From NCBI GenBank assembly GCA_016218925.1, contig JACRCR010000160.1, positions 1 through 64,000 on the forward strand: 64,000 bases of DNA, in the 5' to 3' direction. This DNA is from Deltaproteobacteria bacterium. GTDB taxonomy: Bacteria > Desulfobacterota > Binatia > UBA1149 > CAITLU01. The notes beneath the pieces were generated by a model, which ran no database searches, was not told the origin of the DNA, and saw only the letters and a list, made by a program, of their open reading frames with translations. Positions 1 to 64,000 of the stretch are shown in pieces; position 1 is the stretch's first letter; each line of letters begins with the position of its first letter. Both the position numbers and the translations under genes were made by a program.

Positions 1-413
1 ACGAAGCGGGGTACGAGTCCCAAGGTTGTCAGCGTGTTGACGTGGTACCCGTAGAACGGCTCGAACAGAATCACCTCGTCGCCGGGCTCGAGCAGCGCGG
101 TCGCGGCAATCTGGAAAGCGCCGGTGGCGCCGATGGTGACGACTATCTCGCTGTCCGCGTCGTAGTTGAGACCGGCCGTACGCATCCTCGCAGCCAGCGT
201 GCGGCGCAGAGCCTCGACTCCCTCGCATCGTGCGTAGGTGTTGAACCCCTCGGCGACGGCGCCGCCGACCGCGCCGGCCACCGCGTCCGGCACCGGCGTG
301 TCGCAGATGCCCTGCGCGAGGTTGATGCCGCCGACCTTGGCGCATTCGACCGTCATCGCGCGGATGGCGGACTGGGCCAGGCCCTGGATGCGCGGATTGA
401 GCTTCCTGGCCAT
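1..413 (-). CDS. PLP-dependent aminotransferase class I/II, N-terminal part (runs off the left edge of the window)
   Basis: Minus-strand translation from the CAT at 411-413: MARKLNPRIQGLAQSAIRAMTVECAKVGGINLAQGICDTPVPDAVAGAV...EGFNTYARCEGVEALRRTLAARM...EIVVTIGATGAFQIAATALLEPGDEVILFEPFYGYHVNTL. The fold-type I aminotransferase N-terminal pattern is clear. Absent from the supplied ORF track. Confidence 0.85.
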   Translation of the reverse strand, partial: MARKLNPRIQGLAQSAIRAMTVECAKVGGINLAQGICDTPVPDAVAGAVGGAVAEGFNTYARCEGVEALRRTLAARMRTAGLNYDADSEIVVTIGATGAFQIAATALLEPGDEVILFEPFYGYHVNTLTTLGLVPRF

Positions 414-423
414 GGGGGCGATC

Positions 424-1257
424 TCAGAACTCCTCGTCTATCGCCGCGAGATCTTCGAACGCCGGCTCGCGGCCTTCGCTCTTGGCGACGAAGGCCTCTT
501 TCATGTCGGCGGGCTGAAACATGCCGGTCTGCCAGACCGCGATCTGGCGCAGGCTGTCGGCGATGGTGTGGTCGCGGCCGTAGTTCAGCATCTCCTTGGA
601 GCCCCACACCGCAAGCGGCGAGCGCCGCGCGATGTCGACGGCAATGCCAGTGACCGCGTCGAGCAGCTCGGCGTGGTCATCGAACAGCGCGTTGACGAAT
701 CCGCACGCTGCGGCCTCGCCGGCCTTCAGGCGCCGCCCGGTGTAGGCCAGCTCGCGGGCCAGTCCTTGCGGCATGCAGTAGCCGAGACGCGGAAACGTGC
801 CGACATCGGCGGTCATGCCGATGTTGATTTCCTGGATGCAGAAGAATGCGTCGCGGGTGGCGTAGCGCATGTCGCAGGCCGACACCATGTCGACGCCGCC
901 GCCGATGCAGCCGCCCTGCACGGCGGCGAGGATCGGTACGCGCGCTTCGTCGAGGCACGAGAAGGTCTGCTGGAGTCGCAGCACCAGACGCATCAGGTTG
1001 GCACGCGCACGCCCTGGTTCCTTGCTCGACAGGTCGGGACCGGAAGCGAACACCGACAGGTCCATGCCCGCGGTGAAATGCTTGCCGGTCGACGACAGTA
1101 CGATCGCGCGCGCGGTCCCCTCGCGATCGATCGAGCGAACGATCTGCGGCAGTTCACGCCAGAACCCGCGGGTCATCGAATTCATCGCCTGGGGGCGGGA
1201 AAGCTGGACGTGGGCGACCTTGTCCTTGATCTCGACGTTGAAACACTCGTAGGCCAT
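424..1257 (-). CDS. enoyl-CoA hydratase/isomerase (crotonase) family protein
   Basis: MAYECFNVEIKDKVAHVQLSRPQAMNSMTRGFW...GKHFTAGMDLSVF...VQGGCIGGGVDMVSACDMRYATRDAFFCIQEINIGMTADVGTFPRLGY: crotonase oxyanion-hole and active-site regions. Start taken at MAYECF rather than the longer ORF start. Confidence 0.85.
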   Translation of the reverse strand: MAYECFNVEIKDKVAHVQLSRPQAMNSMTRGFWRELPQIVRSIDREGTARAIVLSSTGKHFTAGMDLSVFASGPDLSSKEPGRARANLMRLVLRLQQTFSCLDEARVPILAAVQGGCIGGGVDMVSACDMRYATRDAFFCIQEINIGMTADVGTFPRLGYCMPQGLARELAYTGRRLKAGEAAACGFVNALFDDHAELLDAVTGIAVDIARRSPLAVWGSKEMLNYGRDHTIADSLRQIAVWQTGMFQPADMKEAFVAKSEGREPAFEDLAAIDEEF

Positions 1258-1345
1258 TGGTTTCTCCTTGAAGCTTGAAGCCGCGCGGCAATCTATCACG
1301 GGTGCCGGATCAGGAAACCGCGGCGGCAAGCCGGCTGCGCGCGTT

Positions 1346-3004
1346 TCAATCGTCGTCAGTGTCTTGAAGTCCGGCTCTGCGCAGGATCTCGGCTCTGGCC
1401 GCGTCCACCGTGCGCTGCGCCGCCTCGATGACCTGGGCGACCTTGCGCAAGGCCTGCTCGCCGGCCCTGCGCGCGACTCTCTCGGCCTCGAGCAGCGCGT
1501 CCTCGATGCGTTGATGGGCCTGCGCTTCCAGCTCTTCCACGCGGATCCGAGTGTCGTGCAGAGCCTCGGCCAACGTGCTCCCGGTCGTCGCGTCGGATTG
1601 GTCCGCCAATCTGCGCGCTTCGGCTTCCAGTTCGCGCAGGCGCCGGGCGGTCTCGCTGTCGTTTCCGGGTCGCGGCGGTGGCTGCTCGTGCAGCGGCGCG
1701 AGCGGTGCGGCGTCAGTCTCTATTCGCCGCAATTCGCTCTCGCTCGATTCCTCGCCGGGAAGGTCGGCCGCGCGCAGCGACCACAATTGCACGCGGCCGA
1801 TGTCCTTCAGCGAATGCTGGCGCAGGTTGCGAAAGACGAAACGCGGATCGTGCTCCAAGGCACTGTGCACGTCCTCACTGACGACGACGCTGCCGGGAAA
1901 GGCGACGTGCACGATGCGGCTGGCGAGGTTTACGACGGCGCCGAACACGTCGCCGTCGCGTTCGAGCACGCGGCCGCTGGCCAACGCGACACGGACGTCT
2001 GAGAAGTACTCGTCGCGCCGGTACGCGTCGGTCAGCGCCAGCGCCAGCTCGACGCCGTTGCGTACGTCGTCTGCCATGAACAGCACTTCGTCGCCGATCA
2101 GCTTGACGACACGGCCGCCATGCGCGGTGACGACGTCGTAAGCGATGGTTTCGAAGCGGCCGACTACCTCGGCAAGCTGGTGGTTGGGCAACTCGCGGGT
2201 CTGGGCGGTAAACCCCACCAGATCGGCAAACCCCACGCAGACCCTCTCTCCTTGCTCGGCGGTCGCGCGAACGATGCGGCGCCGCGCGGCCGTGGCAAGA
2301 TGCCGGCGCCACACATTCTCGAGGATGCTCGGCATCAGCGGAACCACGTGAGCCGAGCGCAGTACGGCGCTGCTGGCCGCAACCGGCGCGTCGGTCGTGC
2401 TCTGGCCCGTGACGCCGGCGTGACTGGCGCCGTCGCTCCGGCCGGCGGACTGCCCCTCGACCGCGTCGACCTGGGCGGCCGCGATCCGGTTCAGCGAGGA
2501 TCCGACGACGCGGGCCATCTGCAGAGCCAGGGTCTGATCGAGCGCACCGACGTCGATGAAGTGCACCACCGCTGCGAGCATGCTGACGTCGGCGGCGGTA
2601 AACAGACGCTCTTTCGGTCGCGGATCGGGGAATCCGAGCGCGCGCCAGAACGCCAAAATGCGGTCGGCTCCGAGACCCGCCTCGGCCGCCGCTTCGGTGA
2701 GGTCGAAACGAGGCTCCTCGTTGGCGACGAGGTGTTCGAGCGCGACCAGTTCGAGCGTTCCCTCGGCCTCGGCGCGCTCGACCCTCTCTCGCGCGACGCC
2801 CAACGCGAGCACTGCCTCCCGCAGCGCGTTGCCGTCTTCGCTCACGAAGGGACCCCCGGCTGGATGGCGACCGAGCACCAGCACTGCCTCGCGCAGCGGC
2901 GTTTGCCCGACCGGATTCTTCGCGTTGGCAACCGAGCACCTCCGGCAGTGACGCGCACTGCGCGAGGCCCTAGATGTACCAACGGCATCGATAAGTCGAT
3001 ACAA
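1346..3004 (-). CDS. class III adenylate/guanylate cyclase with N-terminal regulatory domain and C-terminal coiled-coil
   Basis: Catalytic motifs VCVGFADLVGFTAQTREL, GGRVVKLIGDEVLFM and DVFGAVVNLASRIVHVA. The N-terminal region (EDGNALREAVLALGV...FDLTEAAAEAGLGADRILAFWRALGFPDPRPKERLFTAADVSML) resembles the adenylate-cyclase regulatory domain of Rv1264-like enzymes. Confidence 0.85.
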   Translation of the reverse strand: MYRLIDAVGTSRASRSARHCRRCSVANAKNPVGQTPLREAVLVLGRHPAGGPFVSEDGNALREAVLALGVARERVERAEAEGTLELVALEHLVANEEPRFDLTEAAAEAGLGADRILAFWRALGFPDPRPKERLFTAADVSMLAAVVHFIDVGALDQTLALQMARVVGSSLNRIAAAQVDAVEGQSAGRSDGASHAGVTGQSTTDAPVAASSAVLRSAHVVPLMPSILENVWRRHLATAARRRIVRATAEQGERVCVGFADLVGFTAQTRELPNHQLAEVVGRFETIAYDVVTAHGGRVVKLIGDEVLFMADDVRNGVELALALTDAYRRDEYFSDVRVALASGRVLERDGDVFGAVVNLASRIVHVAFPGSVVVSEDVHSALEHDPRFVFRNLRQHSLKDIGRVQLWSLRAADLPGEESSESELRRIETDAAPLAPLHEQPPPRPGNDSETARRLRELEAEARRLADQSDATTGSTLAEALHDTRIRVEELEAQAHQRIEDALLEAERVARRAGEQALRKVAQVIEAAQRTVDAARAEILRRAGLQDTDDD

Positions 3005-3084
3005 CTGCCGCGGCCTGGGCGGCGTCCGCGGGGCCGGCTCGTTTCCAGTTCGCGCGGCGGCGTCAGCGCCGAAGGAGGACCACC

Positions 3085-4800
3085 ATGCATCCTGCCGAAC
3101 CAGTCTCTGATCTGCCTCGTGCGTCCGCGCCCTCGTCGCGCCGCGTGGTCATCGTCGGTGGGGTGGCCGGCGGCGCGTCGTGCGCGGCGCGCCTTCGCCG
3201 CCTCGACGAGAGCTGCGAGATCGTGGTGCTCGACCGCGGCCCGTACGTCTCGTTCGCGAACTGCGGTCTTCCCTACTACGTCGGCAACGTGATCACCGAC
3301 GAGGTCTCGCTGCTGGTGGCTTCGGCGCAGATGTTCCGTGATCGCTTCAACATCACGGTGCACACCGAGACCGAGGCGCTTTCCGTCGACCGCGACGCAC
3401 GTTCGCTGCGCGTGCGAGATCTGCGCAGCGGCCAGGTCCGGGAAGAGCACTACGACGCGCTGGTGCTGGCGCCGGGGGCGGCGCCGATCCGCCCTGCTCT
3501 TGCAGGTGTCGACGCGCCGGGGGTATTCGCGGTGCGCAGCATTCCCGACACCCGGCTGATTCGCGCCTGGATCGACCAGCGGGCGGTCAAACGTGCAGTC
3601 GTCGTCGGCGGCGGATTCATCGGTCTGGAGATGGTCGAGAACCTGCGCCACCGCGGGCTCGAGGTGACGGTGCTCGAAAAGCTCGGCCAACTGATGCCGC
3701 CTCTCGACGCGGAGATGGCGGTGTGGGTCGCGGACCACTTGCGCGAGAAAGGCGTCACGCTGTGCCTCGGCGACGGGCTCGCAGCCATCGAGGCGCAAAG
3801 CGGCGGCGCGCTGGTCGTCGTGGCGGAGAGCGGCGCGCGAATCGAGACCGACCTGGTTATTCTCGCGATCGGTGTACGACCGGAGACCACGCTCGCCAGG
3901 CAGGCGGGTCTGACCATCGGTCCTCGCGGCGGCATCGTCGTCGACCCGCGTATGTGCACCGGCGACCCGAACATTTATGCGGTCGGTGATGCTGTCGAGG
4001 TCCACGACGTTCTGACCGGACAGGAAACGGTGTTGCCGCTTGCAGGGCCCGCCAACCGTCAGGGCCGCATCGCGGCGCAAGCGATCGCCGGACGGCCGGC
4101 CGCGTTTCGTGGCGTGCAGGCCACCGCAGTTGTCGGCGTCGTCGGCATGACGGTGGCATCGACCGGAGCGAGCGAGAAAGGCCTGGTGCGTGCGGGTGTC
4201 AAGAACTTCGCCAAGGTGTACCTGCATCCGGGCCATCACGCCGGGTACTATCCGGGCGCCAGGGCGATCCATCTCAAGCTACTGTTCTCGGTGCCTGACG
4301 GCAGGGTGCTGGGTGCGCAGGCAGTGGGTTTCGAAGGTGTCGAGAAACGAATCGACGTCGTTGCCACTGCGATCCAGTTCGGCGCGACGGTCGATGATCT
4401 GGCCGACGCAGAACTGTGCTACGCGCCGCAATACGGCGCCGCCAAGGATCCGGTCAACATCGCGGGGATGATCGCGCAGAACGTGCTGTCGGGCGATATG
4501 GTGCTGGCGCCGTGGGACGGGGTGAGTGACACCGACGCGTTGCTGGTCGACGTCCGCGAGCCCGAAGAATATGCAGCGGGACACCTCCCGCGCGCGATCA
4601 ATGTGCCGCTGTCCACCATGCGCGAGCGCTACGCGGAGCTTCCTCGCGAGCGCGAAGTGTGGCTGTGCTGCGGGGTAGGCCAGCGCGCCTACTACGCGAC
4701 GCGGTTCCTGGCGCAGAAAGGCTATCGCGCCCGCAATCTGTCGGGTGGATACACGACCTACGGTTCGCTGAAGAGGGCGGGCCTGATCGGATCCGAATGA
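3085..4800 (+). CDS. FAD/NAD(P)-dependent CoA-disulfide reductase-like oxidoreductase with C-terminal rhodanese domain
   Basis: VVIVGGVAGGASCAARLRRL; active-site CGLPYYVGNVI; VVVGGGFIGLEMVENL; C-terminal DALLVDVREPEEYAAGHLPRAINVPL...WLCCGVGQRAYYATRFL. RBS AAGGAGGACCACC precedes the ATG. Confidence 0.9.
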   Translation: MHPAEPVSDLPRASAPSSRRVVIVGGVAGGASCAARLRRLDESCEIVVLDRGPYVSFANCGLPYYVGNVITDEVSLLVASAQMFRDRFNITVHTETEALSVDRDARSLRVRDLRSGQVREEHYDALVLAPGAAPIRPALAGVDAPGVFAVRSIPDTRLIRAWIDQRAVKRAVVVGGGFIGLEMVENLRHRGLEVTVLEKLGQLMPPLDAEMAVWVADHLREKGVTLCLGDGLAAIEAQSGGALVVVAESGARIETDLVILAIGVRPETTLARQAGLTIGPRGGIVVDPRMCTGDPNIYAVGDAVEVHDVLTGQETVLPLAGPANRQGRIAAQAIAGRPAAFRGVQATAVVGVVGMTVASTGASEKGLVRAGVKNFAKVYLHPGHHAGYYPGARAIHLKLLFSVPDGRVLGAQAVGFEGVEKRIDVVATAIQFGATVDDLADAELCYAPQYGAAKDPVNIAGMIAQNVLSGDMVLAPWDGVSDTDALLVDVREPEEYAAGHLPRAINVPLSTMRERYAELPREREVWLCCGVGQRAYYATRFLAQKGYRARNLSGGYTTYGSLKRAGLIGSE

Positions 4801-4812
4801 ATGAACGCGGCG

Positions 4813-4851
4813 AAAAAAAACCGGGCAGCCACGGGGGGAATGGCTGCCCGG
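4813..4851 (-). terminator. Intrinsic (rho-independent) terminator reading on the minus strand
   Basis: Perfect 11-bp stem CCGGGCAGCCA (4821-4831) / TGGCTGCCCGG (4841-4851), 9-nt loop. Eight consecutive A on the + strand at 4813-4820 give an 8-U tract on the minus-strand transcript. No T-tract follows the hairpin on the + strand. Confidence 0.8.
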
Positions 4852-5070
4852 CGATGAGACCGGAGACCGCGGTTCGGTGGAGGGAACCTTTGCCGCGACC
4901 GTCTTTCCGGTTCCTGGACGGTGAGGGGTAACACCATCCAGGGGCGCGACGTCCGGAAGAAAAAGGAGGGGAGAAACTTCCGTTACGTCTGCCTTCGCAA
5001 GCGTAGACGGCTACTCCTCGCTTTCATTCGAGGTCTGCCTGGAAAATTTATGACCCGCAGCGGGACTTTC
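4813..5070 (-). ncRNA. Candidate structured non-coding RNA ending at the minus-strand terminator
   Basis: Successive hairpins upstream of the minus-strand terminator: CTGGACGGTG/CACCATCCAG (4914-4923/4932-4941; the one mismatch is a G-U wobble only on the minus strand) and CCGGA-GAC-CGCGG / CCGCG-GTC-TCCGG (4860-4872/4893-4910). No convincing minus-strand ORF. 5' end not determined. Confidence 0.45.
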
Positions 5071-5072
5071 GT

Positions 5073-6041
5073 TTGTTGTCGAGCCTGATCAGATCCCGAG
5101 GAAGAAGCGCCGGCGCGATCGGCCTGCTGATCGGCGCCTTGGTGTCGAGTCCGGTCGGTGTTGCGGCGGCCGCCGCCGCGGCGCCCAGTCGTCTGGTGTC
5201 TCTGGTTCCCTCGATCACCGAGACGCTGTTTGCGCTCGGGATCGGCGAGCGCGTGGTCGGGGTCTCGGCCTCCTGCGATTTTCCGGAGCCGGCAAGGACG
5301 CTTGCCAAAGTCGGTACATTCACCGCGCCGGTGGCGGAGGCGATCGTAGCGCTGCGCCCGGATCTGGTGCTCACATCGCCGAGCCCCGGCAACCAGAGCG
5401 CGGTGCGCGCGCTCGAGCGGGCTGGGGTCCGCGTCGCGGTGGTTTATGGAGACGGCGGCATCGAGGAGGCCAGACAGGGGATGCTCGCGGTGGCGGAGGC
5501 GGCCGGCGAGGGCGCGCGCGGGCGCGACCTGGTTGCCAGCATCGACGCTGAACTCGAAGCCGTGCGCCACGCGGTGGCCGGACTGCCGCGACCGAAGGTC
5601 GCAATTGCGGTGGGTCGTGAGCCGCTGATCCTGGCCGGGCCGGCAAGCTATCTCGGAGAACTGGTGACTGCGGCCGGGGGCGACAACGTTGCCGACGCTG
5701 TGGGCGGGCGCTGGCCCCAGGTCGGTCTGGAGTATCTGGTGGAGCGGCGCCCCGAGGTTATCTTCGACTTGTCTATTTCGATGGAAGAGGCTGACAGTTC
5801 TGAGCAATCGCCGAGTGCGATGGACCGTGAGAAAGCCCTGATGCAGGCCTGGGCAAGGCTCGCTTCGGTTCCTGCCGTAGCCGAGCGGCGGGTCTACGCC
5901 GGCGCCGGAGGATGCGCGCGCGCGCAGCGGGGTTCGCCGCTGCTCAGGCCCGGCCCGCGTCTTGGGCAAGCCGCGCGGCTGCTCGCCGCCAGGCTGCACC
6001 CCGAAGTGTCGGGGCTGGCCGGGTCGGAGCGTTGCAAGTGA
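5073..6041 (+). CDS. btuF: periplasmic cobalamin/haem/siderophore-binding protein (BtuF/TroA-like helical-backbone family)
   Basis: SRLVSLVPSITETLFALGIGERVVGVSASCDFPEPARTLAKVGTFTAPVAEAIVALRPDLVLTSPSPGNQSAVRALERAGVRVAVV...; first gene of an F-C-D type ABC operon. Likely TTG start. Confidence 0.8.
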   Translation: MLSSLIRSRGRSAGAIGLLIGALVSSPVGVAAAAAAAPSRLVSLVPSITETLFALGIGERVVGVSASCDFPEPARTLAKVGTFTAPVAEAIVALRPDLVLTSPSPGNQSAVRALERAGVRVAVVYGDGGIEEARQGMLAVAEAAGEGARGRDLVASIDAELEAVRHAVAGLPRPKVAIAVGREPLILAGPASYLGELVTAAGGDNVADAVGGRWPQVGLEYLVERRPEVIFDLSISMEEADSSEQSPSAMDREKALMQAWARLASVPAVAERRVYAGAGGCARAQRGSPLLRPGPRLGQAARLLAARLHPEVSGLAGSERCK

Positions 6042-7060
6042 CCCGAGGCCGGCGTGCGCGCCGACTGACTCAGGCCCGTCTGACAGTGGGGCTCGCAGCC
6101 TGCGTCGTCGCGATGCTGGCGGCGATGGCGGTGGGCCTGCTGATCGGCAGCGTCCCGCTCGATTTCTCGGCGGTGTGGGCTGGCGACGGCGGCGCCCGGA
6201 CGATCCTTTTCGATCTTCGTCTGCCCCGGGTGCTGCTCGCGGCGATGGCTGGAGCGGCCCTGGCCGCGTCCGGCGCCGCCCTTCAGCCGACACTTCGTAA
6301 TCCACTGGCAAGTCCCGAGATTATTGGTGTTTCTGGTGGTGCGGCATTGGCCGCTGTCGCCTCGATAGCGCTGCTTCCGGCAACCACTGTGAGTCACATC
6401 GCAGTGCCGGTTTTCTCGTTCGCCGGTGCCGCGGCCTCGAGCGTACTGGTCTACCGCCTGGCCCACGTGCACGGCCGCCTGGACCCTTACACGCAGGTTC
6501 TGCTCGGGGTCATCTTCAACACCTTCGCGGCCGCACTGATCCTGTTGTTGAGCGCGATCGTCGACTTGCAGCGATCTCACTCGATCGTGTTCTGGATGAT
6601 GGGCGGAATCGCCATCGAGCCTTATTCGCTGCTGGCGGTGGTTGCCGCCGCGGTGCTCGGAGCGGTTGCGGTGCTGCTGCGCGACGCTCATTCCCTCAAC
6701 CTCCTGTCGCTCGGGGATGAGACGGCGCGCAGCCTCGGGGTGGATGCCGACGGGGTGCGCCGACGCGTCTTCATGGCCTCGGCTCTGCTGGTCGGCGCGG
6801 TGGTCTCGCTGTGCGGCATCATCACCTTCGCGGGTCTGGTGGTGCCGCACGTGCTCCGGCGACTGCTCGGCAGCGACTGCCGCCTGCTGTTGCCCGCGTC
6901 CTTCTTCGGGGGCGCGGCCTTCCTGGTCGCCTGCGACGCGCTGGCCCGCTGGGTGAGCGCACCCGCCGAGCTGCCGGTTGGTGCCATCACGGCCCTTGCC
7001 GGGGCTCCCTTCTTCGTCTACCTGCTGCGCCGCCGCCCGCTGCGCGAGGAGGCACTGTGA
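6038..7060 (+). CDS. btuC: FecCD/BtuC-family ABC transporter permease
   Basis: LPRVLLAAMAGAALAASGAALQPTLRNPLASPEIIGVSGGAALAAV...LGDETARSLGVDADGVRRRVFMASALLVGAVVSLCGIITFAGLVVPHVLRRLLGSDCR. GTG start overlaps the btuF-like stop. Confidence 0.88.
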   Translation: MTRGRRARRLTQARLTVGLAACVVAMLAAMAVGLLIGSVPLDFSAVWAGDGGARTILFDLRLPRVLLAAMAGAALAASGAALQPTLRNPLASPEIIGVSGGAALAAVASIALLPATTVSHIAVPVFSFAGAAASSVLVYRLAHVHGRLDPYTQVLLGVIFNTFAAALILLLSAIVDLQRSHSIVFWMMGGIAIEPYSLLAVVAAAVLGAVAVLLRDAHSLNLLSLGDETARSLGVDADGVRRRVFMASALLVGAVVSLCGIITFAGLVVPHVLRRLLGSDCRLLLPASFFGGAAFLVACDALARWVSAPAELPVGAITALAGAPFFVYLLRRRPLREEAL

Positions 7061-7899
7061 ACGACCGGGCTCCCGGTGCGGCGGCCGCTGCCGCCGCGCC
7101 GCCGGCGCTTCGACTCAGCGGGGTCTCGTTCGGATACCGCGCCTATGGAGGAGGCGGAGAGCGACTCGTCGACATCTCGCTCGAGGTGAAGAACGGCTCG
7201 AGCCTCGCGATCGTCGGCCCCAACGGATCCGGCAAGACCACGCTGCTTCGCCTCGCAGCCGGTGAACTGACCGCGCAGGAGGGATGCGTGCAGGCGTGCG
7301 GGCTCGAGCCCGCACGTTCGCCGCGCCGTCATCTCGCGCGTCGGGTAGCAGTGGTCAGCGCGCAGACTCTTGTCGGCTTTCCCTACTCCGTCGAAGAAGT
7401 TGTTCTGATGGGAAGGGCCCCGCACGTCGAAGGCTTTCGTCTCGAATCCGACCGCGATCTGGAACTCGCGCACGCTGCGATGCAAGCGATGGACGTGCTG
7501 GCGCTGGCGGAGCGAATCTTCGACAGTCTCTCGAGCGGCGAGAAGCAGCGCGTGGCAGTGGCGCGAGCGCTGACACAGCAGCCCGAGCTGCTGCTCCTCG
7601 ACGAGCCCGGCGCCTTCCTCGACATCAAGCACCAGGTCGCCCTCTATGAGCTGCTGCGCAGGCGCTGCCTCGAAGAGGGATTGACGGTGGTATCGGTGCT
7701 CCACGACCTCAACCTCGCGGCCCTGTATTTCGAGCGAGTAGCCATGCTCTTTCGCGGACGGCTTTTCGCGTACGGAACTCCTGACGAGGTCATCACCTAC
7801 GCCAACGTGCGCGAAGTCTACGAGACCGACGTCTACGTCGACCGCAACCATCTCACCGGCCAGCTCAACGTCCTCCCGCTACCGCGCGCAGTCCGTTGA
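7057..7899 (+). CDS. btuD: ABC transporter ATP-binding protein (BtuD/FhuC-like)
   Basis: Walker A VGPNGSGKTTLL, signature LSSGEKQRVAVARAL, Walker B LLLLDEPGAFLD. GTG start overlaps the permease stop; the stop codon lies inside an inverted repeat. Confidence 0.9.
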   Translation: MNDRAPGAAAAAAAPPALRLSGVSFGYRAYGGGGERLVDISLEVKNGSSLAIVGPNGSGKTTLLRLAAGELTAQEGCVQACGLEPARSPRRHLARRVAVVSAQTLVGFPYSVEEVVLMGRAPHVEGFRLESDRDLELAHAAMQAMDVLALAERIFDSLSSGEKQRVAVARALTQQPELLLLDEPGAFLDIKHQVALYELLRRRCLEEGLTVVSVLHDLNLAALYFERVAMLFRGRLFAYGTPDEVITYANVREVYETDVYVDRNHLTGQLNVLPLPRAVR

Positions 7900-8080
7900 A
7901 AAAGGCCCACGAGCGCGAGCTGGCGACGCGCGAGGATCACGCCTGTCTGTTGAGCCTCGCCCCTCACCAGCTCGGGGCTCGTGGTCGCGGATCCTGGTCG
8001 CTACGACGTACCTCCGGTACGCCTCCGCGCCCAGGACCCGCGCCCGCCTTGCATCTGGACCTTTTTCAACGGACTGCGCG
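7885..8080. repeat. Inverted-repeat element (~196 bp, 21-bp perfect terminal arms)
   Basis: Left arm CGCGCAGTCCGTTGAAAAAGG (7885-7905) is the exact reverse complement of right arm CCTTTTTCAACGGACTGCGCG (8060-8080). The interior contains a further imperfect inverted repeat CGCGGATCCTGGTCGC ... GCGCCCAGGACCCGCG around GTACCTCCGGTAC. Confidence 0.8.
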
Positions 8081-8222
8081 GATGAGTTTGTCAGAGGAGC
8101 GCGCGCGTCAGCGTCCATGCGCAGACTCGAGCGAGCAGACGGCGAAGAAGCAGGCTTGGAGAAATTGACTTGCTTAAGTGCGAATGTTAACCGGATTAGC
8201 CGCCACGATATCAACGCCTCTC

Positions 8223-8690
8223 ATGCAGTTCGATTACGCCAACGTACTGGTCTTCCTCGGTCTCGGCGCTTTTCTGTGCGCCTTGATGATGTACCTGGGC
8301 GCGCTGCTTCGCCCCGCCAATCCCGAGCGCGCCAAACTGACGACGTACGAGTGTGGAATAGAGGTCGAAGGATCCTCGTGGATCAACTTCAACATCCGTT
8401 TCTACGTCGTCGCGCTGGTGTTCGTGATCTTCGACGTCGAGGTCGCGTTCGTCTATCCGGTAGTGACCGTGTTCAAGCAGTGGGTCGCCGATGGCCACGG
8501 CTTGTTCGCGCTGTCCGAGATAGTTCTGTTCATCGCGATCCTCGTGTGCGGTCTCGTCTACGTGTGGTGCAAGGGCGATCTGGACTGGATGAAGGCGGTG
8601 ACTCCGTCTCCGGTACCGGCGCCGTCTTCCGCTTCGACGGCACGCGGCGTTGCGCCGGTGGCGCAGGGAAGGGCCGATGTCGCTGCTTAA
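8223..8690 (+). CDS. nuoA: NADH-quinone oxidoreductase subunit A
   Basis: [80 protein letters not shown] start at 8184 is also possible. Confidence 0.95.
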
Positions 8691-9186
8691 CACCGTGCCC
8701 GAGATGGTGCTGACCACGAAAGTGGATCAACTCCTGAACTGGACCCGCAAGTCCTCACTCTGGTACATGCTGTTCGGCCTTGCGTGCTGCGCCATCGAGA
8801 TGATGCAGACCGGAGGACCGCGCGCCGATCTCGATCGCTTCGGAATGGCGCCGCGCGCCACGCCGCGCGTGTCGGATCTGATGATCGTCGCCGGCACGCT
8901 GACGCTCAAGATGGCACTGCGCACCAAGGTTCTGTACGAGCAGATGCCCGATCCGAAGTACGTGTTGTCGATGGGCAGCTGTTCGAACTGCGGAGGCCTC
9001 TTCCAGCTCGCGTACTCGGTGTGCGACGGAGTCGACAAGGTGATTCCGGTGGACGTCTACGTTCCGGGATGTCCGCCGCGGCCTGAGGCGCTGACCGAAG
9101 GCCTGATGCTGCTGCAAAAGAAGATGATGCAGGAGCGCTGGCTGGTGCGTGAGCCGCGGCCGCGCGCCGGCGCTGCCCGCGCCTGA
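8677..9186 (+). CDS. nuoB: NADH-quinone oxidoreductase subunit B
   Basis: [31 protein letters not shown]...[41 protein letters not shown]. Confidence 0.97.
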
Positions 9187-9220
9187 GGCCGGAGAGGCCG
9201 GAAATGACCGCCAGGGGCCT

Positions 9221-9730
9221 ATGAACACAGCGGCGATCCAACAACTTCTCCACGAGCGCTTCGGTTCCGGCGTGGGTCCGGTCGAGAGCGCGCGTCTGAG
9301 CGACGCGGTCGAAGTCGATCCCCTGTCGGTCGACGAGATAGCGTTGTTTCTGCGTGACCAGCCCGATCTCGCCTTCGATTGCCTGAACAACCTTTCCGGT
9401 ACCGACCGGCCCGCGCGCGGCAAGATCCAGGTCACCTACGAACTGTTCTCGTATGTTCACCGCCATGCGTTCGTGCTGAAAGTGGATGCGCGGCGCGACC
9501 GCCCGCAGGTGAAGACCGTCGAGAACGTGTGGCCGGCCGCCAACTGGCTCGAGCGTGAGGTCTACGACCTGCTCGGCGTGGTGTTCCTCGGCCACAGCGA
9601 CCTGCGCCGCCTGTTGCTGCCCGACGACTGGATCGGCTACCCGCTGCGCAAGGACTACGTCGAGGCGCCCGAGTACCACGGCATCTCCACGGTGCGCGAA
9701 AGCATACTCGCGCTACCGGAGCGAAGGTGA
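9221..9730 (+). CDS. nuoC: NADH-quinone oxidoreductase subunit C
   Basis: [54 protein letters not shown]; sits between nuoB and nuoD. Confidence 0.93.
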
Positions 9731-9782
9731 ACGCGTTGCTGAACAGAACGGCGCGCGGTGGGTCACGGAAAAGGCGAGAGCG

Positions 9783-10931
9783 ATGTCGCTAGAACTCGAG
9801 TTCGACGACGGACGCGAAGTCTTCGCGACCGAAGAGATGACCCTCAACATGGGTCCGCAGCACCCGAGTACGCACGGCGTGCTGCGCTTCATCATTCGCG
9901 CCGACGGTGAGGTGATGCGCTCGGCCAAGGCCGACGTCGGCTATCTGCACCGTTCGATCGAGAAGATCGCCGAGAAGGTCGGCTGGCACGGCTTCATGCC
10001 CTACACCGATCGCGTCGACTACGTGGCGGCGATGACGACCAACCAGGCCTGGGCGATAGCCGCCGAAGCTCTCGGCGGTGTGACGGTTCCGCGACGCGGC
10101 GAGTACTGCCGCGTGATCGCCGCCGAACTCGGCCGCATCTGTTCGCACCTGCTCGCCGCTGGCGCGATGGGGATGGACATCGGCGCGATCACCCCGTTCA
10201 CCCACGCGGTACGCGAGCGCGAGCTGATCAACGACCTGCTCGAAGAACTGTGCGGAGCGCGTCTGACGTTCAACTACATGCGGATCGGAGGTGTGGCCTG
10301 GGATCTCCCGCCCGGCTTCGATGCCAAGGTGCTGCGTTTCCTCAACCACTTCGAACCCTATGTCGACGAACTCGACGATCTGCTGTCGAACAACAAGATC
10401 TACATCGAACGTCTGGCCAACGTCGCCGTGGTGTCGCGCGAGCGCGCCATCGCCTACTGTCTGGTGGGTCCCAACCTTCGCGCCAGCGGCGTCAGGTACG
10501 ACATCCGCAAGCACCTGCCGTACAGCGTCTATCCCGAGTTCGACTTCGAGGTGCCGATCGGCACCGGCCGCCACGGCAGCGTCGGCGACTGCTGGGACCG
10601 CTACATCGTGCGCCTCGATGAAATGCGCCAGTCGGCCAGGATACTGCGTCAGGCGCTGGAGGGGCTGCCCGAAGGGCCGGTGATCGCCAAAGTGCCGCGC
10701 AACTACAAGCCCGCCGCCGGCGAAGTCCACGTTCACGTCGAGACCCCGCGCGGCGACCAGAGCTGGTACGTGGTTGCCGACGGCACCGAGTATCCCTACC
10801 GCGTCCACATTCGCACCGGCTCGTTCGCGGCGATGTCGATCATCGAAGAACTCAGCCGAGGCCTGATGGTCGCCGACCTGGTCGCGCTGATCGCCAGCTT
10901 CGACATCGTTGCGCCGGAGGTGGATCGCTGA
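9783..10931 (+). CDS. nuoD: NADH-quinone oxidoreductase subunit D
   Basis: [46 protein letters not shown]...[11 protein letters not shown]. Confidence 0.96.
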
Positions 10932-12121
10932 TGCGCGCTTATCTCGACGCCGTCGCGGCCGGCTACCCGTCAACGTCGCCGGCTCTGGTGTACCTGCTCG
11001 GGATGCTGGCGTTCGGCGCGCTGGTGGTGTTCGTGTTCATCCTGCCGGTGGCGGGCATAACGAGTTGGGTGGAGCGCCGCGTGTGGGCTCGCATCCAGTC
11101 GCGCATCGGTCCCAACCGTGTCGGTCCCGGTGGCTTCCTGCAGTGGCTTGCCGACGGGCTGAAGAATCTGCTCAAGGAAGACGTCATCCCGGCCGCCGTC
11201 GACGTGCCGATGTTCCGTCTGGCACCGTACGTGGTCGTGGCGGGGTTCTGCGCGGCGTTCGTCGCGCTGCCGTTCGCCGGCTCGCTGATCATCGCCGACC
11301 TCAACATAGGCATTCTCTACATCAGCGCGATCACGTCGCTGGTGGTGATCGGCATCCTGATGGCGGGCTGGTCGTCGAACAACAAGTGGTCGATGCTCGG
11401 AGGCATCCGCTCGGCAACGCAGATCATCTGCTACGAGATTCCGGTAGGACTGTCGATCTTCCCGGCCGTGTTGCTGTCGGGAACGCTGTCGATGCAGGGC
11501 ATCGTGGCCGCGCAGGGCTGGGCACCTACTTCGTGGCACATGTTCCACAGTCCCTTCGCGTTCGTCGCGTTCGTGATGTTCTTCGTTGGAGCGCTGGCCG
11601 AAGGCAACCGCACGCCGTTCGATCTTCCCGAGGCCGACTCGGAGCTGGTGGCGGGCTTCGCCACAGAGTACAGCGGGATGCGTTCCTTGCTGTTCTTCCT
11701 GGCCGAGTGGGGAAACCTCTACGTGATCGGAGTGCTGGTCTCGACGCTCTTCATGGGCGGCTGGCAGGTTCCGCACTTCACCGACAACGCGGTCGTGCTC
11801 ACGGTGGCGCAGTTCGCGACGATGTTCCTCAAAGCCTACTTCTGGGTCTTCGTGGCTATGTGGGTGAGGGCCACCTTGCCGCGCGTGCGCGTCGACCAGT
11901 TCATGACGCTGTGCTGGAAGTACATGGTTCCGATCGGGCTGGTCAACGTGATCGGCGCCGCCACCGTGATGGTCTTGCTTCCGGACGGCAGCATCGTGCT
12001 GCGCTTGATCATGGTGACCGTGGCCGTGGCGATCCTGGTCCAGTTCGCGCGACGTGTGCTGTTCCACCTGCACCGCGCCGACTACGGCAGGCTCGGACGC
12101 ATCGGAGAGGGTGCGGCATGA
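10931..12121 (+). CDS. nuoH: NADH-quinone oxidoreductase subunit H
   Basis: WVERRVWARIQSRIGPNRVGPGGFLQWLADGLKNLLKEDVIP...AEGNRTPFDLPEADSELVAGFATEYSGM. Confidence 0.96.
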   Translation: MRAYLDAVAAGYPSTSPALVYLLGMLAFGALVVFVFILPVAGITSWVERRVWARIQSRIGPNRVGPGGFLQWLADGLKNLLKEDVIPAAVDVPMFRLAPYVVVAGFCAAFVALPFAGSLIIADLNIGILYISAITSLVVIGILMAGWSSNNKWSMLGGIRSATQIICYEIPVGLSIFPAVLLSGTLSMQGIVAAQGWAPTSWHMFHSPFAFVAFVMFFVGALAEGNRTPFDLPEADSELVAGFATEYSGMRSLLFFLAEWGNLYVIGVLVSTLFMGGWQVPHFTDNAVVLTVAQFATMFLKAYFWVFVAMWVRATLPRVRVDQFMTLCWKYMVPIGLVNVIGAATVMVLLPDGSIVLRLIMVTVAVAILVQFARRVLFHLHRADYGRLGRIGEGAA

Positions 12122-12173
12122 AGCAGGTCGCTCGAGTCGGTGCTTGCAGCGTCACTTTGCCAGGGGGGCACCG

Positions 12174-12782
12174 GTGAGCGCCTACGTCGGTAACATCGTA
12201 GACAGCGTGACGTCGATCTTCGACGGCATGGCGGTAACGTTCTCGCATTTCTTCCGCCGGCCCTACACGGTGCAGTACCCCGACCGGATGCCGGTGCGGG
12301 TGCAGGATGCGCTTCCCTACCGTTACCGCGGTTTCCTCGAAGTCGATCTCGAGATCTGTACCGGCTGCCTGGCCTGCGAGCGTGCGTGCCCGATCGACTG
12401 CATTGCGATCGACGTGCTCAAGAACAAGGAGACCAAGCAGAACCTGCTGGTGCGCTTCGACATTGATCTGGCCAAGTGCATGTACTGCGGGCTGTGCTCG
12501 GAGCCGTGCCCGACCGGCTCGATCCACCACACCAGGGAGTTCGAAGGCGCCGACTACTCGCTCGAGTCGATGGTGCGTCGTTTCGTGCTGGACCCTGTCG
12601 AGACCTACAAGCCAAAGAAGTCCGGTGAGGACGATCCGGCGATCGTGCCGATCCTGGAGCGGGGCATGCGCTACGTGAACGAGTTCGCGGTGCCCGAGGC
12701 CCCGCCCAAACCACCGAAGAAGGACGCCGCGCCAGCCGTCAAGCCGGCGGTCGGCGCCGCCGCTGCGGAGGGACAACCATGA
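12174..12782 (+). CDS. nuoI: NADH-quinone oxidoreductase subunit I (2x[4Fe-4S] ferredoxin)
   Basis: Two cluster motifs ICTGCLACERACPIDC and KCMYCGLCSEPCPTGSIHHT. GTG start at 12174. Confidence 0.95.
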   Translation: MSAYVGNIVDSVTSIFDGMAVTFSHFFRRPYTVQYPDRMPVRVQDALPYRYRGFLEVDLEICTGCLACERACPIDCIAIDVLKNKETKQNLLVRFDIDLAKCMYCGLCSEPCPTGSIHHTREFEGADYSLESMVRRFVLDPVETYKPKKSGEDDPAIVPILERGMRYVNEFAVPEAPPKPPKKDAAPAVKPAVGAAAAEGQP

Positions 12783-13282
12783 CCGCCGCCGATGCGATGT
12801 TTCTCGCGCTCGCCGCGACGGCTGTGATCGGCGCGGCCGGCGTGGCCTTCTCGCGCCACATCCTTTACTCCGCGTTGTCGCTGATGGTGGCGTTGTTCGG
12901 CGTGGCCGGCCTGTTCGTCACGCTGTCGGCCGACTTCGTCGCCGGTGTTCAGGTTCTCATCTACGTAGGCGGTGTGCTGGTGATCACGCTGTTCGCGGTG
13001 ATGCTCACGCAGGGAATCCAGAACGTCGAGGTTTCCAACCGCGCCGTGGGCAGCGTCGCTGCGGGTCTGCTGACGGCTGGCCTGTTCGTCGTGTTGCTGC
13101 GCGCGATGAGCTCGGCGCAGTGGGTGAAACCTCCCGCTGACGTGCCCACCCAGACTTCGACCTACGGCATCGGCAACGCGCTGCTCGGCCAATACGTGCT
13201 GCCTTTCGAGGTGGCGTCGCTGGTGCTGCTGGCAGTGCTGGTCGGCGCCGTGGTGCTCACGCGCAAGGAAACGGCGGAGTAG
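12779..13282 (+). CDS. nuoJ: NADH-quinone oxidoreductase subunit J
   Basis: RHILYSALSLMVALFGVAGLFVTLSADFVAGVQVLIYVGGVLVITLFAVML; correct operon position. Confidence 0.93.
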   Translation: MTAADAMFLALAATAVIGAAGVAFSRHILYSALSLMVALFGVAGLFVTLSADFVAGVQVLIYVGGVLVITLFAVMLTQGIQNVEVSNRAVGSVAAGLLTAGLFVVLLRAMSSAQWVKPPADVPTQTSTYGIGNALLGQYVLPFEVASLVLLAVLVGAVVLTRKETAE

Positions 13283-13308
13283 GGCGCCGGTACGAGGACG
13301 CGGAGGCG

Positions 13309-13635
13309 ATGCTCGGAATGTCGATGACAACGGTAGGTCTCGCGCACTATCTCGTGGTGAGTGTGGTGCTGCTGTGCCTGGGCCTGTACTGCGTGCTGAC
13401 GCGTCGCAACGCGATCGGCGTGCTGATGGGCATCGAGCTGATCCTCAATTCGGCCGGCATCAACTTCGTGGCGGTATCGCGCTACGGCTCGGCAGGCTTC
13501 GACGGTCAGGTTTTCGCGGTTTTCATCATCATGCTGGCGGCTGCCGAATCCGCGATCGGGCTGGCGGTGGTGCTGGGCATCTACCGGCGCATGCGCGCCA
13601 TCGACACCTCGCGTCTGACGACGCTGCAGGGCTGA
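13309..13635 (+). CDS. nuoK: NADH-quinone oxidoreductase subunit K
   Basis: LYCVLTRRNAIGVLMGIELILNSAGINFVAVSRY...FAVFIIMLAAAESAIGLAVVLGIYR. Confidence 0.94.
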   Translation: MLGMSMTTVGLAHYLVVSVVLLCLGLYCVLTRRNAIGVLMGIELILNSAGINFVAVSRYGSAGFDGQVFAVFIIMLAAAESAIGLAVVLGIYRRMRAIDTSRLTTLQG

Positions 13636-13650
13636 GGCGGGAAGGGGATC

Positions 13651-15729
13651 ATGCAAGCGATACGTTGGATCGTACTGCTGCCCCTGATCGGCGCGGCCAT
13701 CAACCTGACGCTCGGGTCGCGCATCCAGCGCTCGGCCGGGCGCGCCGCGGTAGCGGTGTTCGGATCCGGCATGGCGCTGGCCAGCTTCGCGATCGCCGTG
13801 ACCGGCTTCATGCGGCTGCGCACTCTGGAGCCCGAGAGCCGCCTGCTGGTAGACACGGTCCTTCCGTGGCTGCACGTCGGCACGCTCGACATTTCTATCG
13901 CGTTCCAACTCGATCCGTTGTCGGCGGTGATGGCGCTGGTCGTCAGCGGGGTGGGAAGTCTCATCCACATCTACTCCTACGGATACATGGACGAAGACCC
14001 CGCGCTGTGGCGCTTCTTCGGGCTCCTGAACCTGTTCCTGTTCGCGATGCTGACGCTGGTTCTGGGCGACAACATCCTGGTGATGTTCGTCGGTTGGGAA
14101 GGAGTGGGCCTGTGCTCGTGGGCCCTGATCGGCTTCTGGTACAAGGACCACGCCAACACCGCTGCCGCCAACAAGGCCTTCCTGTTCAATCGCATCGGCG
14201 ACTTCGCGTTCCTGTGCGGCATGATGCTGCTGTTCTGGACTCTGTCGGGACTGGGGCACGCGACGTTGGTGTTCCGCGAACTCGGCGCGGTCGCTCCGCT
14301 GCTCGAAGGGCAGCTCTTGTGGGGCGTTCCGGTAGTGACGCTGGTGACGCTGGCGCTGTTCATCGGCGCTACCGGCAAGTCGGCCCAGATCCCTCTCTAC
14401 GTCTGGCTGCCCGATGCGATGGCCGGTCCGACTCCAGTCTCGGCGCTGATCCACGCGGCGACGATGGTCACCGCCGGCGTCTACATGGTGAGCCGGCTGC
14501 ACTGCCTGTTCTCGATGGCGCCGGTGACTCTCGACGTGATCGCCGTGACCGGCGCCGCCACAGCGCTGATGGCCGCGACGATCGCGCTCACGCAGAACGA
14601 CATCAAGAAAGTCCTGGCCTACTCCACGGTGTCCCAGCTCGGCTACATGTTCGTGGCGCTGGGCTGCGGCGCCTACGCGGCCGGAGTCTTCCACCTGGTC
14701 ACGCACGCCTTCTTCAAGGCCTGCCTGTTTCTCGGCGCGGGCAGCGTGATCCACGCCTGTCACCACGAGCAGGACATGCGCAGGATGGGCGGGCTGCGCA
14801 CCAAGATGCCGCTGACGTTCTGGACCTTCCTGATTTCGACGATGGCGATCGCCGGGCTTCCGCCGCTGGCCGGATTCTTCTCGAAGGACGAGATCCTGTG
14901 GAAGGCGTTCCAGCGAGAGCCGTTGCTGTGGGGAGTCGGCCTCGTCACCGCGGGTCTCACCGCGTTCTACATGTTCCGGCAGGTCTTCCTGGTGTTCTTC
15001 GGTGAGAGCCGCGCAGGGGCGTCGGTCGAAGCGCACGCGGACCACTCCGCAGCCGGCGCCCACGACGACCACCACGGCCACCACGCTCACGAAGTGCACG
15101 AATCCGCGGCCGCGATCACACTCCCGCTGGTGCTGCTCGCCATCGGCGCGCTCACGGCCGGCTGGCTCGGCATTCCCTCCGCGCTCGGCGGCAGCAACCT
15201 GTTCACCGAATGGCTCGCGCCGGTTTTCGCTGCGGGCGGCGAGCATCACGCAGAGGCCCACGAGGGGCTCGAACTCGAGTACGCTCTGATGGCCGTGTCG
15301 GTGCTGGTGGCGCTCGGCGGCATCACGCTGGCCTATCTCGTCTATCTGCGAAAGAGCCTCAGCGCCGACACGTTCTCGCGGATCGCCCGCGGCGTGCCGT
15401 ACCGTCTGAGCTTCAACAAGTACTACGTCGATGAGATCTACTACGGCACCGTTCTGGCAGGCACGCTCGCTTTGTCGCGGGCGCTCGGCTGGTTCGACAA
15501 GGTCGTCATCGACGGAGTGGTGAACGGCGCCGCGGCCTCGGTGCGCGCGGTGGCCTTCCTCGGCGGCGGCATCGACAAGTTCGTCGTCGACGGCCTGGTG
15601 AATTTCACCGCGCACGTCTTCGACAGCGCTGGCGGCGCGCTGCGCCTCGTGCAGACCGGTAACATCAACGCTTACGTCTACGTCTTGCTGATCGGCGTGA
15701 CGGCCGTCCTGATGGCGGGCGCGTGGTAG
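13651..15729 (+). CDS. nuoL: NADH-quinone oxidoreductase subunit L
   Basis: DPLSAVMALVVSGVGSLIHIYSYGYM...FVGWEGVGLCSWALIGFWY...GATGKSAQIPLYVWLPDAMAGPTPVSALIHAATMVTAGVYM; includes a His-rich loop HDDHHGHHAHEVHE. Confidence 0.96.
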   Translation: MQAIRWIVLLPLIGAAINLTLGSRIQRSAGRAAVAVFGSGMALASFAIAVTGFMRLRTLEPESRLLVDTVLPWLHVGTLDISIAFQLDPLSAVMALVVSGVGSLIHIYSYGYMDEDPALWRFFGLLNLFLFAMLTLVLGDNILVMFVGWEGVGLCSWALIGFWYKDHANTAAANKAFLFNRIGDFAFLCGMMLLFWTLSGLGHATLVFRELGAVAPLLEGQLLWGVPVVTLVTLALFIGATGKSAQIPLYVWLPDAMAGPTPVSALIHAATMVTAGVYMVSRLHCLFSMAPVTLDVIAVTGAATALMAATIALTQNDIKKVLAYSTVSQLGYMFVALGCGAYAAGVFHLVTHAFFKACLFLGAGSVIHACHHEQDMRRMGGLRTKMPLTFWTFLISTMAIAGLPPLAGFFSKDEILWKAFQREPLLWGVGLVTAGLTAFYMFRQVFLVFFGESRAGASVEAHADHSAAGAHDDHHGHHAHEVHESAAAITLPLVLLAIGALTAGWLGIPSALGGSNLFTEWLAPVFAAGGEHHAEAHEGLELEYALMAVSVLVALGGITLAYLVYLRKSLSADTFSRIARGVPYRLSFNKYYVDEIYYGTVLAGTLALSRALGWFDKVVIDGVVNGAAASVRAVAFLGGGIDKFVVDGLVNFTAHVFDSAGGALRLVQTGNINAYVYVLLIGVTAVLMAGAW

Positions 15730-15734
15730 GGACA

Positions 15735-17237
15735 ATGGAATATCTCCTGACTTCGATGACCTTCCTTCCCCTGCTCGGGGCTCTGGTGGTGCTCGCGCTT
15801 CCGCGCGACAACGCGACTCTGGTGCGGTGGACGTCACTGGTGGCCACGGTGCCGAGCCTGCTGCTCGGACTGTGGTTGTTCGAGAACTTCGATCGCTCGG
15901 TCGGGACCATGCAGTTCGTCGAGCGGTACTCCTGGATTCCCGCCTTCAACGTCCAGTACATCATGGGCGTGGACGGGCTCTCGGTGTCGATGCTGCTGCT
16001 GACCGTACTTCTATCGCCGCTGTGCGTGCTCGCGTCGTTCGGCATCGAAAAGGGCGTCAAGGGTTACTTCGCGCTGTTCCTGCTGCTGGAGACCGGCATG
16101 CTCGGCGTGTTCGCGGCCCTCGACTTCTTCCTGTTCTTCATCTTCTGGGAATTGATGCTGCTGCCGATGTACTTCCTGATCGGCATCTGGGGCGGACCGC
16201 GGCGCGAGTACGCCGCGATCAAGTTCTTCCTCTATACGTTGATCGGTTCGGTACTGATGCTGGTCGCGATGCTGGCGCTGTATTTCGCCAACACGCCCCA
16301 CACCTTCGACATGCTGGTGCTGATGGAGAGGGCGCCGACCTACGCGCGCGGGTTCCAGGCGTGGGCGTGGATCGCTCTGTTCATCGGCTTCGCGATCAAG
16401 ATCCCGGCGTTCCCGTTCCACACCTGGTTGCCAGACGCCCACGTCGAGGCGCCGACTGCGATTTCGGTGATCCTGGCCGGCGTTCTGCTGAAGATGGGAA
16501 CCTACGGGATACTGCGGGTCTGCTACCCGATCTTCCCGCTCGCCACCCAGCAGTACGCCTTCTGGGCACTTGCCGCGCTGGGCTGCTGGAACATCGTCTA
16601 CGGGGCCCTGTGCGCGATGGCCCAGAAAGACATGAAGAGCCTGGTCGCCTACTCGAGCATCTCGCACATGGGCTACGTGATGCTCGGCATGGCCACGCTC
16701 ACCCCGCAGGGCATGAACGGTGCCGTCCTGCAGATGTTCAACCACGGCACGGTGACGGCGATGCTGTTCCTGCTGGTGGGCGTCATCTATGACCGGGCCC
16801 ACCACAGGAACATCGACGGGTTCGGCGGCCTGGCTTCGGTGATGCCGGTCTACACCGGCTTCGTCACCATCGCGTTCTTCGCGGCGCTGGGTCTGCCCGG
16901 TCTCTCGGCGTTCATCTCCGAGGTCCTGGTGCTGCTCGGGACCTGGCAGTACTCGCAGCCGCTGGCGATTACGGCGGCCTCGGCGGTGGTGCTGACCGCC
17001 GGCTACATGCTGTGGATGCTGCAGCGCGTGTGGCTCGGGCCGGTCAACGAGAAGTACGTCGCTCTTCCGGATCTGAGCTGGCGCGAGATCGTCACGCTGG
17101 CGCCGCTTGCGGTCATCGTCATCGTCCTCGGCGTCTACCCTCATGCCGTCCTGGATCTGTTCGGTCCCACGCTGGTCGCGCTCGGCGACACGGTGAGTTC
17201 GGCCGCGCCGGTCGTGGCGCAGGCCGCGCTGCGCTGA
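15735..17237 (+). CDS. nuoM: NADH-quinone oxidoreductase subunit M
   Basis: YIMGVDGLSVSMLLLTVLLSPLCVLASF...PAFPFHTWLPDAHVEAPTAISVILAGVLLKMGTYGILR. Confidence 0.95.
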   Translation: MEYLLTSMTFLPLLGALVVLALPRDNATLVRWTSLVATVPSLLLGLWLFENFDRSVGTMQFVERYSWIPAFNVQYIMGVDGLSVSMLLLTVLLSPLCVLASFGIEKGVKGYFALFLLLETGMLGVFAALDFFLFFIFWELMLLPMYFLIGIWGGPRREYAAIKFFLYTLIGSVLMLVAMLALYFANTPHTFDMLVLMERAPTYARGFQAWAWIALFIGFAIKIPAFPFHTWLPDAHVEAPTAISVILAGVLLKMGTYGILRVCYPIFPLATQQYAFWALAALGCWNIVYGALCAMAQKDMKSLVAYSSISHMGYVMLGMATLTPQGMNGAVLQMFNHGTVTAMLFLLVGVIYDRAHHRNIDGFGGLASVMPVYTGFVTIAFFAALGLPGLSAFISEVLVLLGTWQYSQPLAITAASAVVLTAGYMLWMLQRVWLGPVNEKYVALPDLSWREIVTLAPLAVIVIVLGVYPHAVLDLFGPTLVALGDTVSSAAPVVAQAALR

Positions 17238-17253
17238 GGCGAGGCTGCGCGCG

Positions 17254-18741
17254 ATGGATCTGAGCAACGCCGACTCCCTGGCCTACCACGTCCCCGAGCT
17301 GGTGCTGGCGGGTGGCAGCATCGTGGTGCTGCTGCTCGACCTTTTCACCAGGCTCAAGGCCCGGCTCGGCGAAGTGGCGCTGCTGGTAGTGGCGACTTCG
17401 GTGCTTGCGGTCGGCTTCGGCGCAGGCGCGGACCAGGGCTACCTGTTCAACCGGATGGTGGCGCTGGATTCGTTCGCGCTGTTCTTCAAACTCCTGCTCG
17501 GCTTCGCCGCTCTGGGCGCGATATGGATGTCGACCGGATCGCGCGAACTCGACGGCGAACATCCCGGCGAGTACTACTCGATACTGCTCGCCAGCACGGT
17601 CGGCATGTTCTACATGGCATCGGCCACCAACCTGCTGACCGCGTATCTCGCGCTCGAGTTCGTCAGCCTGACCTCGTACATCCTGGCGGGGTTTCTGCGC
17701 CACCGCGCGCGCGGCGCCGAGGCGTCGCTCAAGTATCTGATCTACGGCGGAGTGGCGTCAGGGGCGATGCTCTACGGCTTCAGTCTGCTGTACGCGCTAA
17801 CCGGCACGCTCGATTTCATCGAGCTCGGCCACAGGCTCTCGACGGTGGCGGCGGTGCCCGGTAACGGGGCGATACTGTTCATCGCGGTGGTGCTGTCGCT
17901 GGCCGGCATCGGATACAAGATCGCGATGGTGCCGTTTCACCAGTGGAGCCCCGACGTCTACGAGGGCGCGCCGCTTCCGATCACCGCGTTCCTCGCGGTG
18001 GGCTCGAAGGCGGCGGGGATGGCTCTGCTGATCCGCTTCTTCTATCCCGCGCTGTCATCGCCGGCGGGCGACGGCACTTGGATTGCGCTGCACGGAGTCG
18101 GGTGGCCGGCGCTGATGAGCGTCGTGGCGATGGCTACGATGACCGTCGGTAACCTGACGGCGCTACGCCAGCAGAACGTCAAGCGCCTGCTCGCCTACTC
18201 GTCGATCGCCCATGCCGGCTACATGTTGATGGGCTTCGTCGTGCTGAGCGACGCCGGGCTGCGGGCGATCCTGTTCTATACGGTCGTCTATTACCTGATG
18301 AACCTCGGCGCTTTCGCGGTGCTGCTGCTGGTGGTGAACCAGACCGGTCGCGAGGACATCGAGGCGTTCCGCGGCCTGGCCTGGAGAGGCGGCGCTCCGG
18401 CGGCCATCGCGATGCTGATCTTCCTGTTCTCGCTCGCCGGGCTTCCGCCGTTCGCCGGTTTCATCGGCAAGGCCTACCTGTTCGCGGCGGTGATCGAGCA
18501 GAAGATGTGGCTGCTGGCGTTCGTCGCGGCTGCCAACAGCGTTGTCGGTCTCTACTACTACGCCCGTGTCGCGCGCGCGATGTTCCTGGATCAGCCGCTG
18601 GCGGGCGATCCCGAGATCGCCGTCGATCTCTCCAACGGGCTGCTGATCGGGATGCTGCTGGCCGGCACGCTGGTGTTCGGTTTGTGGTGGACTCCGATCG
18701 TCAACTTCGCCGACCGCTCCCTGGTGTTCTTCGGCAACTGA
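17254..18741 (+). CDS. nuoN: NADH-quinone oxidoreductase subunit N
   Basis: YYSILLASTVGMFYMASATNLLTAYLALEFVSLTSYILAGFLR...KIAMVPFHQWSPDVYEGAPLPITAFLAVGSKAAGMALLIR. Confidence 0.95.
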   Translation: MDLSNADSLAYHVPELVLAGGSIVVLLLDLFTRLKARLGEVALLVVATSVLAVGFGAGADQGYLFNRMVALDSFALFFKLLLGFAALGAIWMSTGSRELDGEHPGEYYSILLASTVGMFYMASATNLLTAYLALEFVSLTSYILAGFLRHRARGAEASLKYLIYGGVASGAMLYGFSLLYALTGTLDFIELGHRLSTVAAVPGNGAILFIAVVLSLAGIGYKIAMVPFHQWSPDVYEGAPLPITAFLAVGSKAAGMALLIRFFYPALSSPAGDGTWIALHGVGWPALMSVVAMATMTVGNLTALRQQNVKRLLAYSSIAHAGYMLMGFVVLSDAGLRAILFYTVVYYLMNLGAFAVLLLVVNQTGREDIEAFRGLAWRGGAPAAIAMLIFLFSLAGLPPFAGFIGKAYLFAAVIEQKMWLLAFVAAANSVVGLYYYARVARAMFLDQPLAGDPEIAVDLSNGLLIGMLLAGTLVFGLWWTPIVNFADRSLVFFGN

Positions 18742-18795
18742 GTGATCGACCTCGCGGCGCGAGGCAGCGCTTCGGGTTCGCTGCCGTGTCCTGTT

Positions 18796-18848
18796 GATCT
18801 CAACTCGGACCGATCGAGCGGGCAAATCGAAAGGCGCGACTTGACCCC
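18796..18848 (-). repeat. 53-bp dispersed repeat, copy in inverse orientation
   Basis: Reverse complement GGGGTCAAGTCGCGCCTTTCGATTTGCC... is identical over its first 28 nt to the copy at 39121-39173; the remainder is partially conserved. Confidence 0.8.
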
Positions 18849-19094
18849 CTACTCTTTTTTCTTGAGTTGGGCGCGGTTCGCTTCGATGAAGGCGCGCAGA
18901 TCGTCGGCCCTGCCGAGCAGCGTTTCCCACTGCTCGACGTAGAGGGTGACCGGGAAGCGGCCCATCCCGTAGACGGAGACGCCGCCTTTCTCGGAGACCT
19001 TGAACGATATCCCGCCGGGCTTGGTCGCCTTCTTCAGCGCTTCGTTCTCGGCTCTGAGCCTCGCGATTTCGGCAGCAGGATCCTCGTACGCCAT
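18849..19094 (-). CDS. small conserved hypothetical protein (81 aa), N-terminal coiled-coil
   Basis: MAYEDPAAEIARLRAENEALKKATKPGGISFKVSEKGGVSVYGMGRFPVTLYVEQWETLLGRADDLRAFIEANRAQLKKKE; RBS GGAGGAATGT upstream. The GRFPVTLYxEQWxxLL segment looks like a conserved family motif. Confidence 0.65.
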   Translation of the reverse strand: MAYEDPAAEIARLRAENEALKKATKPGGISFKVSEKGGVSVYGMGRFPVTLYVEQWETLLGRADDLRAFIEANRAQLKKKE

Positions 19095-19425
19095 ACATTC
19101 CTCCGTGTTGACTCGTCTATCAGTCCGAGTTCGGCGAGCACACTGCTCGTTGCGCCGCTCGGGTGCAATCGCACGCTGGAGCGCCGTTCGCTGACGACGT
19201 TTCGTCGTTTCGAGTGGCGATGCAACTGAGCGTTCGGTCATCTGCGTCGCGTTCGATGCGACGACGCGTGCGATCGCGAGCAGCGCAGCGAGATTCTCAT
19301 CGTCGGCTCTTGACGAACACTCACGCGTGGATGTCTATATGGGTCTCTGCCGGCCAACCGCATCGAGGCCGTAACAGTTCATAACGGGATACTGCAGCAT
19401 CGAGGGGTGCTGCCAGGAGGCTTCA

Positions 19426-21363
19426 ATGGCTCACTTCGATTTTCTCGATAGGAGGACGCTGATCGCGGCGCTGTCCGCGGTCGGACTCGCAGGCGCGATG
19501 ATGGTGGGGGGCACCAGCGCGTTGGCCGCGGGGCCGAGCGCATTCTGCCACACCGTTGACGGGACGTTCACCGATTGCACTCCGGGCCCGCCGGCCGAAG
19601 AGTGGTCGGACATTCCCGGCGATTCATTCCTGAACGGAGGAAGCTTCGTCTACGCGGATCAAAATCCCAGCCACACCACGTTGTATCTGTTGTACGACTA
19701 TCCTCTCGGCACCAGTCCTCTGGGTCCCACCGAGTGCGCTACGATCGACTTCGACGTGCAGGAACTCAACAAACTCGATCACTATCAGGTGCAGGCCGGC
19801 AACTGCGCGACCGGCGGCTTTGACGTGCTGGTCAACAACGTCAAACTTCCGGAGCGACTCGAAGAGGGCCTCGAAGCCGCGGCCGGCTTCGACGTTTCGC
19901 CCAACTCGGGAACTCCCCACCAGATCTACGAACTGTCGGTGCCGCTGGTGCTGGTCTACCAGCCCGACGATCCGCGCTTCTGGACGAGCGGATTCCCGAC
20001 CCCGCCCGCCGATCCCGATCCCAACGCCGATTTCGACGGCGACGGACTCCTCGACACGCAGGACAACTGTCCGTTCACGCCGAACCCGGCGCAGGAGGAC
20101 TCCGACCATGACGGCACCGGCGACGCGTGCACCACTTGCCCGGGAGCTGACGGTGACGGCGACGGAGTCCCCGACGTGACCGACAACTGCCCGAGCGTCC
20201 CGAATCGCAATCAGCGCGACTTCGACGGTGACGGCAAGGGCGATCGTTGCGACTCGTGTCCCAAGTTCGTGGATCCGGTCGAGTGCGGTCCCAAGCTCTC
20301 CGACAGGGACAAGGACGGCGCGGCCGATGGCGCCGACAACTGCCCGCTCGTGTCCAATCCCGATCAAGCCAACGCCGATGGCGACCTGTTCGGCGACCTG
20401 TGCGATCCTTGTCCGCAAGACGCGACGAATAGCTGCGACGCACAAGCGCAGTGCAAATCGTGCTTCCCGGATTCGGACGGTGACGGGGCGCCGGACAATG
20501 CCGACAACTGCCGCTCGGTGGCCAACGCCGACCAGTCCGACCCCGACGCCGATGAAGTGGGCGACCTGTGCGACAACTGCCCGGCTTCGCCGCAGGACGA
20601 CTGCGGCCCTGGCGCCGACAACGACGCTGACGGATTCGCCAACGAAAAGGACAATTGCCCGGGACAGGCCAACCCGGGACAGGACGATAGCGACTTCGAC
20701 GACTTCGGCAACGTCTGCGACCCGTGTCCCGACGATGCCACCAACGGCTGCGTGCGCTGCACCCCGGGCGGAGTACCGCTTCCGCGCAGCACCGGCGGCG
20801 ACCTCATTCAAGGGCACGGCTCGGTGCTGAACGCCAAGTCCGACGGTACCACTACCAGCGAGCCGCGAGCGCAGTGTCCGTCGCCGAATCTGTGCGCCGA
20901 CGACAATCCGAAACTGGTCTACAAGTTCCTGAAGAAGAAGATCGCCGCGCTGATCAAGTGCGCCAAGATGGGCACCGACCCGTGCGACTTGTCTGCCGTC
21001 AACGCGCTCGGAGGAATCTCGCTGGGCTGCCAGGGGGTCGCCGAGTGCGCGGTCGACGGTGCGATCGAGGCACTGCTCGGCGACAACAATCCGCCGCTCA
21101 CTCCGCTCACCGGCGTGTGTGCGCTGGGGATCCTTTCCGACGGCACCAAGTACGTGAAGAAACTGGTGCTCAACCACAGCAAGGGGAAAGACGACCTGAC
21201 CCCGGCCCAGGCCACGCTGAGGAAGAGCATGATCGCCGGCAAGTGCCCCGATCCGCTCGCGGTGCCGGTCAGTCTGGGCGCCGGCTGTGACGGAAAGCCG
21301 ACACGCACCGAGTCGATCGACTGCCTGTTCAGTCAACTCCAGCGCGCCAATCCGCTGCCGTAG
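19426..21363 (+). CDS. secreted protein with multiple thrombospondin type-3 (calcium-binding) repeats
   Basis: N-terminal signal-like segment (TLIAALSAVGLAGAMMVGGTSALAAG) followed by repeated DxDGDGxxDxxDNCP...DxDxDGxGDxCDxCP blocks (about five). Confidence 0.85.
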   Translation: MAHFDFLDRRTLIAALSAVGLAGAMMVGGTSALAAGPSAFCHTVDGTFTDCTPGPPAEEWSDIPGDSFLNGGSFVYADQNPSHTTLYLLYDYPLGTSPLGPTECATIDFDVQELNKLDHYQVQAGNCATGGFDVLVNNVKLPERLEEGLEAAAGFDVSPNSGTPHQIYELSVPLVLVYQPDDPRFWTSGFPTPPADPDPNADFDGDGLLDTQDNCPFTPNPAQEDSDHDGTGDACTTCPGADGDGDGVPDVTDNCPSVPNRNQRDFDGDGKGDRCDSCPKFVDPVECGPKLSDRDKDGAADGADNCPLVSNPDQANADGDLFGDLCDPCPQDATNSCDAQAQCKSCFPDSDGDGAPDNADNCRSVANADQSDPDADEVGDLCDNCPASPQDDCGPGADNDADGFANEKDNCPGQANPGQDDSDFDDFGNVCDPCPDDATNGCVRCTPGGVPLPRSTGGDLIQGHGSVLNAKSDGTTTSEPRAQCPSPNLCADDNPKLVYKFLKKKIAALIKCAKMGTDPCDLSAVNALGGISLGCQGVAECAVDGAIEALLGDNNPPLTPLTGVCALGILSDGTKYVKKLVLNHSKGKDDLTPAQATLRKSMIAGKCPDPLAVPVSLGAGCDGKPTRTESIDCLFSQLQRANPLP

Positions 21364-21370
21364 GGAGACG

Positions 21371-22573
21371 GTGGCGCTTCAGCGCAAGGGCGGCGGGTGC
21401 GAGAGGCGGCGGTTTTGCCGCCGCCTCTCGCACCGTGTCGTGGCCGTTCTGGCGCTGTCTCTTGCCGCCGCGGCCGAGGCCGTCCCGGGAGATCCGCTGC
21501 CCGCGTTGTCGCCGGCGCATCTCGTCTGGTTCAACGAAGGCGCCGCCGCTTTCAGCGAAGAGTATGTGGCGGAGGACGGCCTCGGTCCCATTTTCAACGA
21601 CAGGTCGTGCGTTGCGTGTCACTCGACGCCGGCGCCGGGAGGGGGCTCGGAGCGCACGGTCACTCGTTTCGGACGCAGCGAGAGCGGGAACTTCGATCCG
21701 CTGGTGTCGATGGGCGGACCTCTGCTGCAAGCGCAGGCGATCGATCCCGCATGCGTCGAGACGGTTCCTGCGGAGGCCAACGTCATCGTCGGGCGCCTGA
21801 CCACTCCGATGTTCGGCGCGGGCCTGATCGAAGCGATTCCGGACGAAGACATCGCGGCGCTGGCCGACCCGGGTGACAGCGACGGTGACGGCATCTCCGG
21901 ACGGCTGCACATGGTGCAGTATCCGGGACGACCGCGCGTGGGTCGCTTCGGCTGGAAGTCGCAGGAAGCGACTCTGCTGTCATTCTCCTCCGACGCGATG
22001 GTGAGCGAGATGGGCCTGACCAACGCGCTCGCCCCCGGGACCACGGCGCCGGGCGGGGACGTCGCGCTGCTGGCCGCCTGCGAGGCCATCGAAGGCCGGG
22101 CCGATCCCGAGGACGCGGTAGGGCCGGAGGGCTTCACCGATCTGGTCAAGGTCACCAACTTCGCGCGGCTGCTGGCACCGCCCACGCCGTCGGTCCGGCC
22201 GACCGGCAGGGGATGGCGCCTGTTCCGGCGCGCGCGCTGCGAAACCTGCCACGTGGCCCGTTGGAACACCGGTTCGCACACGGTCGAAGAACTCGCTTTC
22301 GTGAGGTTCTATCCGTACAGCGACTTTCTGCTCCACGACATGGGCGCGCTCGGCGATGGGATCGTGCAAGGTGCGGCCGCTGCCACCGAGATGCGCACCG
22401 CGCCGCTGTGGGGGATCGGCGCACGCACGCGCTATCTGCACGACGGTCGCGCGACCAGCCTGCTCGAGGCCGTCCAGGCGCACGGCGGCGAGGCGGCCGC
22501 GTCGCGCGCTCGCTTCGATGCGCTGCCCGCAGTCGGAAAGCGCAAGCTTCTCGATTTCGTCGCCGGACGCTGA
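21371..22573 (+). CDS. di-haem oxidoreductase family protein (DHOR, putative peroxidase/thiol oxidoreductase)
   Basis: Two CxxCH motifs (SCVACHSTPAPGGG, RCETCHVARWN) and HDMGALGDGIVQGAAAATEMRTAPLWGIGARTRYLHDGRATSLLEAVQAHGGEA. Start uncertain (GTG 21371 or GTG 21440). Confidence 0.8.
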   Translation: MALQRKGGGCERRRFCRRLSHRVVAVLALSLAAAAEAVPGDPLPALSPAHLVWFNEGAAAFSEEYVAEDGLGPIFNDRSCVACHSTPAPGGGSERTVTRFGRSESGNFDPLVSMGGPLLQAQAIDPACVETVPAEANVIVGRLTTPMFGAGLIEAIPDEDIAALADPGDSDGDGISGRLHMVQYPGRPRVGRFGWKSQEATLLSFSSDAMVSEMGLTNALAPGTTAPGGDVALLAACEAIEGRADPEDAVGPEGFTDLVKVTNFARLLAPPTPSVRPTGRGWRLFRRARCETCHVARWNTGSHTVEELAFVRFYPYSDFLLHDMGALGDGIVQGAAAATEMRTAPLWGIGARTRYLHDGRATSLLEAVQAHGGEAAASRARFDALPAVGKRKLLDFVAGR

Positions 22574-22716
22574 ACAGCCGCGCACCCGATGATGCGCTTC
22601 CCGGGTTGATCGCGAGGCCGGCACCCGGGATTGCTGGCACCGGCACCGAAACTGGCCCAGAATCGCCTCCTCGGCGTGGGGAGACCTGCGCTCACTTCCA
22701 CGCGAGGCGGACGAAC

Positions 22717-23835
22717 ATGGCGGCTAGCAGCGGCAGCGATGGCAAGGGCAACGGCAGTGGCGACGGCAGCAGCGGCTCGCGCGCGGTGCGCGGAAGCGTG
22801 GACCGGCGCCGCAAGGCGAGACCGAGCGCCCGAGTGTCCCTGGCCGCCCTCATCGCGGCCGCCAGTGCGGTCGGCGTTCTCGGACTAGCCGGCTGTGGCC
22901 CGGGCGGTGGCGACGAGACGATTGCGTTCTTCCTGGATCCGACCGCCAAGACGCTGTCGCGAATCCAGTTCGTCGTCGACGTCTCCAGCGGCAAGTTCTC
23001 GGGTCCGGATGGAGGATGCGAAGTCGGTGCAGCCGCCGGACCTCGTTCCATCTACGAGTTGCAGCTGGCCAAAGAGCAGGCCGCCAACGCGAGGGCGATT
23101 GCCGTGACGGACGAGGCGGCGCCGTCTTTCTCTGAGCAGGCGGGTTCTGCTCCGGTCAGTTCAGTGGAGGCGGCCAGCTCCTCGAGTACCTCGAGCTCGA
23201 CGTTGATCACAGGCACGACCTCGACCACCGACACGACGACCACTACCGATGGTCCGACCACGACTACTACGACTACGATCACCACTACGACGACGACCAC
23301 CACCACTACCACCACGCTGACCTCGTCGGTGTGCGGCAACGGCGCGGTAGAGGGGAGCGAGCAGTGCGACGACGGCAACAAGACCAACGGTGACGGTTGC
23401 GACCGCGACTGCGTTACCGAAGTGTGTGGCAACGCCAAGGTGCAGAGCGGCGAGGAGTGCGACGACGGAGATCTGGAGGCGGACGACGGTTGTGACGCCG
23501 CGTGCAAAGCCGAGTTCGTGTTCACCGCGGCCAATTCCGACACCGGACAACTCACCATCACGATCACCAACGGCAAAGGGATAGCACCCGGGGCCACGCT
23601 GGCGTTCTGCAAGTTCGAGCGAGACGGAACCTCCGACCCGGGTTTCGACCTGCTGACGACGATCTGTCTCCTCACCAACGGAACCGCGTGCGAGCACGCC
23701 GCGATCGACGGAGGCGTGAGCGTCAGTACTACGACGACCACCACGACCACGACCACCACCACGTCGAGCACGACGACGACCTCGACGACGACGACGACGA
23801 CAACCATCCGGCAGCTGCTCGGTTCCCAACGATGA
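22717..23835 (+). CDS. predicted lipoprotein with Cys-rich DUF4215/Myxo-disulfide repeats and two Thr-rich stalks
   Basis: Lipobox-like LGLAGCG; VCGNGAVEGSEQCDDGNKTNGDGCDRDCVTEVCGNAKVQSGEECDDGDLEADDGCDAACKAE; Thr-rich tracts at 23213-23322 and 23727-23806. Confidence 0.75.
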   Translation: MAASSGSDGKGNGSGDGSSGSRAVRGSVDRRRKARPSARVSLAALIAAASAVGVLGLAGCGPGGGDETIAFFLDPTAKTLSRIQFVVDVSSGKFSGPDGGCEVGAAAGPRSIYELQLAKEQAANARAIAVTDEAAPSFSEQAGSAPVSSVEAASSSSTSSSTLITGTTSTTDTTTTTDGPTTTTTTTITTTTTTTTTTTTLTSSVCGNGAVEGSEQCDDGNKTNGDGCDRDCVTEVCGNAKVQSGEECDDGDLEADDGCDAACKAEFVFTAANSDTGQLTITITNGKGIAPGATLAFCKFERDGTSDPGFDLLTTICLLTNGTACEHAAIDGGVSVSTTTTTTTTTTTTSSTTTTSTTTTTTTIRQLLGSQR

Positions 23836-23890
23836 CCGCAACGCGGGTGGCGGCGCACGCACGCACATGCGCGCCCTCGGTTCTTGAAGG

Positions 23891-24343
23891 TCAGGCTTGC
23901 GTCTTGTCGGCGACGACCTCGATCTTGTAACCCGTCACGGTGGTGACGAGTTCGAGGAAGTCGTGGAACGTGACGGGCTTGGAGATGAATGAACTGCCGC
24001 CGAGTTCGTAGGTCTGGTGCACGTCTTCCTCGGCTCTCGAAGTCGTCAGCACGAAGACCGGAATGTCGCGGAACTCCGCATCCGCTTTGATTTCGGCAAG
24101 GCACTCGTGCCCGTTCTTCTTGGGCATGTTGAGGTCGAGAAGGATCAAGCCCGGTCGCGGTGAAGTCCAAGGCTCGGCGAACTTGCCGCGTCGCTTCAGG
24201 TAGTCCATCAACTCTTCTCCGTCACGTACGAAGCGGAGTTCGTTGTCGAGGCGTCTCTCCTCGAGGGCCTCCCGGGTCAGCATGCGGTCTTCTTCATCGT
24301 CGTCGGCGATGAGAATCACGATCGGGGTGCGATCAACCCTCAC
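23891..24343 (-). CDS. single-domain response regulator (Rcp1/CheY-like)
   Basis: MRVDRTPIVILIADDDEEDRMLTREALEERRLDNELRFVRDGEELMDYL...PGLILLDLNMPKKNGHECLAEIKADAEFRDIPVFVLTTSRAEEDVHQTYELGGSSFISKPV. GTG start. Confidence 0.88.
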   Translation of the reverse strand: MRVDRTPIVILIADDDEEDRMLTREALEERRLDNELRFVRDGEELMDYLKRRGKFAEPWTSPRPGLILLDLNMPKKNGHECLAEIKADAEFRDIPVFVLTTSRAEEDVHQTYELGGSSFISKPVTFHDFLELVTTVTGYKIEVVADKTQA

Positions 24344-24594
24344 TGGGCAGCTTCTCCTTCGAGCTGGGTGGTTTCTGGCCGAGCAGAAACGCTCGCAGCA
24401 TCTCGGACGAGACGGCGACTCCGAACAGCGCAGCCCATAGCACGAACCGGAACCGCTTTGTAAAGTCCGGCACACGGCGCCTGGATCCTGTTGCGGGCCT
24501 CGACTTGGTCCGAGTCCTGACGCTTGATTGGCCGGTCGGGGTAGGGCTGCGAGGTCGTTGCGCCGGGTGCGGGTCGCTGGCAGGGGAACTATCC

Positions 24595-25797
24595 ATGCTC
24601 GAGGGTATCCGAGTGGTCGAAGTCGGAGTCTGGGTGGCGGCCCCCGCGGTGGGCGGCCTGCTGGCGGACTGGGGAGCCGAGGTCATCAAGATCGAACCGC
24701 CGGCCGGGGACCCGATGCGAGCGATGTTCCAGGTGTCGATGGGAAGCGATGTTCCCGACAATCCTCCCTTCGACCTCGACAACCGCGGCAAGAAGAGCGT
24801 GGTGCTGGATCTGCGCGGCCAGGCGGGACGCGAGGCGGCGCTGCGCCTGCTCTCGACGGTCGATATCTTCGTCACCAACCTGCGCCCGGCGGCACTGGAG
24901 CGCCTCGGGCTGGGCCACGAACAACTGCTCGCGCGCTTTCCGCGCCTGATCTACGCCAGCGTCACCGGCTATGGGCTCGAAGGCGAGGACCGTGATCGCG
25001 CGGGCTACGATGTCGGAGCGTTCTGGGCCCGCTCTGGAGTTGCCGATCTCTTTCGCCTGCCCGACCAGCCGCCGCTGGCGCTTCGCGGCGGGTTCGGCGA
25101 CCACGTCACCGGGATCGCGACCGTCGCCGGGATCATGGGGGCCTTGTTCGAGCGCGAACGCAGCGGCCGCGGGCGTCTGGTCGAGACCTCGCTGCTGCGT
25201 ACCGGTATGTACTGCATCGGCTGGGATCTCGGCATCCAACTCGTGTACGGCAAGCTGCGGCCCACGCTGGCGCGCACCGAGACCGACAATCCGATGGTCA
25301 ACAGCTACCAGGCCGGCGACGGGACCTGGTTCTGGCTGATCGGACTCGAAGGCGACCGCCATTTCCCGGTGCTGTGCAAGGCCATCGATCGGCCGGACTT
25401 GCCGCTGGACCCTCGCTTCGCCACTCCCAGGCAGCGACGCATCAATCGTCGCGAGCTGATCCGTACTCTCGACGAAATCTTCGTCTCGCGCCCGCGTCAC
25501 AAGTGGGCTGATGCCTTCGATCGCGAAGAAGTGTGGTGGGTTCCGGTGCAGACCCCTGCGCAGGCGGTGCGTGATCGTCAGGCTCTGGCCAACGGCGCGG
25601 TCGTAGAACTGGAGGGCGGCGAGGGTGGGGAGCCGGCCCATTCGGTGGCTTCGCCGGTAGGGTTTCGCCACGCGGATGAGGCCGCTTCGGCACCGCCGCC
25701 GCGTGTGTACGCGCCGGTCCCACGACTCGGACAGCACACGCAGGAGGTGCTGAGGGCCGCGGGTTTCAGCGACGAAGAAATCGACAGGCTCCACTGA
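24595..25797 (+). CDS. CaiB/BaiF family (class III) CoA-transferase
   Basis: MLEGIRVVEVGVWVAAPAVGGLLADWGAEVIKIEPPAGDPMR...FDLDNRGKKSVVLDLR...YASVTGYGLEGEDRDRAGYDVGAFWARSG. Confidence 0.88.
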   Translation: MLEGIRVVEVGVWVAAPAVGGLLADWGAEVIKIEPPAGDPMRAMFQVSMGSDVPDNPPFDLDNRGKKSVVLDLRGQAGREAALRLLSTVDIFVTNLRPAALERLGLGHEQLLARFPRLIYASVTGYGLEGEDRDRAGYDVGAFWARSGVADLFRLPDQPPLALRGGFGDHVTGIATVAGIMGALFERERSGRGRLVETSLLRTGMYCIGWDLGIQLVYGKLRPTLARTETDNPMVNSYQAGDGTWFWLIGLEGDRHFPVLCKAIDRPDLPLDPRFATPRQRRINRRELIRTLDEIFVSRPRHKWADAFDREEVWWVPVQTPAQAVRDRQALANGAVVELEGGEGGEPAHSVASPVGFRHADEAASAPPPRVYAPVPRLGQHTQEVLRAAGFSDEEIDRLH

Positions 25798-25930
25798 CCG
25801 CCGCGCCGCGCGCTGCGACGTTCGACGCGCCGGCCAGTGGCGTCGCACGTTGCGTGCGCGGGTTCGGGGCGTGGCGGGGACCGCCCCGGTGGTGGAACAG
25901 CGACGCCTGCGCCGCTACCATTGCACCAGG

Positions 25931-26554
25931 ATGTGGGGTGGAGGAGGAAGCGCACGCGGCTTTGCGGTGGCCGTGGTGGCGTCGTGGCTCGTTGCGTGCA
26001 GCACCGCGGCGCCGCGCCAGGTGGACGATGCCTGCGCCATCTTCTCGGAGCGCGAAGGGTGGTACGACGACGCGCTGGACGCCAACAAACGATGGGGCGT
26101 GCCGATCTCGATCCAGCTCGCCTTCATACGCCAGGAATCGTCTTTCGAGAGCGACGCCAAGCCGCCCCGCAAGAAATACCTGGGCTTCATACCGGGCCGG
26201 CGTCCCTCCAACGCATTCGGTTATGCGCAGGCGCTGGATTCGACCTGGGACGAGTACCGGAAGGCGACCGGCGAACGTGGCGCCGACCGCGACGAGTTCG
26301 CCGACGCCGTCGACTTCATCGGCTGGTACAATGCCCGCAGTGCCAGACTCTGTGGTCTTCGCAAGGACGACGCCTACGGTCTCTACCTCGCCTATCACGA
26401 AGGGCCGCATGGTTATCGGCGTGGCAGCTACCGTCACAAGCAATGGCTGATGGCCGCAGCCACGCGCGTTGCCAAGAAGGCCGAGCGCTACCGCAGCCAG
26501 CTCCAGCGCTGCGCCAAGGACCTGGAGCGCAAGAAGTTCCTCTGGTTCTTCTGA
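25931..26554 (+). CDS. lipoprotein with lytic-transglycosylase (SLT)-like domain
   Basis: Lipobox SWLVACST; IQLAFIRQESSFESDAKPPRKKYLGFIPGRRPSNAFGYAQALDSTWDEY...GWYNARSARLCGLRKDDAYGLYLAYHEGPHGYRRGSY. Confidence 0.75.
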   Translation: MWGGGGSARGFAVAVVASWLVACSTAAPRQVDDACAIFSEREGWYDDALDANKRWGVPISIQLAFIRQESSFESDAKPPRKKYLGFIPGRRPSNAFGYAQALDSTWDEYRKATGERGADRDEFADAVDFIGWYNARSARLCGLRKDDAYGLYLAYHEGPHGYRRGSYRHKQWLMAAATRVAKKAERYRSQLQRCAKDLERKKFLWFF

Positions 26555-26608
26555 AACCGCTCGCGACGACCGATCGATGCGCGAAACCGCCACCGAAATG
26601 ATGCCGGC

Positions 26609-27661
26609 GTGATCGAGCGACTGCGCAATACCTTGGTTGTCTCGCTACTGGGACTTCCGCGTCCGGCTCTGTCGCTGCTGGCGGGGCGCCCCATCGTGCG
26701 CGACGACGCGCCGCTGGACGTACAGGTTCAGACGATGCTGAGGCTGGTTGCCGCCGCCGGCATTCCGTCGGTCGAAACGCTCAGTGCTGCCGATGCGCGC
26801 AAGGTCTTCGCGGCGTCGGCCGGACTTCTGGCCGGTCGTGCGCCGGTGATGTCGCGTGTCGAGAATCGGTGCATCGCAGGGCCGGCCGGTCAGATTGCGC
26901 TACGCATCTACGTCCCGCGCACCGGCAAGGCGCCACATCCGGTGCTGGTGTACTACCATGGAGGGGGGTGGGTGATCGGGAGTCCGGACACTCACGATGT
27001 TCCAGCCCGCTGCCTGGCCGAGCGCAGCGCGTGTATCGTGATCTCGGTCGACTATCGTCTGGCGCCCGAGCACAAGTTCCCCGGGCCTTTCGAAGATGCG
27101 ATGGCGTCGTTTGCGTGGGCGGCGGCCAACGCCGCCTCTTTCGGCGGCGATCCCTCGCGCATCGCGGTGGGAGGCGACAGCGCCGGCGGCAATCTCGCGG
27201 CAGCGGTCGCACAGCAAACGAGCCTGACCGGTCGGCGCGTCCCGGACTTCCAGCTTCTGGTCTATCCGGTGACCGATCTGGGCGCCGAGTCGCGCTCCTA
27301 CGAACTGTTCGCCGATGGCTTCTACTTGACGCGGCCGCTGATGCGCTGGTTTCGAGATCACTATCTGCCCGATTCCACGCCGGCATCGGCGTGGGGCGAG
27401 GATCCGCGCGTCTCACCGCTTCGAGCGCCGAACCTGGCGGGTCTGCCGCCGGCTTGCGTAATGACGGCCGGCTTCGATCCGCTTCGCAATGAGGGCAAGG
27501 CTTACGCCGAGCGGTTGCTCGAAGCCGGAGTCGCCGTCGACTACCGCAACTACCCCACGCTCATCCACGGTTTCTTGTCGATGGCAGGTGTGATCGGGCC
27601 GGCGCGAAGCGCGTTCGCCGACGCGGTGTCGGCGCTGCGTGCCGGGCTCCGCACCGGCTAG
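26609..27661 (+). CDS. alpha/beta hydrolase (hormone-sensitive-lipase-like esterase)
   Basis: VLVYYHGGGWVIGSPDTHD...VSVDYRLAPEHKFPGPFEDA...RIAVGGDSAGGNLAAAVA...YPTLIHGFLSM. Confidence 0.88.
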   Translation: MIERLRNTLVVSLLGLPRPALSLLAGRPIVRDDAPLDVQVQTMLRLVAAAGIPSVETLSAADARKVFAASAGLLAGRAPVMSRVENRCIAGPAGQIALRIYVPRTGKAPHPVLVYYHGGGWVIGSPDTHDVPARCLAERSACIVISVDYRLAPEHKFPGPFEDAMASFAWAAANAASFGGDPSRIAVGGDSAGGNLAAAVAQQTSLTGRRVPDFQLLVYPVTDLGAESRSYELFADGFYLTRPLMRWFRDHYLPDSTPASAWGEDPRVSPLRAPNLAGLPPACVMTAGFDPLRNEGKAYAERLLEAGVAVDYRNYPTLIHGFLSMAGVIGPARSAFADAVSALRAGLRTG

Positions 27662-27721
27662 TCGCCGGGTCCGGCAGCGTCTTTCGCAGTGCGCGAACGA
27701 ATCGCGTCCGCGCCGACTTGC

Positions 27722-28189
27722 TCATCTCTCGGCAGCGAGCTCGCGTACGACCTGCAGCGCCTCGTCGACGTGCTTGGTTGCCTGGAGCTGAGAGTTGAAA
27801 ACGTGTCGCACCACGCCCTTCTTGTCGATCACGTAGGTGACGCGTCCGGGAAGGATCCACATCGTGGCCGGTACGCCGTAGGCTTTGCGCACTGTATTGC
27901 CTTCGTCGGCCAGCAGCGTGAATGGGAGACGGTGGTGTTTGGCGAAGCCCTCGTGCGCAGAGATCGAATCGCCACTGATGCCGATCACCTCGGCTCCGGC
28001 GCTCGCGAAATCCTCATACGAGTCGCGGAAGCTGCACGCCTCCTTGGTGCACCCCGGGGTTTCGTCCTTCGGGTAGAAGTACAGCACTACGGCGCTCTTG
28101 CCGCGGAAGTCGGCGAGCGACACTCGTGTGCCGTCCTGGCTTCGAAGCCGGAAATCGGGCGCTATCTCGCCCACGCTCACGCTGCCCAT
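27722..28189 (-). CDS. peroxiredoxin (AhpC/TSA, Bcp-like)
   Basis: VGEIAPDFRLRSQDGTRVSLADFRGKSAVVLYFYPKDETPGCTKEACSFRDSYEDF. Confidence 0.92.
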   Translation of the reverse strand: MGSVSVGEIAPDFRLRSQDGTRVSLADFRGKSAVVLYFYPKDETPGCTKEACSFRDSYEDFASAGAEVIGISGDSISAHEGFAKHHRLPFTLLADEGNTVRKAYGVPATMWILPGRVTYVIDKKGVVRHVFNSQLQATKHVDEALQVVRELAAER

Positions 28190-28256
28190 TGCATCACTCC
28201 TCGACGGGTGTTCCGACTGCTGGCGGTAACGGTCTCGGCGGCGCGACGTCGAGCGC

Positions 28257-28874
28257 TCACGCGAGCGTCGCCGAGCCCCAATAGTTGAACATCAGTGGCC
28301 GGATCCCCGGCAGATATATCGTCTGCAGGTCGTCGACACGGAAGCCGGCGTCTTTGAGCAGCGTCGGTATGTTCCGGTTCATGTTGCAGCCGCCCGACAT
28401 GAACTTCCAGACGGGATTGAGGCGGTTCTGCCACTTGCTCACGGATTCATCCGGGGCAAGTCCGTGCTCGGAGTAGTACATCGAGCCGCCGCTCTTGAGC
28501 ACCCGGCGCATCTCGAGCAGGGCCGCGTGCACGTCCGGAATCGTGCACAGCGTGTAGGTGATGACGATGCTGTCGACGGTCGCGTCGGCGAGCGGAATCT
28601 TCTCGCTCGACAGCGTAACCCAATCCACGTCGATACCGGCCTGCTCGGCGCGCTTTCGCGCCATCACCTGGAGCTCCGGGGAGGGATCGAGTCCGATTAC
28701 CCTGTCGACTCTGGTCTTGTCGTAGAAGGAAAGGTTGAGTCCCGATCCTATTCCGATTTCCAGAACCCTGCCGTGCGCGAGAGGCACGACCTTGGCACGC
28801 TGGCGCATGATGGGGCGGACCCGCATGGTGGCGTCGAGGAGCGGCGCGGCGATGTACTTCTTGTAGATACCCAC
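28257..28874 (-). CDS. class I SAM-dependent methyltransferase
   Basis: VVPLAHGRVLEIGIGSGLNLSFYDKTRVDRVIGLDPSPELQVMARKR...IPLADATVDSIVITYTLCTIPDVHAALLEMRRVLKSGGSMYYSEHG. Confidence 0.85.
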   Translation of the reverse strand: MGIYKKYIAAPLLDATMRVRPIMRQRAKVVPLAHGRVLEIGIGSGLNLSFYDKTRVDRVIGLDPSPELQVMARKRAEQAGIDVDWVTLSSEKIPLADATVDSIVITYTLCTIPDVHAALLEMRRVLKSGGSMYYSEHGLAPDESVSKWQNRLNPVWKFMSGGCNMNRNIPTLLKDAGFRVDDLQTIYLPGIRPLMFNYWGSATLA

Positions 28875-29015
28875 GCCGTATGTATGGAGCGCGGGTGCGG
28901 GACAGGCAAGTCGAGCGGCGGCGTTGTGTTCGAGGAGGAAGCGCCCGGTCCCTCCGGCGCGCTGGGAGGAGATGCGCGCGTCGGAGGGACCCTATCCGGT
29001 TGTCGGTTCCGGACT

Positions 29016-29417
29016 CTACTTCAGGGACAGGGTGTAGTCGGTCAGCGCTTGGATCTCGGCCGCGGAGAGCTTCTCCGTGTACGGCTTCATGACCAACTTG
29101 TCACCTTCTTTGGCCTTCACCCCCTTGGTCATCGAATCGGACACCTTGGCAGCGGTGAGGCCGGCCTTGACGGCGGCGGCTGTCAGATCCTGAACGCCCA
29201 TCTTCTCGCCGGCCTTCGAGCCCTTGCCGTCCTTGCCGTGGCAGGAGGCGCAGTTCTTGGCCCACAGCGCTGCGGCATCCGGAGCCGCGCCTTCGGCCTG
29301 CGCCGAGGTGGCTGCGAAGGCCAGCAACGCAACGACTGCAAGCGCCGACACGGTGCCCAGCGCCAAGCGGCGCTCGATCTTCGAACCCGAGACTGTCTGT
29401 GATGCGATGGAAATCAT
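29016..29417 (-). CDS. class I cytochrome c (c5/c6-like)
   Basis: LWAKNCASCHGKDGKGSKAGEKMGVQDLT...KEGDKLVMKPYTEKLSAAEIQALTDYTLSLK with N-terminal signal sequence. Confidence 0.88.
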   Translation of the reverse strand: MISIASQTVSGSKIERRLALGTVSALAVVALLAFAATSAQAEGAAPDAAALWAKNCASCHGKDGKGSKAGEKMGVQDLTAAAVKAGLTAAKVSDSMTKGVKAKEGDKLVMKPYTEKLSAAEIQALTDYTLSLK

Positions 29418-29531
29418 GGCTCTCGTTCCCTCCTAGCTGGCTTTTGCCGTTGTCCAAGGACCGCTACGCAGAGCCGGCCTCGGAGTCATCGTCGATCCGC
29501 GGTTTTTCAAAGCGGGCCGACACGGTGCTGT

Positions 29532-29750
29532 TCAGGCGCGGCGTTGTTCGAATGCGAGGGTGCCCGGCTGCGTTGCGGCCAGCGCGTGCCCGTATCCGCC
29601 AGACAGGGTCTGACTCGAGCGAGTCTCGGTCCTGGCCTTTGCGTCCCCGGTTGCGAGCGCAACGATCGTTGCGAGCGCGGCCAGGACTGCGGCCGCCATT
29701 CCGAGGCGCTGCCGCTGGCGGTCGGCAAGCGCAGCTTCTGTAACACCCAT
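29532..29750 (-). CDS. possible small secreted/membrane protein (72 aa)
   Basis: ATG preceded by CCTGGAGGTTCCCA (good Shine-Dalgarno); MGVTEAALADRQRQRLGMAAAVLAALATIVALATGDAKA... has one hydrophobic segment. No recognised family. Confidence 0.35.
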   Translation of the reverse strand: MGVTEAALADRQRQRLGMAAAVLAALATIVALATGDAKARTETRSSQTLSGGYGHALAATQPGTLAFEQRRA

Positions 29751-30189
29751 TGGGAACCTCCAGGCCGAACCATGATTAGTCGATCAGATGGTTTGGCGGT
29801 CGACGTTGTGGCGTTGCTAACGCAAACCCCGTGCCACGTTCCGCCGCCGCGGTGCTGGTTCGTCCCGGCCGCCACGCGGGTGCGCAGCAGGGTCGCCGGA
29901 AGCTTCGGGACTCGATGTTGCAGCCGATTCGCGCCGTCCCTGCGCCGTCGGGGCGCATCGCGCCGGCCCTCGAGGTCGCCCGCGCTTTGTCAGGCCTGTG
30001 AACGAAAAAGGCGAGGTTCTTCAAAGCTGCGAACGCGGGCTTCGGCCCGGTCCCGGGCATAGCGCCGGGTGGGCCAGACGCCGCGCCGCGGGGCCCGCCC
30101 GGGCCGGCCGAGTTGGCGGGAATGGGGGGCCGGGCGGCTGCGGCGCGGGGCGTGGTTCGACTCCGCTGCGCGCCGCAGGGCGCCCGAAC

Positions 30190-31797
30190 TCAACGCCGGG
30201 GGTTGCCCGCAGCGGTCGGTTCGGTTCGGTTCAAGCGGCGATAGATCCGGCGGTTGGCTCTGTGGATCCGCAGGAACGAGTCGTACATCTCGTCATAGAT
30301 CGACCGCAGGCGCGGATCCGGCCGGTAGGTCCGCTCGACCGCGACGGCCGAGGGGATGTCTTCGAGTCGCATCCACCCGAGTCCGATCGCGGCGACGAAT
30401 GCGGCGCCGCGGGCGTTGGCGTGGATCGGGTCCGCGACGGCGTGGATCTCGCGTTCGAGAACGTCGGCGAAGATGCGACACCACAGCGCGGACCTGGCAC
30501 CTCCACCGATGATGCGGATGGGGTCGAGCCGGCGGCGCAGGAATTTCTCGACGTACCCGAGACTCCAGCGCGTGTTGTAGGCCACCCCCTCCAGGACGGC
30601 GCGCGCCATGTGGTCGAGCGTCGTGCGTGGCGAGATGTTGTGAAACGCGCCGCGCAGGTGATGATCGTCGACAGGCGTGCGTTCGCCGTTGAGCCACGGC
30701 GTGAACAGCAGCTTGTCGCTGCCGGCCGGGACCGACGCGGCGATCCGATCGACCAGTTCGTAGCGCGCATCCGGGATCGAGATCCCGAGCAGTTCGTTGC
30801 GGCGGAACACGATGTTGTCGGCGAGGAATCCGAGCGCGCCGCCGGCGAGATCCTGTTCGTTGACGCACTGGTACTTGCCGGGGATGGAGGTCGGAAAGCA
30901 CGCGATGGAGTGCAGAAGATCGGTCTTCTTGAACGGCACGAGGCACTCGATCCACGAGGAAGTTCCGATGTAGAGATGTCCCTCATAGTCGCGCACCGCA
31001 CCCGAGCCGTACAGCGCGCACTGGTGGTCCGGAGAACCGACCACCACGCGCACCCCGGGGCGCAGTCCGATCGCCTCGGCGACCCGCGGGCGCACTGCAC
31101 CGAGCACATCGGTCGACGCACGCAACGGCGGGAGTTTGTCCCGGTCGATGCCGATCATCGCGATGAGTCCGGTGTCGTAGTGCACGTCGTTCGGATCCCG
31201 CGTATCGGTGACCCAGAAGAGCTGCATCGAATCGTACGATGCGGCGAACTCGCCGGTGAGCTGCAGGTTGAGATAATCCTTGCTCGGCAAGAAACGATGC
31301 GTTTGCCGGTAGATCTGCGGGAACTCGTGTTTCACCAGCAGCGCGTGCGCAGCGTCGTCCTTGCCGGACAGCGACGGGGCGCCGCCGGTCTTGGACACCC
31401 ACCTCCAGCAGCGCAGCAGATTGTAACCGAAGATGCTCGGGTAACCGCCCACCACGCGGCGAACGTACGGAGCGCCACGCGAGTCCATCCACGTGAGCGA
31501 CGGCATCAGTGCATCGCCGTTGCGATCGACCGCGACCGTGCTCGAGAAGGTGCTCGACACGCACATCGCTTCGATCGCTTCGGGTGCGACTGCTGCGCGC
31601 CGAACCAGGCGCGAGGAGGCGGCGATCAGCGCCCTCCACCAGTCGTTCGGGTCCTGCTCGGCGCCTCCACCGTCGATGAAGTTCATCGGCGTCTTCTCGA
31701 ACTCGCTGTCGACGACCTCTCCGCCGGCGCGGACGAGCGCGGCTTTGATGCCGGAGGTTCCGTGGTCTATCGCCAGAACGCAGGGGTCGCCGCTCAC
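30190..31797 (-). CDS. FGGY-family carbohydrate kinase
   Basis: MSGDPCVLAIDHGTSGIKAALVRAGGEVV...VGSPDHQCALYGSGAV...LIGTSSW-like YIGTSSWIECL...IIGGGARSALWCRIFADVLEREIHAV. Confidence 0.85.
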   Translation of the reverse strand: MSGDPCVLAIDHGTSGIKAALVRAGGEVVDSEFEKTPMNFIDGGGAEQDPNDWWRALIAASSRLVRRAAVAPEAIEAMCVSSTFSSTVAVDRNGDALMPSLTWMDSRGAPYVRRVVGGYPSIFGYNLLRCWRWVSKTGGAPSLSGKDDAAHALLVKHEFPQIYRQTHRFLPSKDYLNLQLTGEFAASYDSMQLFWVTDTRDPNDVHYDTGLIAMIGIDRDKLPPLRASTDVLGAVRPRVAEAIGLRPGVRVVVGSPDHQCALYGSGAVRDYEGHLYIGTSSWIECLVPFKKTDLLHSIACFPTSIPGKYQCVNEQDLAGGALGFLADNIVFRRNELLGISIPDARYELVDRIAASVPAGSDKLLFTPWLNGERTPVDDHHLRGAFHNISPRTTLDHMARAVLEGVAYNTRWSLGYVEKFLRRRLDPIRIIGGGARSALWCRIFADVLEREIHAVADPIHANARGAAFVAAIGLGWMRLEDIPSAVAVERTYRPDPRLRSIYDEMYDSFLRIHRANRRIYRRLNRTEPTAAGNPRR

Positions 31798-33017
31798 AAC
31801 TCCATTCTCGTCATCGAGCCATCCGCCGCGATCGTCTCGAATATCAGCAGCGGGGGACGCTTGCCGTCGCCTGCGCGCGGCGTGCCGGCCATGACCTCGG
31901 TGGCCAGGCCGATGAATTCCATCGGATCCAGACAGGCTTCGGGCGGCAACACCCCTTTGGCGGTGATGCTCCCGCGCTGCATCAGCATCACGCCGATCGC
32001 GGCCGGGATTCCGGTGCCCTCGCCGAGCGCGCTTTCGTCGGAGCCCATGTGGACGCGCACCTCACGCGGGTCGCCGTTCTTGCGGCCCTTCACCACCACG
32101 GACATGCAACCGCGCTGCTTGCCGAAGGCAGTTTCTTTCAGGATCCGTTCGCGCTGCTGGAGCAGGAACGCGATCGAGAAATCGTACGGGACCACGTCGT
32201 GTCCGCCGACGTCGATCGGTTCCTTGCTGGTGAGTCCGAGGCGGCACAGCTCACCGGTCAGATTGTAGTACTCGAGCGGCAGTACCGATCCTCTGTTGGT
32301 CACCTGCCGCACCCGCAGGTGCTGCGGCATCGTCACCTGTTCGGGGTGAGGGTACGGATAGGTCGGCGTGGGTCCGAGGACCGGGAAGTCGAATGTCTGC
32401 CGCAGCGCGATGCCGTCCTCGCCGAAATATCTGACGGTTTTCAGCCGGCCCTCCAGAAACATCGGGATGTCGATGCTCATGCAGTGGAAGCGATGTCCGA
32501 TCACTCCGGGACCCTCGGTCGGTTCGCCGCCGTGGCAGTGGAAGATGTCGATCGAGTCGGTCTCGTCCATCTGCGAGTCGGCTATGTACTTCGCGAGCAG
32601 ATTGGTAGCACCGGGGGACGCGCCCATGCCGATCAGTGCGGTGATCCCCGCGCGGCTGGCCGCGTCGTTCATCGCGAGGACGTCGAGCGTCACGTCGACG
32701 TCATCGCAAATGTCGACGTAGTCGATCGCGGCGTCGATCACTGCGGCGAGGATCGTCTTTACCGTCTTGTAGAACGGGCCTACGCAGTTGAGTACGATGT
32801 CTGCACCGTCGATCGCCCTGCGAACGCTGGCCGCGTCGCCGGCGTCGGTCGCCACGAAGCGGACTCGGTCGGCTCCCAGGCCCTCGACGAGCTGGCGGGC
32901 GCGGGCCGCGTTCTGGTCACCGATCACCACCTGCGAAAATTCCGGTCGCTGCGCGAGTGTCCTCACCGCGACGCTGCCAACTGCCCCACAACCACCCAGT
33001 ACGACAACCTTGCTCAT
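31794..33017 (-). CDS. saccharopine dehydrogenase-like NAD(P)-binding protein
   Basis: MSKVVVLGGCGAVGSVAVRTLAQRPEFSQVVIGDQNAARARQL...DIVLNCVGPFYKTVKTILAAVIDAAIDYVDICDDVDVTLD...GASPGATNLLAKY. Overlaps the kinase start by 4 nt. Confidence 0.85.
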   Translation of the reverse strand: MSKVVVLGGCGAVGSVAVRTLAQRPEFSQVVIGDQNAARARQLVEGLGADRVRFVATDAGDAASVRRAIDGADIVLNCVGPFYKTVKTILAAVIDAAIDYVDICDDVDVTLDVLAMNDAASRAGITALIGMGASPGATNLLAKYIADSQMDETDSIDIFHCHGGEPTEGPGVIGHRFHCMSIDIPMFLEGRLKTVRYFGEDGIALRQTFDFPVLGPTPTYPYPHPEQVTMPQHLRVRQVTNRGSVLPLEYYNLTGELCRLGLTSKEPIDVGGHDVVPYDFSIAFLLQQRERILKETAFGKQRGCMSVVVKGRKNGDPREVRVHMGSDESALGEGTGIPAAIGVMLMQRGSITAKGVLPPEACLDPMEFIGLATEVMAGTPRAGDGKRPPLLIFETIAADGSMTRMEL

Positions 33018-33145
33018 GACTTTCTCGACCTCCTTGTGTTCCCGGGCGCCGCGGCGCCCGCGGTGTCATCGTCTCGTGTGCGCGTCGCAGGCTCGCGGCC
33101 GCCCCGTTTCGTTGCCCACTGGCTCGCGACGCGTCGCCGCCGTTC

Positions 33146-33799
33146 TCATCGCGTTTGTTTCAAGGCCAGACGGGCCAGCGCATCGAACGCGGCCAGGCGC
33201 CGCCGGTCGGTGCGCTTGTCTTGCAGTGCCACCGAGTCAATCGCGGCCGCCTGCATCGCCAGAATCAACACGTCGAACGCGTCGTCGAAGTGGGGCGGAG
33301 CGTTGGCGCCGTAGAGTTCTCGTGCCCGCCGCAGCAGGTTGGCCTGGTGCCGCAGCGCCATCGGTCGCAGCGCGGCTCCCAGCGCGCCGTCCGAGCGTGC
33401 CGCGAGATAGACTTCGTTGGTCATCAGGTATTCGGGAGTCGTCATCACCTTCCACAGCGCCTCAACTGAGGCGGCGGCGACGTCGTCCTTCTTTCCGGCC
33501 CGCTCGATCGAACGCCTGTAGCGCGACTCGAGATCTGCGAACACCTGCTCGATCGCCGCGACGATCAGGTCGGCCTTGGTGGGATAGTGGCGGAACAGGG
33601 CTCCCTCCGACACCTGTGCCTCGCGCGCGATCGCTGCCGTGGTGAGCCGCGCGTAGCCCGAATCGACCAGGCATCGGGCAGTGGCGGCGAGCAGCCTGCG
33701 CTGCGTCTCCACGCTGCGATCCTGCTGCGCGACGCGGCGCCGGCCGAGCGCGACCGGGGCTGTGCCGGGCGAAGAGGGACGGGGGACGGGCTTGCGCAC
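33146..33799 (-). CDS. TetR/AcrR-family transcriptional regulator
   Basis: ETQRRLLAATARCLVDSGYARLTTAAIAREAQVSEGALFRHYPTKADLIVAAIEQVFADLESRY: TetR N-terminal HTH. Confidence 0.92.
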   Translation of the reverse strand: MRKPVPRPSSPGTAPVALGRRRVAQQDRSVETQRRLLAATARCLVDSGYARLTTAAIAREAQVSEGALFRHYPTKADLIVAAIEQVFADLESRYRRSIERAGKKDDVAAASVEALWKVMTTPEYLMTNEVYLAARSDGALGAALRPMALRHQANLLRRARELYGANAPPHFDDAFDVLILAMQAAAIDSVALQDKRTDRRRLAAFDALARLALKQTR

Positions 33800-33827
33800 G
33801 CGGACTTCTTACCCGGACGGCCGGGTG

Positions 33828-33849
33828 AATGCAAGTGAGCACTCGCATT
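33828..33849. promoter_or_regulatory. Putative TetR-family operator (near-perfect palindrome)
   Basis: AATGCAAGTG-AG-CACTCGCATT: 10-bp half-sites matching at 9/10 positions with a 2-nt spacer, 28 nt upstream of the tetR-like start and in the intergenic region divergent from the 34082 operon. Confidence 0.65.
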
Positions 33850-34081
33850 TTATCCGCTTCGCCGCGGTCGGCGCGGCCAGACGGCGCGGTGAGCCGCGCA
33901 GCGGCCGGCGCGCAGCTGTCGCGCGCGTCCGTCTCGTCTTGACGGAGCGGTGGTTCGGACGGAAGATCCGCGCCGCAACTGCGAAGAATCACCAGCATCT
34001 ACCACGATTCCGCGTCAGCGCCGGCGCGCAGTAGCGCGACCCGGGCGGCACACGGAAGCCCGAACCTGTCAGGGGGCCTCG

Positions 34082-34948
34082 ATGGAACTGAAAGAAGCAA
34101 TTGGTCGCCGGCGCTCGATGCGCTTTCTCGCGCCGTATCGTCCGGTGGAAAGAGAGAAGATCCAGAAGATGCTCGAAGCCGCCCGGCAGTGTTCGTTCTG
34201 GGGCAACGTCAGAGCGCTGCGGGCCACGGTGATCGAGAAAGCATCGGCGCCGCAGGAGATCCTCGACGCGATCCCGGAAGGATCGGCGCTGGGCGGATTC
34301 CAACTGCGACTGGCGCCGGTGATCATCGTCTGGTGGCTCGACTGGCACGCGATCAAGGTGCAAGGCGACCGGCTGCACGAACTGGTGGAAGCAGGTGCTG
34401 CGGGAATCGACAAGGCCGACAGTCATCGCTACCTCGACGAGAAACTCATCCCGTTCTTCGCCGCTGCCGGCGACAGCCTGAAGACCGGCGGAATGACCGA
34501 GATGGACTGCGGTCAAGGAATCGCCCATGCCACGCTGGTGGCCTTCGAGGAAGGACTCGGCACCTGCCTGCTCGGCTTGCCGGCCCACAAGAAGCTGAAG
34601 AAAGCGCTCGGGCTTCCCGAAGACTCGAAGTTCCTGTGCGTGCAGACGGTGGGCTATCCGGCCGAGCAGCCCGAGGCCGGCGGCCAGCGCCCGCGGCTCC
34701 CGTTCGAAGAGATGTTCACGCTCAACGTCGCCGCCAACCCGTTCCCGCGTGAGCAGAAGGTCGTCGACGAACTCGTGCAAGCCAAACTGATCCAGGCGCA
34801 GGCTCCGCTGCCGTGGCGCTTCGAGGAACTCCAGTACCTCGCCAAGGCTCTCGACATCGCACCGATTTTCGGCGAGGAGTCCGACGGCATCGCGGTTGCG
34901 ATGATGCAGGAGATGCAAGAGGCGATGGAGAAGGGCGGCAAGTCCTGA
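34082..34948 (+). CDS. nitroreductase family protein
   Basis: MELKEAIGRRRSMRFLAPYRPVEREKIQKMLEAARQCSFWGNVRALRATVIEK...GQGIAHATLVAFEEGLGTCLLGLPAHKKLKKALGLPEDSKFLCVQTVGYPAEQPEAGGQRPRLPFEEMF. Confidence 0.85.
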   Translation: MELKEAIGRRRSMRFLAPYRPVEREKIQKMLEAARQCSFWGNVRALRATVIEKASAPQEILDAIPEGSALGGFQLRLAPVIIVWWLDWHAIKVQGDRLHELVEAGAAGIDKADSHRYLDEKLIPFFAAAGDSLKTGGMTEMDCGQGIAHATLVAFEEGLGTCLLGLPAHKKLKKALGLPEDSKFLCVQTVGYPAEQPEAGGQRPRLPFEEMFTLNVAANPFPREQKVVDELVQAKLIQAQAPLPWRFEELQYLAKALDIAPIFGEESDGIAVAMMQEMQEAMEKGGKS

Positions 34949-34992
34949 TCGAGGCCGGGCAGCGAACCCAGGATCAGATAGGAGAGGCGACA

Positions 34993-36126
34993 ATGGGCGA
35001 TCCGTTCCCGCGCGAGGTTTTCGTGGTCGGCGTCGGCATGACGGCGTTCGGCCGGCATGAAGGCAAGACCATCCAGGATCTGGGACCCGAGGCTGTGCGA
35101 GCGGCGCTGGCCGATGCCGGTCTCGGCTACGAGGCGATCGAGACCGCCTACTGCGGCCACGTGCTGCAAGGCTCGACAGCGGGGCAAAGGGTGCTGTACG
35201 AGCTCGGGATGACCGGCATCCCGATCTTCAACGTGGAGAACGCGTGCGCCAGCGGCACCTCGGCGCTGCGTGCTGCGGCGCTGGCCGTCGGTCATGGAAT
35301 CGCCGACGTCGCGCTGGCCTGCGGCTTCGAAGTGATGGGGCGCGGTGCCATCCCCACCGGAGGGGACGCGCGCCTGGAGCGCGGCGCCCCGGCCGGAGTC
35401 GCTCCGCTTCCCGCGCTGTTCTCGGCGGTCTTCCGCGCTCACGCCGAGCGCTACGGCACCACCCTCGAACAACTGGCCGCGGTCACCGTCAAGAACCGCG
35501 CGTACGGAGCCAAGAACCCGCGTGCCCAGTTCCACGAGGCTGTCACCCTCGACGAAGTGATGGCTTCGCGCGAGGTGGCGCCGCCGCTGCGGCTGCTCAT
35601 GTGCTGCCCGACCACCTCCGGCGCCGCGGCGGTGGTGGTGGCCAGCGCCGATGTCGCGCGCGGGACCCGCAAGCCGATCCGGATCGTGGCGTCCGTGCTG
35701 CGCTCAGACCCGGCGATCGACCGAGGGGACGCGCTGGCGGGAATCACCGAGATCAACTCCGCGGCGATGCGCGCCGCGTTCGAGCAGGCCGGCGTGCGAC
35801 CCGACCAGCTCGATACCGCCGAAGTCCACGACTGCTTCTCGATTGCCGAGATCATCCACTACGAGAACCTCGGCCTGTGCGCGCGCGGCGAAGGCGGCCG
35901 CTTCGCCGAGCAGGGCATCAAAGACGCCCGCGTGAAGGTGAGCACGAGTGGCGGCCTGCTCGCCAAGGGCCATCCGCTCGGCGCCACCGGCGTCGCTCAG
36001 ACCGTCGAGGCCGTCGAGCAGCTTCGCGGCGAGTCGGGCGAGCGACAGGTCCAGGGCGCGCGTCTGGCGCTGGCGCACTGCCAGGGGTTCGGCGGCGCCG
36101 CCGGCGTGCACATCTTCGCGAAATGA
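34993..36126 (+). CDS. thiolase-family protein (SCP2/lipid-transfer type acetyl-CoA acetyltransferase)
   Basis: FVVGVGMTAFGRHEGKTIQDLGPEAVRAALADAGL...NVENACASGTSALRAAALAV...AEVHDCFSIAEIIHYENLGLC...STSGGLLAKGHPLGATGVAQ. Confidence 0.88.
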   Translation: MGDPFPREVFVVGVGMTAFGRHEGKTIQDLGPEAVRAALADAGLGYEAIETAYCGHVLQGSTAGQRVLYELGMTGIPIFNVENACASGTSALRAAALAVGHGIADVALACGFEVMGRGAIPTGGDARLERGAPAGVAPLPALFSAVFRAHAERYGTTLEQLAAVTVKNRAYGAKNPRAQFHEAVTLDEVMASREVAPPLRLLMCCPTTSGAAAVVVASADVARGTRKPIRIVASVLRSDPAIDRGDALAGITEINSAAMRAAFEQAGVRPDQLDTAEVHDCFSIAEIIHYENLGLCARGEGGRFAEQGIKDARVKVSTSGGLLAKGHPLGATGVAQTVEAVEQLRGESGERQVQGARLALAHCQGFGGAAGVHIFAK

Positions 36127-36225
36127 GAGAAGTCGGCGCCGGTTGCTGACCCGACCCCCGGCGGCGGTGTTCACGGCGCCGCGCCCGCTGCGGGCGCTGC
36201 CGGAGCCGATTGTGGAGAAGCTACC

Positions 36226-37824
36226 GTGACGAACGATTTCGAGACCTTCGCGCGAGTGCTCGAGCAGCAGGCGGTTGCCAAGGGCGACGAGACTTTCCTG
36301 CTGTTCGAAGGCGAATGCATCGGCTACGCCGAACTCGACCGCCGCGCCAATCGCATCGCAGCGGCACTGGCGAGGCGCGGCGTCGGGCAAGGCTCGGGCG
36401 TGGCGATCATGATGAACAACTCGCCGGCCTGGCTGGAGGTTTTCTTCGGCACGCAGAAGCTCGGCGCCTACGCGGTGCCGATCAACGTTGCACTGCGCGG
36501 CGAGGGTCTCGGCTATATCATCGACCATTCTGAAGCCGCCACGCTGGTGGTCGACGCCGACCTGCTCGATGCAGTGCTGCCGATCCGCGCCGAGCGCAGC
36601 GGTCTGAGCCGCCTGATCGTCAACACTTCCTATCTGGTGGATCCCGCCACCGCGCCGCCGGTGCCTGCCGACGCTGTCACGCTGGCCGATCTGGCGGCCG
36701 AAGGCTCACCCGAGCCTCGCGATCGCGACCTGACGCCGGGAGGCAAAGCGGTGCTGCTCTACACGTCTGGCACTACCGGGCTTCCCAAGGCGGTGGTGGT
36801 ACAGCGCGGGGGCTTCAGTTGGGCGGGCGTCACCGCTCTGGCGCAGGCCGCCTACGGTCCCGGCGAAGTTCTCTACACCTGCCTGCCGCTCTTCCACGCC
36901 AACGCGCTGTTCCTGAGCGTCATGCAGGCGCTGCGCTGCGCACTGCCGATCGCGATCGGACGCCGTTTCAGTGCCAGCCGTTTCTGGGATGATCTTCGCA
37001 GATACGATGCGAGCACGTTCAACGCGCTCGGAGCGATGATCCCGATCCTGCTCAAACAACCTCCCAGGCCCAGCGACCGGCAGCACCGCGTACACGTCGT
37101 GTTCAGCGCCGCCGCGCCCAAGTGGGCGTGGGAGCAGTTCGAAGAACGGTTCGGAACCAAGATATGGGAGGCCTACGGCGCAGTCGACGGCGGTGGGTTC
37201 ATGCTCTTCAACATGGGCAACGGACCGAAGGGCTCGATGGGCGTGCCGCCGCCCGGCGTGGACGCGCGAGTCTTTCGCGAGGATGGCACCGAGGCCGAGC
37301 CCGGCGAAGTCGGCGAGCTGGTCTTCAAGGTGGACGACCCGGTGGCGCGGCGCGTGGACTACTTCAAGAACGAGAAGGCTTCGGCCGCCAAGATCCGCGA
37401 CGGGTGGTTCCACACGGGCGATCTCGCCTCGCGTGACGATGAGGGGTGGTTCTACTTCGCCGACCGAGCCACCGATTCGCTGCGCCGGCGCGGCGAGAAC
37501 ATCTCCTCGTTCGAGATCGAGAAGATCGTCAATCAACACCCGAGCGTTCTGGAATCGGGGGCGTACGGTGTGCCCTCCGAGCTCGGCGAAGACGACGTCA
37601 TGCTCGCGGTAGTGAAGAAACCCGGCATGGAAGTCACGCCCCAGGAGCTCGTCGCGTTCTGCGAGCAGCGCATGGCCAAGTTCATGGTTCCCCGTTACAT
37701 CGATTTTCGCGACTCGCTGCCCAAGACCGAGACTCACCGCGTGCAGAAGGCCAATCTCAAGAAGGAAGGCGTGACGGCGACCACCTGGGACCGGGAGAAG
37801 ACCGCGCCGCCGCGTCCCGCGTAG
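36226..37824 (+). CDS. AMP-dependent acyl-CoA synthetase/ligase
   Basis: VLLYTSGTTGLPKAVVVQRGG; GAVDGGGFMLFN; GWFHTGDLASRDDEGWFYFADRATDSLRRRGENISSFEIEKIV; PRYIDFRDSLPKTETHRVQKANLK. GTG start. Confidence 0.9.
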   Translation: MTNDFETFARVLEQQAVAKGDETFLLFEGECIGYAELDRRANRIAAALARRGVGQGSGVAIMMNNSPAWLEVFFGTQKLGAYAVPINVALRGEGLGYIIDHSEAATLVVDADLLDAVLPIRAERSGLSRLIVNTSYLVDPATAPPVPADAVTLADLAAEGSPEPRDRDLTPGGKAVLLYTSGTTGLPKAVVVQRGGFSWAGVTALAQAAYGPGEVLYTCLPLFHANALFLSVMQALRCALPIAIGRRFSASRFWDDLRRYDASTFNALGAMIPILLKQPPRPSDRQHRVHVVFSAAAPKWAWEQFEERFGTKIWEAYGAVDGGGFMLFNMGNGPKGSMGVPPPGVDARVFREDGTEAEPGEVGELVFKVDDPVARRVDYFKNEKASAAKIRDGWFHTGDLASRDDEGWFYFADRATDSLRRRGENISSFEIEKIVNQHPSVLESGAYGVPSELGEDDVMLAVVKKPGMEVTPQELVAFCEQRMAKFMVPRYIDFRDSLPKTETHRVQKANLKKEGVTATTWDREKTAPPRPA

Positions 37825-37864
37825 CCGATCGGACGCCGGTGCGCCGGCGAGCAAGGAGACCGCG

Positions 37865-39112
37865 ATGCAATATCTGGATCTGGACCTCGACCTGACCGAT
37901 CGCGAACGCGAGCTTCGCGCGGCCGCGCACCAGTTTGCGGCCGACGTTCTGCGTCCGGCCGCAAAGGCACTCGATGAGATGCCCGCCGACCGGGTCGTCG
38001 AGAAGAACTCGCCGCTTTACGAGGTGCTGCGCAAAGCCTATCGGCTCGGATACCACACCATCGGTATTCCCGAAGAGCTCGGCGGGCAGGGGCTCTCGCC
38101 GCGCGAGCGCCACATAGTCTCGGAGGAACTCGCCTGGGGCTGCTCGGGGCTGGCGATCGCGATCGGGGTGGCGTCGTTCCCGTCGCTGGCCGCCGCGATG
38201 TCGGGCAACCCCGATCTGATCAAGACCTACGTCACGCCGTTCCTCAGCGACACCGAAGCCAGGATGATCGGCTGCTGGGGCGGCACCGAGCCCAACCACG
38301 GCTCCGATTTCGTCGCTCTGGGAGCGGCCGAGAACAGCAATCCGGCGATCGTTCCGGACGTGCGCGCCAGGCTGGTCGGCGACGAGTGGGTCATCAGCGG
38401 CCAGAAGTCGCAGTGGGTGAGCCTCGGCACCATCGCCACCCACACGCTCGCCTTCCTGTCGGTAGACCCGAGCAAAGGCATGTCGGGCAACGGCGTGTGC
38501 ATCATTCCGCTCGAGCAACCCGGCGTTTCCAAGGGGCCCGCGCTCAACAAGCTCGGCCAGCGCCCGCTCAACCAGGGCGAGCTGTTCTTCGACGACGCGC
38601 GCGCTCCGCAAGACCACATGCTGGTGGGCCCCGAGATGTACGACATGTACGTCGACGGCATTTTGGCGATGGCCAATGCGCTGATGAGCGCGACCTTCAC
38701 CGGCGTGGCGCGCGCGGCCTTCGAGGAGGCGCTGGCCTACAGCAAGACGCGCATTCAGGGCGGCAAACCGTTGTGCGAGCATCAGCTCATCCAGCGGATG
38801 CTCTTCGAGATGTTCATGAAGGTGGAGGCGTGTCGCCGGCTCTCGCGCGCTGCCTACTGTTACAACGCGGTGACGATGCCGCCGGCCGTCGAGTATTCGA
38901 TCGCGGCGAAGGTGTTCTGCACGCAGGCGTCTTTTGACGTGGCGTCGATGGCTCTGCAGATCCACGGTGGCTACGGCCTCAGCAAGGACTACGTCGTCGA
39001 GAAGCTGTTCCGCGACGCGCGCGCGTCGCTGATCGAAGACGGTACCAACGAAGTGCTCGGACTCGCCGCCGCGCGCAAACTGGTCGAGCGCTACGGGAAC
39101 GCGGTGAGCTGA
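37865..39112 (+). CDS. acyl-CoA dehydrogenase
   Basis: LRAAAHQFAADVLRPAAKALDEMP...GIPEELGGQGLSPRERHIVSEELAWGCSGLA...GCWGGTEPNHGSDF...QIHGGYGLSKDYVVEKLFRDARASLIEDGTNEVLGLAAARKLV. Confidence 0.9.
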   Translation: MQYLDLDLDLTDRERELRAAAHQFAADVLRPAAKALDEMPADRVVEKNSPLYEVLRKAYRLGYHTIGIPEELGGQGLSPRERHIVSEELAWGCSGLAIAIGVASFPSLAAAMSGNPDLIKTYVTPFLSDTEARMIGCWGGTEPNHGSDFVALGAAENSNPAIVPDVRARLVGDEWVISGQKSQWVSLGTIATHTLAFLSVDPSKGMSGNGVCIIPLEQPGVSKGPALNKLGQRPLNQGELFFDDARAPQDHMLVGPEMYDMYVDGILAMANALMSATFTGVARAAFEEALAYSKTRIQGGKPLCEHQLIQRMLFEMFMKVEACRRLSRAAYCYNAVTMPPAVEYSIAAKVFCTQASFDVASMALQIHGGYGLSKDYVVEKLFRDARASLIEDGTNEVLGLAAARKLVERYGNAVS

Positions 39113-39120
39113 AAGCTGGA

Positions 39121-39173
39121 GGGGTCAAGTCGCGCCTTTCGATTTGCCGTCGCGACCGGTCGGAGCTGAGAGG
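39121..39173 (+). repeat. 53-bp dispersed repeat, tandem copy 1
   Basis: GGGGTCAAGTCGCGCCTTTCGATTTGCCGTCGCGACCGGTCGGAGCTGAGAGG. Confidence 0.85.
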
Positions 39174-39178
39174 GTAGG

Positions 39179-39231
39179 GGGGTCAAGTCGCGGCTTTCGA
39201 TATGTCGTCGCGACCGGTCGGAGTTGAGAGG
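39179..39231 (+). repeat. 53-bp dispersed repeat, tandem copy 2
   Basis: GGGGTCAAGTCGCGGCTTTCGATATGTCGTCGCGACCGGTCGGAGTTGAGAGG; 49/53 identical to copy 1. Confidence 0.85.
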
Positions 39232-39245
39232 AAGGCGCAGGTGCC

Positions 39246-40001
39246 ATGGGCAACGTAACGATCGAACGCGAAGGTGCGGTGGCAGTCTTGCGACTGGCCC
39301 GTGCACCGGTCAATGCGCTGGAACTCGAGTTCGCCCGCGAGTTCGAAACGGCGCTGCTCGAGCTGACGCCCGCGCAAGGGGTAGGTGCCATCGTGCTGGC
39401 GGGCAGCGGCGGTTGCTTCTCGGCAGGCCTCGATCTGAAACGGGTGCCCTTCTACAGCTTCGAACAGCAGCGCGAGATGGTCGCGACGGCCAACCGGATT
39501 CTCGCCTGGCTCTACGGGTGTCCGCTCCCGGTGGTGGCGGCGGTGACCGGACATGCGATCGCCGGCGGTCTGATCTTCGTGCTGGCTTGCGATTATCGCG
39601 TAGGCAGCGGCGCGCCGTGCAAGATCGGTCTCACCGAGGCGCAGGTCGGGATCCCGGTCCCGGCGGTGGCGATGGAGGTGCTGCGGGCGGAGGTCGCGCC
39701 GCACGTGGCACGCGTGCTGGCGCTGCGCGCGCGCAACATCGGACCGCAGGCCGCTCTCGCGTTCGGTGTTCTCGACGAGTTGCAGCCACCCGACCGCGTC
39801 CTGCCGGTGGCGATCGAACGGGCGCATGAAATGGCGGCGATGCCCGTGCAGGGGTACGCGAAGATCAAACGCCAGCTGCGCTCCGAAGCGTTGGCCCGGA
39901 TCGAGGAAATCCTCGCGGGCGGTACCGATCCGATGCTTCGGTCGTGGGTTACAGAGGGCGCCGGAGAGGCCGCCGCCGCACTGTTGCGTGGAGCGAAGTA
40001 G
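39246..40001 (+). CDS. enoyl-CoA hydratase/isomerase family protein
   Basis: MGNVTIEREGAVAVLRLARAPVNALELEFAREFE...GCFSAGLDLKRVPFYS...LPVVAAVTGHAIAGGLIFVLACDYRVGSG. Confidence 0.88.
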   Translation: MGNVTIEREGAVAVLRLARAPVNALELEFAREFETALLELTPAQGVGAIVLAGSGGCFSAGLDLKRVPFYSFEQQREMVATANRILAWLYGCPLPVVAAVTGHAIAGGLIFVLACDYRVGSGAPCKIGLTEAQVGIPVPAVAMEVLRAEVAPHVARVLALRARNIGPQAALAFGVLDELQPPDRVLPVAIERAHEMAAMPVQGYAKIKRQLRSEALARIEEILAGGTDPMLRSWVTEGAGEAAAALLRGAK

Positions 40002-40037
40002 CACGCCGGCCCGCGGCGGCACAGAGGAGACGAAGCG

Positions 40038-41309
40038 ATGAACGAATTCATGTTGGATGAACGTGCGCGAGCGGCGCAGGACAAGACCCGCGAGTTCGTC
40101 AAGAATGAGGTCGATCCCGAGTATCTGCGGCGCATGGATCGCGACGAGATCCGCTTTCCGCGCGAATTGTACGAGAACTACGCCCGGCACAACCTGCTCG
40201 GGCTCAGGTTCCCGAAGCAGTACGGCGGGCAGGGAATGGACTGGGTCGCCGAATGCGCCGCGATGGGCGAGATCGGCGTGCTCGGCATGGCAGCCGGCTG
40301 CGCCTTCGTGATGCCGTCGATCGTCGGCGAGGCGCTGAACACCTTCGGCACCGAAGAGCAGAAGCAGAAGTATCTGAAGCCGATGCTCGAGGGCAGGCTG
40401 GTGTCGGCAGAGGCCCTGACCGAGCCGCGCGGTGGATCCGATTTCTTCGGTGCCAGCAGCCGCGCCGAAGACCGCGGCGACCATTTCGTCGTTCGCGGCA
40501 TGAAGCGCTTCATCGTCGGAGCCGAAGGCGCGGATTTCTTCCTGGTCTACGTCCGCACCAACACCGCCGACGACGCGCCGCCGCACATGCGCATCAGCGC
40601 GATGATCATCGAGCGAGGCCCCGGCGTCGAGGTGAAGTACCTCTACGGTCTGATGGGAACCCGCGGCGGCGGCACCGGTCGCGTCGTGTTCCGCGACGTC
40701 GTGGTACCCAAGGCCAATCTGGTCGGTCCGTTGCACGGCGGGGCGCTGGTCTTCAACACCATGATGATCCCGGAGCGCCTGTGCAGCGCCGCGCCGGCGC
40801 CGGGCGGCATGCGTGCGTCGCTCGAGGTGGCGATGAACTACGCCGACCGGCGGCGCGCGTTCGGCAAGCCGATCAGGAAATACCAGGCGGTGAGTTTCAT
40901 GATCGCCAAGGCGCAGACATTGCTGGACGCGAGCCACGCGATGATCTTTCAGGCGGCGCGCGCGGCCGATGTCGGTGCTCCCACGGTGCGGCGTATCGTC
41001 TCGGAGACCAAGAAGTTCGTCACCGAGGCGGCCTGGGATGTGGCCAACCTGGCGATGCAGGTGACCGGAGGCATCGGCTACACCGACGTCTATCCGATCG
41101 AGCGCGCGGTGCGCGACACGCGCCTGGCGCAGATCTGGACCGGCACCAACGAGATCATGAGCGGGATGATCCAGCACGACCTCTACGAGGAGTTCCACGC
41201 GCAGCGCGGCCGCTATCGAGACTTCGAGCGCGACGCGATGCACCCGGACGACACCGAGAAGATCTTCGACGACGACGACATGTGGAAGGTCTTCGACAAG
41301 CAGCAGTGA
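40038..41309 (+). CDS. acyl-CoA dehydrogenase
   Basis: FPRELYENYARHNLLGLRFPKQYGGQGMDWVAECAAMGEIG...AEALTEPRGGSDFFG...QVTGGIGYTDVYPIERAVRDTRLAQIWTGTNEIMSGMIQHDLY. Confidence 0.9.
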   Translation: MNEFMLDERARAAQDKTREFVKNEVDPEYLRRMDRDEIRFPRELYENYARHNLLGLRFPKQYGGQGMDWVAECAAMGEIGVLGMAAGCAFVMPSIVGEALNTFGTEEQKQKYLKPMLEGRLVSAEALTEPRGGSDFFGASSRAEDRGDHFVVRGMKRFIVGAEGADFFLVYVRTNTADDAPPHMRISAMIIERGPGVEVKYLYGLMGTRGGGTGRVVFRDVVVPKANLVGPLHGGALVFNTMMIPERLCSAAPAPGGMRASLEVAMNYADRRRAFGKPIRKYQAVSFMIAKAQTLLDASHAMIFQAARAADVGAPTVRRIVSETKKFVTEAAWDVANLAMQVTGGIGYTDVYPIERAVRDTRLAQIWTGTNEIMSGMIQHDLYEEFHAQRGRYRDFERDAMHPDDTEKIFDDDDMWKVFDKQQ

Positions 41310-41362
41310 GCGAGCGCTGCCAACCCAGTGCAGGACAGAGAACCGCACACAGGGAGGCCACA

Positions 41363-41722
41363 ATGAACAAGTCAGTGATGATCGCCGCCGTCTTCGTCGC
41401 CGTCAGTGCCGGATCGGCGCTTGCCCAGCTACCGGCTGCTCCGGGCGCGGTGATGCCCTCGCCCAAGGCTGTCGTCGAGGGCGCCAAGCAAGGCGCGACC
41501 GATGCGGCCGGCGCGCAGGTTCAGGGCGCCAAAGACGCCGCCGCTGCCAAGGCCGCGGGCGCGGCGAACCAGGCCACCGGCGGCGCTGCCGCGGCGGCAG
41601 CGGACAAGGCGGCCGCTGCGCAGCAGACGGCCGATCAGGCCAAGCAGGCAGCCGACAGCGCCAAGCAGGCCGGCCAGGCCGCAGAGGGCATGGGCAACAT
41701 GATGAAAGGCGTCGGTCACTGA
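41363..41722 (+). CDS. secreted Ala/Gln/Lys-rich low-complexity helical protein (LEA-like)
   Basis: Signal peptide MNKSVMIAAVFVAVSAGSALA followed by KAVVEGAKQGATDAAGAQVQGAKDAAAAKAAGAANQATGG...DKAAAAQQTADQAKQAADSAKQAGQAAEGMGNMMKGVGH. RBS GGGAGG. Confidence 0.65.
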   Translation: MNKSVMIAAVFVAVSAGSALAQLPAAPGAVMPSPKAVVEGAKQGATDAAGAQVQGAKDAAAAKAAGAANQATGGAAAAAADKAAAAQQTADQAKQAADSAKQAGQAAEGMGNMMKGVGH

Positions 41723-41759
41723 CCGGGCCTCGTTGCTGGCGTCGCGCGGCCCTTCAGCT

Positions 41760-42776
41760 TCAACGCGACCGGCCGGATGGCGCTTCTTGCCGCGCGTCGG
41801 CGGGTGCGTACATGCTTTCCCAACCGCGCTGCTGCCAGCCAAAACCGCCGGCGGCTTTGACGCGCTGATACTCGCGCGTGCCGTGCGCGTTCTGGAACGC
41901 CCACATCGCGCGCGCCCAGGCGGGCAGATCGGGTATCCAGAAGCGCTGTGGCAGCGGCTCGGCCGGGTGCTCGGCGCCGAGCCGCACGCGCGCCAGGATC
42001 ACGCCTTCGCCTTCTTCGTGCAGCCGCCGCGCCAGCAGCGACCCGTCGGCGGCGACGATCTGCGCCTCCCCCAGATAGTGCGAGCTGTATCGCAGGAACG
42101 GTGCTCCGGGAGTCTGGCACTCGAAATGGGCGCAATGCGCCGCGTGGATTACCGGAGCTCCGACCAGACGCGCGAACCGCGCCGGGGTCGAACGCATGAT
42201 CTCACGGTTTTGCGCGTCCCAGCCCGACCACAGTGTGCGTAGCAGCGGCGCCTGCGGCAGCGTCCACCAGCACGACCCGCCGACGATCATGCGCGCGCGT
42301 CCGCGCAGCCGCGCGACCGTGCGTGTCCGCACCAGTTCCCAGCATACCGCCGCACCTACCGGTCCGAGCGGGCTCTGGATCAGTCCGTCATCGTGGCCGC
42401 CTATGTAGTATGCGTTCTCCCACATCGTCGGTTGGTCTTTGTCGTGCTGTCCGAGCACGCCATCGGGTCCGGCCAGGACGAAGCGGTTGGTTGCATCGCC
42501 GCCGTGAGCCGTGATGAACGATCCGCCGACCACGCCGTGGTACTCGCGTGCGAGGTCGCACAGCAGGCGGGTGGCCGGCCCGTCAGGGGGCAGCGCGACG
42601 TGGCGCAGCGCGAAGTGATAGCCCACCGGGCTGGTGAAGAACTCCGGCAGCACGACCCATTGCGCGCCGCGTCGAAACGCTTCGCGCACCAGCAGCTCCG
42701 CGCGCGCCAGATTGCCCGCCACATCGCCCAGGCGCGCGTCCATCTGGATCGCCGCCGCGGTGATCGTCTGGTCCAT
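41760..42776 (-). CDS. carbon-nitrogen hydrolase (nitrilase superfamily)
   Basis: MDQTITAAAIQMDARLGDVAGNLARAELLVREAFRRGAQWVVLPEFFTSPVGY...GVVGGSFITA...HDKDQPTMWENAYY...GPVGAAVCWELVRTRT. Upstream in-frame starts exist. Confidence 0.85.
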   Translation of the reverse strand: MDQTITAAAIQMDARLGDVAGNLARAELLVREAFRRGAQWVVLPEFFTSPVGYHFALRHVALPPDGPATRLLCDLAREYHGVVGGSFITAHGGDATNRFVLAGPDGVLGQHDKDQPTMWENAYYIGGHDDGLIQSPLGPVGAAVCWELVRTRTVARLRGRARMIVGGSCWWTLPQAPLLRTLWSGWDAQNREIMRSTPARFARLVGAPVIHAAHCAHFECQTPGAPFLRYSSHYLGEAQIVAADGSLLARRLHEEGEGVILARVRLGAEHPAEPLPQRFWIPDLPAWARAMWAFQNAHGTREYQRVKAAGGFGWQQRGWESMYAPADARQEAPSGRSR

Positions 42777-42931
42777 TCGAGTGGTCCCCGGCCGCTGCAT
42801 AGCACGACGCTTCACGAAGGCGGAACCTCCGCGGTGCGGCGCGGCGCCGGTCGGGACGACGTCGCCGGTGTGGGCAGTGTGCCGCCGCTGCGGAGGTCGC
42901 TTCGACCCCGCTCCCGGCATAATCAATAGGT

Positions 42932-44353
42932 GTGGTCGCATCGCGCGCTGATCAACCAACCGCTTCGCGGAGTGCGGCGCGCGCGGCCGCGCCGGTGGAG
43001 GGCGTCGCTGGTCCGCGACCCGAACAGATCGAAGACCACATGCGTGCTCGGATGCGAGACGTTCTCGCCTCGCGCTCGACCGCTGCGGCGTTGGTAGTCC
43101 TGACCGGAACCGGCGCATTCTGCGCGATCAAACTCTGGTTGACGCCGGGCGCGGCGCTGTCGGGGTATGCGCCGCTGCTCGGGCTCGCGTTGTTTCAGGT
43201 CGTGGTGCTGATGTGCGTGCAGCGCGGCGCGACGACCTCGCTGCTGGAGCGGGTGCTGGTTGCGGACATGGCGGCGGTCTGCGCGGCGATCGCTTGGGCA
43301 GGAGTAGTACCGGGCCGCGCCACGGGTTCGGACTTTTTCCTGATGGGCCTGGCGATGCTCGGCGCCGCGCTGGTGCCGTGGAGACCGCGATCTCAGGCGA
43401 CGCTCGCCGTGGTGGCCGCCATTGCGATCCTCGCCAACGCTTATGGTGCCAACGCAGCGATGACGGGCACGGTGGACTTCCGCACCTTCGTGCCCGCGGC
43501 GGTGCTGCTCGGCGCGTCGGTGTACACCAGTTACACGTTGCAGGCGGCCGAGCTGCAGAGCGCGCGCGCCGACCTGCTGCGGCGAAGCGCCGAAGCGGAG
43601 ACCAGGGAGCAGAGCATGATGCTCGAACGCAATGTCCTGGAGCGCACCGCGGAATTCCAGGCGGCCAACGACGAGCTCGAAGCTTTCAGCTACTCGGTAT
43701 CGCACGATCTGCGTGCACCGCTGCGTGCGATGGACGCTCTGAGTCAGGCGCTGCTCGAGGACTACGGGGCCAGTCTCGACATCGATGCCAGGGACTACCT
43801 GCAGCGCATCCGCGGGGAGACGGGCCGCCTGGGAGATCTGATCGACGATCTCCTGCGTCTCTCCCGGGTGACCAGATCGATCATGACGCGAGAAGTGGTC
43901 GATTTGAGCGCCGTCGCGTCGATCGAGGCGGCGAGGCTGCGCAGTTCGTGCCCGCAGCGCGACGTGCAATTCGTGATCGCGCCCGGCATGCACGCGAGTT
44001 GTGACGGCGCCCTGGTTCGGGTGCTGCTCGAGAACCTGCTCGGGAACGCGTTCAAGTTCACTCGCAAGACGGCGCGTGCACGCATCGAGTTCGGTTTCGA
44101 GCAGCACGACTCCGGCCGCGTCTACGTGGTCAGGGACAACGGAGTCGGCTTCGACATGGCGCACGTCAGCAAGGTCTTCGAGGCGTTCGAGCGTCTGCAC
44201 AGCGCAGACGATTTCGAAGGAACAGGAATCGGGCTGACCACCGCCGACCGGATCGTCCGCCGGCATGGCGGTACCATCACGGCACATGCGCAACCCGGCG
44301 AGGGAGCCACGCTGCGCTTCACGCTGGGGCCCGCGGGGGAGGAGATTTCATGA
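42932..44353 (+). CDS. membrane sensor histidine kinase
   Basis: Several N-terminal hydrophobic segments, then ELEAFSYSVSHDLRAPLRAMDALSQALLEDYG (phytochrome-like H-box), LENLLGNAFKFTRKTARARIEFGF, VRDNGVGFDMAHVSKVFEAFERLHSADDFEGTGIGLTTADRIVRRHGGTI. Confidence 0.9.
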   Translation: MVASRADQPTASRSAARAAAPVEGVAGPRPEQIEDHMRARMRDVLASRSTAAALVVLTGTGAFCAIKLWLTPGAALSGYAPLLGLALFQVVVLMCVQRGATTSLLERVLVADMAAVCAAIAWAGVVPGRATGSDFFLMGLAMLGAALVPWRPRSQATLAVVAAIAILANAYGANAAMTGTVDFRTFVPAAVLLGASVYTSYTLQAAELQSARADLLRRSAEAETREQSMMLERNVLERTAEFQAANDELEAFSYSVSHDLRAPLRAMDALSQALLEDYGASLDIDARDYLQRIRGETGRLGDLIDDLLRLSRVTRSIMTREVVDLSAVASIEAARLRSSCPQRDVQFVIAPGMHASCDGALVRVLLENLLGNAFKFTRKTARARIEFGFEQHDSGRVYVVRDNGVGFDMAHVSKVFEAFERLHSADDFEGTGIGLTTADRIVRRHGGTITAHAQPGEGATLRFTLGPAGEEIS

Positions 44354-44790
44354 ACGACCCGATCGTACTGTTGGTCGAAGACAACCCCAACGACGAACTG
44401 CTGACGATTCGCGCGCTGCGCAAGGAGAACATCGCCAACAACATAGTCGTTGCTCGCGATGGCCAGGAGGCGCTCGATTATCTCTTCGGCAACGGAGCGT
44501 ACGCCGGGCGCGATTTGTCGGTCCTGCCGCAGGTGATGCTGCTCGACCTCAAGTTGCCCAAGGTCAGCGGGCTGGAGGTGCTCGCGCGCGTGCGCGCCGA
44601 CGAGAGGCTGAAGGCTCTTCCTGTGGTCATCCTGACGTCGTCGGCAATGGACCGCGACATCGTCGACGGCTATCGCCTCGGCGCCAACAGCTACGTTCAG
44701 AAATCGGTCAGCGCGGAGGATTTCAGGCAGGCAGTGCAGCGGCTCGGGCTGTTCTGGCTCCTGGTGAACAAGGTGCCGAGCACGTTCTGA
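44350..44790 (+). CDS. response regulator (Rcp1-like single REC domain)
   Basis: MNDPIVLLVEDNPNDELLTIRALRKENIANNIVVARDGQEALDYLFG...LPQVMLLDLKLPKVSGLEVLARVRADERLKALPVVILTSSAMDRDIVDGYRLGANSYVQKSV. ATGA overlap with the kinase stop. Confidence 0.92.
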   Translation: MNDPIVLLVEDNPNDELLTIRALRKENIANNIVVARDGQEALDYLFGNGAYAGRDLSVLPQVMLLDLKLPKVSGLEVLARVRADERLKALPVVILTSSAMDRDIVDGYRLGANSYVQKSVSAEDFRQAVQRLGLFWLLVNKVPSTF

Positions 44791-44896
44791 CCTCCCTGAC
44801 CGATTCGAAGCCGCCCGAGGGACTGCGAGTCCGGATCGCGGCGCGCGGACGCGGCGGCCGCGCATCGATCGAAGGCACGACGAGGAGGACGGCGAT

Positions 44897-45556
44897 ATGG
44901 CGCCAGTTGACGTCTACGAAGCGATGCGCACCACGCGAGCGGTGCGCAGACTGAGGTCCGATCCGATTCCCGACGATGTGCTGCGGCGGGTGCTCGAGGC
45001 CGCGACCTGGGGGCCGACCGGCGGTAACCGTCAGCCGTGGCGCGTGATCGCAGTGCGCGACGCCGCCAAGAAGAGCCGCCTGCAGCAACTCTACGAAGCA
45101 CCCTGGCGTGCCTACTCAGCCGCTCACCGAGAGGCACTGGCGGCGGCGCCGTCCGACGTCAACGAGCGCGATGCGCGGATGCTCGCGGCAGCCGACCACC
45201 TCGCATCGCACCTGGGCGAGGCTCCGGTGATCCTGGTCTTCTGCTTCAACGCCAGGTTGATGGCGATCACCGACTCGGTGCTCGACCGTCCCTCGGTGGT
45301 TGGTGGAGCATCCGTGTACCCGTCGGTGCAGAACACGCTGCTCGCGTGTCGCGCCGAAGGCCTCGGTTGCACGCTGACGACGTTGCTGTGCATCGCTGAG
45401 CCGCAGGTCAAGGAACTGCTCGAGATTCCACAGGAATGGGGCACCTGCGCATTCGTTCCGATCGGCTATCCGGTCGGTCGCGGTCACGGCCCGGTCAGCC
45501 GTCGCCCGCTCGAGACCATGGCGTACGCCGACGCGTGGGGAGAACCGCTTCGTTGA
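44897..45556 (+). CDS. nitroreductase family protein
   Basis: MAPVDVYEAMRTTRAVRRLRSDPIPDDVLRRVLEAATWGPTGGNRQPWRVIAVRD...GASVYPSVQNTLLACRAEGLGCTLTTLLCIAEPQVKELLEIPQEWGTCAFVPIGYPVGRGHGPVSRRPLE. Confidence 0.88.
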   Translation: MAPVDVYEAMRTTRAVRRLRSDPIPDDVLRRVLEAATWGPTGGNRQPWRVIAVRDAAKKSRLQQLYEAPWRAYSAAHREALAAAPSDVNERDARMLAAADHLASHLGEAPVILVFCFNARLMAITDSVLDRPSVVGGASVYPSVQNTLLACRAEGLGCTLTTLLCIAEPQVKELLEIPQEWGTCAFVPIGYPVGRGHGPVSRRPLETMAYADAWGEPLR

Positions 45557-46422
45557 GACCGGGCGGCCGACATCACCGCGGATGGCGACTGGCCGCCCGG
45601 TGCGTCGCGACCGTCGTGCTCGCGCGGCTGGGTGTGGCGACGCTGGCGCTTGTGGATGTCGTTGCGCTCGCGTCGCTGGACATCGGTGCGCTCGCACAGA
45701 CGGAGCCGCCCCGGAGCGCCGCGGCCGATGCGCGCGCCGGCGCGCTGGCACGCGAGATTCTCGATCACGTCGACGACCTGTTTCGCGGGCAGGCCAGTCA
45801 CGGGCGTGCGCGCATGAGCGTCACCACCGAGCACTGGCAGCGCAGCCTCGAGCTGGAGTTCTGGAGCAAGGGCAAGGAGCGATCGCTGATCCGCATCACT
45901 GCGCCGAAGAAGGAGCAGGACACCGCCACTTTGCGTTCGGGAAACGACCTGTGGAACTTCCTTCCCAAGGTGAAGCGCGTCGTCAAGCTACCCTCCTCGA
46001 TGCTCGGTGCGTCGTGGATGGGCTCGCACTTCAGCAACGACGATCTGGTCAAAGACAGTCGCATGGCCGACGACTACGCGCTTTCGATCAGTTTTCGTGG
46101 CGTTCGCGACGGCGCCGAGGTGATCGAGGTCACCGGTATCCCGCACCCCGACGCCGCAGTGGTGTGGGGCAAGGTGGTCGTGGAGGTACTGGCCGCCGAC
46201 CGGATGCCGCGGGCTATCGGCTACTACGACGAACAGATGAAACTGGCGCGGACACTGACATACCACGACGTCGCCGCCTTGGGCGGGCGCCGCCTGCCGA
46301 CGCGGATGTCGATGCAGCCGGCCGACGAGACCGCCGAGTCCACCGAGGTGCTCTGGCTCGAGATCGCCTTCGACGTCGATCTGCCGGACGAGATGTTCTC
46401 GCTGCGCAGCCTGCAGCAGTGA
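45553..46422 (+). CDS. outer-membrane lipoprotein-sorting (LolA-like) protein
   Basis: LEFWSKGKERSLIRITAPKKEQDTATLRSGNDLWNFLPKVKRVVKLPSSMLGASWMGSHFSNDDLVKDSRMADDYALSIS. Start (TTG 45553) uncertain. Confidence 0.78.
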   Translation: MRPGGRHHRGWRLAARCVATVVLARLGVATLALVDVVALASLDIGALAQTEPPRSAAADARAGALAREILDHVDDLFRGQASHGRARMSVTTEHWQRSLELEFWSKGKERSLIRITAPKKEQDTATLRSGNDLWNFLPKVKRVVKLPSSMLGASWMGSHFSNDDLVKDSRMADDYALSISFRGVRDGAEVIEVTGIPHPDAAVVWGKVVVEVLAADRMPRAIGYYDEQMKLARTLTYHDVAALGGRRLPTRMSMQPADETAESTEVLWLEIAFDVDLPDEMFSLRSLQQ

Positions 46423-46428
46423 CGTGCG

Positions 46429-47640
46429 ATGATACGGATGGGCTGGCGAAATCTGTGGCGCAACCGGCGGCGCACCGCATTGACGATGACCACGGTGGGT
46501 TTTGCCACCGCGATCCTGGTGCTCACGCAGGCGCTGATGCACGGGATGGTAGAAGGTACCGCGCGCAACGCCACCGACACTTTCGTCGGTGAGGTACAGG
46601 TTCACGCGCCTGGCTGGGTCACCGACCGTTCCTTCTACAATTCGCTGGCGGCGCCGCGTCCGGTTCTGGCCGCGCTCGCCGAGGCTGGCCTGCCCGCGGC
46701 TCCCAGAGCGTACGGCTTCGGCCTGACCGCGCGCGCCAACAAATCGGCAGGCGCGATGTTCTGGGGCGTCGACCCGGCCGCCGAGGCCGGTGCGTTCGAT
46801 CTGCCCGCGAGTCTGGAACGCGGCAGCTTCCTGACGGCGGCGGCCAGCCGCGAGGTGGTGCTGGGGCGCAAGCTGGCGCGCTCGCTCGAAGCTGACGTCG
46901 GCAGCGAAGTCATAGCGGTGGTCGAAGCCGGCGACGGGTCGATAGGCAACGAGCTGTTCACCGTGGTCGGCATTCTGCAGGGACTCGGCGAGACCGCCGA
47001 TCGCAGCGCGGCGATCCTGCACAGCGACGACTTCAACGCTCTCTTCGTAGCCGGCGGGCGCATCCATGAGATCGCCGTCAATACACGCGGCGCGGTCGCG
47101 CCGGATCGGCTCGAAGCTCGTGTGGTCGCGCTCGCCCGCGACGCCGACGTCCGCACCTGGCGCGAACTGCTGCCGATGGTTTCCGACATGCTCGGCGTGC
47201 TCGACGCGAGCCTGTGGATCTTCTCGTCGGTGTTCCTGCTGGCGGCGGGCCTCGGAGTGACCAACACGATGTTGATGGCCGTCTACGAGCGCACCCACGA
47301 GTTCGGCGTGCTCAAGGCGCTCGGAACGCCGCCGCTGCGCATCGCCGCCGATGTCGCCGTCGAGGCGCTGCTGCTGGCGGTGGTCGCCACGGGTATCGGT
47401 GCCGGCGCAGGGACGGCCGGCGCGCTGGCGCTGCAACGCTGGGGAATCGACACCGCTGCCTGGGCAGGTTCGACTTCGCTGGCCGGTGTCGCGTTCGATC
47501 CGATCTGGCGTGCGAGCTTCTCGCTCGGCGCGCTGACGACGCCGGTGCTGACCATGTGGCTCGTCTGTGTGTTGGCGGCCGTGTATCCGGCCGCCTCGGT
47601 GGCCAGGCTGCGGGCTGTCGAAGCCATCGGCCGCACCTGA
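46429..47640 (+). CDS. ABC transporter permease (FtsX/MacB type)
   Basis: MIRMGWRNLWRNRRRTALTMTTVGFATAILVLTQALMHGM...GLGVTNTMLMAVYERTHEFGVLKALGTPPLRIAADVAVEALLLA. Confidence 0.88.
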   Translation: MIRMGWRNLWRNRRRTALTMTTVGFATAILVLTQALMHGMVEGTARNATDTFVGEVQVHAPGWVTDRSFYNSLAAPRPVLAALAEAGLPAAPRAYGFGLTARANKSAGAMFWGVDPAAEAGAFDLPASLERGSFLTAAASREVVLGRKLARSLEADVGSEVIAVVEAGDGSIGNELFTVVGILQGLGETADRSAAILHSDDFNALFVAGGRIHEIAVNTRGAVAPDRLEARVVALARDADVRTWRELLPMVSDMLGVLDASLWIFSSVFLLAAGLGVTNTMLMAVYERTHEFGVLKALGTPPLRIAADVAVEALLLAVVATGIGAGAGTAGALALQRWGIDTAAWAGSTSLAGVAFDPIWRASFSLGALTTPVLTMWLVCVLAAVYPAASVARLRAVEAIGRT

Positions 47641-47648
47641 GGAAGGCG

Positions 47649-48890
47649 ATGATCGCACGCATGGCATGGCGCAATCTGTGGCGCCGCAAACGACGGACGC
47701 TGATCACGGTGGCTTCGATCTCTCTGGGTCTGGCGTGCGTGGTGTTCTTCCTTTCGCTCGCTGAAGGTGTCTACGCGCAGCTGGTCGACGACGCGGTGCG
47801 GATGCTGGCCGGCCACGTGACGGTCGAGCACGAGTCGTACCGCGACGCACCGGCGGTCGACCTGGTGGTCGCCGATGCCTCGTCGCTGCGACGCCGCATC
47901 GAAGGCGTGGAGGCGGTAGCAGCGACGAAGCTGCTGATCGCCGGCCAGGGAATCGCCCGAAGCGGACGCGGAGCGGTCGGCGTTTCGATAGTCGGCGTCG
48001 AACCGCAGGTCGAGGCGAAGACCTCGCCGCTGGCGCGCAAGATGATTGCGGGGCGTTATCTCGAGTCCGGCGACGAGAGTCTGGCGGTGATCGGCAGCGC
48101 ACTGGCCGAGCGGCTCGGACTGACCCCGGGCAACAAGCTCGTGATTGCGAGCAACGATCGCGACGGCAACCTGGTCGAGCGACTTTTTCGTGTCAGCGGG
48201 ATCTTCAAGACCGGTGCCGAAGAGATCGACGGCTATCTGGTGGAAGTGCGCCTGGCCGACTCGCGCGGGCTGTTCGGCCTGGGCGCGGACGACGTGACCC
48301 AACTCGGCGTGCTGGTCCGCCCCGGCTACGACCCCGCGCGTCTGCGCGAGCAATTGGCCGCGGCGATCGGCGACGCAGAGATCGGCCGCCTGAACCTGGC
48401 GGTGCGTCCGTGGCAGGAGGTGATTCCCGAACTCGCCGCCTTCATACGTCTCGACCGCGTGTCCGACCACACCTTTCAGGCCCTGCTGGTGGTGCTGGTG
48501 CTGTCGACGATCCTGAACACGCTGGTGATGGCGGTGCTCGAGCGCGAGCGCGAACTGGGCGTGATGCTGGCTCTGGGGACCTCGCGCGGGCGGCTGGCGA
48601 CGCTGGTACTGGTGGAGGCCGCGATTCTGGCCGCGATCGGTTGCACGGCCGGACTCGCGCTCGGCGGCGCCGTTTCGGGTCTCGTACAGGTGTACGGATG
48701 GGATCTGAGCAGCCTGTATCCCAACGGGATGACTCTTTCGGGACTGGCCTTGTCGACGACGATCCATGCGCGCGTGAGCGCGCACAAACTCTTCGTCATC
48801 GGCGCGCTGGTCTTCGCCGCGACGGTGATCCTGGCGCTGTTCCCGGCCTTTCGCGCGGCCCGGGTCAGCGCCCTCGAGGGTGCGCGATGA
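47649..48890 (+). CDS. ABC transporter permease (FtsX/MacB type)
   Basis: MIARMAWRNLWRRKRRTLITVASISLGLACVVFFLSLAEGVYAQLV...ILNTLVMAVLERERELGVMLALGTSRGRLATLVLVEAAILA. Confidence 0.88.
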   Translation: MIARMAWRNLWRRKRRTLITVASISLGLACVVFFLSLAEGVYAQLVDDAVRMLAGHVTVEHESYRDAPAVDLVVADASSLRRRIEGVEAVAATKLLIAGQGIARSGRGAVGVSIVGVEPQVEAKTSPLARKMIAGRYLESGDESLAVIGSALAERLGLTPGNKLVIASNDRDGNLVERLFRVSGIFKTGAEEIDGYLVEVRLADSRGLFGLGADDVTQLGVLVRPGYDPARLREQLAAAIGDAEIGRLNLAVRPWQEVIPELAAFIRLDRVSDHTFQALLVVLVLSTILNTLVMAVLERERELGVMLALGTSRGRLATLVLVEAAILAAIGCTAGLALGGAVSGLVQVYGWDLSSLYPNGMTLSGLALSTTIHARVSAHKLFVIGALVFAATVILALFPAFRAARVSALEGAR

Positions 48891-49636
48891 TTTCGCAGTC
48901 GAGTTGCCGAGGCGCCGGTGGATCCGGCCGCGTGATGCTGCGGCTGGCGTCGGTGACGAAGGAGTATCGCGACGGCGAAGTCGTCGTCCGGGCGCTACGC
49001 GGCGTCGATCTGGAGATCGGCGCGGGCGAATTCGTGGCGATGGCGGGACCTTCAGGCTCGGGCAAGAGTACGCTGCTGCACATCGCCGGAGCGCTCGACC
49101 GGCCGACGGCGGGAAGCGTCGAAGTGGACGGCCACGATCTCGCCACGCTCAGCGAGCGCGAGCTGGCGCGCCTGCGGCGCGACCGCATCGGCTTCGTGTT
49201 CCAGAGTTACAATCTGATCCCGGTGCTGACTGCAGCCGAGAACGCCGAATACATACTGATGCTCCAGGGAGTCGCCGCAGCGGCGCGTCGCCAGCGCGTG
49301 CGTGAGCTGCTGGCGGAGGTGGGTCTGACGGGCCTCGAAGACCGCTACCCGCGCGAACTCTCGGGAGGACAACAGCAGCGCGTCGCGATCGCGCGCTCGC
49401 TGGCTTCGGGTCCGGCTCTGGTGCTGGCCGATGAGCCCACCGCCAACGTCGACACGGCCACGGCCGATTCGCTGCTCGATTTGATGGAAAGGATGCACCA
49501 CCAGCGCGGCGTCACGTTTCTGTTCTCGACTCACGATCCGCGCGTGATGCGCCGCTCTCACCGCTTGCTGGGACTCGTAGACGGACGCATCGAAGGCGAC
49601 GGTGCGCCAGCCGATCTGCTCGATGGCAGGCTCTGA
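48887..49636 (+). CDS. ABC transporter ATP-binding protein (LolD/MacB type)
   Basis: MAGPSGSGKSTLLHIAGALDRPTAGSVEVDG; DRIGFVFQSYNLIPVLTAAEN; LSGGQQQRVAIARSLASGPALVLADEPTANVDTATADSLLDLM. Confidence 0.92.
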   Translation: MISQSSCRGAGGSGRVMLRLASVTKEYRDGEVVVRALRGVDLEIGAGEFVAMAGPSGSGKSTLLHIAGALDRPTAGSVEVDGHDLATLSERELARLRRDRIGFVFQSYNLIPVLTAAENAEYILMLQGVAAAARRQRVRELLAEVGLTGLEDRYPRELSGGQQQRVAIARSLASGPALVLADEPTANVDTATADSLLDLMERMHHQRGVTFLFSTHDPRVMRRSHRLLGLVDGRIEGDGAPADLLDGRL

Positions 49637-50972
49637 CCCGAGCGTTACCGCCGCTCGCCGCTGCGCGTCGCTGGTCGTAGCGGGGCTGTGGCTGGCGGCG
49701 GCGACGCCCGTCGCGGCGCTGCTCGGTGACGTCGAGGGCAGCGGCGGCCTCGACGCGAACCTGCGCACGACGGTGCTGGGCATCGACAACTACCATGCAC
49801 CTGCGCTGCTGGGCGACCACGACTTCGACATGGCCTCGCAGACCCTGCTGCGCGCCGTCATCGCCGGACGCCCGAGCGACAGCCTGCGCTACGAAGTGCA
49901 CGCCGTGCAGTCACTGGAGCAATCGACCGCGACCGGCGGCGCGGCCGCCGGTCTGGCGTCGCCGGTTGGCCCGTCGTCGTCGAACCGTGAACTGCGATAT
50001 CGCGCGCTCGACTTCACCTGGGCGCAGGACGACCGTGGTCAGTGGCGCAGCGGCCTGGTGCTGGACCGTGCCAACGCGACGTTGCGGCTAGGGGCTTTCG
50101 ACGTGACCGCGGGCCGTCAGGCCATCACTTTCGGCCACACCTTCTTCTGGAGCCCGCTCGACGTGTTCTCGCCGTTCGACGCGCAGCAGTTCGACCGAGA
50201 CTACAAACCCGGTGTCGATGCGTTGCGGGTGGACGGCGATCTCGGCGCTCTCAGCGGCGTCACCTTGGTGGCCAGTGCGGGGCGCAGCATCGACGCGGCA
50301 GGCCAGGCTGCGCACGGCGGCTTTGCCGACGCGTCGTGGACAGGGTCGGCGCTGCTCGCGCGTGCATTCACGAACGTGGCGGGCTGGGACCTGGAGATCC
50401 AGGCGGGCAAGGTGTACGCCGGCTGGCAAGTCGGGCTGGGCGCCACCGGTGAATGGCTCGGAGTGGACCTGCGGGTCGAGATGGCGGCGTTGCGCGCCGA
50501 TTCCAGCCCGCCGCTGGTCATCGACTTGCCGGCGCCGATGCCGGATCTGGTGCGCGATGCCGAGACTCTCGTCGTCGGGGCGGGGCGTCGCTTCGATAAC
50601 TCTCTGGATCTGCACGCGGAATATTTCCTGAACGGCAGCGGCGACGCCGATGATCTGGCGACCTCGCTCGCGCGCGTGTCGGGCGGTGCGTTGCTCGCCG
50701 CCAGCCGTCATCTGATCGGTGTTACCGCGGCCTACGAGCTGCTGCCGATCCTGGTCGCGCGACTGTCGTGGATCGTCTCGCTGGAAGACGGCTCGGGGCA
50801 GGTGCAGCCGGGTCTGACCTGGTCGGCCGCCGACAACGTCGAAGTGTTGCTGGGCGCCTTCGTCTCGCACGGGCAGCGTCCCGATACGCCGGACTCGGGA
50901 TCGGTAGATTTCCGCAGCGAGTTCGGCAGTTATCCGAGCGTGCTGTATCTGCAGCCGAAGATCTACTTCTGA
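49623..50972 (+). CDS. outer-membrane beta-barrel/porin-like protein (possibly DUF1302-type)
   Basis: Signal sequence ASLVVAGLWLAAATPVAALLG; alternating-residue strands; LDVFSPFDAQQFDRDYKPGVDALRVDGDLGALSGVTLVAS; C-terminal aromatic ...SVLYLQPKIYF. Overlaps the ATPase stop. Confidence 0.6.
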   Translation: MAGSDPSVTAARRCASLVVAGLWLAAATPVAALLGDVEGSGGLDANLRTTVLGIDNYHAPALLGDHDFDMASQTLLRAVIAGRPSDSLRYEVHAVQSLEQSTATGGAAAGLASPVGPSSSNRELRYRALDFTWAQDDRGQWRSGLVLDRANATLRLGAFDVTAGRQAITFGHTFFWSPLDVFSPFDAQQFDRDYKPGVDALRVDGDLGALSGVTLVASAGRSIDAAGQAAHGGFADASWTGSALLARAFTNVAGWDLEIQAGKVYAGWQVGLGATGEWLGVDLRVEMAALRADSSPPLVIDLPAPMPDLVRDAETLVVGAGRRFDNSLDLHAEYFLNGSGDADDLATSLARVSGGALLAASRHLIGVTAAYELLPILVARLSWIVSLEDGSGQVQPGLTWSAADNVEVLLGAFVSHGQRPDTPDSGSVDFRSEFGSYPSVLYLQPKIYF

Positions 50973-51012
50973 GCGCCTCGGCGCTATCTCGTGGCAGGCG
51001 CGGAACGCGAGC

Positions 51013-52212
51013 CTACAGCATCGCAATCGCCTTGATCGCCATCACCTCGTTGGTGGCGTCCATGATCTGCAGCAGCTTGGCGTCGCGCATGTACTTCTCC
51101 AGACCGTACTCCTTGGAGATGCCGTATCCGCCGAGTACCTGAACCATCTCTACCGTGTGCTTCATCGCCATGTTGGTCGCGAAGACCCGCGCCGCCGCCG
51201 ACAGCTTGAGGTCTCCGAGCGCGCTCTGCGCCAGAGTCCACGACGCTTTCCACAGCAGCCCGCGCGCCGCCTCGATCGCCTGGAAGCACTCGAAGAAGCG
51301 AAACCCTATCGCTTCGTGCTCGACGATCGGCCTGCCGAACTGCACCCGCTGCTTGGCGTAGCCGAGCGCTTCTTCGTACGCCGCCCTCATCAAACCGACG
51401 GCGAGATAGCCGACTCCGATGTTGCCGACGGTCTTTATGGCATTGTGGATCATCGGATAGTTCTCGCTCGGCGGTACCAGCATGTAATCGGCGGGAATGC
51501 GTGCGCCGTCGAAAGCGACCGCCGCCTGGTTGAGCGCTCTCATGCCGATCTTGTCGAGCGCGTTGCCGCGCTGTACTTTCTCGCCGAGCGGCACCAGGAA
51601 CACACCGGAGCCTGGAATCCCCTTTGACGGGTCGACGCACGCGAAAACCAGAAAGAGGTCGGCGATGCCGCCGTTGCTGACGAAGCTCGACTTCTCGCCG
51701 TCGATCCGCCAATGGCCGCCGTCGCTGGTAGCGCGAGTGGCGTGGTGCACTGAGGGATCGTGATAGTTGCTGCCGTCCGAGCCGATGTTCCCTTCCGAGC
51801 TGCCCCACGCGGTGATGAGAGCACCGGTGTCGTCTTCGCAGTAGGGCCGCACGAACCTTTCGATCATGTCCTTGCGGTCGGGCGCCAGCACGCTGACGAA
51901 CAACGGTGCCACCGGTGCGGCGAGCAACGTGGCGGTGATGCCGATCCCTCCCACGGCCAGTTCTTCCCACACGAGTGCGGTGGTCAGCGGGTCCAGCCCC
52001 ATTCCGCCGAACTCTTCGCGGATTCCCATCTTGCCGAATCCGAGCTCGAAGGCCTGAGCGAGGACGTCTCTGAAAATCGCGCTGGTGAACACTTCGTCGG
52101 GGTTGGCGATCCTGTCGAGCGCGATCTCGGCCGGGCGCAGGACTTCGCGCGCGAATCTTCGCGCGAGTCCCTGGATTTCGAGCTGCTGGCGGGTTGGCGA
52201 GAAGTCGATCAT
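51013..52212 (-). CDS. acyl-CoA dehydrogenase
   Basis: MIDFSPTRQQLEIQGLARRFAREVLRPAEIALDRIANPDEVF...GIREEFGGMGLDPLTTALVWEELAVGGIGI...EMVQVLGGYGISKEYGLEKYMRDAKLLQIMDATNEVMAIKAIAML. Confidence 0.9.
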   Translation of the reverse strand: MIDFSPTRQQLEIQGLARRFAREVLRPAEIALDRIANPDEVFTSAIFRDVLAQAFELGFGKMGIREEFGGMGLDPLTTALVWEELAVGGIGITATLLAAPVAPLFVSVLAPDRKDMIERFVRPYCEDDTGALITAWGSSEGNIGSDGSNYHDPSVHHATRATSDGGHWRIDGEKSSFVSNGGIADLFLVFACVDPSKGIPGSGVFLVPLGEKVQRGNALDKIGMRALNQAAVAFDGARIPADYMLVPPSENYPMIHNAIKTVGNIGVGYLAVGLMRAAYEEALGYAKQRVQFGRPIVEHEAIGFRFFECFQAIEAARGLLWKASWTLAQSALGDLKLSAAARVFATNMAMKHTVEMVQVLGGYGISKEYGLEKYMRDAKLLQIMDATNEVMAIKAIAML

Positions 52213-52979
52213 CTCTCGAATCCCCAGTCGGTGCGTGCGAAGCAGTGCGGAAGGAACGCCGACGAGTCGGCCTCGCCGACGATCTCTCCGGGAAGCATGC
52301 GGTTGGTGCTGGTGAAATAGTACGAAGTGATCGGCTGAACGCATTCGATCTCGTTCCACGGATCGAACGGCGAGGGCTGGAAGGCGATCTCGCCGGGACC
52401 CATCTCGAATGCGTGGTACTCGACCTCGGTCTTTTGTCTGACCACCAGCACCGGGCCTTCGAACCCCGGCTTCAGGTCGGCCCTCGGCATGAACTTGAAC
52501 AGAAAACTCGGGCCGACTTTGAGAGGCGGCTGATCCATCTTCACCTCGAGGTTGGCCGTCACCGTGACGAACCGGACTCCCTTCCTCTCGATCCAGCCGG
52601 TCGCGACATCGCCCTGGCGTGACAGGTGAATGTTGCCGGTCTTCTTGGGAAAACCGTAGATCTCCCTGCCGTTGAAGATCCGATCGTCGCTGCCGTCCAG
52701 AGGCATCGAAAGACAGTAGTTGCCGATCTCTCCGCGGTACTGGCAGCGCACGAAGATCGCGCCCTCGCGATATCCCGGCCCGAGGTTGGTCTCGGGGAAT
52801 CTGCAGATGTAGACCAGCGCCCACGGCTCGGCGGCGGGCTCGAGCGGCGGCGGAAGCAGCCGCGAGACGATCTGCGGCCGTGTCTCGTAGAGCAGCCCGA
52901 GCATCTCGGCCCCCGGAAACTCACGCACCGCGTGCCGGTAGTAACTGTCGATTTCCTCGCTCGACTTTACGAATCCCAC
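52209..52979 (-). CDS. acetoacetate decarboxylase-family protein
   Basis: AEMLGLLYETRPQIVSRLLPPPLEPAAEPWALVYICRFPETNLGPGYREGAIFVRCQYRGEIGNYCLSMPLDGSDDRIFNGREIYGFPKKTGNIHL...GPVLVVRQKTEVEYHAFEMGPGEIAFQPSPFDPWNEI. Confidence 0.82.
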   Translation of the reverse strand: MGFVKSSEEIDSYYRHAVREFPGAEMLGLLYETRPQIVSRLLPPPLEPAAEPWALVYICRFPETNLGPGYREGAIFVRCQYRGEIGNYCLSMPLDGSDDRIFNGREIYGFPKKTGNIHLSRQGDVATGWIERKGVRFVTVTANLEVKMDQPPLKVGPSFLFKFMPRADLKPGFEGPVLVVRQKTEVEYHAFEMGPGEIAFQPSPFDPWNEIECVQPITSYYFTSTNRMLPGEIVGEADSSAFLPHCFARTDWGFER

Positions 52980-53059
52980 TGTCGTCTCCTGGTCCGGAAT
53001 CTGCGTGCAGCGGCTTGCACGAAGGCTATCCGGCGGCGGCTGGTTCGCCGTTGGTTACG

Positions 53060-55102
53060 CTACGGATTCGGCTCGCCCGCGGCGCGGAGCCGGACCCGTG
53101 GCAGCGCGAAGAAGAAGGTGCTCCCCTTCGCGAGTTGGCTGTGTGCCCATATTCTTCCGCCGTGGCCCTCGACGATTCCCTTGCAGATGGGGAGCCCGAG
53201 ACCGGCGCCATGGCGGTCGTCACGCGTGGCTTGCCAGTATCTATCGAAGACGTGAATCAGATGTTCGGGCGCGATTCCGCTCCCGCTGTCACTGACCCAG
53301 AACAGCACTTCACCGTCCTGGCTGCTGGTTCCCACTTCGATGCGGCCTCCGGCTGGCGTGAACTTGATCGCGTTGCCGATCAGGTTGGCGAAGACCTGCT
53401 GGATCCGGCGCCGGTCGACCAGTACGCAGGCGTCATCGGTGCGGACCGCCGCCGTGAGCTCCACGTCCAGCGCTATCGCCCGCGCCGCTTCGACCGCGGC
53501 GCCGACCAGATCCGCGCAGGGGTGGGGCTGCCGGTCGTGAACCATCTGCCCGGCTGCCAGCAGCTTCTCGTCGAGCAGGTCGTCGATCAGGCGGTTCATC
53601 TCGTCGATCGATTCGTTGATCAGACGCGCCGCGCGTCTCTCGGACTCGGTCGCGGCGCGAGCTCCGAGCGTGTGGGCGGAGAAGAGTATCGCGGTGAGCG
53701 GACTGCGAAGCTCGTGGGCCACCACCTGGAGCACGTCGTCGCGCGCCGCGGTGGCATGCTGGGCGGCCTGGAACAGCCGCGCATTGTCGATGGCCATGGC
53801 GGCCTGCCGTCCGAGCGCCTCGGCGAGTTGGAGGTCTTCTTCCCCGAAGCGAACGCCTCCGCGGCATCCGAGAAAGACGATGGCGCCGAGCATCCGGTGA
53901 TGCACCGCCAGCGGGATCGTGATCGACCAGGTCGGGTCGAGTCGTTCCAGAAGCCTGCGGTCCTCGCCTTCGATCCCGAGCGCGCCGGCGAAGTCGGGCG
54001 GCAACTCCGCGCAGGACTCGGCCCGGCGCGTCTCGAACACGCGACGCACCATCGGCGGCGGTTCCCCTGGTTCGAGCGACCGTTGCAGGGCCTTGGCGAT
54101 CTCTGCCTTGGCCGGATCGGAGGTCGCGACCTCGAGGCGGCGCACCTGTCCTCGTTCGTCGACGACGTCGACGATGACGAAGTCGGCGACCGAGGCCGAG
54201 GCGAGCCGCGCGATGCTGGCGAGGGTCTTCTCGTGGTCCAGTGACGAAGCGAGCAGCGCCGCGGCTTCGACGAGAAAGCGCTGTCTGGTCTCGCGGCGCC
54301 GGCGTTTTGAAACGTCACGCAATACCGCCGCGGAGATTCGCTGTCCTCCCACCGTGAACGACGAGATCGCGATCTCGGCGGGGAACTGCTCGCCGTCGCT
54401 GCGCCGTCCGACGACCGCACGCTGCTCTCCCGAGGTTCGTGATCCGGGCTGTCGCTCGATGAATCGTTCGATGTGCCGGCGATGGGCGGGACCCGAGCCC
54501 GGCGGGAGCAAGTCATCGAGAGGCCGCCCGAGCATCTCTGCGCTCGAGCGGCCGAATATGCGCTCGGCACCTTGATTGAAAACCGTGACATTCTGGTCGC
54601 CGTCGACGGCGATGATCGCGTCGGTGGCGAGCGTGACGATGCCGGACAATTTTTCTTCCGAAACGCGCAGTCCGTCTTCAGCTACTTTGCGCGGCGTGAT
54701 GTCGAAGCCGGTGCAGAAAACGAGGTCGGTGGCGGGGCTCTCTTCTATCCGCGTCGTGCACCGCCACAGGATTTCGCGGCGCTCGCCACCCTTGGTCATC
54801 CATGAGTTCTCCAGGGTGATCGGGTCGTGACCGGCGGCCAGCGCGGTCATGTGCGCCTCCTGGATCTCCGGGCGGTAGTGCCGCAGCAACTCCGCGCGCT
54901 TGATCGGGTCGCGGACCTCGTCGAGCGTGTAGCCGGAAAGTTCCTCGCAGGCCCGGTTCCAGTACACGACCTCCAGATCGCGATCGAGCACGACGACGAG
55001 CGAACCGACCATGTCGAAGAGGTGAAAATCGTGGCCGATCGCCGGGGTGGCTCCGGGTCCCGGAGCCGCGCTGCCGCGGCTGCGATGTCGCGGGATGCTC
55101 AC
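53060..55102 (-). CDS. cytoplasmic PAS-PAS-GAF sensor histidine kinase
   Basis: PAS (VVLDRDLEVVYWNRACEELSGYTLDEV; IIAVDGDQNVTVFNQGAERIFGRSSAEMLGRPL), GAF (FLVEAAALLASSLDHEKTLASIARLA...), HisKA (DVLQVVAHELRSPLTAILFSAHTL), HATPase (VFANLIGNAIKFTPAGGRIEV; GAGLGLPICKGIVEGHGG). Confidence 0.88.
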   Translation of the reverse strand: MSIPRHRSRGSAAPGPGATPAIGHDFHLFDMVGSLVVVLDRDLEVVYWNRACEELSGYTLDEVRDPIKRAELLRHYRPEIQEAHMTALAAGHDPITLENSWMTKGGERREILWRCTTRIEESPATDLVFCTGFDITPRKVAEDGLRVSEEKLSGIVTLATDAIIAVDGDQNVTVFNQGAERIFGRSSAEMLGRPLDDLLPPGSGPAHRRHIERFIERQPGSRTSGEQRAVVGRRSDGEQFPAEIAISSFTVGGQRISAAVLRDVSKRRRRETRQRFLVEAAALLASSLDHEKTLASIARLASASVADFVIVDVVDERGQVRRLEVATSDPAKAEIAKALQRSLEPGEPPPMVRRVFETRRAESCAELPPDFAGALGIEGEDRRLLERLDPTWSITIPLAVHHRMLGAIVFLGCRGGVRFGEEDLQLAEALGRQAAMAIDNARLFQAAQHATAARDDVLQVVAHELRSPLTAILFSAHTLGARAATESERRAARLINESIDEMNRLIDDLLDEKLLAAGQMVHDRQPHPCADLVGAAVEAARAIALDVELTAAVRTDDACVLVDRRRIQQVFANLIGNAIKFTPAGGRIEVGTSSQDGEVLFWVSDSGSGIAPEHLIHVFDRYWQATRDDRHGAGLGLPICKGIVEGHGGRIWAHSQLAKGSTFFFALPRVRLRAAGEPNP

Positions 55103-55153
55103 GCGCCCGTGACTACGCCGTCGCGGCTGCTAACGGAAACCGGACCTGAAACG

Positions 55154-58100
55154 CTACAGTCCGGCAAGGACGTCGAGCAGGCGTTGCTGGTCGGTCCTGC
55201 CCTTGTCCAGGCACGCGGTGGCTCCAGCGGCGCGACTGCGTTCGAGTTCGTCCTGGGTGCACGCACCGGTGAGGATGATCACCGGCAGCCGCTGCCACCG
55301 CGTCGAACGCCGGATCGCATCGGTGAGTCCGAACCCGTCCATGCCAGTCATGTTCACGTCGGTGATGACGGCGTCGACGGTTTCGCGCTCGAGCAGGGCC
55401 AGCGCTTCTTCGCCGGAGGCCGCTTCGATCACTTGATAACCGGCTCTCGACAGCAGCCGCGCTTCCAGGACCCGCTCGTCGCGCGAATCGTCGACGATCA
55501 GGACTCGCCCCGCTCGTTCCCTACTCCGGCGTGTCTCGAGCAACTCGCGCACCTTGCGCAGCAACACGTCGGTCGGGCACGGCTTGGGCACGAATTCGCT
55601 CCCGGGTTCGAGCAGACCATGGCGCACGATGGCGTCGTCGGCGTACCCCGACATGTAGAGGATCCGTGTGCTGGGGCGCAGCGCGATCAACCGCTCGGCC
55701 AGTTGCGGTCCGCTGATCCCCGGCATCACGACGTCGGTGAGCAGCAGATCGATGTTTCCCTGGAATCGTCGAGCGATCTCCAGGCCCTGCTCCCCATCGG
55801 CGGCGGGAAGCGTCCGGTAGCCGTGACTCTCGAGTATCCGGCGGACCACATCGCGAACCGCCGCCTCGTCTTCCACCAGCAGGATGGTCTCCGTGCCTCC
55901 GATCGCCGTGGACGAGGACGTACGCTCGGCGGTCTCCACCGGAGCGTCGACGCGTGGAAGGTAGATGTTGAACGTCGTTCCTTGCCCTGGTTCGCTGTAG
56001 ACGGCGATGTGCCCTCCGCTCTGCTTCACTATCCCGTGCACGGTGGCCAGCCCGAGCCCGGTACCCTTTCCGGGTTCCTTGGTCGTGAAGAACGGTTCGA
56101 AGATGCGCGCGAGGGTCTGCTTGTCCATGCCCTGACCGGTATCGGATATCGAGAACGACACGTACTTTCCCGGGCTGACATCGACGTGCGATCGCGCATA
56201 CGCTTCGTCGAGCTCGGCTTCGCCGGTTTCGATAGTCAGCTTGCCGCCGTCCGGCATCGCGTCGAGTGCATTCAGCACCAGATTCATCACGATCTGGTGC
56301 AATTGGTTGGGATCTACGCGAACGTGCCCGGACGGCGTTTTCGACACGATCGTCAGGTGGACATCCTCGGTGATCAGACTCGTGAGCATGCTCTCGATTC
56401 CGCGCAACTCGGTGTCGAGATCGAGCACCTTGGGTTGGAGGACCTGCTTGCGGCCGAAGGCGAGCAGCTGCGCGGTCAGCGCCGCCGAACGTCGAGCGGC
56501 ATTGTGGATCTCACCGATGGGCCCCAGCATGGCAGGCTGGCCGCCGGCAGCGTCGGCAAGCAGGTCGCAGTACCCGTTGATCACGAAGAGCTGGTTGTTG
56601 AAGTCGTGCGCGATTCCCCCCGCCAGCCGTCCCACCGCCTCCATCTTCTCCGCCTGACGGAACCGTTCTTCGAGGCGCAGCCGCTCGGTGACGTCTTCCT
56701 TGATGGCGATGAAATGGCTGATGTGGCCTTCGTCATTGCGAACCGGAGTGATCGTCTGTCGCTCGGTGTACAGGCTACCGTTCTTGCGGCGGTTGACGAG
56801 CTCTCCTTCCCAGATGTTTCCGGCCAGGATCGTGTCCCACAGGACTTTGTAGACGGAAACGTCCTGCAGGTCCGACTTGAGAAGCTCGCGCGGGTTGCGG
56901 CCGATGGCCTCAGCCCAGCTATAGCCGCTGAGAGCGGTGAAGGCGGGGTTGACCCACTGGATCGCACCGTCGCGGTCGGTGATGACGATCGCGTTGCCCG
57001 CCGACTCCAGAGCGGAGCTCTGCAGGTGCAGCCGCTCCTCGGCCTGTTTGCGCTCGGTGGTGTCCGAGCGGATCGCGACGTATTGAAACGGCTTGCCATC
57101 GGCACCGAGAAACGGGACTACGGTGGTGTCTCCCCAGTTGATGGTTCCATCCCGGGCGCGGTTGGCGAGTTCGCCTTTCCACACCCGTCCGGCGCGCGTC
57201 GTAGCGCGTATCGAGCGCACGAACTCGGGTGAGTAAGTTCCGGGATCGATCAGGCGATAATCTTCACCGACGAGCTGCTCGCGAGCATACTTCGAGATCG
57301 CACAGAAGTTGTCGTTGACGTAGGTGATCTTACCCTTCGCGTCGGTTATCGCGACTATGGCGTGCTGGTCGAGAGCGAATTTCTGATCCCTCAGCTCGCG
57401 GACCACCGAGTCGGTGCGCGTCAGCGCGTCGTCGAGCGTGCGCGAGAGCGCACCGATCTCGTCATCTCCGGCGATCTCGCTCCAGTTCTCAGGAGCGTTC
57501 TCGTGGCGATGTTCGATGAGTTTCCCGATCTTCGCTATCGGGGCGAGGACCAGGCGGTTGAGCATCGCGTATCCGAGAGCGGACAGCAGCAGCAACGCCG
57601 AGAGCAGGGCGAGCGAGAACTCGACGGTCAGACGCCGGATCGCGGCCTGAGAGGGACGCAGATCGAGATGAACGATTACCGCTCCATCGACCAGCGGTCC
57701 GGCCGCCAGTTCCGGCTGGCTGAGAAGCAGCGGCGACGTGAAGTCGAAACGACCGGTACCGCCGTGATAGTGGCTGGAGCTGTGCCTGGTGCGGACAGCT
57801 CTCGCGAAATCGTCTGCGGCATTGTCTACCGGCAATGTGTCAAGAGGTTCGCCGAGCCACGCCACACGCGTCGAGGCCATGATGCGAGCCGGATGGCCGC
57901 CGGCCACGATGATGAGGCTGACCTCCTTTTCCGCGCCGAGCGCGGTGACCACGCGCTGCAACTCACCCTGGCGCGAAATGCTCTCGGCCGCGTAGTTGAG
58001 CGAATTCGCCAGCAATTCGGCGCGTAGACGTACCTTGCTGATGACCAGGTTGCGCGACACCACGTAGGTACCCCACACACCGGCAAGCGACAGGGCAACG

Positions 58101-58171
58101 CCGACCACGATCAACGGTTGCAGGATCTTGCGCCTGAGCGAGCGCGCGACCGGGGTTGGTGCGGCCCTCAT
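55154..58171 (-). CDS. membrane hybrid histidine kinase (periplasmic sensor-HAMP-PAS-PAS-HisKA-HATPase-REC-REC)
   Basis: LQPLIVVGVALSLAGVWGTYVVSRN (TM); two PAS (DQHAIVAITDAKGKITYVNDNFCAISKY; AIVITDRDGAIQWVNPAFTALSGYSWAEAIGRNP); AGGIAHDFNNQLFVINGYCDLL; GTGLGLATVHGIVKQSGGH; two REC (ETILLVEDEAAVRDVV...LLLTDVVMPGISG; VLIVDDSRDERVLEARLL...AVITDVNMTGMDG). Confidence 0.9.
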   Translation of the reverse strand: MRAAPTPVARSLRRKILQPLIVVGVALSLAGVWGTYVVSRNLVISKVRLRAELLANSLNYAAESISRQGELQRVVTALGAEKEVSLIIVAGGHPARIMASTRVAWLGEPLDTLPVDNAADDFARAVRTRHSSSHYHGGTGRFDFTSPLLLSQPELAAGPLVDGAVIVHLDLRPSQAAIRRLTVEFSLALLSALLLLSALGYAMLNRLVLAPIAKIGKLIEHRHENAPENWSEIAGDDEIGALSRTLDDALTRTDSVVRELRDQKFALDQHAIVAITDAKGKITYVNDNFCAISKYAREQLVGEDYRLIDPGTYSPEFVRSIRATTRAGRVWKGELANRARDGTINWGDTTVVPFLGADGKPFQYVAIRSDTTERKQAEERLHLQSSALESAGNAIVITDRDGAIQWVNPAFTALSGYSWAEAIGRNPRELLKSDLQDVSVYKVLWDTILAGNIWEGELVNRRKNGSLYTERQTITPVRNDEGHISHFIAIKEDVTERLRLEERFRQAEKMEAVGRLAGGIAHDFNNQLFVINGYCDLLADAAGGQPAMLGPIGEIHNAARRSAALTAQLLAFGRKQVLQPKVLDLDTELRGIESMLTSLITEDVHLTIVSKTPSGHVRVDPNQLHQIVMNLVLNALDAMPDGGKLTIETGEAELDEAYARSHVDVSPGKYVSFSISDTGQGMDKQTLARIFEPFFTTKEPGKGTGLGLATVHGIVKQSGGHIAVYSEPGQGTTFNIYLPRVDAPVETAERTSSSTAIGGTETILLVEDEAAVRDVVRRILESHGYRTLPAADGEQGLEIARRFQGNIDLLLTDVVMPGISGPQLAERLIALRPSTRILYMSGYADDAIVRHGLLEPGSEFVPKPCPTDVLLRKVRELLETRRSRERAGRVLIVDDSRDERVLEARLLSRAGYQVIEAASGEEALALLERETVDAVITDVNMTGMDGFGLTDAIRRSTRWQRLPVIILTGACTQDELERSRAAGATACLDKGRTDQQRLLDVLAGL

Positions 58172-59166
58172 AGCGGCGGCTCTTTACCGACGAAGATCGC
58201 GGTGAAAGCGTCACTGCGGCGATCGGCTCCTTTGATTTGTCCGCTCTGGCGCATCAGCCGGTCACAGGTGTCGATTGCGGCTGTGAGTTTTCCGCCCGGT
58301 CGCAGATAGTCGGCCTGATCGGACTCGAAGAGGCGTTTGGTGCCGCCCGTCAAAGCCTCGCGAAATTCCGCGGGCGTGATGTTCTCGCGGCCGGCCATTA
58401 TCCGGTCGGCATCGTCCGGATAATGGTCTCGGTACGCGACAGCGCGATGATATGCGCGCAGCAGCTTGGCGATGTCAGCCGGGCGCCGGGCGTTGATCTC
58501 GGCCTCCACTGCGATGACGTCGAGCACTTCGCCGGGGATATCTGCAGTGGAGAAGATTTTGTGGGCCGCGCCGTCGCGCAGCAACCTGATCGAAGTTGGA
58601 GGGTAGGACACCACCGCGTCAGCTTCCCCTTTGCGAAAAACGTCGAGCATCGAGACTTGGTCCATCGGTACCGGCCTGACGTCGGCCAGCGTGAGTCCGT
58701 TTTTCTCGAGGGCGCGCCCGAGCACGTATCCGCCGAGCGACGCCGGTTCGATGGCAATGCGCGCTCCGCGCAAACCGACACCATCGGCGATGCCCGCGCG
58801 GGCCAGGATGACGTCCGCACCGTCGGAGTAGTCGACGACCTGTACGATCTGGGGCGAACGGTCGCAGTTGTCGCGGATCTGCAGCACATCGATCACCGTC
58901 GTCGCGATGACGTCGATCTGGCCGCGTTCGTAACTACGCCGGGCATCGGACAGGCACGAAAACTCGACGATTCGCAGATCCAGCCCTTCGTCGCGGTAGA
59001 AGCCCTTCTCCTGGGCCAGATACAGGAACTCGTAGCCGGGCCACGGATTGATGCCCAGTCGCAGAGAAGGGGCGGCTTCCGGAGAACACCCGATGACGAA
59101 CGAGAGTGCGGCGGTTGTCACCAACGGGCGAAGGTAGCGGGCGATCGGGTTGCGGGTCACCGGCAT
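58168..59166 (-). CDS. ABC-type substrate-binding lipoprotein (NMT1/THI5/SsuA-like)
   Basis: Lipobox SFVIGCS; LRLGINPWPGYEFLYLAQEKGFYRDEGLDLRIVEFSCLSDARRSYERGQIDVIATTVIDVLQ...AIEPASLGGYVLGRALEKNGL. ATGA overlap with the hybrid kinase. Confidence 0.85.
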   Translation of the reverse strand: MPVTRNPIARYLRPLVTTAALSFVIGCSPEAAPSLRLGINPWPGYEFLYLAQEKGFYRDEGLDLRIVEFSCLSDARRSYERGQIDVIATTVIDVLQIRDNCDRSPQIVQVVDYSDGADVILARAGIADGVGLRGARIAIEPASLGGYVLGRALEKNGLTLADVRPVPMDQVSMLDVFRKGEADAVVSYPPTSIRLLRDGAAHKIFSTADIPGEVLDVIAVEAEINARRPADIAKLLRAYHRAVAYRDHYPDDADRIMAGRENITPAEFREALTGGTKRLFESDQADYLRPGGKLTAAIDTCDRLMRQSGQIKGADRRSDAFTAIFVGKEPPL

Positions 59167-59475
59167 TCTCCACGGCTCTCGCGCGCTGCCGCGACGGCGC
59201 GTCGATGAAGTTCACGCTGCTCGTGTCTGAGCGTCCGGCATATGCCCCAGCCGGGCGCGTGCCCCACGCATGTCGAGCCGCGGTCACTATAGTCTTCCTG
59301 AGGCGGATAATTGCAACGCTGTTCATCAAGCCGGCGCCGGACTTCCCTCACCTCGCTCGAGAGCCTATCGTTGTCTGCGTGGCAAGAGGCGAAGCGCGAT
59401 CCGAGGGATACGAGAGGCGGTTATTGCAACGGAAGATCCAACGCTGATGGCCGCCGTTCCTGGGTGGGGCTAGAA

Positions 59476-61329
59476 ATGAAAGACGACCAAAGTATCAGCG
59501 GGTCTGTATCGGCGGTCCGACGTCGATTGATCGCGGATCGGAGCGGATTTCTTGTTCTGCACGTTGTCGTGCTGCTGCTTCTCGCGGCCCCCTCCGGCAT
59601 CGCGCAGGAAGCGAGTCCATCTGCAAACGACGCGGGAGGCGCCGGCGCGCCGGCCGCGACGCCCGGTGCGCCGGTCGGCGCCGACATCGAAACGCTGCGA
59701 AAGCTGCTCGGAGTAGCGCCAGCCCCCAAGCCGCAGCCGGTGGTCGAGCCTGAAACGAAGCCGGAGCCTGCGGCGCCTGTTCCCGAGGCCGTGGAGCAGA
59801 AGCAAGAGGAGCCGGCCGCGGCGCCTGTGGCGGTGGAGCCTCCAGCCAAACCCGCCGAGGCCGAGGTGCAGGTGAAGGAGCCGGCCAAGGCGAAGCCCTC
59901 CAAGCCGGCGCCGTCGCGCCAACCGGCGCGGCCCGCAACCGTCAAGACCAAGCGACCGGCCCCGAAACCGGCTCCCGTTCGTCGTGTCGAGCCGGCCACG
60001 CCGAAGACAGTAGAGAAGCCGCCCGCCGAAGCGGCGGGCGGCGAAGCCGGACAACCGCAGGCCGAAGGCGCGAAGACCGATCAGCAAGCAGCGCCGGCCC
60101 CCGCGCCGGTCGCCGCTGCGACCCCCGCTGAAGACCTGCCGTCCGAGGGGACGTTGGTGACCGGCAAGGATCTCGAGCGCTGGCGCCATCTGCTGGTGCC
60201 GGGACAGCAGTGGGCGCTGTCTCGCGGGGCGACCATGCGGGTGGTCAAGCGCGAAGTGATTCCGATGGAGCGTGCGCGCACCGAGGCCACAGAGCGCTAT
60301 CACGCCCAGGTCAGCCTATCGGCGGATAGATTGCACGCAGAGAACTACGTGGCCGGCCTGCCGTTCCCGGTCGTCGATCCGGAGGACCCCGACGCCGGCA
60401 TCAAGCTGATGCTCGATTACGAGGCGCGAATCATCATTGACGACGTAGACGTGCGCAACTTCGCGTGCATGACCGGTGGGCTGGATCCGAAGCTGGGACT
60501 GCGCATCGAACGCGACTTCCGCAACGGGCACCTGCGGCGCCTCTCCTACGTCGGCCGCAACTACGTGCAGCCCAAACCGACCTGGCACACTCCCGATGCG
60601 CTTCGCTCGCGAGAGGTGCTGCATCCGATAACGGAACCGTTCGACCTGAAAGGCGCCGGCTTCAGCTACACCCGCTTCCTGGATACCAGCCGTCCCGACG
60701 ACTCGTGGTTGTACTATCCTCAGACCAAGCGGGTTCGTCGTTTGAGCACCGCGCAGCGTTCCGAGGGCGTGTTCGGACAGGACATCGATCTGGACAGCTA
60801 CGCCGGTTTTTCGGGTTCTCCGGCCTGGAGCGAGTGGCGCTTCCTCGGCGTCAAGACCGTCCTGGCCGTCATGCACGCCGAGAATCTGCCACCGAAGTGG
60901 CTGTCGCCGCCGGCCGATTTCATGTTCGACGACGTCTGGGAGCCTCGCGAGGTGTACGTTCTGGAAGGCCGCTCGCGTCTGGCCGGGTACGCGTTCAGCC
61001 GCCGCATCATCTACCTGGACCGCGAGTCGTTCCTGATCCCGATGAACGAGATCTACGATCTCAAGGGCAACCTGTGGAAGTCCGAGATCCAATCCTGGAG
61101 GTTCGCGACCAAGCCGCGGCCGGAGGCGGTGCGGGCCGTTTACGACGACGTGCAGGGATTCATCCCGGGGATCACGATGTTCGACATGCAGTTCAATCAC
61201 GCGACTCGCTGTGAACTGCCGGCGCACGACGCGCCCGGCGAGGAAGGCTGGTACTACAACTTCGGCGACGCCGAAGGCACCACGGAGGAAGTCTTCATGG
61301 TGTCGGCTTTCATCGGTTCGGGACGTTGA
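59476..61329 (+). CDS. DUF1329/LolA-like protein with N-terminal TM and Pro/Ala/Lys-rich (TonB-like) linker
   Basis: TM FLVLHVVVLLLLAAPSGIA; linker PKPQPVVEPETKPEPAAPVPEAVEQKQEEPAAAPVAVEPPAKPAEAEVQVKEPAKAKPSKPAPSRQPARPATVKTKRPAPKPAPVRR; C-domain DDSWLYYPQTKRVRRLSTAQRSEGVFGQDIDLDSYAGFSGSPAWSEWRFLGVKTVLAVMHAENLP...YVLEGRSRLAGYAFSRRIIYLDRESFLIPMNEIYDLKGNLWKS. Confidence 0.8.
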   Translation: MKDDQSISGSVSAVRRRLIADRSGFLVLHVVVLLLLAAPSGIAQEASPSANDAGGAGAPAATPGAPVGADIETLRKLLGVAPAPKPQPVVEPETKPEPAAPVPEAVEQKQEEPAAAPVAVEPPAKPAEAEVQVKEPAKAKPSKPAPSRQPARPATVKTKRPAPKPAPVRRVEPATPKTVEKPPAEAAGGEAGQPQAEGAKTDQQAAPAPAPVAAATPAEDLPSEGTLVTGKDLERWRHLLVPGQQWALSRGATMRVVKREVIPMERARTEATERYHAQVSLSADRLHAENYVAGLPFPVVDPEDPDAGIKLMLDYEARIIIDDVDVRNFACMTGGLDPKLGLRIERDFRNGHLRRLSYVGRNYVQPKPTWHTPDALRSREVLHPITEPFDLKGAGFSYTRFLDTSRPDDSWLYYPQTKRVRRLSTAQRSEGVFGQDIDLDSYAGFSGSPAWSEWRFLGVKTVLAVMHAENLPPKWLSPPADFMFDDVWEPREVYVLEGRSRLAGYAFSRRIIYLDRESFLIPMNEIYDLKGNLWKSEIQSWRFATKPRPEAVRAVYDDVQGFIPGITMFDMQFNHATRCELPAHDAPGEEGWYYNFGDAEGTTEEVFMVSAFIGSGR

Positions 61330-61442
61330 GACGATGACGACTCAGGCCCCGGCGCGGGCGGTGTGGCCACGGCGGCCGGCGTCACGTAGACTCGCCGCCG
61401 CATCGTCTGGGTCGACCGGACCCCGGCGCACCGGAGGCAGCC

Positions 61443-64000
61443 ATGGCCACACAGAGCGCACCGCGACCCCACCACGCCTTCAAGGAGCCGCACGGACTCT
61501 CGCCGCGCATCCAGTGGCTGCGCGACCACTACTTTCGCGGCCTGGGCCGTAGCTGGAACAACGAATTCACCTGCTGGACGACCGGTACGGCGTGGGACGT
61601 CGTCTACGACGAACTCGCCTACTACATCGTTCCCGAGACCTACGCCTTCTTTCAGACCTTCCGGTCCTCGACTCTGCAGGCGGCGCGTCCGGTTCCTCTC
61701 GAGGCCGACTTCTGGAATTGGAGTCTGCCCGAGCGGCGCGCGTGGCTGATCCGCAAGGTGATGGTCGACTGCGTGCCGCAGGAGGTGCTGCCCGGCGACC
61801 TGATAGCCGGAGCTCGGTTCAACATTCTGGTCTCGCGCGCCTGGACCAAGCGTGAGAGTGCGCGCCGCGATCGACTGGTCAACGGGCCGCACGCAATCCG
61901 CGCGGCGGTCAAGTGGTTCCACGAGCACGGCTACGGGAACAGCGGCGCCACTTCGGGTCATCTGATCCCGGGCCACGCGCGCGCGTTGGAAATCGGCTGG
62001 AAGGGGATCCACGACGAGATCGAGAGCGCCTACGAGGCGCTGCCTGCGCGTGACAAGCGCGGCGCGAAAGGTGCCGAGCTGCGTGCGATGAAGACGGCCG
62101 CGACGATGTCTCGCGATGTCGCGGCGAAATATGCCGCGCTGTGCAGTCGCCTCGCCGATGAAGAAGCCGACCCGCTGCGCAAGTCCGAGTTGGTGGCGAT
62201 GGCCGCCAACCTCGAGCGGGTTCCATGGCTGCCGCCGCGCAATTTCTGGGAGGCGCTGCAGGCACTGTGGATCAACCACATGCTGATCATGAGCGACGAG
62301 AACTATCCGGGACCGGGCGTGAGCTTCGGCCGCATGGACCAGTACCTGCTTCCGTACTGGCAGCGCTCGCTCGCCGAAGGCATGGACCGCGAGTTCGGCA
62401 AGGAACTCCTCGAGTGTTTCTGGGTGCACGCCAACACCGCCTATGACGCGATGATCAGGATGGGCGGCAACCAGGGCATCACCGCGGGCTTCGGGCAGTT
62501 GATCAGTCTGTCCGGACTCGGCGCCGATGGGCGCGACATGACCAACGACCTCACCTACGCGATCCTCGAGGTCGTCGACGCGATGTCGCCGATCCTCGAA
62601 CCCAAGCCCAACGTGCGGCTGCACCGCGGCACACCCGAAGTGCTGCTCGACAAGGTAGTCGAGATGATAGCCGCGAGTCAGGGCGCACCGTTTCTGCTCA
62701 ACTTCGACGAACGCTCGATGGCCGGTATGCTGCGCGAGGCCAGGATGGCCGGCTGCGAGCACCTCATCCACGAAGGCAACGTACACGAGTACGCGTCGGT
62801 GGGTTGTCTGGAGAACACGATGGTCGGCAACGACCGATCGGGGACCGTCGATAGCAATCTCAACCTGCTGAAAGCCGTCGAACTGGCGCTGACCGGTGGC
62901 TGCGATCTGGTCCCGGCCGTGGATCCGCTCACCGGCAAGGCGGCGCGGATTACGCGCGACGGCGCGCATACGCCGCAGGCCGCTGACTTTGCCGGTTGGG
63001 AGGACTTCTGGGCGGCCTACGTCGAGCAGACCCGCGCGATCGTGCGGCGCTGTGTGGACCTCTACGAGCGCAGCGAGGCCGCGCGTGCGCAGTTCAGCCC
63101 GACGCCGTATCTGTCGTGTCTGGTCGGCGGATGCATCGAGCGCGGACTCGATATCACGCGGGGAGGCGCGGAGCTGAGCTTCACGACTATCGAGGCGGTC
63201 ACGTTTGCGACCACGGTCGATTCGTTGCTGGCGATCAAGTACCTGGTGTTCGACGCCAAGAAAGCGACCATGATCGAACTGGTGCGGGCTCTGCGCGACA
63301 ACTGGGAGGGGCACGAGACGCTGCAGGCGTGGGCCAAGTTCCGCGCGCCCAAGTACGGGCGCGACGACGACAGCGCCGACGCGATGGCACGCGACGTGAT
63401 GACGGTGTGGACCGAGGAGACCTGGCGGCATCGCACCCGCTCTACCGGGCGCCAGTTCCGTCCGGGCATGCTGAGCTGGAACTACTGGGTGGGCGACGGC
63501 TACGTAATGGCCGCCAGCGCCGACGGACGGCCCAAAGGACGCTTCCTGTCCAACGCGATATGTCCTTCCAACGGAGCAGATACCAACGGCCCCACCGCCA
63601 ACGCGAACTCGGTCGGCAAGGCGCTCGGTGGCAGGGCGCCCGCCGCCCGCGTTTCGGGCAGCGCCAAGGCCGGCGCGAAGCCCGGGGACTTCGGCGACTG
63701 GCAGGACTACGTCAACATGCTGCCCAACGGCGCCAGCCACACGATGACGTTCAGCCCGGCGCTGCTCCGGGACGCCGAGCACCGCGAGAAATTCAAGGCT
63801 TTTCTGCGCGGCTACTGCGAGAATGGCGGCACCGCCTTGCAGGTAAACGTGCTCGACGTCGAGACGCTCAAGGACGCGCAGAAACATCCCGAGGATTACC
63901 GTCACCTGCTGGTGCGCGTGACGGGCTACAATGCTTACTTCACGAGCATCGGCCGCGAGCTGCAAGACGAGATAATCGCGCGCGAGATGCACCAGCAGAT
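61443..64000 (+). CDS. glycyl radical enzyme (pyruvate formate-lyase/eliminase/decarboxylase superfamily), C-terminus just truncated by the window edge
   Basis: My translation from ATG 61443: MATQSAPRPHHAFKEPHGLSPRIQWLRDHYFRGLGRSWNNEFTCWTTGTAWDVVYDELAYYIVPETYAFFQTFR... Active-site region EYASVGCLENTMVGNDRSGTVDSNLNLLKAVELAL (Cys codon 62805-62807). C-terminal glycyl-radical motif RVTGYNAYFTSIGRELQDEIIAREM (Gly codon 63924-63926). No + strand ORF for it in the supplied track. Confidence 0.92.
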   Translation, partial: MATQSAPRPHHAFKEPHGLSPRIQWLRDHYFRGLGRSWNNEFTCWTTGTAWDVVYDELAYYIVPETYAFFQTFRSSTLQAARPVPLEADFWNWSLPERRAWLIRKVMVDCVPQEVLPGDLIAGARFNILVSRAWTKRESARRDRLVNGPHAIRAAVKWFHEHGYGNSGATSGHLIPGHARALEIGWKGIHDEIESAYEALPARDKRGAKGAELRAMKTAATMSRDVAAKYAALCSRLADEEADPLRKSELVAMAANLERVPWLPPRNFWEALQALWINHMLIMSDENYPGPGVSFGRMDQYLLPYWQRSLAEGMDREFGKELLECFWVHANTAYDAMIRMGGNQGITAGFGQLISLSGLGADGRDMTNDLTYAILEVVDAMSPILEPKPNVRLHRGTPEVLLDKVVEMIAASQGAPFLLNFDERSMAGMLREARMAGCEHLIHEGNVHEYASVGCLENTMVGNDRSGTVDSNLNLLKAVELALTGGCDLVPAVDPLTGKAARITRDGAHTPQAADFAGWEDFWAAYVEQTRAIVRRCVDLYERSEAARAQFSPTPYLSCLVGGCIERGLDITRGGAELSFTTIEAVTFATTVDSLLAIKYLVFDAKKATMIELVRALRDNWEGHETLQAWAKFRAPKYGRDDDSADAMARDVMTVWTEETWRHRTRSTGRQFRPGMLSWNYWVGDGYVMAASADGRPKGRFLSNAICPSNGADTNGPTANANSVGKALGGRAPAARVSGSAKAGAKPGDFGDWQDYVNMLPNGASHTMTFSPALLRDAEHREKFKAFLRGYCENGGTALQVNVLDVETLKDAQKHPEDYRHLLVRVTGYNAYFTSIGRELQDEIIAREMHQQ

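Follow-up and report, generated by a model that had tools for sequence, protein, structure and literature searches.

Glycyl radical enzymes (GREs) drive major anaerobic conversions, among them choline to TMA, hydroxyproline use, sulfonate cleavage and p-cresol formation, and throughout the superfamily a glycyl radical gives rise to a thiyl radical and then to a radical on the substrate. New pathways came to light when earlier orphan GRE clades were assigned. According to a 2024 review, the functions of many abundant gut GREs are unknown (PMC11574389). Here we describe a GRE encoded at the end of a 64,000-nucleotide stretch of DNA (the window) from a deltaproteobacterial genome. In both fold and sequence it is closest to the eliminases, rather than to PFL, decarboxylases or fumarate-adding enzymes.

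Among the described enzymes, HypD is both the best single-protein PDB match (279 bits) and the best fold match, and it likewise has a C-x-E pair, a His at the H160 position and an activase next door. The two proteins nevertheless share 24% identity in the fold alignment, HypD D278 and T645 are lost and the N-terminal 168 residues of the GRE cannot be aligned; furthermore, the partner of HypD is pyrroline-5-carboxylate reductase, whereas that of the present family is a split-barrel protein. CutC is the best profile match (395 bits) and shares the C-x-E pair and the eliminase-type fold, but our family lacks microcompartment genes and has His173 where CutC has Asp. The glycerol and 1,2-propanediol dehydratases (1r8w, 5i2g, 9rco) show high fold similarity and their His164 has an equivalent in the family, although their His281-Ser282, Tyr339 and Asp447 are replaced. 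The split-barrel partner has the same fold as the PNPOx/FDOR proteins (Rv1155, Rv2991, HupZ, the Desulfovibrio FMN-binding protein and PhdC), from which it differs in being a two-barrel tandem of ~280-300 aa with invariant residues of its own and in scoring 36 bits against TIGR03618, whose cut-off is 79.

A complete GRE gene extends past the window

The original prediction placed a + strand GRE ORF of more than 2.5 kb, absent from the list of ORFs, at the open edge of the window and regarded the antisense 912-aa ORF as spurious, and both statements were borne out. The GRE ORF starts at 61443, is open at the window end and, on the 89,717-bp contig, encodes a complete product of 853 aa; the predicted start was right, while the predicted end fell four bases short of the true stop (Table 1). 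The protein scores 386 bits with PF02901 (PFL-like) and 86 bits with PF01228 (Gly_radical), both above cut-off, which places it in the GRE superfamily. Comparison with three orthologues gave dN/dS values of 0.09-0.18, as expected under purifying selection, and the antisense frame contains 1, 2 and 8 stops in the same three, so the 912-aa ORF is spurious. Taken together, these results demonstrate that the GRE is the real gene.

The radical-loop and catalytic-Cys motifs are both present as originally described, the latter as GCLENTMVGND with the Cys455-Leu-Glu457 arrangement and the former with Gly828. All three catalytic residues (C455, E457 and G828) are invariant in 36/36 family members, which come from several phyla and have a mean identity of 70%. 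Matches to solved GREs and to NCBIfam GRE models begin at about residue 169; the N-terminal ~168 residues are thus unalignable in sequence, although a predicted model of the protein can be superposed on whole GREs.

Table 1. Positions of the GRE, its sequence features and the genes downstream of it
Feature	Position	Strand	Remarks
Glycyl radical enzyme gene	61443..64000 in window, true stop 64004 on contig	+	852/853 codons inside window
N-terminal ~168 residues of GRE	61443..61946	+	sequence not alignable with solved GREs or NCBIfam GRE models
His173	61959..61961	+	family-invariant; aligns with glycerol dehydratase His164 and HypD His160
Y-P-G-P-G signature, residues 288-292	62304..62318	+	1-2 residues longer than most references
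Thiyl loop GCLENTMVGNDRSGTVD, residues 454-470	62802..62852	+	catalytic Cys455 and Glu457
L-S-W-N-Y-W signature, residues 677-682	63471..63488	+	aromatic (Trp679) at HypD Thr645 position
Glycyl radical loop RVTGYNAYFTSIGRELQDEI	63915..63974	+	Gly828 codon 63924-63926
Radical SAM activase	64022-65014 (off-window)	+	starts 18 bp after GRE stop
Tandem split-barrel PNPOx-like protein	65011-65931 (off-window)	+	PF01243 match
Anaerobic sulfatase maturase, radical SAM/SPASM	65928-67253 (off-window)	+	TIGR03942 486 bits, cut-off 349

The family forms its own clade outside the characterised GREs

The best NCBIfam score of the GRE was 392 bits against a subfamily cut-off of 678, and no equivalog exceeded 359 bits against cut-offs of 1000-1150; as a control, a CutC sequence reached 1566 bits against a cut-off of 1050. 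The protein is not a PFL (TIGR01255, 89 bits vs 994), having C-L-E in place of adjacent Cys-Cys, nor a HypD (NF043068, 359 bits vs 1100), since D278 and T645 are replaced. Similarly, it falls short of CutC (TIGR04394, 296 bits vs 1050), from which it stands in a separate clade, of the sulfopropanediol dehydratases HpsG/HpfG (NF048009/NF048011, 344 and 335 bits vs 1000) and of HPAD and indoleacetate decarboxylase (NF033715/NF033718, 184 and 235 bits vs 1150 and 1100). In trees with labelled HypD, YbiW, CutC, PflD-like, HpsG, HPAD and PFL references, the family formed one clade with a long stem and 100% SH-aLRT, the only support measure of this short search, outside every one of these groups; HPAD-labelled sequences stood on a separate 100% branch. 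Both trees contain one mis-framed row, L001, whose long branch is to be ignored, and IslA, IAD, benzylsuccinate synthase and glycerol dehydratase, which had no separate tree references, were compared by score only. With a clade of its own and all NCBIfam scores below cut-off, the GRE lies outside the characterised clades, in line with the earlier view that it matches no nameable subtype.

A profile built from the family scored CutC at 395, HypD at 379 and isethionate sulfite-lyase at 345 bits, followed by benzylsuccinate and methylalkylsuccinate synthases at 221-225, HPAD at 170 and PFL at 75 bits. With an AlphaFold model of the GRE (mean pLDDT 82.9, lower in loops such as the Gly loop and residues 340-351), a fold search, whose ranking partly tracks sequence similarity, returned HypD (8e-43), 1,2-propanediol dehydratase, CutC and glycerol dehydratase at the top and the fumarate-adding enzymes lower; HPAD was absent from the best 50 matches. 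An eliminase/decarboxylase-type enzyme had been predicted from the Cys-x-Glu pair. The pair is indeed there, but it is common to decarboxylases and so not specific to eliminases; it is the fold and the profile scores that favour an eliminase.

Another well-supported clade, likewise unassigned, consists of GREs of ~970-1050 aa with an extra N-terminal region of ~170 aa, which looks SCP2-like by eye and has no Pfam match. These long GREs come from L097:6044-8959, from L099 and from two contigs of the source genome itself, C207 and C107 (L002, L004), and in L097 and L099 one of them stands in tandem with the GRE-activase-PNPOx operon.

Most substrate-contacting residues of known eliminases are replaced in the alignment

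Pocket positions were mapped by profile and MAFFT sequence alignments only, with the substrate-contact roles of residues in glycerol dehydratase and HypD assumed from general knowledge; we take the diol-binding set of glycerol dehydratase to be H164, H281, S282 and D447. In the alignment, the H164 position alone of the glycerol/propanediol dehydratase set is kept. The Y-P-G-P-G loop replaces His281-Ser282 by Pro-Gly and occupies the site of HypD Asp278, Tyr339 becomes Gly351 and Asp447 becomes Val469. These signatures are almost wholly retained in a member of 47% identity. Because polar substrate contacts are replaced, the pocket appears to differ from those of the reference enzymes and is probably roomier or more aromatic, which is consistent with a new substrate class.

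The GRE, its activase and a tandem split-barrel protein form a conserved module

It had been suggested that a radical SAM activase be sought to the right of the window, and one was found 18 bp downstream of the GRE. It scores 277 bits with TIGR02494 (cut-off 174), has a CxxxCxxC motif and two ferredoxin-type 4-Cys clusters, all conserved, and scores under every substrate-specific model. The gene after it matches PF01243 (PNPOx_N) at 32.8 bits, over the cut-off of 28.1, and this profile is matched at E<=0.01 in 23/30 homologues of the partner. A model of the protein (pLDDT 92.5) consists of two split barrels in tandem. Its fold neighbours, which mostly match one half of the protein only, are HupZ, which binds heme, the prenyl-FMN maturase PhdC, and split-barrel proteins of the F420 and FMN types. 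Profile and fold search thus agree on a split-barrel protein; we lean towards its binding flavin, while its best-known relatives include heme- and F420-binding proteins.

We surveyed 88 loci by gene calling and clustering, with a direct tblastn check. Wherever a locus extends for at least 1 kb beyond the GRE, the activase is next to it (79/79), and tblastn found the PNPOx-like gene in 75 of the 76 loci with at least 2 kb downstream; in the 76th it was seen by gene call only, one gene further on. The order GRE-activase-PNPOx is repeated wherever contigs are long enough. A GntR-type regulator lies directly upstream of the GRE in 41/80 loci (one representative is GntR+FCD). Beyond module and regulator, no gene was conserved past a handful of the 88 loci, and no conserved transporter or downstream enzyme in the loci surveyed names the pathway. 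Since the three genes are compact and the regulator recurs in about half of the loci, expression of the entire module followed by screening is feasible. A concrete and testable clue is offered by the universal flavoprotein-like partner, which the best-known GREs do not have.

The family is widespread and apparently undescribed

A scan of contigs from GTDB species returned at least 572 relatives, a count that pools this family with possible other GREs. The best 80 of these, nearly all full-length, are 58-75% identical to the GRE, so that the protein is found in at least 80 further species; their record titles name Deltaproteobacteria/Desulfobacteraceae/Syntrophaceae, Chloroflexi, Spirochaetes, Bacteroidetes, Clostridia and Binatota. 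The family thus occurs in Desulfobacterota, Chloroflexota, Spirochaetota, Bacteroidota, Bacillota and Binatota. Among 98 genomes searched as relatives, the source genome included, full-length relatives were found in seven others, with identities of 73-89% in six and of 47% in the seventh, and in one further genome the gene is split across two contigs. The family is carried by 20/32 GRE-rich genomes in a selected set from one Desulfobacterota class and by 1/80 genomes of an Anaerolineae class, namely the seed. It is the sole PF02901 GRE found in 3/10 genomes searched, and no member occurred in the plasmid collection, where the best matches had ~30% identity. The source genome itself, 94% complete with 4.66 Mb in 245 contigs, has seven PF02901 matches and only four activases over the TIGR02494 cut-off; its surplus GREs may share activases or sit at contig ends.

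No description of the family was found in the open-access literature on GREs with PNPOx, Binatota and ether cleavage, and the clade may already be present as an unnamed cluster in the superfamily analysis of Levin et al. 2017. The only comparable combination found in that literature was that of a GRE with a PNPOx-annotated protein in the limonenylsuccinate synthase operon (PMC12583861). A benzene-activation cluster in the literature differs from the family, as do the aminoacyl radical enzymes, in which the Gly is replaced. This is apparently a new GRE family with a novel conserved partner, widespread, strongly conserved and undescribed.

Proposed reaction and alternative explanations

In the mechanism that we propose, the activase would use SAM to generate a radical on Gly828, which would pass to Cys455; this residue would then abstract H from the substrate, with Glu457 as acid/base, the role of its counterpart in known GRE eliminases. 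A radical elimination would expel water or some other leaving group from a substrate outside the known families and probably bulkier than theirs, giving an aldehyde, a ketone or an unsaturated product. The split-barrel partner, probably flavin-binding, would reduce or otherwise handle this product, like the reductase that follows HypD. We consider it probable that the GRE catalyses elimination, and the statement as a whole, that of an orphan eliminase-type GRE module, is fairly probable. That the partner reduces the product is more tentative and rather open to doubt. More speculative still, and on the whole unlikely, is a new GRE class whose substrate for radical elimination is bulkier, hydroxylated and possibly lipid-linked or hydrophobic; a tandem split-barrel flavoprotein would be its obligate partner and reduce the product, and the two steps would make up a mobile anaerobic pathway that occurs in at least six phyla and ranges from sediments to the rumen. 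A lipid is hinted at by SCP2-type genes in three loci only (L051, L054 and L058), in two of which glycerol kinase is in the same operon, and by the presence of an acyl-CoA ligase or an enoyl-CoA hydratase in the vicinity of a few loci. The genes after the L054 module encode SCP2, an Fe-alcohol dehydrogenase and an aldehyde ferredoxin oxidoreductase, which would suit an aldehyde product, as well as FAD oxidoreductases.

The partner might instead be a GRE accessory, providing FMN electron supply to the activase or oxygen protection and repair, with the GRE still an eliminase; in favour of this can be counted the PNPOx-annotated protein without clear function in the limonenylsuccinate synthase operon, likened to the partner by annotation only (PMC12583861). 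The partner is also the sole co-conserved gene, with no other pathway enzyme conserved, and small Desulfovibrio FMN split-barrel proteins are among its structural neighbours. To our knowledge, however, well-studied GREs (PFL, CutC and HypD) work without such a partner, and an accessory role seems to us unlikely. Were the GRE instead to decarboxylate a carboxylic acid or cleave it as a C-C lyase, in the manner of HPAD or indoleacetate decarboxylase, the shared C-x-E pair and size range would fit, and GntR/FCD, the commonest regulator upstream of the GRE, is a class that often senses carboxylates. We regard this reading as improbable and prefer an eliminase, because eliminases lead the fold search, with HPAD outside the best 50, and because HPAD scores 170 bits against 380-395 for CutC/HypD; the separate branch of the HPAD-labelled sequences also speaks against it.

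It is very improbable that the eliminase is simply a divergent diol/glycerol or hydroxyproline dehydratase with an ordinary substrate. The nearest folds are those of these dehydratases, and His173 is retained at the His164/His160 position, but H281-S282, Y339 and D447 align with P-G, G351 and V469, HypD D278 and T645 are replaced, scores are far under the equivalog cut-offs, and no recurrent microcompartment or proline-pathway cluster lies beside the GRE in the 88 loci. The occurrence of the family in hydrocarbon-degrading sediment and syntrophic lineages, as well as aromatic residues at pocket positions, could suggest a fumarate-adding hydrocarbon activator like the X-succinate synthases. The benzylsuccinate and methylalkylsuccinate synthases nevertheless reach only 221-225 bits with the family profile, neither small beta/gamma subunits nor succinyl-CoA transferase genes recur beside the GRE in the 88 loci, and the family is present in rumen Clostridia, which together make fumarate addition extremely unlikely.

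Genomic neighbourhood of the module

A DUF1329 gene (PF07044, 120 bits) does lie upstream of the GRE, as had been noted, but the implied association does not hold: in a same-genus genome it is absent beside the GRE, where substrate-binding-protein and sensor-kinase genes stand instead, and we therefore consider it unrelated. In the window, a hybrid sensor kinase and a substrate-binding lipoprotein are encoded on the - strand at 55154-59166; in the same-genus genome (G001) such a kinase/lipoprotein pair is directly divergent from the GRE.

Downstream, the sulfatase maturase gene shares 4 bp with the end of the PNPOx gene, and the maturase faces a convergent Cys-type sulfatase (CSPTR motif; region 65928-70000). 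In the same-genus genome, a UvrD helicase encoded on the opposite strand comes after the PNPOx gene, and the sulfatase pair is absent beside the GRE. Sulfatases or an alkyl sulfatase occur near five further loci; since there is no background rate for the ~90 loci, such proximity is not evidence, and we rejected a sulfatase link. Of the downstream genes, the activase and PNPOx-like gene alone belong to the system. Glycerol kinase, directly upstream in three loci, was too rare to serve as a substrate clue; the extensions in L051 and L058 comprise SCP2, an M24 peptidase and glycerol kinase. A large DUF11-containing surface-type protein is encoded downstream of the sulfatase at L008:8686-13521 (the GRE there is L008:444-3005). 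In rumen Clostridia (L124 and L126), genes for FAD-dependent oxidoreductases and for an FNR/2Fe-2S protein extend the module, and in L124 an FAD oxidoreductase/FNR pair is found on both sides of the module.
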